Assembly (NCBI GenBank): GCA_017470095.1
Contig: JAFUFC010000077.1
Coordinates: forward strand, 1-45,015
Source: Clostridia bacterium
GTDB taxonomy: Bacteria; Bacillota; Clostridia; Christensenellales; Aristaeellaceae
DNA length: 45,015 nt
Direction: 5' to 3'
Each line of letters begins with the position of its first letter. Positions within the stretch are counted from its first letter, which is position 1. The notes beneath the pieces are model-generated. The model searched no databases, was not told the DNA's origin, and saw only the letters and a program-made list of their open reading frames with translations. Shown piece after piece: positions 1 through 45,015 of the stretch. Made by a program: the position numbers and the translations under genes.

Positions 1-1
1 C

Positions 2-187
2 CGTACCACGGACGTGACCGGCTCCATCAAGCTGCCCGAGGGCGTTGAAATGGTTATGCCTGGTGACAACGTGGAAATGGAAGTGGAACTGATCACCCCC
101 ATCGCCATCGAACAGGGCCTGCGTTTCGCTATCCGCGAAGGCGGCCACACCGTGGGCGCTGGCGCCGTGACCCGCATGGTCGAATAA
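2..187 (+). CDS. tuf: Elongation factor Tu, C-terminal end (partial)
   Basis: The window opens inside the last 61 codons of EF-Tu, the GTPase that delivers aminoacyl-tRNA to the ribosome. The visible part is the third beta-barrel domain: it contains [20 protein letters not shown], the [10 protein letters not shown] segment and the typical ending [11 protein letters not shown] followed by TAA. The 5' part lies outside the window. Placement just before rpmG-secE-nusG is the usual Firmicutes arrangement. Nothing in the visible part departs from the family. Confidence 0.97.
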
Positions 188-200
188 TACCGGATGAATG

Positions 201-234
201 CCCGCTTCTCCGGGTACAAGCCCGGGGGAGCGGG
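201..234 (+). promoter_or_regulatory. tuf-rpmG intergenic hairpin
   Basis: CCCGCTTCTCCGGG (201-214) and CCCGGGGGAGCGGG (221-234) form a 14-bp stem with two G-U wobbles and a 6-nt loop. No T-run follows, so it is a poor intrinsic terminator. A processing site, partial terminator or 3' stabilising stem for tuf mRNA is more likely. Its role is inferred. Confidence 0.45.
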
Positions 235-271
235 GATCATCGTGTAACCCCTAAGAAAGAGGTGTTTCCAA

Positions 272-436
272 ATGGCAGCCAAGGAAGCGCGGCAAAACAT
301 CGTGCTGGCCTGCACCGAGTGCAAACAGCGCAACTATAACAAGAAAAAGAACAAGAAAAACACCCCCGACCGTATCGAGCTGATGAAGTATTGCCGCTTC
401 TGCAAGAAGCATACCACTCACCGTGAGACCCGATAA
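272..436 (+). CDS. rpmG: 50S ribosomal protein L33
   Basis: This 54-residue protein of the large ribosomal subunit is too short for many gene finders. It reads [17 protein letters not shown] and ends [10 protein letters not shown]. Two Cys pairs (C14-x2-C17 and C41-x2-C44) form the zinc ribbon of the zinc-binding L33 type, so this is not the cysteine-free paralogue used under zinc starvation. A GAGGTG ribosome site precedes the ATG. The gene sits between tuf and secE as in many Firmicutes, and secE starts 19 nt after its stop. Confidence 0.96.
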
Positions 437-455
437 ACGCAAGGATGTGACAATC

Positions 456-719
456 ATGGCAGACGAAAAGACCGTCGTGAAGGACAACGAGAAAAAGGCA
501 TCGTTCGGCACGAAGTTCGTGAACTTCTTCAAGAACCTGCCCAAGAATATCGCCCGTCCCTTCAAGAACATGTGGCACGAACTGCGCAAGGTGACCTGGC
601 CCACCAAGCAGGATCTGATTCAGTATTCTCTGATCGTTCTGGCGTTCCTGGTATTCATGGGCGTCGTGATCGGCCTGCTGGACCTGGGTTCCACCGCTCT
701 GGTCAATCTCTTCATTTGA
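456..719 (+). CDS. secE: Preprotein translocase subunit SecE
   Basis: This 87-residue SecE is the small essential subunit of the SecYEG channel in the cytoplasmic membrane. The N-terminal part is charged and Lys-rich. It is followed by the conserved amphipathic helix (WHELRKVTWPTKQDLIQYS) and one C-terminal membrane segment (about residues 60-84). The ATG at 456 is chosen because AAGGA lies about 10 nt upstream and the protein then has the usual single-TM SecE length; an ATG at 423 would overlap rpmG. It is followed by nusG after 34 nt, the near-universal secE-nusG pair. Confidence 0.96.
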   Translation: MADEKTVVKDNEKKASFGTKFVNFFKNLPKNIARPFKNMWHELRKVTWPTKQDLIQYSLIVLAFLVFMGVVIGLLDLGSTALVNLFI

Positions 720-753
720 TCAAGGCATTCCACAGCAGATAGGAGAGACCAAA

Positions 754-1296
754 ATGGCAGAAGACAGACCGGGCACCCTGGAATGGTATGTGGTGCATAC
801 CTATTCTGGCTATGAAAACAAGGTCAAGGACAACCTGGAAAAAGCAGTGGAAAATAACGGCATGCAGAACCTCATTACCGAGGTTGTCGTTCCCACTGAA
901 GAGGTTGTGGAGATCCGGAATGGCAAGCGGGTTACCAGCCAGCGCAAAACCTTTCCCGGTTACGTGCTGGTGCACATGATCATCACCAACGAAAGCTGGT
1001 ATGTGGTGCGCAACACCCGTGGCGTGACGGGCTTTGTGGGCCCCGAAAGCAAGCCTATTCCCCTGACTGCTCAAGAGCTGGACCGGATGCTGAACAGTGC
1101 TTCCCAGGAGGTCGAATTCCGCATCGCCGTTGGCGAGGAAGTCCGCATCCTGTCCGGCCCGCTGGAGAACTTCACCGGTACGGTGGAAGAACTTGATCTC
1201 ATGCGGCAGAAAATGCGCGTGAAGGTGAAGATGTTCCTGGGCCGCGAAATGCAGATCGAGGTGGACCTCGATCAGGTCGAGAAGATCAATGGTTGA
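754..1296 (+). CDS. nusG: Transcription termination/antitermination protein NusG
   Basis: This 180-residue NusG binds RNA polymerase and modulates pausing, termination and coupling with ribosomes. The N-terminal NGN domain is clear (EWYVVHTYSGYENKVKDNLE, then the FPGYVLVHM core and the TRGVTGFVG turn). A C-terminal KOW domain follows (VGEEVRILSGPLENFTGTVE, about residues 125-178). Length and domain order are normal. A GGAG ribosome site lies just upstream. It is transcribed with secE and followed by the 125-nt leader of rplK, which holds an L1-site mimic. Confidence 0.97.
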   Translation: MAEDRPGTLEWYVVHTYSGYENKVKDNLEKAVENNGMQNLITEVVVPTEEVVEIRNGKRVTSQRKTFPGYVLVHMIITNESWYVVRNTRGVTGFVGPESKPIPLTAQELDRMLNSASQEVEFRIAVGEEVRILSGPLENFTGTVEELDLMRQKMRVKVKMFLGREMQIEVDLDQVEKING

Positions 1297-1354
1297 GGAA
1301 GGGCCGTCCTGGCCACAGGGGTAAATGAAGCCCGTCCTCTGCTCCCCGTTTCCC

Positions 1355-1396
1355 GTGGGAGGCGACGCCCATGTGAGGCGCTGCCGCCAATACCAC
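1355..1396 (+). promoter_or_regulatory. Candidate ribosomal protein L1 binding site (23S rRNA mimic) ahead of rplK
   Basis: The leader starts with GTGGGAGGC and closes with AATACCAC. Both strings are those that bracket the L1 protuberance (helices 76-78) of bacterial 23S rRNA, where L1 binds. GTGG pairs with CCAC, and the GC-rich middle can form the inner helix. L1 is known to repress its own L11-L1 operon by binding an mRNA copy of its rRNA site. The resemblance is seen directly; regulation here is inferred. The rplK ribosome site (AGGAGG, about 1405-1410) lies just downstream. Confidence 0.75.
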
Positions 1397-1421
1397 AAAA
1401 TTGAAGGAGGTGCCATTCCCA

Positions 1422-1850
1422 ATGGCAAAGAAAATTTCCGCGTTCATCAAGCTGCAGGTTCCTGCCGCCAAGGCGACTCCTGCTCCCCCCATCGGTCCTG
1501 CCCTCGGTCAGCACGGCGTGAACATTCCCGGCTTCTGCAAGGAATTCAACGCCCGCACCGCTAAGCAGGAAGGCCTGATCATCCCCGTGGTGATCACGGT
1601 GTATTCCGATCGTTCCTTCACCTTCATCACCAAGACGCCTCCTGCCCCCGTGCTGATCAAGAAGGCCCTGGGCATCGATACCGCTTCCGGCCGTCCCAAC
1701 AAGGACAAGGTCGGCCAGTTGACTCAGGCGCAGGTGCGTGAAATCGCCACCACCAAAATGCCTGACCTGAATGCCGCTTCCATCGAAGCCGCCATGAGCA
1801 TGGTCAAGGGCACTGCCCGCAGCATGGGCGTTACCGTGGCTGACGAATAA
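1422..1850 (+). CDS. rplK: 50S ribosomal protein L11
   Basis: This 142-residue L11 is part of the GTPase-associated stalk base of the 50S subunit. The N-terminal domain begins [20 protein letters not shown] and includes [22 protein letters not shown]. The C-terminal RNA-binding domain carries [20 protein letters not shown] and ends [10 protein letters not shown]. The ATG at 1422 follows a strong AGGAGG; an upstream in-frame start at 1401 would add only seven residues and place the start before that site. Length is normal. It is paired with rplA, with an L1-site mimic in front of each gene. Confidence 0.98.
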
Positions 1851-1866
1851 TAGAAGGTTGAGTATT

Positions 1867-1895
1867 GTGGGAGGACATAGCGCCGCTATTACCAC
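1867..1895 (+). promoter_or_regulatory. Second candidate L1 binding site, between rplK and rplA
   Basis: A shorter copy of the same signature: GTGGGAGG (1867-1874), a small stem-loop (ATAG/CTAT around CGCCG), then TTACCAC (1889-1895), directly followed by the rplA ribosome site GAGGAGG. The outer pairs GTGG/CCAC match the L1 site of 23S rRNA. Its position just before the rplA start suggests L1 could block its own translation. The regulatory role is inferred. Confidence 0.7.
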
Positions 1896-1910
1896 GAGGA
1901 GGATTGAAAG

Positions 1911-2600
1911 ATGAAACACGGCAAGAAATATACCGACAGCAAAAAGCTGATCGACACCACCAAGCTCTATGATCCCGCCGAGGCCATCGAGCTGGTGAAG
2001 CAGACCGCGAAAGCCAAATTCGATGAAACCATCGAGCTCTCCATCCGCCTGGGCGTGGATCCCCGGCATGCGGACCAGCAGGTTCGCGGCACGGTGGTGC
2101 TGCCCCACGGCACGGGCAAGAAGGTGCGGGTGCTGGTGTTCGCGAAGGGTGACAAGGCCAAAGAAGCCGAAGCCGCTGGCGCTGATATCGTTGGCGACGC
2201 CGACCTGGTGGCCAAGATCCAGAGCGAAAACTGGTTTGACTTTGACGTCTGCGTGGCGACTCCCGACATGATGGGCACCATCGGCCGGATCGCCCGTTTG
2301 TTGGGCCCCAAGGGCTTGATGCCTAACCCCAAGTCTGGTACGGTTACCATGGATGTCACCAAAGCCATCCAGGAAATCAAAGCCGGTAAAGTGGAGTACC
2401 GCATCGACAAGACGGCCATTGCCCACTGCCCCATTGGCAAGGTTTCCTTTGACAATGACAAGCTGGTGGAAAACATGACCACCCTGATGGAAGCGGTCAT
2501 CAAGGCCAAGCCCGCTACTGCCAAGGGTACTTATATCAAGTCCCTGTACATGAGCAGCACCATGGGCCCCGCCATCAAGATCAACAGCCTGAAGTTCTGA
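1911..2600 (+). CDS. rplA: 50S ribosomal protein L1
   Basis: This 229-residue L1 forms the mobile L1 stalk of the 50S subunit near the E site. It also acts in many bacteria as a translational repressor of its own operon. Landmarks are the [21 protein letters not shown] start, [20 protein letters not shown], the conserved [17 protein letters not shown] loop of domain II and the [15 protein letters not shown] ending. The length is standard. The ATG follows GAGGAGG. It is the last gene of this operon: a terminator follows, and rplJ/rplL do not. Confidence 0.98.
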
Positions 2601-2640
2601 TTCACTTTTTCGTAAGCCATTCGAAAACTGTGAACGGAAA

Positions 2641-2698
2641 GCGGAACGGTCGTGCCGTCCGCAAGCCGCAGGGAGCGATTCGTTCCCCGCGGTTTTTT
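2641..2698 (+). terminator. Terminator region after rplA (two tandem hairpins)
   Basis: A first hairpin pairs GCGGAACGG with CCGTCCGC (2641-2662, one bulged A). A second pairs CCGCAGGGAGCG with CGTTCCCCGCGG (2666-2692) and is followed by TTTTTT (2693-2698). The second has the layout of an intrinsic terminator and ends the ribosomal protein operon. Confidence 0.85.
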
Positions 2699-2768
2699 GA
2701 GTTTTGGCAGGAATTTGGCTGTCAGGGGAAGAAAAATGATACGGAAGTGTGGTAAGGAGGAACGAAAC

Positions 2769-3701
2769 ATGAAACATGCCATGCGGATTTTGTGCGTTGC
2801 CTTGTGCCTGACGCTGCTGCCGGGATGGATCCTGCACGCCCGGGCAGATCAGCTGTACCTAATCCCAGACAGCGACACTCGACGCCTGGAGGAAGAGGAA
2901 CTGTGGAAGTGGGACCGGGAATCACTGAGTTTCATTTTCAATGAGATCTTTGCCCGCCACGGTTACGTGTTCAACGCGGGAGGGAAATATGACCTGTGGT
3001 TCCGGGCTATGCCTTGGTACACCCCCAACAGTAACCCGGATAACCAGAAATACTGTTATCCCAAAGTGAGCCAACTGGAGTGGGACAATTACCACACCAT
3101 CAAGCGGGTGGCGGCGCAAATGGACGCACTCCGGGAAAGTGCGCACACCAAGGGCCGCAAATGCTACACGCAGCTGACCCCGCCGGGGAACTGGTTCCTG
3201 TCGGGCTTTTCCTATATCAAGCTCAGGACCGACCAAAAACTGCCGGTGTACGCTGCCCCCAGTGCCTCCGCCTGGCGGGGAGCCAACGGCAAAGCCATGG
3301 TGAGCACCAATGGCGCCGTGTGGGCCGCCGGCTGGGAGAAGGGATGGCTGCTGGTGTTCTATGAAACCAATAACAATTCCATCCGCGTGGGATATGTGAA
3401 CGGGAAAAAGATCACCGGCAAGGTGCCCAATACCACTCAGCTGATGTTTGAGCGCACTGCCGTCACCGTCAGCCGGGACTGCGCCCTGACGGACGACCCG
3501 CTGATGGCCAACGTGACCATGGCTAACCTCAGGGCCGGCGCCCAGGTCACGTATCTGACCAGCATGGTGAACCAGAACGGGCAGATGTGGGATTACGTGG
3601 AAACCACCATCGGTGGGAAGACGGCCCGAGGCTTCGTTCCTCGGGATTGTCTGAATTACGTTGTAGAAGCGTTGCCGGACTATGATTACGATAACGGCTG
3701 A
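2769..3701 (+). CDS. Secreted YARHG and SH3-like domain protein
   Basis: A 310-residue exported protein. An N-terminal signal sequence (about residues 1-24: basic MKHAMR, hydrophobic core, HARA cleavage region) is followed by a YARHG-type domain (NEIFARHGYVFNAGGKYDLW, about 55-90), an extracellular module common in Firmicutes envelope proteins. Two SH3b-like segments follow: one from LPVYAAPSASAW to VGYVNGKK, the other from VTVSRDCALTDDP to GFVPRDCL. The ATG at 2769 follows AAGGAGG; in-frame starts upstream run into the rplA terminator. A cell-wall-associated role is inferred and no enzyme motif is seen. It stands alone between a terminator and the radical SAM gene. Confidence 0.8.
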   Translation: MKHAMRILCVALCLTLLPGWILHARADQLYLIPDSDTRRLEEEELWKWDRESLSFIFNEIFARHGYVFNAGGKYDLWFRAMPWYTPNSNPDNQKYCYPKVSQLEWDNYHTIKRVAAQMDALRESAHTKGRKCYTQLTPPGNWFLSGFSYIKLRTDQKLPVYAAPSASAWRGANGKAMVSTNGAVWAAGWEKGWLLVFYETNNNSIRVGYVNGKKITGKVPNTTQLMFERTAVTVSRDCALTDDPLMANVTMANLRAGAQVTYLTSMVNQNGQMWDYVETTIGGKTARGFVPRDCLNYVVEALPDYDYDNG

Positions 3702-3814
3702 AGGAAGCTTTGTCGGATGTGTGGTCAGAGCAGGGGGGAAGTATCCGCGGATGAGACAGCGGCGGCGAACAAAGCGCGCGGCTCTGCTTTTATCAAAATG
3801 GAGGTTTATCAACG

Positions 3815-4927
3815 TTGGAAACAGGCGTCAAAATGGCAGTGGATAACGTAGGAGAGTGTCGGGCAAAGCCCTATGATCTTCCCCTGGTGCTGGTGGCGGA
3901 CGTGTACGGCTGCCCCAACCGGTGCCGGCATTGCTGGCTGGGGCACATGCCCAACCGGAGGATGGAGAAAGGCATCGATGCCTGGATGGTGGATTATTTC
4001 AGGCCCCATTTCTCCAGCATCACTTATCAAAGCTGGCTGCGGGAGCCGGATTTTGGGCCCGATTACCGGGAACTGTGGGAGCGGGAAAAGCAATTGTCCG
4101 TGAATGGGAACCCCCAGCGGTTCGAGCTGGCCAGCTTCTGGCGGCTGGTGAGGGACCCAGATTACGTGCGTTTTTTAAAGGAAGTAAACGTACAAAAGGT
4201 GCAGCTGACCTTTTTTGGCCTGGAGGGCATGACCGATCGGCACGTGGGCCGGAAGGGAGCGTTCCGGGAACTGCTGCGAGCCACGGACATTTTGCTGGAA
4301 AACCAAATTGCGCCCCGGTGGCAGGCGTTTATCCATGAGGAAAACAAGGATGAAATTGTGCAGCTGCTGGCGCTGTCAAAGGAACTGCGCTTGGAGGAAA
4401 GGTGCCGGGCCTTTGGCAGTGAATTTGCGTTTTTTGTTCACGCTGGCAGCTGCGACGGGGAAAACCGGAAGCTGTACGGCGTCCGGCTAAAGAAGGAGCA
4501 CTTGCCGGAAGTGCTGCTTCCTTATTATTGGCAATGGGAGGAAACGCTGACCGAAGCGGAGTGCTGCCGCTTGCTGGCCGGGGAGGAACAGTGCGTTACC
4601 TACCATGTGGAAAAGGAAGTGGTGCTCAACATTTCCAATAACCTGGACGTGTTTTACAATTTTACCCACATGACCCCCGAATGGAAAATTGGTAATTTGA
4701 AAGACGACGCGCCTTCCGAGCTGGTGCGGCAAATCATGGAGGAAGACACGACGGCCCTGCGCCTGTCCCGGGGGATCTCCGCTGGGGAACTGGTGCAGCG
4801 ATACGGCAATCCTGCGTCTCACAAAATCTTTTTCCTGGAAGATTACAAAGGGTATCTGCTGAACCGATACCTGGAAGAAGTGGGAAAAGCGCCGGAAGGA
4901 AAGATTGCAAAAGGACAGGAAAGGTGA
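3815..4927 (+). CDS. Radical SAM domain protein of unknown function
   Basis: A 370-residue cytoplasmic protein with the radical SAM iron-sulfur motif C33-x3-C37-x2-C40 (YGCPNRCRHCW) close to the N-terminus. Such enzymes use a 4Fe-4S cluster to cleave S-adenosylmethionine and start radical chemistry. A TIM-barrel-like body follows (QLTFFGLEGMTDRHVGRKG, then FRELLRATDILLENQIAPRW). The C-terminal part has scattered cysteines but no clear SPASM or second-cluster motif, so the substrate cannot be named. The TTG at 3815 is preferred because GGAGG (3800-3804) is well spaced; an ATG at 3833 is the alternative. The stop codon lies within the aquaporin promoter. Confidence 0.82.
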   Translation: METGVKMAVDNVGECRAKPYDLPLVLVADVYGCPNRCRHCWLGHMPNRRMEKGIDAWMVDYFRPHFSSITYQSWLREPDFGPDYRELWEREKQLSVNGNPQRFELASFWRLVRDPDYVRFLKEVNVQKVQLTFFGLEGMTDRHVGRKGAFRELLRATDILLENQIAPRWQAFIHEENKDEIVQLLALSKELRLEERCRAFGSEFAFFVHAGSCDGENRKLYGVRLKKEHLPEVLLPYYWQWEETLTEAECCRLLAGEEQCVTYHVEKEVVLNISNNLDVFYNFTHMTPEWKIGNLKDDAPSELVRQIMEEDTTALRLSRGISAGELVQRYGNPASHKIFFLEDYKGYLLNRYLEEVGKAPEGKIAKGQER

Positions 4928-4933
4928 TATAAT
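4905..4933 (+). promoter_or_regulatory. Sigma-A type promoter for the aquaporin gene
   Basis: TTGCAA (4905-4910) and a perfect TATAAT (4928-4933) are separated by 17 nt. The pair overlaps the end of the radical SAM gene and lies about 50 nt upstream of the aquaporin start. The same TTGCAA-17-TATAAT arrangement occurs ahead of rpsF. Confidence 0.8.
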
Positions 4934-4981
4934 ACCAACTTACACGGCTACCTACATGCCGTGGAAAAGGAGGAAAACATG

Positions 4982-5668
4982 ATGAAAAAGTATCTGGCGG
5001 AGTGCATTGGCACCGCCACCCTGGTCATCCTGGGCTGCGGCACTGCCATGCTGGTGGGCTGCGACGCGGCGAATGGCGGCGGCTATATCCTGACGGCCCT
5101 AGCCTTCGGCCTGACCATCGTGGCCATGGCCTACTCCATTGGCAACATTTCCGGCTGCCACATTAACCCAGCGGTGTCTTTGGGTGTGCTGCTCACTGGC
5201 GGTATGAGCGCCAAGGAATTTGTGGGCTATGTGGTGTCCCAGTGCGTGGGCGCGTTGGCTGGCAGCGGCATCCTGGCGCTGATCTTTGGCCTGGGCAACG
5301 TGAAGGACATGACTGGCGGCTTTGGCGCCAACGGCCTGGCCGGCGTGAACGGCAACGCTGCCGCTGGCCTGATCGTGGAAATCGTGCTCACGTTCATCTT
5401 CGTCATGGCCATTCTGGGCGTAACCAGCAAGAAAGCCAACCACGGCTCCTTCGGCGGCCTGGTGATCGGCCTGACGCTGGTGGTGGTGCACATCCTGGGC
5501 ATTGGCCTGACTGGCACCTCCGTGAACCCCGCCCGTTCTTTTGGCCCCGCTCTGGCGGCTGCTTTCAGCGGCAACGCCGCGCCCCTGGCCGATCTGTGGG
5601 TGTTCATCGTGGGCCCCTTCATTGGCGCCGCCCTGGCTGCTTGCACCTACAAGGCACTGGAAAAATAA
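4982..5668 (+). CDS. aqpZ: AqpZ-type aquaporin
   Basis: A 228-residue six-helix membrane channel of the MIP family. Both half-helix signatures are present: HINPAVS in the first half and SVNPARS in the second. The residues expected to line the selectivity filter match the water-specific AqpZ type: Phe in LAFGLTIV, His in VVHILGIG, Thr in LTGTSVNPARS, and the Arg of NPAR. A glycerol facilitator would be expected to lack the His. The start at 4982 is spaced 8 nt from AAGGAGG; an ATG at 4979 is also possible. It has its own promoter and a strong terminator, so it is probably a single-gene unit for osmotic water flow. Confidence 0.93.
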   Translation: MKKYLAECIGTATLVILGCGTAMLVGCDAANGGGYILTALAFGLTIVAMAYSIGNISGCHINPAVSLGVLLTGGMSAKEFVGYVVSQCVGALAGSGILALIFGLGNVKDMTGGFGANGLAGVNGNAAAGLIVEIVLTFIFVMAILGVTSKKANHGSFGGLVIGLTLVVVHILGIGLTGTSVNPARSFGPALAAAFSGNAAPLADLWVFIVGPFIGAALAACTYKALEK

Positions 5669-5690
5669 GCGTTTTTCTGCCACAACTCCT

Positions 5691-5730
5691 GCAATACGTG
5701 GGACGATTTTATCCCACGTATTGCTTTTTT
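5691..5730 (+). terminator. Intrinsic terminator after aqpZ
   Basis: A perfect 13-bp stem, GCAATACGTGGGA (5691-5703) with TCCCACGTATTGC (5712-5724), 8-nt loop, followed by TTTTTT and more T-rich sequence. Confidence 0.95.
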
Positions 5731-5809
5731 GTTGTTTTTTTGATATGATAAAATTTACAGGAAGATCCTTCGGGCAACTGTGAAAATCATATTTTAGAGG
5801 AGGAGTACC

Positions 5810-8800
5810 ATGAAGAAGATTGTTGCTCTCATTCTGAGCTTCTGCTTGGTGCTGGGCTCCATGGCGATCGCTTCGGCGGACGCTGTGTTCACCCCCGGCA
5901 CCTACGAAGCTACCGCTCAGGGCTTTGGCGGCGATGTGAAGGTCACTTTGACCGTGGACGAAAACGCCATCACCGCTATTGAAATCGTGGGCGAAAACGA
6001 AACCCCAGGCCTGGGCCAGGCTGCTATGCCTGTGATGCAGGAAGCGTATGTGGGTAAGGCTGACGCTGACGACGTGGACGCTTATGCCACCGCTACCGTC
6101 ACCTCCACCGCCGTGAAGGAAGCCGTTGCCAAGGCGCTGACCGCCGCCAAGGGCGAAGCCGCCGCCGCGGACGCCGCGCTGGCCTTCACCGCCGGCACCT
6201 ACGAAGTGTCCGCCGCCGGCTACAATGGCGACAGCACCTTCGCCGTCACCTTCTCCGATTCCGCGCTGACCGGCGTCGAAGTGGTGAAATCCACTGAAAC
6301 CGCCCATGTGGGCGATATCGCTTTCGCGCCCATGATCGCCGATATGATCGAAGCCAACGGCTCCGGTGTGGACGGCGTGTCCGGCGCCACCTTCTCCTCT
6401 CGCGCCCTGCGCAACGCGGTGAACGCTGCCGCCGAGCAGGCTGCGTGCACCAACCTGGACGCTTTCAAGGCCGCTACCGTGAAGCATGAGCCCCAGGCTC
6501 CTGTGGATCTGACCTACGATATCGTTATCGTGGGTGCCGGCGGCGCCGGTCTGGCCGCGGCTGCCCAGGCTGCGCAGGACGGCTATTCGGTACTGATCCT
6601 GGAAAAGGCCGCTGAAATGGGCGGCAACACCCTGGTTGCCGGCGGCGCGTACCAGAGCGTGATGCCTTATCTGGTATGGGATAAAGAGAATCCCGATGCC
6701 ACCACCGGCATTAATCCCATCGATGGCCAGGAATACGCCAAGGTCAAGAATGACAGCGGCCGGATTGAGATCCTCAAGACGATCTTGTCCTGGTCCGAAG
6801 AAGAATTTGACGGCACGCTGGATGATGCTCACCCCTTCGTGGCCGGCGAAATTGGCCTGAACGCCGTGCGCGGTGTGCACGCCGAATACCTGCCCACCCT
6901 GCAGGCCCTGAAGGCTGAGATCAACGATTATCTGGCTTGGGCCCAGCCCCAGCTGGACAGCGGCGTGAAAGAAACCCAGCTGACCCTCTTCTCCACCAAG
7001 AACCTGCATATTTTCCAGACCTACTACGGCGGCCTGCGGCCCAGCGCTGACGGCTCCCAGTGGATCTATGGCCGGTATGAACTGGTGAGCCAGGTCATCG
7101 AAGAAGGCCAGGATATCAAGAGCTGGCTGTGTGCTCAGGGTTCCCTGTTTGATTTCGCCAACCAGAGCACGCTGATCGGCTGCCTGTGGCAGCGCGAAAA
7201 CGGCCCTCAGGGCGGCGTGGTCAACGGCGAAACCATCAAGGATACCAAGTGGGGCGCCTACTTTGCCGTGCCCTACAACACCATGATGACCGCCAATCCC
7301 GATAACAAGCTGCTGCTGCGGACCACTGCCAAAGAACTGATCACTGAGAATGGCAAAGTGGTGGGCGTGAAGGCCGAGCAGTATGACGGCACCGAAGTGA
7401 CCGCTCATGCCACCAAGGGCGTGATCCTGGCCACCGGCGGCTATGGCGCCAACATCAAGATGGTGCAGGAAAGCAATGTATACTGGAAGCCGGAATACAT
7501 CGCTGATAACATCGGTACCACCAACCGTGCTGAACTGACCGGCGACGGCATCCTGATGGCCCAGGCTGTGGGCGCCGACGTGGAAGGCATGGGCTGGACC
7601 CAGATGATGCCCCTGGGCTGGGTGGACAATGGCAATTTGTCCCGCGGCGCCGGTGAAAACGTCATCTTCGTCAACGCTGCCACCGGCAAGCGGTATGTGG
7701 ACGAATCCGCTGAACGCGACGTGCTGTCTCTGGGCGGCTTCGAAAACGGCATGAGCAAGGAACAGGCCGAAAAGATGGGCCTGAAGTACGTGCCCGGTAT
7801 CTATATTGAAATTTCCAACCCCAGCATCAAGATCAACGGCACCGAGGAAATCGAAGGCCGTCTGTACTTCCGCACCGTAGAAGAAATCGCTGAAATGATC
7901 GGCTGCGACGCCGATACCCTCCGCCAGACCATCCAGGATTATGACAATTACGTCATGGGCGTAACCACCGAAATCGACGTGCCCAAGCTGGCTACCCAGG
8001 GCACCATCGGTGATGTGGAAAAGGATGAAAATGGCAACTATAAAGTGGACACTTACCACATCGGCACGCTGCGCATGCGTCCCCAGGCTCCCTCCACCCA
8101 CCACACCATGGGCGGCGTGAAGGTGGACCTGAACCGCCATGTGCTCAACACCGAAGGCAATGTGATCCCCGGCCTGTACGCTGCGGGCGAAGTCACCGGC
8201 GGCATCCATGCCGGCAACCGTCTGGGCGGCAACGCTTTCACCGAAATCATCGTTTCCGGCCGCGTGGCTGTGAAGGCTGTCGAGACTGATAACGCCGGTG
8301 CGGAAGCGCCCGCTGTGGAAGAAGCCGCTGCCGGCTTCATCCCCGGCTCCTACGAAGAAACGGCCCAGGGCTTCGGCGGCGATGTGAAGGTTAACGTCAC
8401 GGTGGATGACAAGGCCATCACCGCCATCGAAATCGTGGGCGAAAATGAAACTCCCGGCATCGGCGCCGCTGCCATTCCTGTGCTGCAGCAAGCCTATATG
8501 GGCAAGGCTGCCGCCGAGGATGTGGACGGCGTGACGGGCGCCACCGTCACCTCCACCGCTGTGAAGGAAGCCGTTGCCAAGGCGCTGGCCGCTGCCAAGG
8601 GCGAAGCCGCTGCCGCTGACGCCGCGCTGGCCTTCACCGCCGGTACCTATGAAGTGTCCGCCGCCGGCTACAACGGCGACAGCACCTTCGCCGTCACCTT
8701 CTCCGATTCCGCGCTGACCGGCATCGAAGTGGTGAAGTCCACCGAAACTCAGTATGTGGGCGATATCGCTTTCGCGCCCATGATCGCCGATATGATCGAA

Positions 8801-10768
8801 GCCAACGGCTCCGGCGTGGACGGCGTGTCCGGCGCTACCTTCTCCGCCCGTGCCCTGCGCAGTGCGGTGAACGCCGCTGCCGAGCAGGCTAACTGCACCA
8901 ACCTGGACGCTTTCAAGGCCGCCAAGGTGGAGCATGCCGCAAAAGATCCCATCGATGTGACCTATGACGTGGTGGTCGTGGGTGCCGGCGGCGCCGGCAT
9001 CGCCGCTGCCGCGCAGGCTGCCCAGGATGGAAATACCGTGCTGGTTATTGAAAAGAATGCCGAAGTGGGCGGCAACACCCTGGTTTCCGGCGGTCAGTAC
9101 CAGAGCGTGATGCCCTACCTGGTGTGGGATCCCGCTGATCCCGACGCCACCACCGGCGTGTATCCTTTCACCGGTGAAACCTATAACAAGGTCAAGTCCG
9201 TTCCCGGCTGCATGAACGAACTGAACATGATCCTGAACTGGAGCGAAGAGCCCTTCGACGCGGACTACTACGTCGATCACGAATTCGTGGCGGGCGACGC
9301 TGCCGAACTGAGCAAGCACGGCGTGCACGCCGAATACCTGCCCACCCTGAAGGCTTTGAAGGCCGAGATCCGGGAATACTTCGTCTGGGCAGCCGGTCAG
9401 TTGGCCGCCGGCAAGAATGAAAGCCAGTTGACCCTGTTCTCCACCATCAACCTGCACATCTTCCAGACCTACTACGGCGGCCTGCGCCAGAGCGCCGATA
9501 AGACCCAGTGGATCTACGGCGATATCGATCTGGTGAAGCAGTTCATCGAAGGCGGCCAGGGCCTGAAGGAGTGGCTGGAAGCCCAGGGCTCCCTCTTCCG
9601 GGAAGACACCCAGCCCACCCTGATCGGCGCGCTGTGGTATCGTGAAAACGAATTCATCGGCTCCACCATCGACCTGGATGGCGACGGCAACAATGAAATG
9701 GGCCGCTGGGGCGCTTACTTTGCCGCTCCTATCACCACCATCCAGAACGCCAATGAAAAGAACCAGATCATGAAGCGCACCACCGCCAATTCCTTGATTG
9801 TGGAAGACGGCAAGGTGACCGGCGTGAAGGCCACCCAGTATGACGGCACGGAAGTGACCGCGCATGCTGCCAAGGGCGTCATCCTGGCCACCGGCGGTTA
9901 TGCCGCCAACATCCAGGAAGTGCTGGATTACAACGTGTACTGGTCCACCGAATACCTGTCCAACGCCACCAAGACCACCAACCGCTCCTCTCTGCAGGGC
10001 GACGGCATTAAGATGGCGGAAGAAGTGGGCGCTGCCATTACCGGTATGGGCTTCACCCAGCTGATGCCCATTTCCTGGGTGGATAACGGCAACCTGGCCT
10101 TCGGCGGCGGCAACTACGCGGCTTGGATCAACCCCATGACCGGCCATCGGTTCGTGGATGAAGGCAGCGAGCGCGACGTGCTGTCCCTGGCTGAATTCCG
10201 CAACGGCATGGAAGTGAACGGCACCAAGGGCGTGTTCCTGGAATTCTACAACGCCGAAGAACTGATCCCCGGCCCCATCCAGCTGGCGCAAGGCGACTAT
10301 GAAGGCCGCTACTATCGCCGCACCATCGATCAGCTGCCTGAATTGTTCGAGCATCTGGGCGTCACCGCTGATCCCGCCGTGGTCATCGATACGATCAAAA
10401 AGTACGATACGGCCGTCATGGGCCAGGGCGAATATCCCGATGTGGGCAAGGCCATTGCTTCCCGCTGCGTGGGCAACGTGCAGAAGGACGAAAACGGCAA
10501 CTACCTGCCCGACACCTATGATCTGGAAGGTACCCTGCTGACCATCCGCCTGATGGCTCCTTCGACCCATCACACCATGGGTGGCCTGGCGGTGGATACC
10601 GACCGTCATGTGCTGAACGCCGACGGCCAGATCATCCCCGGCCTGTATGCTGCGGGTGAAGTCACCGGCGGTATCCATGGCGGCAACCGTCTGGGCGGCA
10701 ACGCCATCGTGGAAATCTTCGTGTCCGGCCGGACCGCGGCCCAGGCTGTGCAGGCAGATAACCAGTAA
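5810..10768 (+). CDS. Secreted tandem-duplicated FMN_bind / FAD-dependent reductase (fumarate reductase flavoprotein-like)
   Basis: A 1652-residue exported flavoprotein. After a Sec signal peptide (about 1-24, no lipobox) it has two copies of the same three-domain unit: FMN_bind, FMN_bind, FAD_binding_2. The second unit is offset by 816 residues (2448 bp) in the FMN domains. FMN_bind domains carry FMN on a Thr/Ser of a D-x-x-[ST]-G-A-[ST] motif attached by ApbE. DGVSGAT at 188-194, DGVTGAT at 906-912 and DGVSGAT at 1004-1010 fit; the first domain reads DAYATAT (90-96). Both FAD units have GAGGAG (242 and 1058) and the fumarate-reductase-type residues: Arg in ERD (636, 1455), HHTMGG (764-765, 1587-1588) and GNRLGG (Arg804, Arg1627). 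It probably reduces an external organic acceptor; the substrate is unknown. Confidence 0.9.
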   Translation: MKKIVALILSFCLVLGSMAIASADAVFTPGTYEATAQGFGGDVKVTLTVDENAITAIEIVGENETPGLGQAAMPVMQEAYVGKADADDVDAYATATVTSTAVKEAVAKALTAAKGEAAAADAALAFTAGTYEVSAAGYNGDSTFAVTFSDSALTGVEVVKSTETAHVGDIAFAPMIADMIEANGSGVDGVSGATFSSRALRNAVNAAAEQAACTNLDAFKAATVKHEPQAPVDLTYDIVIVGAGGAGLAAAAQAAQDGYSVLILEKAAEMGGNTLVAGGAYQSVMPYLVWDKENPDATTGINPIDGQEYAKVKNDSGRIEILKTILSWSEEEFDGTLDDAHPFVAGEIGLNAVRGVHAEYLPTLQALKAEINDYLAWAQPQLDSGVKETQLTLFSTKNLHIFQTYYGGLRPSADGSQWIYGRYELVSQVIEEGQDIKSWLCAQGSLFDFANQSTLIGCLWQRENGPQGGVVNGETIKDTKWGAYFAVPYNTMMTANPDNKLLLRTTAKELITENGKVVGVKAEQYDGTEVTAHATKGVILATGGYGANIKMVQESNVYWKPEYIADNIGTTNRAELTGDGILMAQAVGADVEGMGWTQMMPLGWVDNGNLSRGAGENVIFVNAATGKRYVDESAERDVLSLGGFENGMSKEQAEKMGLKYVPGIYIEISNPSIKINGTEEIEGRLYFRTVEEIAEMIGCDADTLRQTIQDYDNYVMGVTTEIDVPKLATQGTIGDVEKDENGNYKVDTYHIGTLRMRPQAPSTHHTMGGVKVDLNRHVLNTEGNVIPGLYAAGEVTGGIHAGNRLGGNAFTEIIVSGRVAVKAVETDNAGAEAPAVEEAAAGFIPGSYEETAQGFGGDVKVNVTVDDKAITAIEIVGENETPGIGAAAIPVLQQAYMGKAAAEDVDGVTGATVTSTAVKEAVAKALAAAKGEAAAADAALAFTAGTYEVSAAGYNGDSTFAVTFSDSALTGIEVVKSTETQYVGDIAFAPMIADMIEANGSGVDGVSGATFSARALRSAVNAAAEQANCTNLDAFKAAKVEHAAKDPIDVTYDVVVVGAGGAGIAAAAQAAQDGNTVLVIEKNAEVGGNTLVSGGQYQSVMPYLVWDPADPDATTGVYPFTGETYNKVKSVPGCMNELNMILNWSEEPFDADYYVDHEFVAGDAAELSKHGVHAEYLPTLKALKAEIREYFVWAAGQLAAGKNESQLTLFSTINLHIFQTYYGGLRQSADKTQWIYGDIDLVKQFIEGGQGLKEWLEAQGSLFREDTQPTLIGALWYRENEFIGSTIDLDGDGNNEMGRWGAYFAAPITTIQNANEKNQIMKRTTANSLIVEDGKVTGVKATQYDGTEVTAHAAKGVILATGGYAANIQEVLDYNVYWSTEYLSNATKTTNRSSLQGDGIKMAEEVGAAITGMGFTQLMPISWVDNGNLAFGGGNYAAWINPMTGHRFVDEGSERDVLSLAEFRNGMEVNGTKGVFLEFYNAEELIPGPIQLAQGDYEGRYYRRTIDQLPELFEHLGVTADPAVVIDTIKKYDTAVMGQGEYPDVGKAIASRCVGNVQKDENGNYLPDTYDLEGTLLTIRLMAPSTHHTMGGLAVDTDRHVLNADGQIIPGLYAAGEVTGGIHGGNRLGGNAIVEIFVSGRTAAQAVQADNQ
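5888..6480 (+). repeat. Long direct repeat, copy 1 (FMN_bind pair of module A)
   Basis: This stretch encodes the two FMN-binding domains of the first module. It aligns without gaps to 8336-8928 at a constant offset of 2448 bp. Identity is above about 90% by eye in 6181-6480, clearly higher than between the two FAD domains. Confidence 0.85.
8336..8928 (+). repeat. Long direct repeat, copy 2 (FMN_bind pair of module B)
   Basis: Second copy of the FMN_bind pair. Most differences from copy 1 are silent; the main coding changes are the flavinylation motif of the first domain and a few short substitutions such as Ala-His to Gln-Tyr. Confidence 0.85.
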
Positions 10769-10789
10769 TCTTCACAGAATCAACCCTTT

Positions 10790-10820
10790 GGGGCAGGAGA
10801 ATTCCTGCCCCAATTTTATG
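10790..10820 (+). terminator. Terminator after the tandem flavoprotein
   Basis: GGGGCAGGA (10790-10798) pairs with TCCTGCCCC (10803-10811) around a GAAT loop, followed by an imperfect T-rich tail (AATTTTATGTTT). Confidence 0.75.
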
Positions 10821-10824
10821 TTTC

Positions 10825-10853
10825 TTGCGTTCCATGCGAAAGTATGATATACT
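10825..10853 (+). promoter_or_regulatory. Extended -10 promoter for the small secreted protein
   Basis: TTGCGT (10825-10830), a 17-nt spacer and TATACT (10848-10853), preceded by an extended TG (10845-10846). It lies about 30 nt before the GTG start at 10883. The string TATGATATACT also occurs in the pdp promoter. Confidence 0.65.
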
Positions 10854-10882
10854 GAGAAAAAATACCAAAGGAGTGCGTTTTT

Positions 10883-11653
10883 GTGAAGAAAAGAATGCTG
10901 GCTGCCCTTCTGTTGCTGGTTCTGCTGCTGGGTATGATTCCCACGGTCTTGGCTGATGGCCGCATATTTGAAATCAACGCCAAGGTCACTATGAACAGCC
11001 GGGGCTACACTGTGGTGTCCTGGGATGATTCCGAAGGCATGGCACCCTACACGGTGAGCTATGAATACGTGGATGAAAGCCGGTCCGTCAAGCAGGTGCG
11101 GTGGTGCTCTGCTCAAAACTTGACCACCAAGAGCCATGCCATCGTGGGCCTGATTCCGGGCAAGACGTATCGGATTATCGTGTTTGACCGCAACAAATAT
11201 TCCACCAGCCGCTTGATCACGGTGCCCACCAAGGCGGATATTTCCTCCACCCGGAAGCGGAAGGAAACCATCACCCCCATGTACAGCCGCAACGGGGCAT
11301 CGCCCAAGAAGCTGAAAAACATGAGCGCCAGCGCCATGCAGCGTAACATGGCCAAAGGCTATGGCTACGGTATCGAATACAGCACGGAATTTTACAGCGC
11401 CGCCAGCAAGGAAATTGTGCATGACGCGTTGTTTGCTTTCTACGCGCCCAACGGCTATGTGGACACCAACTATGCCGCCGATTTTACGCTTCCCAAGAAG
11501 GCCAACATGCGCTACTATTACACCTTCCTGGGCAGCAGTTTTTTCGATGGCTTGCTCCAGCTGAACGGCAGCATTCCCACGGGCACCTACCGGTTTGAAA
11601 TCTATTTAGAGGGCCGACTGTTTTGCAGCAAGACGTTTAAGGTGGCTAAGTAA
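10883..11653 (+). CDS. Secreted protein with fibronectin-like N-terminal domain, unknown function
   Basis: A 256-residue exported protein. The signal peptide (about 1-24) is basic then Leu-rich and ends PTVLADG. Residues about 30-115 look like a fibronectin type III-like beta sandwich (GYTVVSWDDSEGMAPYTVSY, then VGLIPGKTYRIIVFD). The C-terminal half (MAKGYGYGIEYSTEFYSA, then the NGSIPTGTYRFEIYLEGRLF segment) resembles a second beta-rich domain. No catalytic motif is seen. The start is a GTG with AAAGGAG about 9 nt upstream. It has its own promoter and terminator, so it is a single-gene unit. A cell-surface role is inferred. Confidence 0.75.
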   Translation: MKKRMLAALLLLVLLLGMIPTVLADGRIFEINAKVTMNSRGYTVVSWDDSEGMAPYTVSYEYVDESRSVKQVRWCSAQNLTTKSHAIVGLIPGKTYRIIVFDRNKYSTSRLITVPTKADISSTRKRKETITPMYSRNGASPKKLKNMSASAMQRNMAKGYGYGIEYSTEFYSAASKEIVHDALFAFYAPNGYVDTNYAADFTLPKKANMRYYYTFLGSSFFDGLLQLNGSIPTGTYRFEIYLEGRLFCSKTFKVAK

Positions 11654-11703
11654 GCGAGAAAGAGGAGGGGCGGAGACCCGCGCGGCCTCGGCCTCCTGCG
11701 CCA

Positions 11704-11745
11704 GGGTACTTTCTTTGCCTTCAGAGAAAGTACCCCCTTTTCTTT
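11704..11745 (+). terminator. Terminator after the secreted protein gene
   Basis: GGGTACTTTCT (11704-11714) and AGAAAGTACCC (11725-11735) form an 11-bp perfect stem with a 10-nt loop, followed by a T-rich CCTTTTCTTTT tail. Confidence 0.85.
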
Positions 11746-11768
11746 TGGTTCCCGCGCATAAAAACGAA

Positions 11769-11816
11769 TGACAAAAGTCCTTATTTTTTTGTCAAAAAGT
11801 CCTTATTTTTTTGTCA
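11769..11816 (+). repeat. Two tandem 22-bp repeats with inverted ends upstream of the rpsF promoter
   Basis: Two exact 22-bp copies, each beginning AAAAGTCCTTA and ending TTTGTCA, lie at 11773-11794 and 11795-11816. TGACAAAA (11769-11776) is complementary to TTTTGTCA (11787-11794), so each unit can also act as an inverted repeat. The block ends 7 bp before the -35 box of the rpsF promoter. Function is unknown; an operator or UP-like element is possible. Confidence 0.8.
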
Positions 11817-11822
11817 AACCCC

Positions 11823-11851
11823 TTGCAATTTCTTCCGTTATCCTTTATAAT
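11823..11851 (+). promoter_or_regulatory. Promoter of the rpsF-ssb-rpsR operon
   Basis: TTGCAA (11823-11828), 17-nt spacer and a perfect TATAAT (11846-11851). It leaves a leader of about 60 nt before the rpsF start. Confidence 0.85.
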
Positions 11852-11870
11852 ATCTAATTGGCACATCCTT

Positions 11871-11902
11871 GCGTCCTACGTAGGATAGGACGCCATACGT
11901 CC
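11871..11902 (+). promoter_or_regulatory. rpsF leader with two mutually exclusive hairpins
   Basis: GCGTCCTA (11871-11878) can pair with TAGGACGC (11886-11893). Alternatively GGACG (11888-11892) pairs with CGTCC (11898-11902), immediately before the ribosome site GAGGAGG. The two stems share bases and cannot coexist. The S6:S18 complex is known to bind rpsF leaders in several phyla, but I do not see a clear copy of that motif, so the role is speculative. Confidence 0.4.
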
Positions 11903-11919
11903 ATGAGGAGGTGAAAAGA

Positions 11920-12318
11920 ATGAACAAGTATGAAGTGGTGTACATCATCGACCCCGCTGTGGAGGAAGAAGCCCGCAAAGCGCTCATCGCCAAGTTCAAC
12001 GACCTGATCACCGGAAACGGTGGCAGCGTGGATAAGGTGGAAGAGTGGGGCAAGCGCCGCCTGGCCTATGCCATCGATTATAAGACCGAGGGCTACTATG
12101 TGCTGGTGAACTTCCAGGCTGAGGCCGAACTGCCCAAGGAACTGGAGCGTAACCTTCAGATTTCCGACAGCGTCATTCGCTACCAGGTGATCAAGCAGAT
12201 TGAGCGCAAAGTGGGCATCAAGCCCCGGGCCGTGCGTCCCGCTCCTGTGGCTCCTGCCGCGGAAGCGCCCGCCGTCGAGGCTCCCGCTGAACCCGCTGTG
12301 GAAACCCCCGCTGAATAA
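11920..12318 (+). CDS. rpsF: 30S ribosomal protein S6
   Basis: This 132-residue S6 binds S18 in the platform of the small subunit. The core begins MNKYEVVYIIDPAVEEEARK and contains the typical VEEWGKRRLAYAIDYKTEGYYVLVNF. A C-terminal tail of about 30 residues is rich in Ala, Pro and Glu (for example APAVEAPAEPAVETPAE); such tails vary between species and are probably disordered. The ATG at 11920 is spaced well from GAGGAGG; a GTG at 11911 overlaps that site and is unlikely. It is the first gene of the canonical rpsF-ssb-rpsR operon. Confidence 0.97.
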   Translation: MNKYEVVYIIDPAVEEEARKALIAKFNDLITGNGGSVDKVEEWGKRRLAYAIDYKTEGYYVLVNFQAEAELPKELERNLQISDSVIRYQVIKQIERKVGIKPRAVRPAPVAPAAEAPAVEAPAEPAVETPAE

Positions 12319-12333
12319 GGGAGAGAGCGAAAG

Positions 12334-12786
12334 ATGAACAAGGTCTTTTTGATCGGCAATCTCACCCGTGATCCCGAAATGCGCACCACCCAGAGCGGTG
12401 TGAACCTGTGCAGCTTCACCATCGCGGTGAACCGCCGCCGGGGCAATAACGCCGAAGCGGGCCAGCCGGAAGCGGATTTCTTCCGTGTTACGGCCTGGCG
12501 GCAGCTGGGCGATATCTGCGGCCGGTATCTGGCCAAAGGCCGGAAGGTGGCGATCACTGGCACGGTGTCTGCTTCTGCCTATGTAGGGCAGGATGGGCAG
12601 GCCCGGGCCAGCTTGGAAGTGCAGGCGGATGACGTGGAATTCCTGACGCCCAAGGGCGAAGCCGGCGATGCCGGCGCTTACGCCTCTGCGGCTCCTGCCG
12701 CACCTCGCGCTAACAACGCGGGCTATGGCTCCGCTCCTCAGGGCGGCGGCTTTGTGCAGGTGGATGAAGAGGAATTGCCGTTCTGA
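12334..12786 (+). CDS. ssb: Single-stranded DNA-binding protein
   Basis: This 150-residue SSB coats single-stranded DNA in replication, recombination and repair. The OB fold is intact (MNKVFLIGNLTRDPEMR, CSFTIAVNRR, DFFRVTAWRQLGDICGRYLAKG). A flexible Ala/Gly-rich linker follows. The acidic tip that recruits partner proteins is present as VDEEELPF, equivalent to the DDDIPF tip of other SSBs. It lies 15 nt after rpsF and 36 nt before rpsR. In Firmicutes this is the position of the essential housekeeping SSB. Confidence 0.97.
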   Translation: MNKVFLIGNLTRDPEMRTTQSGVNLCSFTIAVNRRRGNNAEAGQPEADFFRVTAWRQLGDICGRYLAKGRKVAITGTVSASAYVGQDGQARASLEVQADDVEFLTPKGEAGDAGAYASAAPAAPRANNAGYGSAPQGGGFVQVDEEELPF

Positions 12787-12822
12787 TCCTGATCGGAAAA
12801 TGAATGAAGGAGGATGAGAATC

Positions 12823-13077
12823 ATGTCTGAGGATCGTGGCGAAAAGCGCCCCCGTCCCCGCGGAAAGCGCCCCCGGCGTAAGGTGTGCGATTTCTGCGTG
12901 AGCAAGATCGAATATATCGATTATAAAGATGTCAATCGTCTGCGTCGTTCCATCAACGAACGCGGCAAGATCCTGCCCCGCCGCATGACTGGCAACTGCG
13001 CCAAGCATCAGCGTCAGCTGAGCGAGGCCATCAAGCGCGCCCGTGCCATCGCGCTGCTGCCCTACACGGTGGACTAA
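12823..13077 (+). CDS. rpsR: 30S ribosomal protein S18
   Basis: This 84-residue S18 partners with S6 in the 30S platform. The basic N-terminus ([14 protein letters not shown]) precedes a zinc-type motif, C22-x2-C25 with a downstream C-x2-H (GNCAKHQR), so this is the zinc-binding S18 form. The core [20 protein letters not shown] is conserved. The ATG at 12823 is chosen because AAGGAGG (12807-12813) would overlap an alternative ATG at 12814. It is the last gene of the operon and is followed at once by a terminator. Confidence 0.96.
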
Positions 13078-13090
13078 GGAAAACAAAAAA

Positions 13091-13115
13091 GCGTCGGTTA
13101 TCCGGCGCTTTTTTT
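13091..13115 (+). terminator. Terminator after rpsR, probably bidirectional
   Basis: GCGTCGG (13091-13097) pairs with CCGGCGC (13102-13108), loop TTAT, with AAAAAA before and TTTTTTT after. The flanking A and T runs would let it also end minus-strand transcripts of the C39-like gene, which has no other visible terminator. The 193 bases from 13116 to 13308 hold no gene that I can see. Confidence 0.85.
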
Positions 13116-13308
13116 GTTATGCAAGAGGATGATGGATAAAACAAATGCAAAAACAGATGCCTGAAAACTTGCAAGGGATGCGGATGTGATCTGCTCGCTC
13201 AGAACCGCTGCAAAGCTTTACGCATGCTGCGAGTGTAACGCTGCGTGAACGAGTGGCGGATATACATCCCTACGGTAGTGACATGTTTTTACGTCAATGC
13301 GGATGGGA

Positions 13309-13827
13309 TCAGTGGTTTTCGTCCTTCACCCACAGCAGGATCACCGTGCCGGGGGCGCAGTGCTCTTCAATAAACTGCTCCATGGGCATGACGCAGTCCT
13401 CAAAATCGTCGGCCATGTTGAAGAAGCGGAAGGTGCGGTCAGGCTGGCGGATGTAGGAGGTGAAGTGGGGCTCGGGGCCTTCCCGATAGCGGAAGATGCC
13501 TGCGCAGCTTTCCTGAGCGTCCAGCAGGGCCGCTTCCCGGCCGATGGTTTCCCGGTACTGGGGCACGTGCTGCTTCAAATATTTCCGCATCACGCACATC
13601 AGCGTGGGGCCCGGCGCCTTCAAAAAGTGCATGTCGTCCAGTTCCTGCCGCACTTCGTCAAAGGCCACATTATGATCCAGCGCTTTGCGCAGGTTGTATG
13701 CGGCAATCCAGCCACAGCCGTTCAAATTGGCCGGAATGGTGCGGTATTGGAAAGAGGAAAAGCAATCCTGATCAATAATATACCCGTCTGGAGCAAAGCC
13801 AAATTTCAGTGGTTTGGGCGCAGCCAT
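13309..13827 (-). CDS. C39-like papain-fold protein, putative cysteine peptidase
   Basis: A 172-residue protein without a signal peptide. It has the spaced residues of a papain-like C39-type fold: Cys38 in NLNGCGWIAAYNL, His121 in PEPHFTSYIR and Asn137 in RFFNMADD, followed by a hydrophobic ending (PGTVILLWVKDE). In C39-type domains Cys, His and Asn/Asp form the catalytic triad; activity here is inferred from pattern only. The ATG at 13827 has GGGAGAG upstream. It lies alone, transcribed from its own consensus promoter. It could equally be an inactive fold relative. Confidence 0.6.
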   Translation of the reverse strand: MAAPKPLKFGFAPDGYIIDQDCFSSFQYRTIPANLNGCGWIAAYNLRKALDHNVAFDEVRQELDDMHFLKAPGPTLMCVMRKYLKQHVPQYRETIGREAALLDAQESCAGIFRYREGPEPHFTSYIRQPDRTFRFFNMADDFEDCVMPMEQFIEEHCAPGTVILLWVKDENH

Positions 13828-13869
13828 CGCGTATTCTCTCCCTTCCGACAATTTTCGCGGCAATTCGAT

Positions 13870-13898
13870 ATTATAAAGAAGAAACGTGAAAATGTCAA
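13870..13898 (-). promoter_or_regulatory. Perfect consensus promoter of the C39-like gene (minus strand)
   Basis: Read on the minus strand: TTGACA (13893-13898), 17-nt spacer, TATAAT (13870-13875). Both boxes are exact consensus. It begins just downstream of the terminator hairpin of the preceding operon. Confidence 0.88.
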
Positions 13899-13910
13899 AT
13901 GGAGAAGAAA

Positions 13911-13949
13911 GCAAACTGCCCGAGGGTTTCTCTCCCTCAGGCAGTTTGC
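13911..13949 (-). terminator. Terminator of the pdp-acyltransferase operon (minus strand)
   Basis: GCAAACTGCC (13911-13920) and GGCAGTTTGC (13940-13949) pair perfectly, extended inward by GAGGG/CCCTC. On the minus strand the hairpin is followed by TTTCTTCTCC, a weak T-rich tail. Confidence 0.78.
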
Positions 13950-13967
13950 CAGGAGGCCGCCTCCTGG
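13949..13967. repeat. Second hairpin next to the operon terminator
   Basis: CCAGGAGG (13949-13956), loop CCG, CCTCCTGG (13960-13967): a perfect 8-bp stem immediately beside the larger terminator hairpin. It may add to termination. Confidence 0.6.
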
Positions 13968-14112
13968 GCTTGACTTGCGGTTGTGAAAATATCGGCTAAG
14001 AACAGGCATTGTGCCACTGAAACATGAAGCATCATGCCAACACAACAGCTTGTGAAATTTGATGGACAAAGCCCTTTCGCACAAGGCAGGGGCGCAAGCC
14101 CAGGGCATTGCG

Positions 14113-15300
14113 TTACTTGCCGCCAAGCTTTCTTTTGAATAACCGTGCCACAGGCCGTTCAAACACGTAGGTGACCACTGTGGCCACGATCAGCGCTGTG
14201 GCGAAGCACAGCAGCGTGTAGGGCAGCCGCCAGGCGGGGTCGTTCATAAAGGGATCGGGGAGGGCGCTGGGGGGAAGGTGCCATTCTTTGAGTTTGACGG
14301 CCAGCAGCTGATGATATATATAGAATTGGAAGGAAATGGTGCTGAGAAAATGCATCAGTTTATTGCCCAGCAAAAAGCGCAGGGTGGGCAGGGAACAGGC
14401 GGCACTGATCAGGGCCACGCATAAGGTGACGGACAAGCCAAAGCGCCGGTCCATCTGGCCTTGGCGGATGGCGTCGTAGCCGTTGGACGCGGCCTGGCCC
14501 TGGGCAATGGCCACCAGCTGGAACAGGCAGAGCAGGAACATGACGGTGAAAACCAGTTTAATTTTCTTCTCCCATACGCCGTCGCCCAGCTTTTTTCGCA
14601 GTGATTGATAAGCTGCAGCGGCCACAAAGCCGTTGGCGTACACATCCAGGAAGGCGGGCAGCTGATTAAAATACATGCTGGTGTCCGCCTGCTGCCCGGC
14701 CCAGGCCCGGAAGGCGAAAGCAGCCCCGGCCATGAGGGCATAGGTGATGAGCGGCCATTTCTTGAACGCCCGGGCCAGGAAGGGGAAAAGCAAATAAAAC
14801 TGCATTTCGACCCCCAGGGTCCATAGCGCGCCGTTCAGGGGGGTGCCCTGGTAGTTGAAGGGGAAGAGGGTGTGGGTGAAGGTCAAATGTGCGGCTAAAT
14901 CCTTGGCCGCATCCCCGGCGGAGGCGTATTCCCCTCGGGCGCAGGCAAGGATGAACAGCGGCAGGATGCACAGCAAATAGGACGGCAGGATGCGGATCAG
15001 CCGTCGCTGGTAGAACGGCAGGATCTTAGGGTTCTTTTTTGCGTTGGCGTAGGGCAGGTACAGCAAAAAACCGGAGAGCAGCAGCATGCCATCCACCCAG
15101 ATATAGCCGGAGCGGAGCAGAAAATCCAGGCTGACGACATGGTTGCCCAGGAGGAACGTGGGGGTCAGCCAGCCCTGCTGCCAAATGTGATACCAACCCA
15201 CCAGGAAAACGCAAAGGGCCCGAACCCCATCCAGCACATCGATGCGGTCGGGGTCCGGGGCCTGGGTATAGGGGCGGAAAAGAAGGTTGATCTGTTCCAT
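14113..15300 (-). CDS. Acyltransferase 3 family membrane protein
   Basis: A 395-residue integral membrane protein of the acyltransferase 3 (OafA/YrhL-like) family, which moves acyl groups across the membrane onto cell-surface sugars or peptidoglycan. The N-terminal block has the family pattern R-x-D-x-L-D-G-x-R-A followed by the catalytic-type His in FLVGWYHIW. Later come the FFYQRR-like motif (LPFYQRRLIRILPSYL) and many hydrophobic helices, with GALWTLGVEMQFYLLFPFL typical of the family. There are roughly ten membrane segments. It follows the TPR gene by 3 nt, so the two are co-translated. The acceptor is unknown. Confidence 0.85.
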   Translation of the reverse strand: MEQINLLFRPYTQAPDPDRIDVLDGVRALCVFLVGWYHIWQQGWLTPTFLLGNHVVSLDFLLRSGYIWVDGMLLLSGFLLYLPYANAKKNPKILPFYQRRLIRILPSYLLCILPLFILACARGEYASAGDAAKDLAAHLTFTHTLFPFNYQGTPLNGALWTLGVEMQFYLLFPFLARAFKKWPLITYALMAGAAFAFRAWAGQQADTSMYFNQLPAFLDVYANGFVAAAAYQSLRKKLGDGVWEKKIKLVFTVMFLLCLFQLVAIAQGQAASNGYDAIRQGQMDRRFGLSVTLCVALISAACSLPTLRFLLGNKLMHFLSTISFQFYIYHQLLAVKLKEWHLPPSALPDPFMNDPAWRLPYTLLCFATALIVATVVTYVFERPVARLFKRKLGGK

Positions 15301-15303
15301 ACG

Positions 15304-18123
15304 TTATTCGGCTCGGTTCATTTTATAGACGGTCTTGGTTTTGATATTGCGCAGGTTCAGCACTTTATCGTTCAGGGACAGGATATTGTAGGTGTAGGTC
15401 AAATCATCCGGCGATTCGCCGATGGACAGGGCATATGCGCCGCCCACGCCTACGATGTAGGCATATTCCTGCCCGTCAATGCGGCAGGTGCCGTCGTCCC
15501 GGAAGGTCATTTCCGCGTTTTTGCCGCTGTTTTCCCAGCGCCCCATAATGCGGTATGCCAGCCGCTCCAGCTTCTTGGAAGATACGTCCTTGTAATCCTT
15601 GATCAGGTTGTAATACTTCAGGGCTTCAAAGGGCTGCTTGTTGTTGTACAGCGCTTCGGCGTACTGGTAAACGGCCTCCTGGTACATGGCGGGGATATCG
15701 GCAAATTTTTCGGGGATGTAATCCAGGGACAAGGCGGAGAGGATGTCCACTGCGGTTTGGTAATCCCGTTTACTCATGGCTTCCTTGGCGCCGGCATAGG
15801 CGGTGGCGTAGTATTCATCCGCGGTGGACGCAGCCTGGGCTTCCGCGTCCTGATATTTGCCGGCCCGGGCGTACAGCGCGGCGGCAGCGGCCAGATTGCC
15901 TGTTTCCTGGGCGGCGGCAGCGGCCTCATAGGCGTACTGCTGCATACGCTGAGTGGCGTCCTGATAGCCGGTGATGGTGCTCAGCTTTTCCGACGCGCCG
16001 GCCAGATTACCGCCGTCGGCCAAAGTCAGGGCCTGCTGGTAAACGCAGTCTTTATACTGGTTGGCGGCATCGGCGTAATCCCCCAGGGCTTGGAAGATGG
16101 TCATGGCTTCATCGTATTTTTCTTCCACTTTCAGGTCCAGGGCCAGCAGGTACCGGGCACGGCTGATGTATTCATCCGCTTCGGAGAAGCCCGCCAGATC
16201 GGACAGCACCTCGATGGCCTGCTCATACTGGCTGTTATCGATCAAGCTTTGGGCGTAGGCCAGCCGGGCAGCTTTCAATTCTTCTTCGCTGTCGGCATAG
16301 GAGCCCAGCTGGGACAGGGTTTCGATAGCGGAAGCGTAGTCCCGGGCGCTCAGGCTGTCCAGGGACTGGGAATAGAGCAAGTGGTTGGCGTATTCGTCCG
16401 CGCCTTTGTAGCCGGGGATGGAAGCGAATAGCTGGAGCGCGTCACTGGTCAGGCCATTGTCCATCAGAGCGATAGCCGGGAGATAAATGGCTTCCTTTCG
16501 GGCTTCCTCGGCCTCGGGCAGCTCATCCGCGGCCAATTCAAAATAGCCCCGAGCCCCGTCATAGGCTTCTTCTTTCATCAGGGCTTGGCCCAATTCATAG
16601 TAGCAGCGGGCCAGCAGCTGTTTGGAATCCAGATAACCAGAAATTTTTTCCAGCATTTCGGCGGCCTTGGCATAGTCGCCGTTGTTCATGGCGTCCACAG
16701 CCGGCGCGTACAGGCAGCCAGCAGCACGGCGGTAGGCATCGCTGTAATCCCCGGCCAGGAGGAAATATTCAGCGGCTGTATCATAATCCTGCTGATCGTA
16801 ATACTGGACGCCGGCGGCGTAATAGGCCGATTGCAGCTTTAGGGTGCTGTCCCGATAATCGCCCAGGGCTTTGAAATGCTCCGCGGCGGTGACGGGATCA
16901 CTGTCGACGGCGGTCAGGGCCAGCTGATACAGGCACTCCTGGGCGCTGGCGGCGGCATTTTGATAATCGCCCAGGGAGAGGAACTTTTCCCGAGCGGAGG
17001 CGAAATTGCCTTTATTCATCAGGTCGGCGGCCCATTCATAGGCGGCCTGGTTTCGCTTCATGCGGGCATCGCTATAGGAGGGCACTTGCTCGTAAAGAGC
17101 GATGGCTTCTTCCCAGTTGCCGGCGGACAGCAGCTTTTCGGCATAGACATAGCGGGCTTCTTGGGCCCGGGTGGCGCTGTCCTTATAATCAGCCAGGGCG
17201 TCAAAGCTGTTCCAGGCGGCGCGCAGGGAGGTGTAGGTGCCGCTGTTCAGGGCGGACAGAGCGGCCCGGTAATCGCACTCGGAGGCCATATCGGCGCTGT
17301 CTCGATAGTTGGCGATGGCCAGGAACTGCTCCTTAGCGGAATCAAACTGATTGCTTTCCAGGGCCCGGGTGGCCTGGTAGTAGCGATAGTAAGGGATACC
17401 GTGAAAATAGACGCCGTAGGCAATCCCGCCCAGCAACAGCAGGGAGACGACGGAAGAAATGACGATGCGGCGGACCCGGCGGCGTTTTTTCAGCGCCGCT
17501 TCCTGCTCCTGGGCCACGCGGCGGGCTTCCTCCCGCTGGCGGCGCTGCTGCTCTTCCAGGAAGCTTTGGCGAGTGAAAATGATCTTTTCAATAGCGGCTT
17601 CGTTGAGCTTGGTAAACAATTCGTGCTTGTCCCGGCGGCAGCGGCGGCATTCATCATCCTTGGCAGCGTTGGCCCGGCCGCATACACATACCCATACTGT
17701 CCCCTGATCGCTGGGATAGCAGGCGGCGTCGGGGCCGGCCAATTCCTGCATGACCCGCAATTGGGCCCCTTTCAGGAGGGGAGAGGGCTTGTATTCCAGC
17801 GTGGGGGCGCTGCCCCTGCGCCATACTGTGCCATCCACGAACCATGCCTTTTCGATGATTACTTCCAAGTCCTGCGCTTGCACCGCTTCCTCAATGGACA
17901 GGGAAATTTCATAGGCGTGCCGGGCCGGAATTTCCAGGCCTTGCAGCCGCTCCACATAGCGGGCAAACTGCTCTCCTTCCGTGTCGAAGCACAGCACGCA
18001 AACCTGGATGCTGTTCACTTCCAGATCGGAAAGGTTATAAAGCTGCATGGTAAAAACGGGATCTTGGATGGTGGGCATTTTGCAATGCCACAGTTCGATG
18101 GGGCAGGTCAGATCAATCCGCAT
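15304..18123 (-). CDS. Zinc-ribbon, single-TM, TPR-repeat protein
   Basis: A 939-residue protein. The N-terminal cytoplasmic domain (about 1-150, beta-rich, no signal peptide) is followed by a zinc ribbon (VCVCGRANAAKDDECRRCRR), a charged coiled-coil-like stretch and one membrane helix (ISSVVSLLLLGGIAYGVYF, about 225-243). The rest, about 650 residues, is a run of some 16-18 TPR/Sel1-like helical repeats with the pattern G-x-Y-x-x-A...L-x-x-x-Y-x-D-[SA], for example YDEAMTIFQALGDYADAANQ. The C-terminus ends in a small beta domain (MTFRDDGTCRIDGQEYAYIV). It probably scaffolds protein contacts outside the membrane. Its partner could be the acyltransferase 3 nt downstream. Confidence 0.8.
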   Translation of the reverse strand: MRIDLTCPIELWHCKMPTIQDPVFTMQLYNLSDLEVNSIQVCVLCFDTEGEQFARYVERLQGLEIPARHAYEISLSIEEAVQAQDLEVIIEKAWFVDGTVWRRGSAPTLEYKPSPLLKGAQLRVMQELAGPDAACYPSDQGTVWVCVCGRANAAKDDECRRCRRDKHELFTKLNEAAIEKIIFTRQSFLEEQQRRQREEARRVAQEQEAALKKRRRVRRIVISSVVSLLLLGGIAYGVYFHGIPYYRYYQATRALESNQFDSAKEQFLAIANYRDSADMASECDYRAALSALNSGTYTSLRAAWNSFDALADYKDSATRAQEARYVYAEKLLSAGNWEEAIALYEQVPSYSDARMKRNQAAYEWAADLMNKGNFASAREKFLSLGDYQNAAASAQECLYQLALTAVDSDPVTAAEHFKALGDYRDSTLKLQSAYYAAGVQYYDQQDYDTAAEYFLLAGDYSDAYRRAAGCLYAPAVDAMNNGDYAKAAEMLEKISGYLDSKQLLARCYYELGQALMKEEAYDGARGYFELAADELPEAEEARKEAIYLPAIALMDNGLTSDALQLFASIPGYKGADEYANHLLYSQSLDSLSARDYASAIETLSQLGSYADSEEELKAARLAYAQSLIDNSQYEQAIEVLSDLAGFSEADEYISRARYLLALDLKVEEKYDEAMTIFQALGDYADAANQYKDCVYQQALTLADGGNLAGASEKLSTITGYQDATQRMQQYAYEAAAAAQETGNLAAAAALYARAGKYQDAEAQAASTADEYYATAYAGAKEAMSKRDYQTAVDILSALSLDYIPEKFADIPAMYQEAVYQYAEALYNNKQPFEALKYYNLIKDYKDVSSKKLERLAYRIMGRWENSGKNAEMTFRDDGTCRIDGQEYAYIVGVGGAYALSIGESPDDLTYTYNILSLNDKVLNLRNIKTKTVYKMNRAE

Positions 18124-18181
18124 GGAGCAAGCGCCTCCGACAACAGGAACTTTTGAATGATGAAATAGAGGATGCGGGCAA

Positions 18182-19360
18182 TTACCGCAGCAGCATTACG
18201 TGGCTTTGCAGCTGGCCGTCAATGAAAGTGAGCTGCCAAATCACCCGCTGGCCCGCAGCGGTGTTGACGGCGTAGGTCAACGTGGCGGTCACTTCTCCGT
18301 AAGCCAGTACGCCGTAGGGCGCGTTTTCTCCATCGCCGTAGAGGGCGATGCCGTTGGCAAGCTGAGTATAGGTATCATGCTGGAAGCGGTTCATCACGCT
18401 GTCGATGCTGTCGTCGATGCGCACGCCCCGGGGGCCCTCCAGAATATCGTCGTTGACGGTCAGGTTATCCACATGCAGGAAATTGCGCTGATTGTCGCAT
18501 ACGAAGACGACGCTCACGCCTTCCCACTGCAATGTGCGCAGCCATTCGCCGGTGCTGTCTTCCATCCAGTCGTCCACAGAAGGCGTGCCCAGTGCGGCCA
18601 CGGCCATATCGGGGGTCAGATGCGCAAAGTCAATGCCGCCAAAGGACAGGTCCGCTTCTTCAAAGGCGCTTTGATCCCCGCTGTACAGGCTGACAGGGTA
18701 GGCGGCGTATTCCCGGTTTTCCTGGATGGTGGCCACGTTAGAAATTTCTTCCATGGCTTCCAGGGGGTCGGCGTGCTGTTCCAGGCCGAAAATCCGGATG
18801 CCGATCACCACGTCCATCCAGTCGAAGGAATAGGTGATGCCGCAGCGCACCACAGCGTCTTCTTCCCAAGTGAAGACCAGGTGAGTCACTTCGGTGATCC
18901 GCTGGCCATCCCGCAGAATGTAGCCCACGGAAGCCTGGGGCCGCTCGTCGTCCACGTACAGGGCGGCGTCATACCGGCTGCCCAGCAAGCCGGGGTTATC
19001 GTTGGGATACACAGAAAGCACATCTGCCAGGGTGTCGCCGATGTGGATGCCCCGCATGTCTTCCTGCATTTCATTCAGCGTGGCGCCCAGGATGGCGGTA
19101 GTTTCGCTCAAGGTTTCATCCGCGATGAGCAAGGTGGCGCCTTCCGCGTAGGTCACGGTGGTCAGGCCCGTATCCGGGTCGGCTTCGGCGTGGTCAACGC
19201 CCATGGCGAGGGCATCGCCGGCCAGCACATCCAGGTACATTTCCAGTTCTTCCTGGGACAGGTAGGCGTTTTCCTCCGCCTCGGGCATTTCGGCGGTTTC
19301 GGCCATCGCCGCACCGGTGATCATCAACAGGGCCAGAAGCAGCGCGATCAGTTTTTTCAT
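18182..19360 (-). CDS. Secreted protein with an internal repeat, unknown function
   Basis: A 392-residue exported protein. The signal peptide (MKKLIALLLALLMITGAAMA) is followed by an acidic linker and two related halves. Each half holds a motif of the type RGIHIGDTLADVLSVYP (first half) and RGVRIDDSIDSVMNRFQ (second half), followed by beta strands. This suggests an ancient duplication of a domain that may bind ligands or peptides. No enzyme signature is seen. The ATG at 19360 follows AAGGAGA; upstream in-frame codons overlap pdp. It lies 19 nt after pdp and 58 nt before the TPR gene in the same minus-strand operon. Confidence 0.75.
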   Translation of the reverse strand: MKKLIALLLALLMITGAAMAETAEMPEAEENAYLSQEELEMYLDVLAGDALAMGVDHAEADPDTGLTTVTYAEGATLLIADETLSETTAILGATLNEMQEDMRGIHIGDTLADVLSVYPNDNPGLLGSRYDAALYVDDERPQASVGYILRDGQRITEVTHLVFTWEEDAVVRCGITYSFDWMDVVIGIRIFGLEQHADPLEAMEEISNVATIQENREYAAYPVSLYSGDQSAFEEADLSFGGIDFAHLTPDMAVAALGTPSVDDWMEDSTGEWLRTLQWEGVSVVFVCDNQRNFLHVDNLTVNDDILEGPRGVRIDDSIDSVMNRFQHDTYTQLANGIALYGDGENAPYGVLAYGEVTATLTYAVNTAAGQRVIWQLTFIDGQLQSHVMLLR

Positions 19361-19379
19361 GAGAAATAATCTCCTTTTC

Positions 19380-20708
19380 TTATTCTGAAAGATGAGAAAC
19401 GCCTTGCGGCGTAACCAGCGCATAGAGCAGCCGGGCCTTGGGGGCGGGGCAGGGGGAGAGGGTGAGGGCGGCGGCAATGCGGTCCTCAGCGGCCTGGGCG
19501 GATGCTTCATCCCGGGCGTGCAAGATGCAGACTACATCGCCTTTGCGAATGAAATCGCCTATGCGTTTTTCCATCACGAAACCCACGGAAGGGTCAATCA
19601 CATCGTCTTTTTCGATGCGGCCCGCGCCCATCCGCTGGGCGGCCAGGCCCAAGGCGGTACCGTTTACGTGAGCAAGGTAACCTTCTTCCCGGGCCAGCAT
19701 GGGCCGGATCACCGGGGCTTTGGGCAGCAAGCCGACATCATCGCACACCCGGCCGTCGCCGCCCTGGGCAGCAATCATTTCCTTGAATTTTTGCAAGCCT
19801 CTGCCGCTGACGAGGGCTTCTTTCAGCATGGCTTGGGCCTGGAGCTCATCTTTTGCCAAGCCGGAAGCAATCAGCATCTGGCTGCCCAGGAACAGGGACA
19901 CCGTCTTCAGCGGCCCTTCCACCCGGCCAGCCAGGATATCAATGGCTTCCTTGACCTCCAGGGCGTTGCCTACGTGGCTGCCCAGAGGCTCCTCCATGCC
20001 GGACACCACCGCCACGATGCTGCGGCCTGCGTGGGCGCCAATGTCCACCATGGCTTTGGCCAGGGTGATGGAATCTTCGAGGGTGGGCATCAGGGCACCG
20101 GAGCCTGTTTTCACGTCCAGCACGATGGCTTTTGCCCCGGCAGCGAATTTTTTGCTCAAAATGCTGCTCACGATCAGGGGAATCGAATCCACCGTGGCCG
20201 TCACGTCCCGCAGGGCATAGAGCGTTTTATCCGCGGGGGCCAGCTGGGCGCTTTTGCCCGCCACGGCACAGCCCACGGTACGCACGATTTGAAGAAATTT
20301 GTCCTCCGGCAGGTCCACCACCATGCCGGGGATGCTTTCCAGCTTATCCACCGTGCCGCCGGTGTGGCCCAGGCCCCGGCCGCTCATTTTGAGCACCTTG
20401 CCGCCGCAGGCCGCCACCAGTGGGGCCAGTACCAGGGTGGTGGTGTCGCCCACGCCGCCGGTGGAATGCTTATCCACCGGCACGCCGCCCACGTCGGGGG
20501 AGAGCATATCGCCGGAAGCGGCCATGGCCATGGTCAGATCCGCCGTTTCCCGGGCGTCCATGCTGTTTAAGCGGATGGCCATCAGCAGCGCGGCCAATTG
20601 GTAATCGGGAATGGTGTGACGGGCGGCCCCGTCAGCGAAAAATTCGATCTGTTCTTTCGTCAGCGCGCGGCCCTGTTTCTTGTCTTCAATGATGCTGATC
20701 ATGTCCAT
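19380..20708 (-). CDS. pdp: Pyrimidine-nucleoside phosphorylase
   Basis: A 442-residue homodimeric cytoplasmic enzyme that splits uridine and thymidine (and deoxyuridine) with phosphate, giving a base and (deoxy)ribose-1-phosphate for salvage. The family signature is present: the phosphate/nucleoside site VDKHSTGGVGDTTTL, then KMSGRGLGHTGGTVDKLES, and Lys/Ser positions in LDVKTGSGALM. Length matches Pdp/DeoA proteins. The ATG at 20708 follows AAAGGA; an ATG at 20702 is an alternative. It is the first gene of the minus-strand operon. Its link to the envelope genes behind it is not obvious. Confidence 0.95.
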   Translation of the reverse strand: MDMISIIEDKKQGRALTKEQIEFFADGAARHTIPDYQLAALLMAIRLNSMDARETADLTMAMAASGDMLSPDVGGVPVDKHSTGGVGDTTTLVLAPLVAACGGKVLKMSGRGLGHTGGTVDKLESIPGMVVDLPEDKFLQIVRTVGCAVAGKSAQLAPADKTLYALRDVTATVDSIPLIVSSILSKKFAAGAKAIVLDVKTGSGALMPTLEDSITLAKAMVDIGAHAGRSIVAVVSGMEEPLGSHVGNALEVKEAIDILAGRVEGPLKTVSLFLGSQMLIASGLAKDELQAQAMLKEALVSGRGLQKFKEMIAAQGGDGRVCDDVGLLPKAPVIRPMLAREEGYLAHVNGTALGLAAQRMGAGRIEKDDVIDPSVGFVMEKRIGDFIRKGDVVCILHARDEASAQAAEDRIAAALTLSPCPAPKARLLYALVTPQGVSHLSE

Positions 20709-20748
20709 GAAGGAAAATCCTTTCCTTTTTTATTACTAAAGCAAGCAT

Positions 20749-20777
20749 AGTATATCATAATTCTGTTTCGCCGTAAA
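20749..20777 (-). promoter_or_regulatory. Extended -10 promoter of the pdp operon (minus strand)
   Basis: On the minus strand: TTTACG (20772-20777), 17-nt spacer, TATACT (20749-20754) with an extended TGA in front. The -10 region TATGATATACT is identical to that at 10843-10853. Confidence 0.68.
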
Positions 20778-20830
20778 GCGAGGATGATGATTTTGGTTAA
20801 AAAATATTGTAAATATTTTGCGAAAATCTA

Positions 20831-20859
20831 TTGACCTTGTAACAAAAATGTAATATAAT
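20831..20859 (+). promoter_or_regulatory. Promoter of the SH3/peptidoglycan-binding gene
   Basis: TTGACC (20831-20836), 17-nt spacer and TATAAT (20854-20859). It points away from the pdp promoter; the two start regions are about 55 bp apart. Confidence 0.85.
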
Positions 20860-20957
20860 GCACAAGAAAGAATGTATTTTTCTTTTGGTGACCCAATCTG
20901 TTGCGTTTTTTGAACGCACATGTGAAGCTATAAATGTTGGATGGGGTGTCGGTCTCT

Positions 20958-23702
20958 ATGAAGGAAACAGGAATGCTGAACCGGTTGGTCTCTTGGATGC
21001 TGCTCGCGATCCTGGTGATGACGCTGTTTACGCCCGGATCTCTGGCGGAGGATGCGTATATCCGCACCATCGTGGACAAGGTCAACGTCCGCGAAACGGC
21101 CAGCTCCAGCGGCAAGGTGCTCAATGAAAACAACCAGATCCCGCTGGGCAGCGTGCTTCTGGTGCAGCAAACCTTCACCGATGTGAACGGCCACGAATGG
21201 GCCCTGGTCAAGTATGATACCGCCGTGGGCTACGTGGATTCCGATTGCTACGCCGCCAGCGACGAATACGGCAATCTACTGGCTGATTCGGTGGCGAACG
21301 CGGCGGTGTTTACCGTGGCCGCAGCTCCTGTCGCCAAGGCGCTGACTGCTTCGTCTGCGGCCAACACTGCTGCCGACGCCGCTACCGCCACGCCGACCCC
21401 CGCCCCCGCTTCGGCCATTTTGAAGGCTGGCGATATCGGCGAAGTGACCATCGATAACGTGTTTTTCCGCAAGACGGCCGACACTTCCGGGGATTTCTGG
21501 GATCGGCTGACCAAGGGCTTCCAGCTCAAGGTGCTGGGCACTACTGTGACCGGCAAGGGCAAGAACCAGATTCTGTGGTACAAGGTGCAGGGTGGCACCA
21601 CCAAATGGCCCGACCGCACATACACCGGCTATATCCACAGCGATTATCTGGTGGCTGCCGGCAGCGTTGCGACCGCTACGCCTACGCCCACTCCCACTCC
21701 CACGCCCACTCCTGCATCTTCTTCCGGCTCTTCTTCGGCAGCCGCCACCGGCTATGTGAAAACCACCAAAACCGGCGTCAACATCCGCAAGACCCCCGCG
21801 GGCGCCGTGCTGACCGGCAAGAACGAAGATAAGGTGCCTGTCAACACCGTGCTGGCCTACACCGAAAAAACAGGCAAGATTTCCGGCTATTACTGGGCCA
21901 AGGTGACCTATAAGGGCGTCACCGGCTATATCCGCTCCGACTGCTGGACGGAGACAGATGCCAAGGGCGCCGCGGTGGCCACCGCTGTGCCTGCCACGCC
22001 GACTCCCGCGCCCGCGTCGTCCTCCGGCGGCACGGCGACCGTGCCCAGCAACGCCTTGGGCGTGATCAGCCTGACCACCGGCGGCGTGAATTTCCGCGTG
22101 AACCCCAACGGCACTATCCTGGGCCGTTTGAATAAGAATACCAAGCTTAATTACTACGCCACCCAGACGGTAAACGGCCAGCTGTGGTACTATGTTTACT
22201 CCGCCGAAATGGGCAGCTACGGCTATGTGCTGGGCTCTCTTGCGAAGGTGGTCAGCGGCGCGACCCCGGTTCCCGTGGCCGTTGCCACGCCCGCGCCTTC
22301 TTCCGGTAGCAGCGGCACTGCCACTTCCGCCACTTCCGGCAAGCTGGTGACGATCGCCGATAAGCTGAACCTGCGCAAGACCCCCAGCCTGCAGGCCATC
22401 GTGCTCAAGCAGATTCCCAAGTCCGGCGTCAACTTTAACTTCACCGCTACTCAGACGGTGGGCGGCATTACCTGGTTTAAGGTGACCTACAGCGGGAAGA
22501 CCGGCTGGCTGCACGGCAGCTTCGTGCGGGTGCTTTCCACCAATGGTTCTTCCAGTTCTACCTCCGGTGGCAGTTCCTCCGGCGGCTCCTCTTCCGGTTC
22601 CACCGGCGCCACGACCACCGCCGTGCCTGATCCGTCTTCCTTCAGCGATGTGGCTCTGACTACGGCCCAGAAGGTGTTCATCCGCAAGGAGCCTTCCATG
22701 AGCGGAAAGCAGCTGGGCCAGGTGGCCAAGCAGGGCACCAAGCTGACCTACAACGGCAAGTACCAGACGGATACCAAATCCACCTCCGGCACCACTTACA
22801 CCTGGTATAACGTGACCTACGGCAAGATCACCGGCTGGATGCGCGGCGACTTTGTACGCATCCTGACCCAGGCGGAAAAGAAGGTTTACTCCCTGACCGG
22901 CGATGCCAATAACCCGGTGGAAGCCGAATACGAAACCCTGAAAAAGGGCAGCGAAGGCGACGCCGTGAAGGCCCTGCAGCAGAAGCTGGTGGAAAAAGGC
23001 TATTTGACCGCCTCTCAGGTGACTGGCACCTATGACACCGCCACCGAAAAGGCTGTGATCGCTTTCCAGAAAGCCAATGGCCTGACCCAGGATGGCATTG
23101 CCGGCGAAAAGACCCAGCATGCCCTGTTCAACACCGTGCCCGTGGGCACCTATGATAACAGCACTGTGAATCCCACGCTCTATCCTGTGGAAAAGGTGGA
23201 TTGGTTCACCGGTGATATCCAGACCGTGTGGCCTGTGGAAGGCACCGCCATCATCACCGATGTGTACAAGGGCATTTCCTTCCGGGCGTACCGCATTTTC
23301 GGCGGTAACCATGCCGACATCGTGCCCCTGACTGCTGCGGATACTGAAGCCTACTGCCAGATTTACGGCACCAGCAGCGCTCAGGAAATTGCCGACCGGT
23401 ATTCGGAACTGCAGGTCTGGCGCCGCCGGCCCCTGTGGGTCACCGTGGGTACCCGCACCTTCGCCGCCTCCCTGTATGGCGCGCCCCATAACTTCGATAA
23501 TTCCACGGTGAAGTATACCAACCAGACCAAATTGAAGAACAATTTCGTGGGCCAGGTTTGCGTACATTTCGTCAATTCCAAGACCCACGACAGCGCCACC
23601 AGCAAGGCTCACGTGGATTACGATACCAGCAACAACGGCAATTTCGGCCACCAGAGCGCGATCCAGTACGCGTACACCCACTCCATCAGTGGTACCAAGT
23701 AA
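20958..23702 (+). CDS. Secreted multi-SH3b, peptidoglycan-binding protein
   Basis: A cell-wall-associated protein of about 914 residues. A signal peptide (hydrophobic WMLLAILVMTLFTPGSLAE) is followed by six bacterial SH3 domains, recognisable by V-N-[VIF]-R-x-x-x-x-x-G and ending in [YW]-[VIL]-[HR]-x-D/S. They are joined by Pro/Thr/Ser/Gly linkers such as TPTPTPTPTPAS. Then comes a PG_binding_1 domain (LKKGSEGDAVKALQQKL to GIAGEKTQHALF). The last 170 residues form a conserved clostridial-type domain with ADIVPLTAADTEAY, RRRPLWV, GAPHNFDN, VCVHFVNSKTHDS and FGHQSAIQYA; its His residues suggest a metal or catalytic site, function unknown. ATG 20958 has GGGGTG at good spacing; ATG 20934 or 20973 are possible. 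Confidence 0.85.
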   Translation: MKETGMLNRLVSWMLLAILVMTLFTPGSLAEDAYIRTIVDKVNVRETASSSGKVLNENNQIPLGSVLLVQQTFTDVNGHEWALVKYDTAVGYVDSDCYAASDEYGNLLADSVANAAVFTVAAAPVAKALTASSAANTAADAATATPTPAPASAILKAGDIGEVTIDNVFFRKTADTSGDFWDRLTKGFQLKVLGTTVTGKGKNQILWYKVQGGTTKWPDRTYTGYIHSDYLVAAGSVATATPTPTPTPTPTPASSSGSSSAAATGYVKTTKTGVNIRKTPAGAVLTGKNEDKVPVNTVLAYTEKTGKISGYYWAKVTYKGVTGYIRSDCWTETDAKGAAVATAVPATPTPAPASSSGGTATVPSNALGVISLTTGGVNFRVNPNGTILGRLNKNTKLNYYATQTVNGQLWYYVYSAEMGSYGYVLGSLAKVVSGATPVPVAVATPAPSSGSSGTATSATSGKLVTIADKLNLRKTPSLQAIVLKQIPKSGVNFNFTATQTVGGITWFKVTYSGKTGWLHGSFVRVLSTNGSSSSTSGGSSSGGSSSGSTGATTTAVPDPSSFSDVALTTAQKVFIRKEPSMSGKQLGQVAKQGTKLTYNGKYQTDTKSTSGTTYTWYNVTYGKITGWMRGDFVRILTQAEKKVYSLTGDANNPVEAEYETLKKGSEGDAVKALQQKLVEKGYLTASQVTGTYDTATEKAVIAFQKANGLTQDGIAGEKTQHALFNTVPVGTYDNSTVNPTLYPVEKVDWFTGDIQTVWPVEGTAIITDVYKGISFRAYRIFGGNHADIVPLTAADTEAYCQIYGTSSAQEIADRYSELQVWRRRPLWVTVGTRTFAASLYGAPHNFDNSTVKYTNQTKLKNNFVGQVCVHFVNSKTHDSATSKAHVDYDTSNNGNFGHQSAIQYAYTHSISGTK

Positions 23703-23712
23703 TCAATCAAAC

Positions 23713-24924
23713 ATGAACAACGATGTAATGATCATCGGCGGAGGCGCAGCGGGTTTGTCCGCTGCGCTTTCCGCATCCGGGCAGGGGGCGCGTGTTACTG
23801 TGATTGAGGGCGCACCCCGGTTAGGCAGGAAAATTCTGGCCAGCGGCAATGGCCGGTGCAACCTGGCCAACGCCGGCGAACCCCGCTACTACGGGGAAGC
23901 GGCCTGGGCTTTGCAGGTGTTTTCCGCTTGCCCGGTTACCCAGGTGCTCGCCTTTTTTGAAGAGCTGGGGCTGGTAGCCGTGGAGGAAGCAGGGGGCAGA
24001 ATATACCCCGGCTGCGGCCAGGCGGCGGCTGTGCTGGATGTGCTTCGGGCCGAAATTGAGCGGCGGCACATTCCCGTGATCTGCGAAGCGCCTGTGGCCA
24101 AGCTATGCCAAACGTCCTCGGGCTTTCGAGCGGATACGCCGAAGGGAAGCTTTGCGGCTTCCCGGACAATTGTGGCCTGCGGAGGCATGGCCGGGGGCAA
24201 ATTGGGGCACGATGGAAAGGCCTACCAATTGCTGACCGGCTTGGGCCATACGCTGATTTTCCCCCGTCCGGCCCTGACCCAGATTGAGGCAGAAAAGCGG
24301 GCGGTGAAGGGCCTGTCCGGCCTGCGTCTGCCCGCCCGGCTGACCCTGTGCGAGGGCAAGCGCCCGGTCTCTGCCGCCCAGGGGGAAGTGCTGTTCACCG
24401 ATTACGGGGTTAGCGGCGTATGCGCCATGCAGCTGTCTCGGGACGCGGAAGAAATGCTGGCCAAGGGAAAGCAGCCCACGCTGTATATCGATTTTTCGCC
24501 CATGCTGGGGATCATTCCAAGGGTGTACGACCGGGTGCCTGCCCAGGATCCGGAGAAAAACCTGCCTGCCGTGCGGGCATGCATCGAAAAGCGGCGGCAT
24601 ATCTTGCCACCGGAGGGAATTTTGACCGGCCTGGCTCCCCGACTGCTCAGTGAGAAGCTGAGAGGCCTGACGGCGGAGCAAACGGCCCGGGCCCTTGCGG
24701 CGTATCCTGTGCCAATCACCGGGGTGCGGGGCTTTGAACATGCTCAGGTCACCAGCGGTGGTATCGCCTGCCGGGAATTTTCTCCGGCCACCCTGGAATC
24801 CAGTTTGTGCCCCGGGCTGTACTGCGCCGGGGAAATGCTGAACGTGGATGGGGACTGCGGCGGCTTCAACCTGCAATTTGCCTTTGCTACCGGCATTCTG
24901 GCCGGGAAACACGCGGCTGAATAA
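23713..24924 (+). CDS. HI0933/YhiN-family FAD-dependent oxidoreductase
   Basis: A 403-residue cytoplasmic flavoprotein. The N-terminal FAD dinucleotide site is VMIIGGGAAGLSAALSASG, followed by the family hallmark LGRKILASGNGRCNLAN. Near the C-terminus are FEHAQVTSGGIACREFSP and GLYCAGEMLNVDGDCGGFNLQ, the second half of the FAD-binding region. This is the HI0933/YhiN family (annotated as aminoacetone oxidase-like or BaiN-like); the true substrate is usually unknown. There is no clear ribosome site before ATG 23713, 10 nt after the SH3 gene, so translation may be coupled. The next gene is a flavin reductase, suggesting a shared redox function. Confidence 0.88.
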   Translation: MNNDVMIIGGGAAGLSAALSASGQGARVTVIEGAPRLGRKILASGNGRCNLANAGEPRYYGEAAWALQVFSACPVTQVLAFFEELGLVAVEEAGGRIYPGCGQAAAVLDVLRAEIERRHIPVICEAPVAKLCQTSSGFRADTPKGSFAASRTIVACGGMAGGKLGHDGKAYQLLTGLGHTLIFPRPALTQIEAEKRAVKGLSGLRLPARLTLCEGKRPVSAAQGEVLFTDYGVSGVCAMQLSRDAEEMLAKGKQPTLYIDFSPMLGIIPRVYDRVPAQDPEKNLPAVRACIEKRRHILPPEGILTGLAPRLLSEKLRGLTAEQTARALAAYPVPITGVRGFEHAQVTSGGIACREFSPATLESSLCPGLYCAGEMLNVDGDCGGFNLQFAFATGILAGKHAAE

Positions 24925-24937
24925 GGAGGATCGAACC

Positions 24938-25540
24938 ATGAAAAATCAATTTGTGTCCCTGAAGCCCGGCGCCTTGCTGGCCCCTGTGCCGGCGGTGATG
25001 GTGTCCTGCGCTCTGCCGGGAGAAAAGCCCAATATCGTCACCGTTGCCTGGACCGGCACAGTGAACTCCGACCCGCCCATGTGCTCCGTTTCCCTGCGCA
25101 CATCCCGGTATTCCCACGATATCATCCGGGATTCGGGGGAATTCATTATCAATTTGTGCGGTGAGGAGAACCTGCGCGCCACGGATTTTTGCGGCGTGAA
25201 ATCGGGCCGGGAAATCGATAAATTCGCCGCATGTCAATTGACGGCTGTGCCTGTGGAGGGCTTTGCCGCCCCGGCCATTGGGGAATGTCCCCTGTATTTG
25301 GCCTGCAAGGTCACATCCGTGCAGGAATTGGGCAGCCATAACCTGTTTCTGGGGGAAATCAAGCAGGTGGGCGTCAGCAAAGCGTTGATCGGCGAAGACG
25401 GCGGCATCGACTTTGGCAAGGCCAAGCTGGTGGCCTACAATCACGGTGTATACTATCAATTGGGAAAGGCCCTGGGGTTCTTCGGCTATTCCGTCGCCGC
25501 GCCGGATGTGCTGGAGCGGCGGATGGCAAAGCTGAAATAA
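24938..25540 (+). CDS. Flavin reductase-like domain protein
   Basis: A 200-residue protein of the flavin reductase (FMN-binding split barrel) family. Motifs include ALLAPVPAVMVSCAL, NIVTVAWTGTVNSDPPMCSVSLR, RYSHDIIRDSGEFIINLC and the NLFLGEIKQVGV strand. Family members bind FMN and reduce flavin or other small substrates with NAD(P)H. The ATG at 24938 follows AAGGAGG, which overlaps the stop of the preceding FAD gene; in-frame starts upstream lie inside that gene. It was probably co-transcribed with 23713-24924. Confidence 0.9.
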   Translation: MKNQFVSLKPGALLAPVPAVMVSCALPGEKPNIVTVAWTGTVNSDPPMCSVSLRTSRYSHDIIRDSGEFIINLCGEENLRATDFCGVKSGREIDKFAACQLTAVPVEGFAAPAIGECPLYLACKVTSVQELGSHNLFLGEIKQVGVSKALIGEDGGIDFGKAKLVAYNHGVYYQLGKALGFFGYSVAAPDVLERRMAKLK

Positions 25541-25555
25541 CGGAAGAAAACACCG

Positions 25556-26017
25556 ATGAAAAAACAGTTTGCGTTCCTTTGGACATTGGCCATCCTTTCG
25601 GGTGCGCTGCCGGCCTCTTTGCAGGCGGCGGCGTGGACGCGGCTGCTGCCGGGCCGCTTTCTGTACGCAGGCGGCGTGGATGTTTGAGATTTTCGCAGCG
25701 ACGGCACGTGCACAGGCCATAGCGTCTGGGTGTTCACTGGGGAGGGAAAAAACCAGGCGCACCTCTGGCGGGTAGAAGCTGCCGCGGACGCGGATTTGGA
25801 AAGGGTTTTCGTCCTGCCCGATGCGGTGCTGGTGATCGACGAAAATGAACGTTACGGTCTGGAATTGTTTTGACCGCTTGTTCGCCAGACGGCGATGATC
25901 ACGGCCGGCGGATGAATCAGCGAAGAAGAACGGGCGATGGTCGCGCCCTTGCCCCTGTGCATCGGCATTTCTTATGGCGATGGCGGAGGCGGCTACGTGT
26001 GCATGAAGGATAAGTAA
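25556..26017 (+). pseudogene. Exported-protein ORF interrupted only by three in-frame TGA codons
   Basis: From ATG 25556 to TAA 26015-26017 one frame of 154 codons reads as a coherent protein. It has a signal peptide (MKKQFAFLWTLAILSGALPA) and a body with DFRSDGTCTGHSVWVFTGEG, LPDAVLVIDENERYGLELF and CIGISYGDGGGGYVC. Three stops break it: TGA at 25685-25687 (codon 44), 25871-25873 (codon 106) and 25913-25915 (codon 120). All are TGA, all sit where Trp would fit, and no frameshift is present. Four Trp are encoded by TGG in the same frame. TGA is a normal stop elsewhere here, so a young pseudogene is the default reading. I do not recognise the family. Confidence 0.7.
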
Positions 26018-26049
26018 GCGAGAACCATATCTGCACGGAGGAATGAAAC

Positions 26050-27663
26050 GTGTATCAAGCCCTGTATCGGGTCTGGCGGCCCAAGACGTTTTCCGATATG
26101 GTGGGCCAGGAGGCCATTGTGCGCACCCTGCGCAACCAGGTGATGACCGGGCGGGTGGCCCACGCCTATCTATTCTGCGGCAGCCGGGGCACCGGCAAAA
26201 CCAGCGCGGCCAAGATCATGGCCCGGGCCATCAATTGCCTGAATCCGCAAAACGGCGACCCCTGCGGGGAATGCGCCAGCTGCAAAACCATTGAAAGCGA
26301 CGCGTCCTTTGATGTGTACGAAATGGACGCCGCCAGCAACAGCCGGGTGGAAGAAATCCGGGAATTGCTGGAGAAGGTGGATTATCCGCCCCAGTTTGGC
26401 AAGTACAAGGTGTACATCATCGACGAAGTGCACATGCTCTCCAACGCGGCCTTCAACGCGCTGCTCAAGACCTTGGAGGAGCCGCCGGAATACATGGTGT
26501 TCATCCTGGCCACCACCGAGCCGCAAAAGCTGCCTGCCACCATCCTCAGCCGCTGCCAGCGGTTCGATTTCGGCCGGTTTTCGGAGGATCAGATCGCGGG
26601 CCATCTGCAGAAGGTGGCGGAAAAGAGCGGCATGCAGGCGGAAGAGGAGGCCCTGCGCCTGATCGCCCGGGCGGCGGAAGGCGGCATGCGGGACGCGCTG
26701 AGCATCCTGGATATGTGCATGGGCGCGGGGGAGACGGTGACTGAGGAAGCGGTGCGTGCCGCCCTGGGCACGGCGGACCGGGCGTTTCTTTTCTCTTTTG
26801 CGGACGCCATCGCAAAACGGGACGGGGCGGAGAGCCTGCGCCTGATCGAACAGCTGATGCGGAGCGGCCGGGACGTGCAGGTGTTTTTGAAGGATTTTTC
26901 TGCCCATCTTCGGCTGCTGATGGCTTCGAAGCTGTGCGGACCGGAGGAAAGCCTGCCCGGGACCAGCACGGAAAACACCAGGCGCTACGCGGCCCAGGCA
27001 GCGGAATTTTCCCAGGAAAGGCTGCTGCGGGTGATCGACATGGGCATGCACGCCGAGGCGGACACCCGCTGGGCGGCGTCGGCCCGGTCGGTGCTGGAAA
27101 TTTTTGCGCTGCGTGCCTGCGATCAGCCGGAGGAAAAGGATGTGCAAGCCCTGCTGGAACGCATTGACGAACTGGAAATGCGCTTGGCGGAGCTGGAAAA
27201 GAACGGCGTCAAGGCCGGTTCTGCCCCGGGCGCTATCGATCCTATAATTCGCACGCCCAAGCCCAGCGGCGGAGGGCCGGCCCTGCGGCCCGTGACCGAA
27301 ACGCCGGTGCCTGCGGGCAGTAAGGCCCCCAAAGATGTTTGGAATGACGCGCTGAAGCTGCTGAAGAAAACGGAACCGGCCATTTTCGGCCCCTTGTCCC
27401 AGGGCAAGTACGGCGGCTACAACGAGGGCACCTTCCGGGCGTTTTTTGCCGCGGAGGTGGATTTTATGATGACCATGCTGTCCGCCCCGGGACGTCGGGA
27501 AAAAATTGAAAGCGCCCTGAACCAGTGCGGAGCGCAGAACGCTCAATTTGAAGCCCTGCCCGCCGAAGCACCGCCGGACCCGGCCAGGCAGCAACGGCAG
27601 GAAAATAACCTGAACGGCCTGATTGATATGTTTGGCCGGGACAAGGTGCAGATTGATGAATGA
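26050..27663 (+). CDS. dnaX: DNA polymerase III subunit gamma/tau
   Basis: A 537-residue clamp-loader ATPase that loads the sliding clamp and links polymerases at the replication fork. The AAA+ core is complete: YRVWRPKTFSDMVGQE at the start, Walker A GSRGTGKT (44-51), a four-Cys zinc module (C63, C72, C75, C78), Walker B VYIIDEVHML, and sensor 1/SRC motif ATILSRCQRFDF. The C-terminal third carries the variable tau-type region. The start is GTG with GGAGG 8 nt upstream. I see no A-rich slippery site of the E. coli gamma type. It overlaps the next gene by 8 nt. Confidence 0.96.
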   Translation: MYQALYRVWRPKTFSDMVGQEAIVRTLRNQVMTGRVAHAYLFCGSRGTGKTSAAKIMARAINCLNPQNGDPCGECASCKTIESDASFDVYEMDAASNSRVEEIRELLEKVDYPPQFGKYKVYIIDEVHMLSNAAFNALLKTLEEPPEYMVFILATTEPQKLPATILSRCQRFDFGRFSEDQIAGHLQKVAEKSGMQAEEEALRLIARAAEGGMRDALSILDMCMGAGETVTEEAVRAALGTADRAFLFSFADAIAKRDGAESLRLIEQLMRSGRDVQVFLKDFSAHLRLLMASKLCGPEESLPGTSTENTRRYAAQAAEFSQERLLRVIDMGMHAEADTRWAASARSVLEIFALRACDQPEEKDVQALLERIDELEMRLAELEKNGVKAGSAPGAIDPIIRTPKPSGGGPALRPVTETPVPAGSKAPKDVWNDALKLLKKTEPAIFGPLSQGKYGGYNEGTFRAFFAAEVDFMMTMLSAPGRREKIESALNQCGAQNAQFEALPAEAPPDPARQQRQENNLNGLIDMFGRDKVQIDE

Positions 27664-28423
27664 ACGGGTGACTCGGGAAGAGCGGGAGCCATTGAGGCGC
27701 TTTTTTCCGGGAATGGAGGATGTGCTGCTCTTGTCGGCCCTTGAAGGGCGCACGGGACGGGCCTTTGAAAGCGCGAATGGCACGGCGGCGTTGGTGGCTG
27801 CTCGGGGGTTTGTGTTTCTGGGCGGACAAGCCCGGGAGTGGTTCTTCCGGGAAGCAGCGGCGTGCTTGTCTCCCGGCTTTTTAACATTTATCGGCAGCCC
27901 TTCCTGGCTTGGCATTGCCCGGCGCTGGGGCGCCCAGGCGCCCATGACCCGCTGGCGGATGGAAACGCCGGATCGGTTTAATGTGGGTTTTCTTCGCCGT
28001 TTGGCTGTGCCCATGTCTGGCTTCATACTGAAAACCGGCGATGAGCAGGTGTACGCAGATTGTCTGAAGGACGCCTGGAGCGAAGACTTGGCTGCCTTCT
28101 ATCCCGACGGGGCGGCTATGGCCCGGGATGGGCTGACGGTGACCGCATACCGAGGAAAGGAATTAGTGGCGGGCTGCGGGGTGTATGCCCGGACGGAAAC
28201 GACCGCCGAAATTGAAATCGATACGCGGATTGATATGCGCCGCCAGGGCCTGGCGGCTTGCTGTGCGGCGGCGTTTTTGCTTCACTGCGTCGATCAGGGC
28301 GTGACGCCCCATTGGGACGCCATGACCCCCATCAGCCGGAACCTGGCCTTGAAGCTGGGCTTTGTGCGGCCCCGGCCCTATTTTGTGGTCTGCCGGGAAG
28401 AAAAGAACGAAACCAACCGTTGA
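27656..28423 (+). CDS. GNAT-family acetyltransferase
   Basis: A 255-residue protein. The C-terminal half matches the GNAT fold used for acetyl-CoA-dependent N-acetylation: EIEIDTRIDMRRQGLAACCA contains the pyrophosphate-binding R-x-x-G-x-A (RRQGLA), followed by WDAMTPISRNLALKLGF, typical of the GNAT_acetyltr_2 type. The N-terminal part (ERVTREEREPLRRFF) is family-specific. The ATG at 27656 overlaps the dnaX stop by 8 nt, indicating translational coupling; an ATG at 27623 would overlap more and is unlikely. The substrate is unknown. Confidence 0.82.
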   Translation: MNERVTREEREPLRRFFPGMEDVLLLSALEGRTGRAFESANGTAALVAARGFVFLGGQAREWFFREAAACLSPGFLTFIGSPSWLGIARRWGAQAPMTRWRMETPDRFNVGFLRRLAVPMSGFILKTGDEQVYADCLKDAWSEDLAAFYPDGAAMARDGLTVTAYRGKELVAGCGVYARTETTAEIEIDTRIDMRRQGLAACCAAAFLLHCVDQGVTPHWDAMTPISRNLALKLGFVRPRPYFVVCREEKNETNR

Positions 28424-28451
28424 ATAGATGGGGAAATATCCTGTACGCGCC

Positions 28452-28479
28452 TTTACATTTTTCGTCAATATGTTATACT
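28452..28479 (+). promoter_or_regulatory. Extended -10 promoter of the membrane protein gene
   Basis: TTTACA (28452-28457), 16-nt spacer, TATACT (28474-28479) with extended TG at 28471-28472. Confidence 0.7.
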
Positions 28480-28515
28480 GTTTGGTGAATCCCTGCCCAT
28501 GGAAAGGAGCACTGT

Positions 28516-29670
28516 ATGAACGGAAACCGCGGTCAATATACCTCTGCACCGCTTTACAATATAAAAAAACGGCGGAATATGCCCGCCCCCGTGCCTCAGG
28601 CGGAGCAGCCCAACGGCCCTGCGCAGCCCCCCCAGCCCCCCCAGCAGCCTCAGCAGCCCGGCCAGCGGCGGTATTTTGCCCTGTCGCTGATTATGTGCGT
28701 GTGCTTGCCTTTGCTGTTTCTGGCGGCGCTGATTATTCCTAACAACCTGCTGCGCTTTGTGTTTGTGGGGGCGGCGGCGGGGTGCATTTTGGTCATGTGG
28801 CTGTTGAATGCCTTTGCCCGCACGGCCCGGGGCACCCTGACGGTGATCTACGCCGCTTTGGCCCTGGTGATCGGCTTGGCCCTGTTCATGAACAGCCAGA
28901 ACCCTGAAACCCGCAATGTGTCCGCTTCCCGAGCGGACGGGGCGTCGGCCTTCAGTAATCAGGATCCTTCCGCCTTTGGGGCGGTGCTGGCCAACCTAAG
29001 CACCCCGGAGCCGGAAGAAAACAGCAATTCCGCCGCGGCTGCTGCCGCCATCTCTGCCGCCCAGCAGCAACTGGATGGCTTTATGGCGGCCTGGGCCATG
29101 GGCAACGTGCCCCAAATGCTGGAATATGTGCTGCCCAGTTGGAAAACCCAGCAGTCATCTCCGGATACTGCCCTGTGGCAACTGACGCTGGACAGCCGGC
29201 CTATCGAATACCAGGTCGAAAACGTGCTGGGCAGCGATGGGGACACCAGCCGCACCATCGTGATCAAGGTGACCATGAACGAGCGCAACACCGGCAGCGA
29301 GCCGGTGCGCAAACGGATGCACGTGATCATGTTCAAGGGCGGCCAAACCTGGTATGTGGATCCCAATTCTTTGAACGGCGTCATTGTGGATGAGGCGGCA
29401 GAATCGGCGGCCAACAGCCGGCCCAACATCGGCACCACTATCGCGCCTACTGCCACTCCCGCGCCGGAAACGCCCACCAGCGGCATTACGCTGTATTATA
29501 ACAAGGACGGAAAGGGCAAGTATTATCACACCTCCGCCACCTGCGAAGCGGTGAGCCAGCAGTGGTGGCCCCTGACTTCCTTCTCCTATGATCAGCTGAA
29601 CAGCGCGGAATTTTCCAAGCTACTGCCCTGCCCCAAGTGCAATCCGCCGGCTCGGCCCAGTGTGAATTGA
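28516..29670 (+). CDS. Membrane protein with extracellular domain and C-terminal Cys motif
   Basis: A 384-residue membrane protein. A Pro/Gln-rich cytoplasmic N-terminus (QPPQPPQQPQQPGQRR) is followed by three hydrophobic helices (about residues 54-130), a linker, and an outer beta-rich domain (QLDGFMAAWAMGNVPQMLEY to QTWYVDPNSLNG). After a Thr/Pro linker the tail has YYNKDGKGKYYH, C-x-A, and LPCPKCNPP, a possible small zinc-binding ribbon (Y-Y-H...C...C-x-x-C). It has its own promoter and AAAGGAG site. Its stop TGA directly abuts the stop of the convergent SPOR gene. Function unknown; an envelope role is inferred. Confidence 0.75.
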   Translation: MNGNRGQYTSAPLYNIKKRRNMPAPVPQAEQPNGPAQPPQPPQQPQQPGQRRYFALSLIMCVCLPLLFLAALIIPNNLLRFVFVGAAAGCILVMWLLNAFARTARGTLTVIYAALALVIGLALFMNSQNPETRNVSASRADGASAFSNQDPSAFGAVLANLSTPEPEENSNSAAAAAAISAAQQQLDGFMAAWAMGNVPQMLEYVLPSWKTQQSSPDTALWQLTLDSRPIEYQVENVLGSDGDTSRTIVIKVTMNERNTGSEPVRKRMHVIMFKGGQTWYVDPNSLNGVIVDEAAESAANSRPNIGTTIAPTATPAPETPTSGITLYYNKDGKGKYYHTSATCEAVSQQWWPLTSFSYDQLNSAEFSKLLPCPKCNPPARPSVN

Positions 29671-30501
29671 TCATTGGGCCAGCCCGGCGGCGTATTCCGC
29701 CATGCGGCAGACGCATAGCAGCTGGCAGTATTTCACCTGGGCTCCCAGGGATGTGGCGCCCTGGGTGGAGAAAGCGGCGCTGATTTCCTGGGACAGGTCA
29801 TTCAGCAGCGTTTTCATGCTGCCCACGGCCGCGTGAGGGGAAGAACCGAAGAGGGTTTCCAACCGGGTGTACAAAGCGTCCACGGTATCCCGCTGGGATT
29901 GGAGGGCCGTGAGCACCTCCTGCCGGGTGGCCTTCTGCTGATCCAGGGATTGGGACAGGGCACTGAACTGCTCCGCTGCCTGGTCGATCAGGTCATAGGC
30001 GTCGCTGAGCGCGGTCAGCTGGGCCTTCTGTCCGGTGAGCCGCAGAGAAATTTCCGGCCGGGCGATTTCGGTTACCCAGGCTTCAATGCCGTGCTGGGTG
30101 CGCAATTGGGTCTGCACGGCCTGGGCGTCCGATCGGGTTTCGTAGGCCGCGCCCAGAATGCGCACAGTGTCCTGCCGGTAGAGATAGCCCGCCGCGCCCC
30201 GGCTGCGGAAACTGGCCGCCCCTTCCCGGGCGGCATTTTCCCGTTCAAAGGCCCCCAATTGGAGGGCGTACCAGGCCCGGCCCGGCAGCGTTACCTGCCG
30301 GCTTTCGGCGGCGCTTTCATCGGGCGTCAGCGTGGGGGAGGGGGATAAGGACAAAGGAACGGGAAGCGATAAACCCCTGTTTTGCAGCCAATAGCCGCCG
30401 GCGGCCCCACCCATGGCCGTTAGCAGCAGAACCAGCAAAACAGATGCGCTGATCCCCCGGCGCACCTTGTATCTCCGTGTTTTCAGCCTGCCAGAGCGCA
30501 T
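29671..30501 (-). CDS. Membrane-anchored SPOR-domain protein
   Basis: A 276-residue protein with a basic N-terminus, one membrane helix (VLLVLLLTAMGGAAGGYWL, about 21-39), a Ser/Pro/Thr linker and a SPOR domain (WYALQLGAFERENAAREGAA to HGIEAWVTE, about 75-145). SPOR domains bind glycan strands stripped of stem peptides, often at division septa. The remaining 130 residues are helical and Gln/Leu-rich, possibly coiled coil. The ATG at 30501 is preferred over the one at 30552, which would reach close to the divergent gene. It starts divergently from the DUF6062-like gene 65 bp away. Confidence 0.8.
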   Translation of the reverse strand: MRSGRLKTRRYKVRRGISASVLLVLLLTAMGGAAGGYWLQNRGLSLPVPLSLSPSPTLTPDESAAESRQVTLPGRAWYALQLGAFERENAAREGAASFRSRGAAGYLYRQDTVRILGAAYETRSDAQAVQTQLRTQHGIEAWVTEIARPEISLRLTGQKAQLTALSDAYDLIDQAAEQFSALSQSLDQQKATRQEVLTALQSQRDTVDALYTRLETLFGSSPHAAVGSMKTLLNDLSQEISAAFSTQGATSLGAQVKYCQLLCVCRMAEYAAGLAQ

Positions 30502-30566
30502 AATGCCCCGCCCCCTTCCGGCATCATTGTATGCGCATTTTTTCCGGAACATGACAAGGAGGAGCC

Positions 30567-31340
30567 ATGCGATACCATATTGACACCATTCCTGTGTGGG
30601 ACGCGGTGAAGCTGAACGGGGAATATCCTCTGTGCGCCCTGCGGCGGCGGAATGAGCTGCTGGATGTGCAGCGGTTCCTGGGCGGCTCGGTCATGGAGCC
30701 GGACACCCGCATTCAGGTGAACGCCAAGGGGTTCTGCCCCCGGCATCAGGCCCTTTTGTACGCCCAGAACAACCGGCTGGGCCATGCCCTGATGATGCAT
30801 ACCCATTTAAAGGAAACCATCCGCAGAGCATCTCCCCTGATGGAAAGCGCCAGGGCCGCCGCCGGGAAAAGCGCCGGCACGCCGGCTGTAAAACGACTGC
30901 TTGGAAAAAGCGCCGGAAAGCAGGATTTGAAAACTGCGGCGGCGGAAATCCGGGCCCTGACGGGAAGCTGCATCCTGTGCGACGCCATCGAGGAAAACAC
31001 CCGGCGCTATGCTTACACCCTGCTGCACCTGTATAAGACCGACGCTTCCTTTCGTGCGGCTTTTGCCGCTTCAAAGGGCGTGTGCCTGCCGGACATGGCG
31101 CTGCTGATGGAGATGGCGGAGGAAGCGCTATCCGGCCCGGCGCTGGCTGATTTTATCGGCGATTTGTGCGCCGCCGTGGAAAGAACCCTTCATAAAAACG
31201 AAGGGGATATTGAAGGATTCACTTTGAAATTTGATTACCGCAACGCCGATAAGCCCTGGGGTGACAGCCGGGGATCGCTTGAGCGGACGGTGAACCAGCT
31301 GCGCGGCTGGTGCCTGGGAGAGGAGCCCAACCCCAAATGA
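30567..31340 (+). CDS. DUF6062-like cysteine-rich cytoplasmic protein
   Basis: A 257-residue soluble protein. It begins MRYHIDTIPVWDAVKLNGEY and has Cys motifs in YPLCALRRRNE, GFCPRHQALLYAQNNRLGHA and SCILCDAIEENTRRYAYTL. These match my memory of the DUF6062 family found in Clostridia; that assignment is from pattern and not from a search. The paired Cys/His residues could bind a metal. AAGGAGG lies 5 nt before the ATG. The stop overlaps the next gene's start (ATGA), so it is coupled to the GerMN lipoprotein gene. Confidence 0.7.
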   Translation: MRYHIDTIPVWDAVKLNGEYPLCALRRRNELLDVQRFLGGSVMEPDTRIQVNAKGFCPRHQALLYAQNNRLGHALMMHTHLKETIRRASPLMESARAAAGKSAGTPAVKRLLGKSAGKQDLKTAAAEIRALTGSCILCDAIEENTRRYAYTLLHLYKTDASFRAAFAASKGVCLPDMALLMEMAEEALSGPALADFIGDLCAAVERTLHKNEGDIEGFTLKFDYRNADKPWGDSRGSLERTVNQLRGWCLGEEPNPK

Positions 31341-32302
31341 GAAAACAAAGGACGTGTTTGATGACGCTTGTGCTGCTGTGCGCCTTGCTGGCGGGCTGCA
31401 CCGCTGCGCCGCCGGATTCGGTTATGCGCAGTGACGCGGATAAATCTACCCTCATCAGCGCCGATACCTCGGCCCTGACCCCGGATACGCTGCAAGCCAC
31501 GCTATACTTCCGTTATGGCAGCACAGAATATTTGGCGCCGGAGATGCGGCCGGTGACGGTTCAGCGCAATGAAACGGCGGAAAAGGCCCTGGTGCAGGCG
31601 CTGATCAATGGGCCCGCGGCCACGTCCTCCTCTTTATCGCCCCTGTTTCCGCCGGGAACGGAGGTGCTGGCTGTGACCAGCCAGGAAAACACCCTGTTTG
31701 TCACTTTCAGCGAAACGCTGCTGGGCCGGTACAGCGATGAGCCGGTGGATGTGTCGGTGGAGCCGTGGAAAACCGAGCTGCCCCTGCGCCGCCATTTGTG
31801 CATGGATGCTCTGACCGCCACCTTGACGGAGGCGGGATTATGCAGCCAGGTGCAAGTGCTGGTCTACCGCAGCAATGCCCAGAGCAGCTCCATGCGGCTG
31901 CAGGCGGGCTTTTTTGATCGAGGCGTGGATGAAACGCTTCTGCCGCCGCTGACTCGAAATGAGGATCGCCTGCTGACCCCCCATAACACTGTCGCGGCCC
32001 TTTTGAAGGATTGGATGAACCAAAATTGGCCGGCACTTTACGGCTGGGTGTCTCGGGATACCCGGCCCGGGGAGCAGACGGCGGTGAACTCCTTTGCCGC
32101 AGGCCGAATCATCACGGGCTTTGAGGTGTCCGCCGGGACCGTTTCGATCGACGGGCAAAGCGCCGTGCTTTGCGCGGATTTGACGATGCGGGCCGCGGGG
32201 GAGGATGAAGCCCTCGCTGGCTATCCGGTGCATTTGACAAGGGAAGATGGCATTTGGCGGATCGACTATGATCCATTGATGGCTTTGATGCAGAATCAGT
32301 AA
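31337..32302 (+). CDS. GerMN-domain lipoprotein
   Basis: A 321-residue lipoprotein. The signal peptide ends in a lipobox (LLAGC, Cys about residue 18). Residues about 55-140 form a GerMN (sporulation/spore germination) domain: ATLYFRYGSTEYLAPEMRPV, TAEKALVQALINGP, FPPGTEVLAVTSQENTLFVTF. GerMN domains occur in spore-germination lipoproteins but also in general cell-envelope proteins, so sporulation cannot be concluded. A second beta domain fills the C-terminal half (VSIDGQSAVLCADLTMRA). The start overlaps the previous stop as ATGA, and the next GerMN gene follows after 14 nt. Confidence 0.84.
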   Translation: MRKQRTCLMTLVLLCALLAGCTAAPPDSVMRSDADKSTLISADTSALTPDTLQATLYFRYGSTEYLAPEMRPVTVQRNETAEKALVQALINGPAATSSSLSPLFPPGTEVLAVTSQENTLFVTFSETLLGRYSDEPVDVSVEPWKTELPLRRHLCMDALTATLTEAGLCSQVQVLVYRSNAQSSSMRLQAGFFDRGVDETLLPPLTRNEDRLLTPHNTVAALLKDWMNQNWPALYGWVSRDTRPGEQTAVNSFAAGRIITGFEVSAGTVSIDGQSAVLCADLTMRAAGEDEALAGYPVHLTREDGIWRIDYDPLMALMQNQ

Positions 32303-32316
32303 GGAGAATACCTGGG

Positions 32317-33843
32317 ATGAACAAACGGATTGCACGCCTGATGTGCCTGCTGTGTGCGGGTGCGTTGGCGCTGACGGGCTGCGCCGCGCCCAAGGACAGC
32401 GCGCCCACCGCTCAGCTGACGCTGCCGCCGGTGAGCCTGCGGCGCACGGCCCCGGAAAATGATATGAACCAGAGCTATACCCAGACGGTGATGCTGTACC
32501 TGCCCTCTCTGGACGGCAGCCAGTTGATCGCCGTGCCGGCCAGCGCCGCTTTTTCTGCCGCCCGGCACCGGGCGGAAACGCTGTGCGAGCTGCTCTTGGC
32601 CCATCCGGGCACAGAATATGCCCGGCCGGTGGCAGGAGAAGTAACGTTAAGCCTGAGCGGCACCGAGGCGGTGGAGGTGTCTGGCAATGTGGCCACCGTC
32701 AGCCTGGGGGCATCCGCCCTGCGCCTGTCCCATGAGGAATTGTTCACTGTGGGCCAGGCCTTGGCCAATACCCTGTGCCAGTTTGGCGATCTGCAATATG
32801 TGAATGTGCTGATTGCTGGAGCCCAGCCGGGCCTGAACGTGGCTGCTACGCTGCCTGCTGGCAGCTTCCAGCAAAACAGTCGGGAGGATCTGGCCACATT
32901 GTGGGCCCGGGCCTCTGCCCCTTCGTCGACGGCCCGGCGTTCCTTTGCCGTGACGCTCTATTATCCGGCGCCGGCAGGCAAAGGCATCCTGTGTGAAACG
33001 CGGATGCTGTCCTTCGCTGCGGCGGACCTGCCCGCCATGACTGTGACGCTGCTGGAAGCCCTTTCGGCCGGCGCGGAAAGCCTGCCCGGCGTGCCCCGGT
33101 GCCCGGATTTGAAGGGCATGATGGCGGCGGACCCAGTGCTGGATGAGACCGGTGGCGCTCGGCGGCTGGTGCTGCGGTTTACGGAAGAAATGAATAACGC
33201 CCTCATTGCCAGTGGCATCACAAGGTCTGTGATGGTGGCGTCCCTGGTCTGCACGATCACCACCTTCCTGCCCGGCATCGATGGGATCGAGATCCGCATC
33301 GGGTCGGAAAAGGTGACCAGCCTCACTCCCTCCGGCACCTATTTTGGCGCGGGCGACACCCTGCTTTTCCAGGATGGGTTGCTTCGACGGCGGGATTTTT
33401 CCAGCTTCCTGCTGGCCCATTGCGCCTTGTATTTTGCCAACAGCCAGGGAAAATTGACCAAGGTGTACCGGCCCATTCCCTTCTATGAAACCCATAACGC
33501 TCGGGCCCTGGTGCAGCAATTGATGATGGGCCCCCAGGTCTACGACAGCCAAAATGGCCTGACTGCCGTGCTGCCAGAGGGATTGCGGGACGCCGACCTG
33601 ATCGGCGTATCCTTTGAAAATAACACCCTGTTGCTCAATTTCTCCGCCCAGCTGCAAACCTTGGCGGCCGATTTTGACGCTCCGGCGGAGCGGCGGATGG
33701 TGTACGCCCTGGTGAACACCCTGTGCGAAATGCAGGGCGTCGAAAAGGCGGCTATCTATATCCTGGGCCAGCAGCCGGAGATCCTGATCAAAGAAGTGTT
33801 TCTGCCGGGGGATTTTCTGCCGAATTACAATCTGATGGAGTGA
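32317..33843 (+). CDS. Lipoprotein with two GerMN domains
   Basis: A 508-residue lipoprotein: signal peptide with lipobox LTGC (Cys about 22), then a first GerMN domain (TVMLYLPSLDGSQLIAVPAS, ETLCELLLAHP, VEVSGNVATVSLG), a middle beta-rich region, and a second GerMN domain at the C-terminus (CALYFANSQGKLTKVYRPIP, ARALVQQLMMGP, SFENNTLLLNFSAQ). It is paralogous to the preceding gene, 14 nt upstream, and probably acts with it outside the membrane. Its role is unknown. Confidence 0.82.
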   Translation: MNKRIARLMCLLCAGALALTGCAAPKDSAPTAQLTLPPVSLRRTAPENDMNQSYTQTVMLYLPSLDGSQLIAVPASAAFSAARHRAETLCELLLAHPGTEYARPVAGEVTLSLSGTEAVEVSGNVATVSLGASALRLSHEELFTVGQALANTLCQFGDLQYVNVLIAGAQPGLNVAATLPAGSFQQNSREDLATLWARASAPSSTARRSFAVTLYYPAPAGKGILCETRMLSFAAADLPAMTVTLLEALSAGAESLPGVPRCPDLKGMMAADPVLDETGGARRLVLRFTEEMNNALIASGITRSVMVASLVCTITTFLPGIDGIEIRIGSEKVTSLTPSGTYFGAGDTLLFQDGLLRRRDFSSFLLAHCALYFANSQGKLTKVYRPIPFYETHNARALVQQLMMGPQVYDSQNGLTAVLPEGLRDADLIGVSFENNTLLLNFSAQLQTLAADFDAPAERRMVYALVNTLCEMQGVEKAAIYILGQQPEILIKEVFLPGDFLPNYNLME

Positions 33844-33862
33844 ACGGCAGGCCCTCCTTAGC

Positions 33863-33911
33863 AACCCCAATCGGCGCAAGTCCGCAGAGCGGACTTGCGC
33901 CGATTGAGGTT
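33863..33911 (+). terminator. Long hairpin after the GerMN operon
   Basis: An 18-bp perfect stem (33868-33885 with 33889-33906) around an AGA loop, extended outward by four more pairs with one mismatch. No T-run follows. It probably protects or ends the GerMN mRNA, but it is not a classical terminator. Confidence 0.6.
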
Positions 33912-34015
33912 ATAGGACAATGCCCTTTGGCGCCCGTGCAGGGGCGCGGCGCCTCTGGAAAAGCTCATTCCTTGCTGTTTTCCTGCGCAGCCGGCCAATT
34001 TCGTGCCTTTTCACC

Positions 34016-34044
34016 TTGAACTTCGAATGGTTTTCGTATATAAT
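34016..34044 (+). promoter_or_regulatory. Promoter of the sugar-metabolism operon
   Basis: TTGAAC (34016-34021), 17-nt spacer, TATAAT (34039-34044), about 38 nt ahead of the GTG start of the DUF2461 gene. Confidence 0.83.
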
Positions 34045-34081
34045 ATATCTCGTGGAAAAAGGAGCTTGAGGAGGCACGTTT

Positions 34082-34789
34082 GTGTTTCAGGGGTTTGGGG
34101 ATGAATTGATTCCCTTCTTTCTGGATTTACGTTTTCATAATGATAAATCCTTCATGGACGCCAACCGGGAGCGATATTACCGGGAGGTGCGCCAGCCTTT
34201 TTATGATTTTATCGGGGCTATGGGGCCGCTGATGCAGCAGAAAATTAGCGAGGATATGGAGGTGCGGCCGCAAAAATGTTTGAGCCGCATCAACCGGGAC
34301 ACCCGTTTTTCCAAGGATAAATCCCCTTACCGGGATCATTTATGGGTGTCCTTCCGCCAGCAGGGCATGGCCAACGATGGCACGCCGTTTTTCTGGTTCG
34401 AGATTCGGCCGGAGGAGGTTACCTGGGGCGTGGGCATCTGGGGTGAAAACCGCAACATCATGGACGCTATGCGCCGGCGGATGATCGCCCATCCGGAGGA
34501 TTTTGAGCGAATGCTGCCCATTTTGAAAAAGCGAGGCTTTACCCTGGACGGCGATCAGTGGAAAAAGATGGCCGTGCCCAAGGAAATGCCAGAGGCGCTC
34601 CGGCCCTGGTACCTGAAAAAGCAGGTATACGCGTCCCGTCAGGGCGCGAAATTATCCTGGATCTTATCGCCGGACATTGTGAACCGGGTGATGAAAGATT
34701 ATGAAGCGCTGGCCCCCTTGTATTGGATGTTTCGGGGCTGCGTGGAAGAAGCGATGAATCAATTGGACGACATGGGAGGGAAGGTATGA
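34082..34789 (+). CDS. DUF2461 (TIGR02453-type) protein
   Basis: A 235-residue cytoplasmic protein of the DUF2461 family: FFLDLRFHNDKSFMDANRER at the start, RINRDTRFSKDKSPYRDHLW in the middle, and WGVGIWGENRNIMDAMRRR. No biochemical role is established for the family. The start is GTG with GAGGAGG 7 nt upstream. The stop overlaps the start of the phosphohexomutase gene (ATGA), so it heads the sugar operon and is co-translated with it, though its job there is unclear. Confidence 0.9.
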   Translation: MFQGFGDELIPFFLDLRFHNDKSFMDANRERYYREVRQPFYDFIGAMGPLMQQKISEDMEVRPQKCLSRINRDTRFSKDKSPYRDHLWVSFRQQGMANDGTPFFWFEIRPEEVTWGVGIWGENRNIMDAMRRRMIAHPEDFERMLPILKKRGFTLDGDQWKKMAVPKEMPEALRPWYLKKQVYASRQGAKLSWILSPDIVNRVMKDYEALAPLYWMFRGCVEEAMNQLDDMGGKV

Positions 34790-36300
34790 GTACTCACTTG
34801 CGTAGTCTCAAAAGCGGCACGGATGTGCGGGGTGTGGCCATGGGCGATCATCCGGTTTTGACGGCGGCGGTGGCTGCCCGGATCGGCGGCGCGTTTGTGG
34901 CTTGGCTCAAGGAGCGGGGAATCGATAATCCCCGGGTTGCCCTGGGCCGGGATTCCCGCCTTACCGGTGAAATGCTGCTGGAGGCCTGCGCAAACGGCTG
35001 CCGCCAGGCGGGAGCCCAAGTGGAAAGCTACGGCATGTGCACAACGCCCGCTATGTACATGAGCCTGATCACCGAGGGCTTTGGCTGCGACGGGGCTGTG
35101 ATGGTCACCGCCAGCCACCACCCTTCGGACCGGAACGGGCTGAAATTTTTCACCAAGGAAGGCGGCATTGAAACCACAGATTTGGACGCGATTTTGACCA
35201 TCGCCGAAAGCGACGCGCCCCTGCTGGGCGGCAGCAGCCCCATTCAGAAGCGGGATTTTCTGCCCGTTTATTGCGAGCAATTGAAGGAGCGGGTGCGCAA
35301 GGGCTGGGATACCGATGTGCAAAAGCCCCTGCTGGGCCTGCATGTGGTGGTGGATGCCGGCAACGGCGCGGGCGGATTTTACGCCGGCTTGCTGGAAGAT
35401 TTGGGAGCCTGGGTGGAAGGCAGCCAGTTCCTGGAGCCGGACGGCCGCTTCCCCAACCACATCCCTAACCCGGAAAACGCGGCGGCTATGGCGTCCATAA
35501 GCGCCGCGGTGGTTAAGGCCGGGGCAGACCTGGGCGTGATTTTCGATACCGACTGCGACCGGGCCGCCATTGTGGACCGCACCGGCCGGGAAATTAACCG
35601 CAACCGGCTGATCGCCCTGATTTCCGCCATTTTGCTGGATAAGCAGCCGGGAGTTACCATCGTGACCGATTCGGTCACCTCCTCCGGCCTGGCCCGGTTC
35701 ATTATGGAGTGGGGCGGAGAACATTACCGCTACAAGCGGGGCTACCGCAACGTGATTGACGAGGCCAAGCGGCTCAATGAAGCGGGCATTAATTGCCCCC
35801 TGGCCATCGAAACCAGCGGCCATGCCGCCCTGCGGGAAAACCATTTCCTGGACGACGGGATGTACTTGGTGACGGTACTGATCTGCGAAGCCATGCGCTT
35901 AAAGCAGGAGGGCAAGGAATTGTCCGACCTGATCGCGGATTTGAAAGAGCCGGTGGAGAGCGCTGAAATTCGCCTGACCATCACCGACGAGGATTTCCGG
36001 GCCGCGGGCAAGGCGGCTATCGAAAAGGTGATGGACCACGCTGCCTTTGCTCCCGGCTGGCGCATTGCCCCGGATAACCGGGAAGGCGTGCGCATCAATT
36101 TCGACCTGGACGGCGGCATGGACAATGGATGGTTCCTGCTCAGGCTGTCGGTGCACGATCCGGTGCTGCCGCTGAATATCGAAAGCGACGTGGCAGGCGG
36201 CGTGCAGGAAATGGCGAAGGCATTGCTGAACGTACTGATGGGCTGTGAGGGCATCGACCTGAGCAAGCTTGAGGAATTTGTGAGAAAAGAGGAGAAATAA
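34786..36300 (+). CDS. Phosphohexomutase (phosphoglucomutase/phosphomannomutase family)
   Basis: A 504-residue enzyme of the alpha-D-phosphohexomutase family, which interconverts hexose-1- and hexose-6-phosphates through a phosphoserine. Ser110 in VTASHHPSDRNGLKFF is the phosphorylated residue; the metal loop is D254-T-D256-C-D258-R; the sugar-binding loop is ETSGHAAL; and the phosphate-binding C-terminal segment is near RIAPDNREGVRINF. Whether it prefers glucose, mannose or N-acetylglucosamine phosphates cannot be read from sequence. The ATG overlaps the previous stop (ATGA) and transketolase follows after 3 nt. Its place fits processing of the sugar-1-phosphate made by the GH94 enzyme downstream. 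Confidence 0.92.
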   Translation: MSTHLRSLKSGTDVRGVAMGDHPVLTAAVAARIGGAFVAWLKERGIDNPRVALGRDSRLTGEMLLEACANGCRQAGAQVESYGMCTTPAMYMSLITEGFGCDGAVMVTASHHPSDRNGLKFFTKEGGIETTDLDAILTIAESDAPLLGGSSPIQKRDFLPVYCEQLKERVRKGWDTDVQKPLLGLHVVVDAGNGAGGFYAGLLEDLGAWVEGSQFLEPDGRFPNHIPNPENAAAMASISAAVVKAGADLGVIFDTDCDRAAIVDRTGREINRNRLIALISAILLDKQPGVTIVTDSVTSSGLARFIMEWGGEHYRYKRGYRNVIDEAKRLNEAGINCPLAIETSGHAALRENHFLDDGMYLVTVLICEAMRLKQEGKELSDLIADLKEPVESAEIRLTITDEDFRAAGKAAIEKVMDHAAFAPGWRIAPDNREGVRINFDLDGGMDNGWFLLRLSVHDPVLPLNIESDVAGGVQEMAKALLNVLMGCEGIDLSKLEEFVRKEEK

Positions 36301-36303
36301 AAC

Positions 36304-38280
36304 ATGGATATCCGGCAGACGACCATCAATAACATCCGCACCCTGGCGGCGGATACGGTGCAAAAGGCCAATTCCGGCCATCCAGGCGCCCCCATGGGCA
36401 TGGCTCCCCTGGCCTACGCTTTGTGGATGCACGAAATGAAGCACAATCCGAAAAACCCTGCATGGAAGAACCGGGACCGGTTTGTGCTCTCTTCCGGCCA
36501 TGCCAGCGCTCTGCTCTATACCCTGCTGCATCTGACCGGCTATGGCCTGGAAATGGACGATCTCAAGCAGTTCCGCCAGTGGGGCAGCAAGACCCCCGGC
36601 CATCCTGAATACCGCCACACCGTGGGCGTTGAAACCACCACCGGTCCCCTGGGCCAGGGCGTGGCCAACGCGGTAGGCTTCGCTATTGCAGAAACCATGG
36701 TGGCCGCCCACTTTAATCGGCCCAATTTCCCGGTGATGGATCACCGGGTGTACGCCGTGTGCGGCGACGGGTGCCTGATGGAGGGCATCTCCAGTGAAGC
36801 GGCGTCCCTGGCGGGCACGCTGAAACTGGGCAAGCTGACCTTGCTCTATGACGACAATGAAATCTCCATCGAAGGGAACACCGATATCGCGTTCCAGGAA
36901 AACGTGGGCGACCGGTTTGCCGCCTATGGCTGGCAGGTGATCCGCCTGCAGGATGGCAACGACGTGGACGCTATTATTGCCGCTCTGGAAGAAGCCAAAA
37001 AGGATGAGCGGCCCACCATCATCATTTGCCCCACCAGGATCGGTTTCGGCTGCCCTGCCAAGGAAGGCAAGGCCTCCGCTCACGGCGAGCCTTTGGGCGT
37101 GGATAACGTGAAAGAAACCAAGAAGAATTTGGGCTTGCCGGAGGATGATTTCTTCGTCCTGCCCGAAGTGTACGACCACTGCAAAGCGGCCATGGAACGG
37201 AATGCCCAGGCCGAAAAGGATTGGAACGACCTGTTCGTGGCTTACGCGAAGGCTTATCCTGAACTGGCTGAGGAATGGGAAGAATGGTTCAGCGCCGATC
37301 TGCCGGACGACGTGGTGATGAACGATGCTCTCTGGCAGTGGGAAAAGAAGGACGCTACCCGCAACACCTCCGGTGAAATGATTCAGCGGCTTTCGAAGCT
37401 TCTGCCCAACCTGGTGGGCGGCAGCGCCGACCTGGCTCCCTCCAACAAAACCAACATCAAAGACGGCGGCGATTATTCCGCGGAAAACCGGGCCGGCCGC
37501 AACCTGCACTTTGGCGTGCGGGAGCATGCCATGGCAGCCATTTGCAACGGCATTGCCCTGCACGGCGGCTTGCGGGTGTTCTGCGGCACGTTCTTCGTAT
37601 TCAGCGATTATATGAAGCATGCTATGCGCATGAGTGCCATCATGAAGGTGCCCGTCACCTATGTGCTCACCCATGATTCCATCGGCGTGGGCGAGGACGG
37701 TGCTACCCATGAGCCCATTGAGCAGCTGGCTGGGCTGCGGGCCATTCCTGATCTGCTGGTATTCCGTCCGGCGGACGGGAAGGAAACCACCGCCGCCTGG
37801 CTGACGGCCCTCACTTCCGGCCTGCCTACCGCGCTGGTGCTCACCCGCCAGGCCCTGCCCAATTATGAAAACAGCGGCTGCGAAGCCATGAAGGGCGCCT
37901 ACATCCTCTCCGATAGCGAAAAAGAAACCCCGGATGTGCTGCTCATGGCTTCCGGCAGCGAAGTGGAGCAGGCGATGGGCGCGCAGGAAGCGCTGAAGGC
38001 CGACGGTATTGACGCCCGGGTCATTTCGATGCCTTGCATGGAATTGTTCCTGAACCAGGATGGGGCGTACCAGGAGAAGGTCATTCCCTCCGCCGTGCGG
38101 GCCCGGGTGGCGATCGAGGCTGGGGCCACCATGCCCTGGTATCGCTTCACCGGCCTGGATGGCAAGGTGCTGGGCATCGACCATTACGGCGCGTCCGCCC
38201 CGGCCAAGGTGCTGTTTGAGCAATTTGGCTTCACTGTTGATAACGTGGTGAAGGCCGCCAAAGAAGTGCTGCACAAATAA
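36304..38280 (+). CDS. tkt: Transketolase
   Basis: This 658-residue cytoplasmic enzyme moves two-carbon units between sugar phosphates using thiamine diphosphate, linking glycolysis and the pentose phosphate pathway. It has all three domains. The start is NNIRTLAADTVQKANSGHPG. The ThDP site is GDGCLMEGISSEAASLAGTL through LLYDDNEISIEG. The pyrimidine domain has VGGSADLAPSNKT, VREHAMAAICNG and HDSIGVGEDGATHEPIEQL. The C-terminal domain ends EQFGFTVDNVVKAA. This is the full-length form, not the split two-subunit type. It follows the mutase by 3 nt. Confidence 0.97.
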   Translation: MDIRQTTINNIRTLAADTVQKANSGHPGAPMGMAPLAYALWMHEMKHNPKNPAWKNRDRFVLSSGHASALLYTLLHLTGYGLEMDDLKQFRQWGSKTPGHPEYRHTVGVETTTGPLGQGVANAVGFAIAETMVAAHFNRPNFPVMDHRVYAVCGDGCLMEGISSEAASLAGTLKLGKLTLLYDDNEISIEGNTDIAFQENVGDRFAAYGWQVIRLQDGNDVDAIIAALEEAKKDERPTIIICPTRIGFGCPAKEGKASAHGEPLGVDNVKETKKNLGLPEDDFFVLPEVYDHCKAAMERNAQAEKDWNDLFVAYAKAYPELAEEWEEWFSADLPDDVVMNDALWQWEKKDATRNTSGEMIQRLSKLLPNLVGGSADLAPSNKTNIKDGGDYSAENRAGRNLHFGVREHAMAAICNGIALHGGLRVFCGTFFVFSDYMKHAMRMSAIMKVPVTYVLTHDSIGVGEDGATHEPIEQLAGLRAIPDLLVFRPADGKETTAAWLTALTSGLPTALVLTRQALPNYENSGCEAMKGAYILSDSEKETPDVLLMASGSEVEQAMGAQEALKADGIDARVISMPCMELFLNQDGAYQEKVIPSAVRARVAIEAGATMPWYRFTGLDGKVLGIDHYGASAPAKVLFEQFGFTVDNVVKAAKEVLHK

Positions 38281-38289
38281 AATCTCCCC

Positions 38290-38320
38290 AAGGCCCGGGG
38301 CCGCAGTGCCGTCGGGCCTT
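38290..38320 (+). promoter_or_regulatory. tkt-pyk intergenic hairpin
   Basis: AAGGCCCG (38290-38297) pairs with CGGGCCTT (38313-38320) around a 15-nt loop. Only TTTA follows, so it is at best a partial terminator that could lower expression of pyk and the GH94 gene. Confidence 0.5.
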
Positions 38321-38345
38321 TACTCATGCATGAGGAGGACATACC

Positions 38346-39758
38346 ATGCGCAAGACAAAAATCATCTGCACCATCGGCCCGGCCAGCGACAAAGCGGATG
38401 TGCTGGAAAATATGATGCTGGCGGGCATGAACGTGGCCCGGATCAATTTTTCCCATGGCACCCATCCGGAACACAAGCAGAAGATGGATTTGATCAAGCA
38501 GGTGCGGCAGAAGCTGGACCTGCCGGTGGCCATCCTGCTGGACACCAAGGGCCCGGAATACCGGATCAAGACCTTTAAAAATGAAAAGGTCATGCTGGAA
38601 GAAGGCCAGATGTTTACTCTGCACGTGGACGATGTGGAGGGCGACGAAACGCAGGTGTCCGTCAATTACGCGGGCCTGGCCGAGGATTTAAACCCCGGTG
38701 ACCGGGTGCTGATCAACAATGGGTTGATCGCTATGGATGTGAAGGAAATTGCAGGCAGCGAAATCCGCTGCCAGGTGGTGGTTGGCGGGGAATTGAGCAA
38801 TCGCAAGAGCATGTCCTTCCCCGGCAAGGTGCTGAATTTGGTATATCTGAGCGAGCAAGACAAAGCAGACCTGCTCTTTGGCATCGAAAATGAAGTGGAT
38901 TACGTGGCTTGCTCTTTCGTTTCCCGCAAGCAGGATCTGCTGGATGTGCGTCAATTTCTGGACGCCCACGGCGGTCAGCGCATCAGCCTGATTGCCAAGA
39001 TTGAAAACCAGCCCGGCATCGACAACATTGAGGAAATTTGCCAGGCCTGTGAAGGCATCATGATCGGCCGGGGCGATATGGGCGTGGAAATTCCCTATGA
39101 AGAATTGCCCGCCGTGCAGAAGCATTTGATCAACAAGTGCCGCATGATCGGCAAGCGGGTGATCACCGCTACGGAAATGCTGGAATCCATGATCCACAAC
39201 GCCCGGCCCACCCGGGCAGAAATTTCCGACGTGGCCAACGCCGTGTACGACGGCACCAGCGCCGTTATGCTTTCCGGCGAAACCGCCGCGGGCAAATACC
39301 CCGTGGAATCGGTGGCGGTCATGGCGAAGATTGCAGAGGCCACGGAAAAGAAAATCAATTATGCCGAGCGCTTCCGCACTGCCGAATTCATTACCCATAA
39401 CACCGTGGACGCTATTTCCCACGCCACCTGCGGCATGGCTATCGATATCGGGGCCAAGGCCATCGTGGTCTGCTCCCTGTCCGGCGGCACGGCGCGGATG
39501 ATTTCCCGCTTCCGCGCTCCGGTGGATATTCTGGGCCTGACCACCAGCGAAATCAGCATGCGGAAATTGGCCCTGTCCTGGGGCGTGGTGCCTGCGTTGA
39601 CCGATAATTACACTTCTACGGACGTTTTGTTCTACGTGGCCACCCAGATGGCCAAGGAAAAGCTGCGTCTTCAGCCTGGGGATAAGATCGTCATCACTGG
39701 CGGATTGCCCAACGGCAAATCCGGCAACACCAACCTGATCAAGGTGGAAGTGATCTGA
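38346..39758 (+). CDS. pyk: Pyruvate kinase
   Basis: This 470-residue glycolytic enzyme converts phosphoenolpyruvate and ADP to pyruvate and ATP. The frame starts RKTKIICTIGPASDK and includes NVARINFSHG, LLDTKGPEYR, the active-site region IMIGRGDMGVEIPYE, and TATEMLESMIHNARPTRAE followed by DGTSAVMLSGETAAGKYP. It lacks the extra C-terminal phosphohistidine-type domain of many Bacilli. Some usually strict positions differ (GPEYRIK where GPEIRTG is common, LINNGLI where DDG is common), which may point to a divergent clade. GAGGAGG precedes the ATG. It is the fourth gene of the sugar operon. Confidence 0.95.
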   Translation: MRKTKIICTIGPASDKADVLENMMLAGMNVARINFSHGTHPEHKQKMDLIKQVRQKLDLPVAILLDTKGPEYRIKTFKNEKVMLEEGQMFTLHVDDVEGDETQVSVNYAGLAEDLNPGDRVLINNGLIAMDVKEIAGSEIRCQVVVGGELSNRKSMSFPGKVLNLVYLSEQDKADLLFGIENEVDYVACSFVSRKQDLLDVRQFLDAHGGQRISLIAKIENQPGIDNIEEICQACEGIMIGRGDMGVEIPYEELPAVQKHLINKCRMIGKRVITATEMLESMIHNARPTRAEISDVANAVYDGTSAVMLSGETAAGKYPVESVAVMAKIAEATEKKINYAERFRTAEFITHNTVDAISHATCGMAIDIGAKAIVVCSLSGGTARMISRFRAPVDILGLTTSEISMRKLALSWGVVPALTDNYTSTDVLFYVATQMAKEKLRLQPGDKIVITGGLPNGKSGNTNLIKVEVI

Positions 39759-39789
39759 CGCTGCCGCTTTATTAAAGGAGGATTTTCCC

Positions 39790-42186
39790 ATGCAATATGG
39801 TTATTTTGACAATGATCGCCGGGAATACGTGATCACCGATCCCCGCACGCCCATGCCCTGGGCCAATTACCTGGGTTCCCCCGCCTACGGGGCCATCGTG
39901 ACCCAGAACGCCGGCGGCTACAGCTTCGTCAAATCCGGCGCCGCGGGCCGCATCCTGCGCTATACCTTCAACCAGTTCGACGAACCGGGCCGGTATATCT
40001 ACCTGCGGGACGAAGCGGATGGGGACTTCTGGTCCGCTTCCTGGCGGCCGGTGGAAAAAAACTTGGATGCATACAAGACCATTACCCGCCATGGGACTGC
40101 CTACACTCAGATTGAATCCTGCTACAAGGGGATTGAAACCAAGGCGCTCTATTATGTGCCCCTGGACGCTACCTATGAGGTATGGCGGCTTACCGTCACC
40201 AACACCGGTGATGCGGAGCGGAAAATTGGCGTGTTCGGTTACGCGGAATTCACTACCGAGAGCTTCTACACCCAGGACCTGGTGAACATGCAGTATACCC
40301 AGTTCATCACTACCACCGAATTCCATGAGGACCACATTCTTCAGCGCATCAACCAGTTCTGCGATCTGAACGAAGACGGGGAAAACGGCCGGGAGCGGTT
40401 CTTTGGCCTGGCTGGCGCAAAAGTTGTCAGCTACACCGGCCGCCGGGAGCGCTTCCTGGGCACCCACCGGTTCCATGAGCCCAAAGCTTTGCTGGATGGA
40501 AAGCTGGATGATTCCTTGAATTTCAATGGCAACCCCTGCGGTGCGCTCCATACCGTGATCGTTCTGGCTCCTGGCGAAAGCAAGACCGTTGCCTTCCTTC
40601 TGGGCCAGAAGGGCGAAAAGGCCGCCCGGGCCCTGATTGACCGCTACGTCGATACGGAGAAAACCGTGGCGGAGGAATGGACCACCCTGATCAATTATTG
40701 GCATGGCAAATTAAACAACCTGTGCGTTCAGACCCCCGACGAGGATCTGAACACCATGGTGAACACTTGGAACGCTTTCCAGTGCTACATCACCTTCATC
40801 TGGAGCCGGGCGGCCAGCCTGATCTACGCCGGGGAGCGCAACGGCTATGGCTACCGGGATACGGTGCAGGATATCCAAGGCATCATCCATCTGGACCCAG
40901 CCATGGCCAAGGAACGCATCCGCTTCATGCTTTCCGCCCAGGTGCACCACGGTGCCGGGCTGCCCCTGGTCAAGTTTGACCACAATCCCGGCCATGAGGA
41001 TACCCCCGAGCAGGACAGCTACGTTAAGGCCACCGGCCATCCCCACTATCGCGCCGACGACGCCATGTGGCTGTTCCCCACGGTGTATAAGTATATCGCC
41101 GAAACCGGGGATAAGGCTTTCCTGGAGGAGGTCATTCCCTTTGCTGATTACGACGAGGGCACGGTGATTGAGCACTTAAAGCGCGCTATCGATTTCACCC
41201 TGCATCATCTGGGGGCCCACGGTATGCCCGCCGGGCTCCACGCCGATTGGAACGACTGCTTGCAATTGGGCGCCCAGGGCGAAAGCAGCTTCGTGGCGTT
41301 CCAGTTCTATATGGCGCTGAAGCGGCTGGATGAAATGCTGCCGGACAAGCCCGAGTACAAGGCATACAGCCAGTGGCTCAACGAAACCGCCGCCGACCAA
41401 TTGGAAAAGATCAACCGCCACTTCTGGGAGGACGACCGCTTCCGCCGTGGCTACACTGCCGATGGCGCCATCATCGGCAGTAAGCACGACCCGGAAGCCG
41501 CCATGTGGCTCAATCCCCAGTCCTGGTGCGTCATTTCCGGGGCGGCCACCAAGGACCAGGCTGAAAAGAGCATGGAAACGGTGCATCGCCTGCTTAACAC
41601 CCCTAACGGCATTGAGCTGATGGCTCCCTGCTACAAGCGGCATGCTTTTAATGGCGCGGCCATGCTGCTGTTTAACCCCACCACTAAGGAAAACGGCGGC
41701 ATTTTCTGCCAGCCTCAGGGTTGGGCCATCCTGGCCGAAGCCCTGCTGGGCCACGGGGACCGGGCCTTTGAATATTTCAAGGAATCCTGCCCCTCTGCCT
41801 ACAACGGCCGGGCGGAGATTCGGGAAGTGGAGCCCTATGTGCACTCCCAGTTCATTGAGGGGCATGAAACGCCTCAGCCCGGCCGGGCCCACGTGCATTG
41901 GCTCACCGGCACCGCTTCCACCGTCATGGTGGGCATGGTGGAGGGCATTCTGGGCCTGCGGCCCACGCCCGATGGATTGCGCATTTCCCCTGCCATTCCC
42001 GCCGCTTGGGACGGATTCACCATGGAAAAGACCTTCCGGGGCAAACGGCTGCACATCACTGTGGACAACAGCGCCCATCATTCGGGCGGCGTGCAGAAAA
42101 TCCTGGTCAACGGCCAGGAAATGCACACCGACGTGCTGACCGATGGCTTGATTGCCGATGGGGATGAGATCACTGTGGTGATGTGA
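39790..42186 (+). CDS. GH94 disaccharide phosphorylase (cellobiose/chitobiose phosphorylase family)
   Basis: A 798-residue cytoplasmic enzyme of glycoside hydrolase family 94, which splits a beta-linked disaccharide with phosphate to give alpha-sugar-1-phosphate and a free sugar. The N-terminal domain reads MQYGYFDNDRREYVI and PWANYLGSPAYGAIVTQNAGG. The catalytic barrel has YRDTVQDIQGI and the general acid Asp in HADWNDCLQLG. The C-terminal part has ENGGIFCQPQGWAI and WLTGTASTVMVG. The GESSFVAF stretch after the acid and the opening GYFDNDRREYVIT resemble chitobiose phosphorylases more than classical cellobiose ones; the substrate needs testing. AAAGGAGG precedes the ATG. It ends the operon. 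Confidence 0.9.
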   Translation: MQYGYFDNDRREYVITDPRTPMPWANYLGSPAYGAIVTQNAGGYSFVKSGAAGRILRYTFNQFDEPGRYIYLRDEADGDFWSASWRPVEKNLDAYKTITRHGTAYTQIESCYKGIETKALYYVPLDATYEVWRLTVTNTGDAERKIGVFGYAEFTTESFYTQDLVNMQYTQFITTTEFHEDHILQRINQFCDLNEDGENGRERFFGLAGAKVVSYTGRRERFLGTHRFHEPKALLDGKLDDSLNFNGNPCGALHTVIVLAPGESKTVAFLLGQKGEKAARALIDRYVDTEKTVAEEWTTLINYWHGKLNNLCVQTPDEDLNTMVNTWNAFQCYITFIWSRAASLIYAGERNGYGYRDTVQDIQGIIHLDPAMAKERIRFMLSAQVHHGAGLPLVKFDHNPGHEDTPEQDSYVKATGHPHYRADDAMWLFPTVYKYIAETGDKAFLEEVIPFADYDEGTVIEHLKRAIDFTLHHLGAHGMPAGLHADWNDCLQLGAQGESSFVAFQFYMALKRLDEMLPDKPEYKAYSQWLNETAADQLEKINRHFWEDDRFRRGYTADGAIIGSKHDPEAAMWLNPQSWCVISGAATKDQAEKSMETVHRLLNTPNGIELMAPCYKRHAFNGAAMLLFNPTTKENGGIFCQPQGWAILAEALLGHGDRAFEYFKESCPSAYNGRAEIREVEPYVHSQFIEGHETPQPGRAHVHWLTGTASTVMVGMVEGILGLRPTPDGLRISPAIPAAWDGFTMEKTFRGKRLHITVDNSAHHSGGVQKILVNGQEMHTDVLTDGLIADGDEITVVM

Positions 42187-42202
42187 CATTTCCATTTCAT
42201 CA

Positions 42203-42247
42203 AACAACGCATCCGAGGAACCGGTTCGGCTTCTCGGATGCGTTGTT
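42203..42247. terminator. Bidirectional terminator between GH94 and PPC genes
   Basis: A perfect 15-bp stem, AACAACGCATCCGAG (42203-42217) with CTCGGATGCGTTGTT (42233-42247), between convergent genes. It contains self-complementary sequence in its loop. T-rich and A-rich flanks suit termination on both strands. Confidence 0.82.
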
Positions 42248-42265
42248 GTTATCAGGGGAAAAAGA

Positions 42266-42688
42266 TTATTGAAATTGGAACAGGTTCAGCCCCGTATCCG
42301 GGTCCAGATGCCTGCCCACTTGACCGTCGATCACGTGCAGCACCATTTCGCAGGTGGCGGAGATGGAGATTTCGTTGGCGTGGCCGCCGTGGGCGATCAG
42401 GTGCTCGTCGCACAGGGTGACGTGCAGATGCAGGTAAGGCTTGCCATCCTTCTGCGTTACAGAGCCTACCAGGGAAGAAATTTCCATGGGCCCGGTGAGC
42501 GTTTGTCGGTGGAACACTTTTTCCTTCACATCATATACGCACACCACCGCATGGTCGGATGCGCCCAGGCCCTGCACGGAGGCCAGGCGGATTTGCTCTT
42601 TTTCACACAGGGAGGTCAGGGACGCAATGATTTCTTCGCCCCTGTCCATGCGCACCACATAGTCGGCGCCAAATTTGCGGTATTCCAT
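42266..42688 (-). CDS. PPC (DUF296) domain protein
   Basis: A 140-residue protein consisting of one PPC/DUF296 domain: FGADYVVRMDRGEEIIASL, ASVQGLGASDHAVV, GSVTQKDGKPYLHLHVTL and HLIAHGGHANEISISATCE. The His residues in HLH and GGH match the metal-binding positions of bacterial PPC proteins. The domain is linked to DNA binding in plants when joined to AT-hooks; here there is no AT-hook, and the bacterial role is unknown. AAGGAGG precedes the ATG. It is transcribed on the minus strand from a perfect consensus promoter next to an insertion sequence. Confidence 0.9.
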   Translation of the reverse strand: MEYRKFGADYVVRMDRGEEIIASLTSLCEKEQIRLASVQGLGASDHAVVCVYDVKEKVFHRQTLTGPMEISSLVGSVTQKDGKPYLHLHVTLCDEHLIAHGGHANEISISATCEMVLHVIDGQVGRHLDPDTGLNLFQFQ

Positions 42689-42745
42689 CGTGTTTCCTCC
42701 TTGCTTGACCCGAATGATGGTTTCGCGGCGGCAGATGATTTCGAC

Positions 42746-42769
42746 ACAGATGCAGATACAGATACAGAT
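42746..42769. repeat. Hexanucleotide microsatellite in the PPC leader
   Basis: Four tandem units ACAGAT-GCAGAT-ACAGAT-ACAGAT lie in the 5' untranslated region of the PPC gene. Copy-number change could alter its leader, but nothing shows that it does. Confidence 0.75.
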
Positions 42770-42845
42770 CGGCAGGGCTGCCGCCCCCTGCGCTGGGGAA
42801 TCCTCTTTCTGTAAAAAAGGGTTGCGTTCCGGGTCCGTTTACTTT

Positions 42846-42875
42846 ATTATACAGAGGGAATGAAATGATTGTCAA
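42846..42875 (-). promoter_or_regulatory. Consensus promoter of the PPC gene (minus strand)
   Basis: On the minus strand: TTGACA (42870-42875), 18-nt spacer, TATAAT (42846-42851), both exact consensus. The -35 box lies 5 bp from the end of the insertion sequence. Confidence 0.85.
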
Positions 42876-42880
42876 ATATT

Positions 42881-42894
42881 ATAGTGTCACCTGC
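42881..42894 (+). repeat. IS terminal inverted repeat, left
   Basis: ATAGTGTCACCTGC, matching the right end at 13 of 14 positions. Confidence 0.75.
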
Positions 42895-42908
42895 ACAAAT
42901 GCCGTTTT

Positions 42909-44408
42909 TCAGGCGAGTGCAGAATCATCCTCATTTAGCCTGATATGAAGCATCATTCGGAGTCGACTGAAAAAAGAGCGCAAAAGAAGCCGAAGCCTCT
43001 TCCGCAGGTTCATGTAGATCACAATGGAATGGATCATCACCTCGCTGGTTTCCTTTAGCTTGGTTACGATACAATCCAGTGAGTAGCGGCGTTTTCCAAC
43101 GCCAAAGTTCCGTTCGATTTCACCACGATCTCCTGATTCCAGCCATTCCAGTTTCTTGTGCCTTTTTGCTTCTGCTGGATCTGCAAAGGGTTTTCCAAGT
43201 TTTGGACCGTTCAGATGAATGCCGCGTTCCTTGCAATACTTCAGATTCTCTCTGGTGCGGAAGATCGTATCTGCAAGAACCCTGGCGGGATAGTACCCAT
43301 AAGCTTTCCTGTAGGCTTCTACCGATTGCTGGAGCGTAGTGCTTTCATTGAAAGCATCCCATCGCAGATCCTCGATCCGGAGGAAACCGTCGACCACACT
43401 CATTTCCACTTTGGCACCGAATTCAACGTCCGCTGTTTGCTTTCCCCGAACAATCGGTCTCACCCAGCTTTGGGAAAGACTGACGATTCGGTCAGGCACC
43501 TTGTGGGTTCCGGTTCGGTACATATACTCCTGCTGGGAATACAGTGTCCGAATCACCTGCAGCATCGTCTGCTTTCTGGTAGAAAGCTTTTGCAAGCAAC
43601 CAGGATGCCGTCGCTCATAGGCATCGATGAATCCCAGATCCCGGCTCAGATATCCCAGCTGCTGGCGGATGGTCGTCCGAATCATCTTTACGGTCTTTTT
43701 TCGGGTTTTGGAGAAACTGTTGTATTTCCGGCGGGCTTTCTCACGGTAAGTTCTTGGCTTCTTTCCTTCCGAGAGTCCCATTTCATGGAGGTCATCTATG
43801 ATTTCTTCCGCTTTTTCCCGGGCTTCATTCAGTAGAGAGGCATCCGTAGGGAACCGGATATTCTGCGGCGCGCAGGTAGCATCCAGAATCATGGTTCCTT
43901 CATTCTTTTCCTCTTCGTTTTTACTGCCCTGGCATTCGTCTGCCTGACCGCCATCCGTATGGCTGTCATCATTGTCGCTGCTGTCATCGTTCCTGTCTTG
44001 CTCTGACTTCCGACCATCGATCTGGTCATTCACCCAGGCGAGCATTTCAGGCGTGATCCGCTGACGGAATCTCGTCATCATACTGGGATCAAAGGGACAT
44101 TCGTACCGGTATTCATGCAGTCCGAGAAAGTATTGCAGATACGGGTTCATGGCAATCTCTTTGGTGATATCCTCATCAGATAGGGCTTTGTAGGCCGGTT
44201 TGATCAGGAGCGCACCCAGCGCCATTCTGGAATCAATCGCCCTCTGGCCTTTCTTGCTTCTGAAGTTATCGGCATACTTCAGATCGAACTCCCGCCAGGG
44301 AACCAGCTTGCTCAGCTTGATCTAGTCATTATCCGGGTCTAGCGGCAACGAGCCGAACATTTCGGGTGATTCCAGCATGAAAACCTGTCCTGTATGCCGT
44401 TTGTACAT
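42909..44408 (-). pseudogene. IS1182-like transposase with a premature amber codon
   Basis: Read from ATG 44408 the frame has 499 residues and one stop: TAG at 44322-44324 (codon 29), in the stretch PLDPDND-stop-IKLSKLVPW where transposases of this group usually have Trp. The rest is intact (438 residues from an ATG at 44225): NDQIDGRK spacer, the catalytic DDE-type start ILDATCAPQNIRFPTDASLL, VDGFLRIEDLRWDAFNEST, and the end GERNFGVGKRRYSLDCI-like block. CAGGAGGG precedes ATG 44408. Expression from the internal start would lose the N-terminal helix domain. Likely inactive. Confidence 0.82.
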
Positions 44409-44521
44409 TCTGAGCCCTCCTGTAGGTGCAAGGTTTTTAATGTGAATCCCTTGATTTCCTTGCATCTATTATACCATGAATCGGGCTCTACCCGTTGACT
44501 TTATTATGTTTTTGGGGATTC

Positions 44522-44535
44522 GCAGGAGACACTAT
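44522..44535 (-). repeat. IS terminal inverted repeat, right
   Basis: Reads ATAGTGTCTCCTGC on the minus strand, matching the left end at 13 of 14 positions. Confidence 0.75.
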
Positions 44536-44796
44536 TTTAGATTTCATTTTTTCTTTACATTCGCTTGGACGTTTCGGGTATTCGGGTCTGTTTCTAAATT
44601 TGGAAAGATGCATTTACGGCGTCTCAGGCTGTACTTCTGACGTTTTTTTTGATTTACATTCAGTAAACCTTCGTCAAAGCGCCTTGAATGGCAGCCTGAT
44701 ATGTTCGAAACTGCGCATTTTTCATTTGAGAAACACACTATGGGTATCCGCCTGTGAAATAACTTCGCTACCTCATCACTGAGAGGAGAAATGGCA

Positions 44797-45015
44797 ATGA
44801 GCTTTACCCCCAAAAGGCATCGTCGTCCCCATTGTGACCCCCCTCAACGTCGAAGGAAAGCTGAATGAAGCCGTCTATCGCGATTTGATTGACTACTTGG
44901 CGGATAACGGCATTCACGGCGTGTTTCCCTTTGGCACCACCGGCGAGTTTTATGCTTATGACCAGGGCTTCTACGATCACCTGCTGGAGGTGACCAAGGA
45001 CGCTGTGCACGGCCG
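44797..45015 (+). pseudogene. DapA/NanA-family aldolase gene, frameshifted at codon 6-7, 3' end outside window
   Basis: Starting from ATG 44797 (GAGAGGAG 8 nt upstream) the first codons read MSFTPK, then the frame fails. One base further on, the next frame reads GIVVPIVTPLNVEGKLNEAV, then NGIHGVFPFGTTGEFYAYDQ and continues open to the window end. This is the N-terminus of the dihydrodipicolinate synthase / N-acetylneuraminate lyase family of Schiff-base aldolases, with the GTTGE motif. The shift lies in the AAAA run at 44812-44815: three A's would restore the gene. The second frame has no start codon of its own. A mutation, sequencing error or +1 frameshift are all possible. The 261 bases before it (44536-44796) hold no gene I can see. 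Confidence 0.75.

Follow-up and report, generated by a model that had tools for sequence, protein, structure and literature searches.

We identified a gene in the 45,015-nt window (the whole stretch of DNA analysed) that encodes two different FAD-dependent reductase modules, A and B, in a single open frame. We think it fairly likely that its product is a secreted respiratory reductase whose single chain unites two distinct terminal enzymes, that A was inserted into B, and that an RNF complex feeds electrons to the reduction of two substrates. The computed results comprise the domain architecture, a syntenic single-module gene, the non-monophyly of fused modules, purifying selection, the catalytic residues and the presence of ApbE and RNF genes. 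The arrangement probably allows one electron supply to drive two different breathing-like reactions, the enzymes for which are separate in related bacteria.

A predicted secreted chain with two reductase modules

An earlier note on this DNA had described an exported 1652-residue chain with four FMN_bind domains and two FAD domains, and the reading frame and Pfam matches bear out its length and domains. Pfam places four FMN_bind stretches in the protein and FAD_binding_2 in both halves (6518-8233 and 8966-10705), giving the order FMN-FMN-FAD(A)-FMN-FMN-FAD(B). The domain borders in Table 1 were drawn with models built from the 1652-aa protein itself. FMN_bind and FAD_binding_2 thus occur in one chain, a combination expected of flavinylated extracytosolic fumarate reductase-like enzymes, and the whole protein scores 410.6 bits against TIGR01813 (NCBIfam flavocytochrome c; curated cut-off 285.45). 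The [S/T]GA[S/T] flavinylation motif is found in three of the four FMN domains (aa 191, 909 and 1007) and is missing from D1. Therefore, the four FMN_bind domains probably amount to three covalent FMN, and not all of the FMN domains would act as a relay.

Table 1. Positions of the reductase gene, its domains and its flanking features in the window

Feature	Position	Strand	Details
Terminator-like hairpin, upstream	5691..5724	+	13 pairs, T-rich tail; between the aquaporin (MIP) and reductase genes
Whole reductase chain A-B	5810..10768	+	1652 aa, ~175 kDa pre-export; uninterrupted open frame, 1652 codons translated, no internal stop
Predicted signal peptide, Sec type	5810..5878	+	Cut after ASA, by inspection; orthologues start alike
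FMN_bind D1	5882..6151	+	aa 25-114; degenerate flavinylation motif DAYATAT, aa 90-96
Near-identical FMN stretch, first copy	6091..6390	+	300 bp, D1 end and most of D2; 94% DNA identity to 8539-8838
FMN_bind D2	6182..6451	+	aa 125-214; motif DGVSGAT
FAD reductase module A	6500..8293	+	aa 231-828; R636, H764, R804; Ala280 at the UrdA Glu177 site
FMN_bind D3	8333..8599	+	aa 842-930; motif DGVTGAT
Near-identical FMN stretch, second copy	8539..8838	+	D3/D4; 94% identical to 6091-6390
FMN_bind D4	8630..8899	+	aa 941-1030; motif DGVSGAT
FAD reductase module B	8948..10765	+	aa 1047-1652; R1455, H1587, R1627; Gln1096 at the UrdA Glu177 site
Terminator-like hairpin, downstream	10788..10813	+	11 pairs

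The N-terminus, MKKIVALILSFCLVLGSMAIASA, reads by inspection as a Sec-type export signal; it has no lipobox, on which ground a lipoprotein anchor was ruled out, also by inspection. The ATG is preceded by AGGAGGAG, a strong ribosome-binding sequence. With this and the terminator-like hairpins that flank it (the scan gave 9 sites vs 4.7 in shuffles, so that some sites are due to chance), the reductase gene is an apparent single-gene unit. Opposite the gene, the minus strand is open over 1859 aa (5099-10678); this frame was set aside as a probable by-product of the GC-rich coding sequence and its codons. Elsewhere, the window carries an IS-type transposase gene (42909-44225, minus strand; DDE_Tnp_1_2 and DUF772) and, at 23689-25540, a gene for an HI0933-like flavoprotein followed by a flavin reductase-like gene. 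The nearest named relatives of the uncultured source bacterium are rumen and gut Clostridia/Christensenellaceae.

A and B are paralogues rather than copies

The two halves had previously been taken for two full tandem copies, a description that does not hold. The FAD modules A and B are only 59% identical and formed two separate clades in a maximum-likelihood tree of 32 modules (support 100/100), and the 94% identity is confined to the 300-bp FMN stretch. These stretches are likely a joint of recombination or homogenisation. A recent internal duplication of one gene was ruled out by this split into clades and by the stand-alone A genes of other genomes.

In a sample of 300 family genomes, with no more than four candidates scored in each, A-type genes (at least 72% identical to window A) are present in 12 that lie outside the genus. 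We examined 11 of the 12, all but the fragment in G275. Eight are uncut FMN-FMN-FAD genes with frames of 837-884 aa, and the other three are cut by contig ends. Four of the 12 genomes (G050, G052, G266 and G294) also have a B-type gene, located on another contig. In the tree, the sister of window A is the lone A module of G050 (86% identity; support 100/99); with the A modules in chains of its own genus, window A shares 74-77% identity. Similarly, the single-module B of record L057, the closest B to that of the window (94% identity), is its sister (support 100/99). By coordinates, L057 is the same record as G042 and L064 as G020; L043 is G018, and the G007 chain is L053:6920-12611.

A simple counting method gave dN/dS values of 0.10-0.31 across the eight orthologous pairs tried; modules A and B are under purifying selection. 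For the window paralogue pair A/B, dN/dS was 0.50, which fits divergence between the two without proving that they have different substrates.

Origin of the fusion

A single-module B gene adjoins rplA in L057, G018 and G013. The window reductase is also near rplA, from which it is separated by three genes (YARHG, radical SAM and aquaporin; window 2652-5668), and its downstream neighbour is common to the window, L057 and G018. The YARHG, radical SAM and aquaporin genes had no match in the stretches of L057, G018 and G013 compared (E 1e-15). Because relatives have a single B beside rplA, where the window has the fused gene, A appears to have been inserted into B. The locus is thus a clean before/after pair, with relatives holding the single-module gene at the same rplA-adjacent place. 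In G005 and G044, an aquaporin gene adjoins the reductase.

The degenerate motif of D1 recurs at the corresponding domain in G018 (L043; DVYASAT) and L057 (DVYATAT). Together with the rplA synteny, this suggests that the signal and D1 are B-derived and that A sits between D1 and D4. D2 is closer to the A donor (88.1 vs 86.2%) and D4 to the B donor (88.1 vs 85.6%); by these small identity margins, D2 may have arrived with A and D4 may belong to B. In this view, a single-module B gene would have received, in frame, the FAD module of its paralogue A along with FMN-domain sequence, probably by recombination via the near-identical FMN-binding repeats. Across three related species the same FMN domain (D1) lacks the flavinylation motif and the domain is still retained.

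Placing all fused A modules in one clade was rejected (p-AU 3.45e-6), as was placing all fused B modules in one clade (p-AU 3.9e-4), in tests for which the groups were set by architecture but which were run after tree inspection. As the fused A modules are not monophyletic, A probably entered chains at least twice. The trees are also compatible with a single fusion after which A was replaced in one lineage, and this may have occurred instead.

Multi-module chains in related genomes

Chains with more than one reductase module were found in six of the 29 genus genomes, the window included, as A-B, X-B or X-A-B, where X is a further module type; three of them are cut or frame-broken. Both G014 and G020 have X-A-B in complete open frames (2344 and 2296 aa, respectively). 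G007 and G043 have X-B and no A; the G043 chain is cut, and another contig of that genome holds a B piece. In G004, A is followed by FMN-FMN and then cut by a contig end, and B pieces lie at another contig end. Near the C-terminus, the G007 chain has a small repeat and loses its frame, through either genuine mutation or misassembly. B without another module was present in 13 of the 29 genomes (two of these, G011 and G016, were seen only in cut pieces), and ten genomes had neither module at threshold. Lone B in 13 genomes and neither module in ten imply that the fusion is dispensable for function.

Outside the phylum, a contig end in the Synergistota record L085 cuts into a chain in which the last part of a further FAD module leads in frame into FMN-FMN-B. 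This partial module is 53% identical to X over 108 residues, and the accompanying B groups with Synergistota B modules. Among the best 80 of 284 confirmed loci in a genome scan, seven of which have frames cut by a contig end, only L064 (G020) and L085 were multi-module. We also used a junction probe spanning the end of A through D4, which more distant multi-reductase chains would escape. Against 308 family genomes, junction-spanning frames longer than one module occurred, among the matches listed, only in the genus (G000, G020, G007, G004 and G043), and in G014 two parts of the probe matched separately. Against 398 phylum genomes, no frame among those listed exceeded 884 aa except that of the window. 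The FAD-then-FMN order was seen in G328, G404 and G669, but in single-reductase frames of ~600 aa, and two further matches (G709 and G669) cross stop codons.

These distributions bear on whether the joining matters. In a neutral in-frame fusion, the enzymes would work as they do when apart, possibly on two substrates, with no functional benefit from being joined. This would agree with the similarity of the FMN domains, which favours recombination, and with the minority status of chains in the genus. We nevertheless regard it as unlikely, given what are probably at least two entries of A, the additional X-B, X-A-B and partial Synergistota chains, and the purifying selection on the modules. The favoured reading, two different enzymes joined for a shared electron supply, accords with the classic view that fusion of enzymes that are single elsewhere hints at joint action, and on that view the pairing of A and B (and X) narrows the substrate search.

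Two arrangements beside single-module B genes were also seen. At L131:3457-6534, a 1026-aa frame with the order FMN-FMN-FMN-FAD-FMN-FMN adjoins such a gene; its FAD module has the residues QLHPT and TESVRGNG, which we take to be fumarate-type. At L078:7481-8131, a C-terminal X-type remnant lies directly upstream of single-module B and is unfused, with a stop and an intergenic stretch between the two.

Active sites of A and B

The best solved relative is the urocanate reductase UrdA of Shewanella oneidensis (PDB 6t85; E 3.5e-46 for A). As described for UrdA, Arg411 is catalytic, His520 and Arg560 are carboxylate ligands, and Glu177 and Asp388 contact the imidazole (PMC10882135); our numbering uses a 128-residue offset between the chain and the paper, by our own reckoning. 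According to the same description, full-length UrdA also has an FMN domain. Relative to UrdA, the first FAD motif is separated from the remainder of the module by ~120 additional residues.

Arg411, His520 and Arg560 of UrdA are kept in A and B, and the earlier claim that the catalytic Arg/His/Arg residues are intact in both modules was correct (Table 1). We extended this to an alignment of 15 A, 97 B and four X rows, in which some genomes contribute twice to B (84 distinct B at <99% identity). The Arg411 site is Arg in every row (15/15 A, 97/97 B and 4/4 X), and the His520 and Arg560 sites are kept in every A, B and X row that is not cut there. Other residues stand at the imidazole contacts Glu177 and Asp388 (Ala280/Gly615 in A, Gln1096/Gly1434 in B), which ruled out a plain urocanate reductase. 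Glu377/378 of fumarate reductase, on the proton path and replaced by Ala387 in UrdA according to PMC10882135, is not kept either (Ala614 in A and Gly1433 in B). A plain fumarate reductase was ruled out on this basis, and fumarate itself is not an expected substrate. Flavocytochrome c3 (Fcc3) and FMN-type FrdA share the FAD_binding_2 family and the catalytic Arg with this chain, which differs from them at that Glu site and in having no CxxCH heme motif.

The modules also differ consistently from one another. A comparison of the A and B rows identified 44 columns that are conserved at ≥90% within A and within B and differ in state: 37 residue differences and seven one-sided gaps. The 37 include the substrate-tail site, Glu177 of UrdA, which is Ala (14/15) or Ser (1/15) in A, Gln in B (97/97) and Gly in X (4/4). 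Judged by these positions, the two modules would act on different unsaturated carboxylates, neither of them fumarate or urocanate. Of the three options raised in the earlier note (paired reductions, two substrates or an intramolecular dimer), two substrates is the best supported, since A and B are old paralogues, are single elsewhere and differ at pocket positions.

If both modules instead acted on the same substrate, the fusion would only add active sites per exported chain or form an intramolecular pseudo-dimer. The identical catalytic triad and domain family and the near-identical FMN stretch are what would be expected; 59% identity between the modules and 37 fixed differences, one at the substrate-tail position, are not, nor are the single A and B genes of other genomes or the X-A-B and X-B chains. 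We consider this reading improbable, and the dimer in particular finds no support in the A and B relatives examined, most of which are single-module, or in chains with three modules. An assembly chimera that joined A and B genes of different genomes is very improbable and was rejected: the draft is unfinished (183 contigs) and the best A match comes from another genus, but the halves share no exact repeat longer than 61 bp, the A-to-D3 linker is in frame without a stop, GC3 is 0.72-0.82 within the gene vs 0.68-0.81 in five other window genes, and five other genus genomes have multi-module chains, two of them (G014 and G020) complete in one frame.

Predicted electron supply

The earlier note had advised looking for apbE and an electron-supplying membrane complex, and the genome has both: its one ApbE match (G000:C110:9030-9881) lies beside an RNF operon. 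The ApbE gene precedes genes for a NusG_II protein, a protein in the RnfG position, RnfC, RnfD, two Rnf-Nqr membrane subunits and an RnfB-like iron-sulfur protein (ApbE/RNF locus G000:C110:8682-18029, L138). The RnfG-like protein (1018 aa) has six FMN_bind stretches and no CxxCH heme motif; multi-flavinylated RnfG proteins have been reported (PMC8238504). This RNF complex, with its multi-FMN_bind subunit, is likely the electron source for the reductase chain.

Electrons from ferredoxin or NADH would enter the RNF complex and pass to the multi-flavin RnfG-like subunit, then to the ApbE-attached FMN of D2, D3 and D4 and on to the FAD in either module. A different alpha,beta-unsaturated carboxylate would be reduced at each FAD, which gives the hydride, with a proton from arginine. 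Flavinylation, the electron path and the substrate class are all predicted here from sequence. More tentatively, the FMN repeats may be both relay and recombination joint, and gut anaerobes may plug A, B and X into an RNF-fed secreted flavin wire. It is possible that this constitutes a modular 'poly-reductase' that uses two or three acceptors at once and was assembled repeatedly, perhaps in two phyla.

Relation to known flavoproteins

Multi-reductase flavoproteins, in which several FMN-binding domains are combined with two or more fumarate reductase-like domains, were described in 2021 (PMC8238504), and by that description this kind of protein is already known. With its four FMN-binding and two fumarate reductase-like (Fr-like) domains, the present chain belongs to the multi-flavinylated class defined there, for which a role as a multi-functional reductase platform was proposed. 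As far as its treatment of these proteins goes, PMC8238504 gives them one sentence and a figure and presents gene clusters, whereas this gene looks like a single-gene unit; its examples may include this family. In the literature searched for multi-reductase flavin chains, the phrase 'multiple fumarate reductase-like domains' appeared in PMC8238504 only. To what is known, our analysis adds three types of module, an insertion followed at a syntenic locus, signs of more than one entry and a pocket difference that is fixed between A and B.

CbFMN4 and SaFMN3 are strings of covalent-FMN domains (PMC10339131) and in this respect resemble the FMN domains of our chain, in which covalent attachment is predicted. 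Domain 1 of CbFMN4 (PDB 8p2b) matches D3 (E 5.2e-12). Unlike this chain, CbFMN4 and SaFMN3 are presented in the abstract of PMC10339131 with no reductase domain named. Such multi-flavin proteins have been likened to beads on a string (PMC11334425). The architecture had initially been judged unusual; as a class it was already in print (PMC8238504). Within this genome, 14 chains combine FMN_bind and FAD_binding_2, and only this one has two reductase modules.
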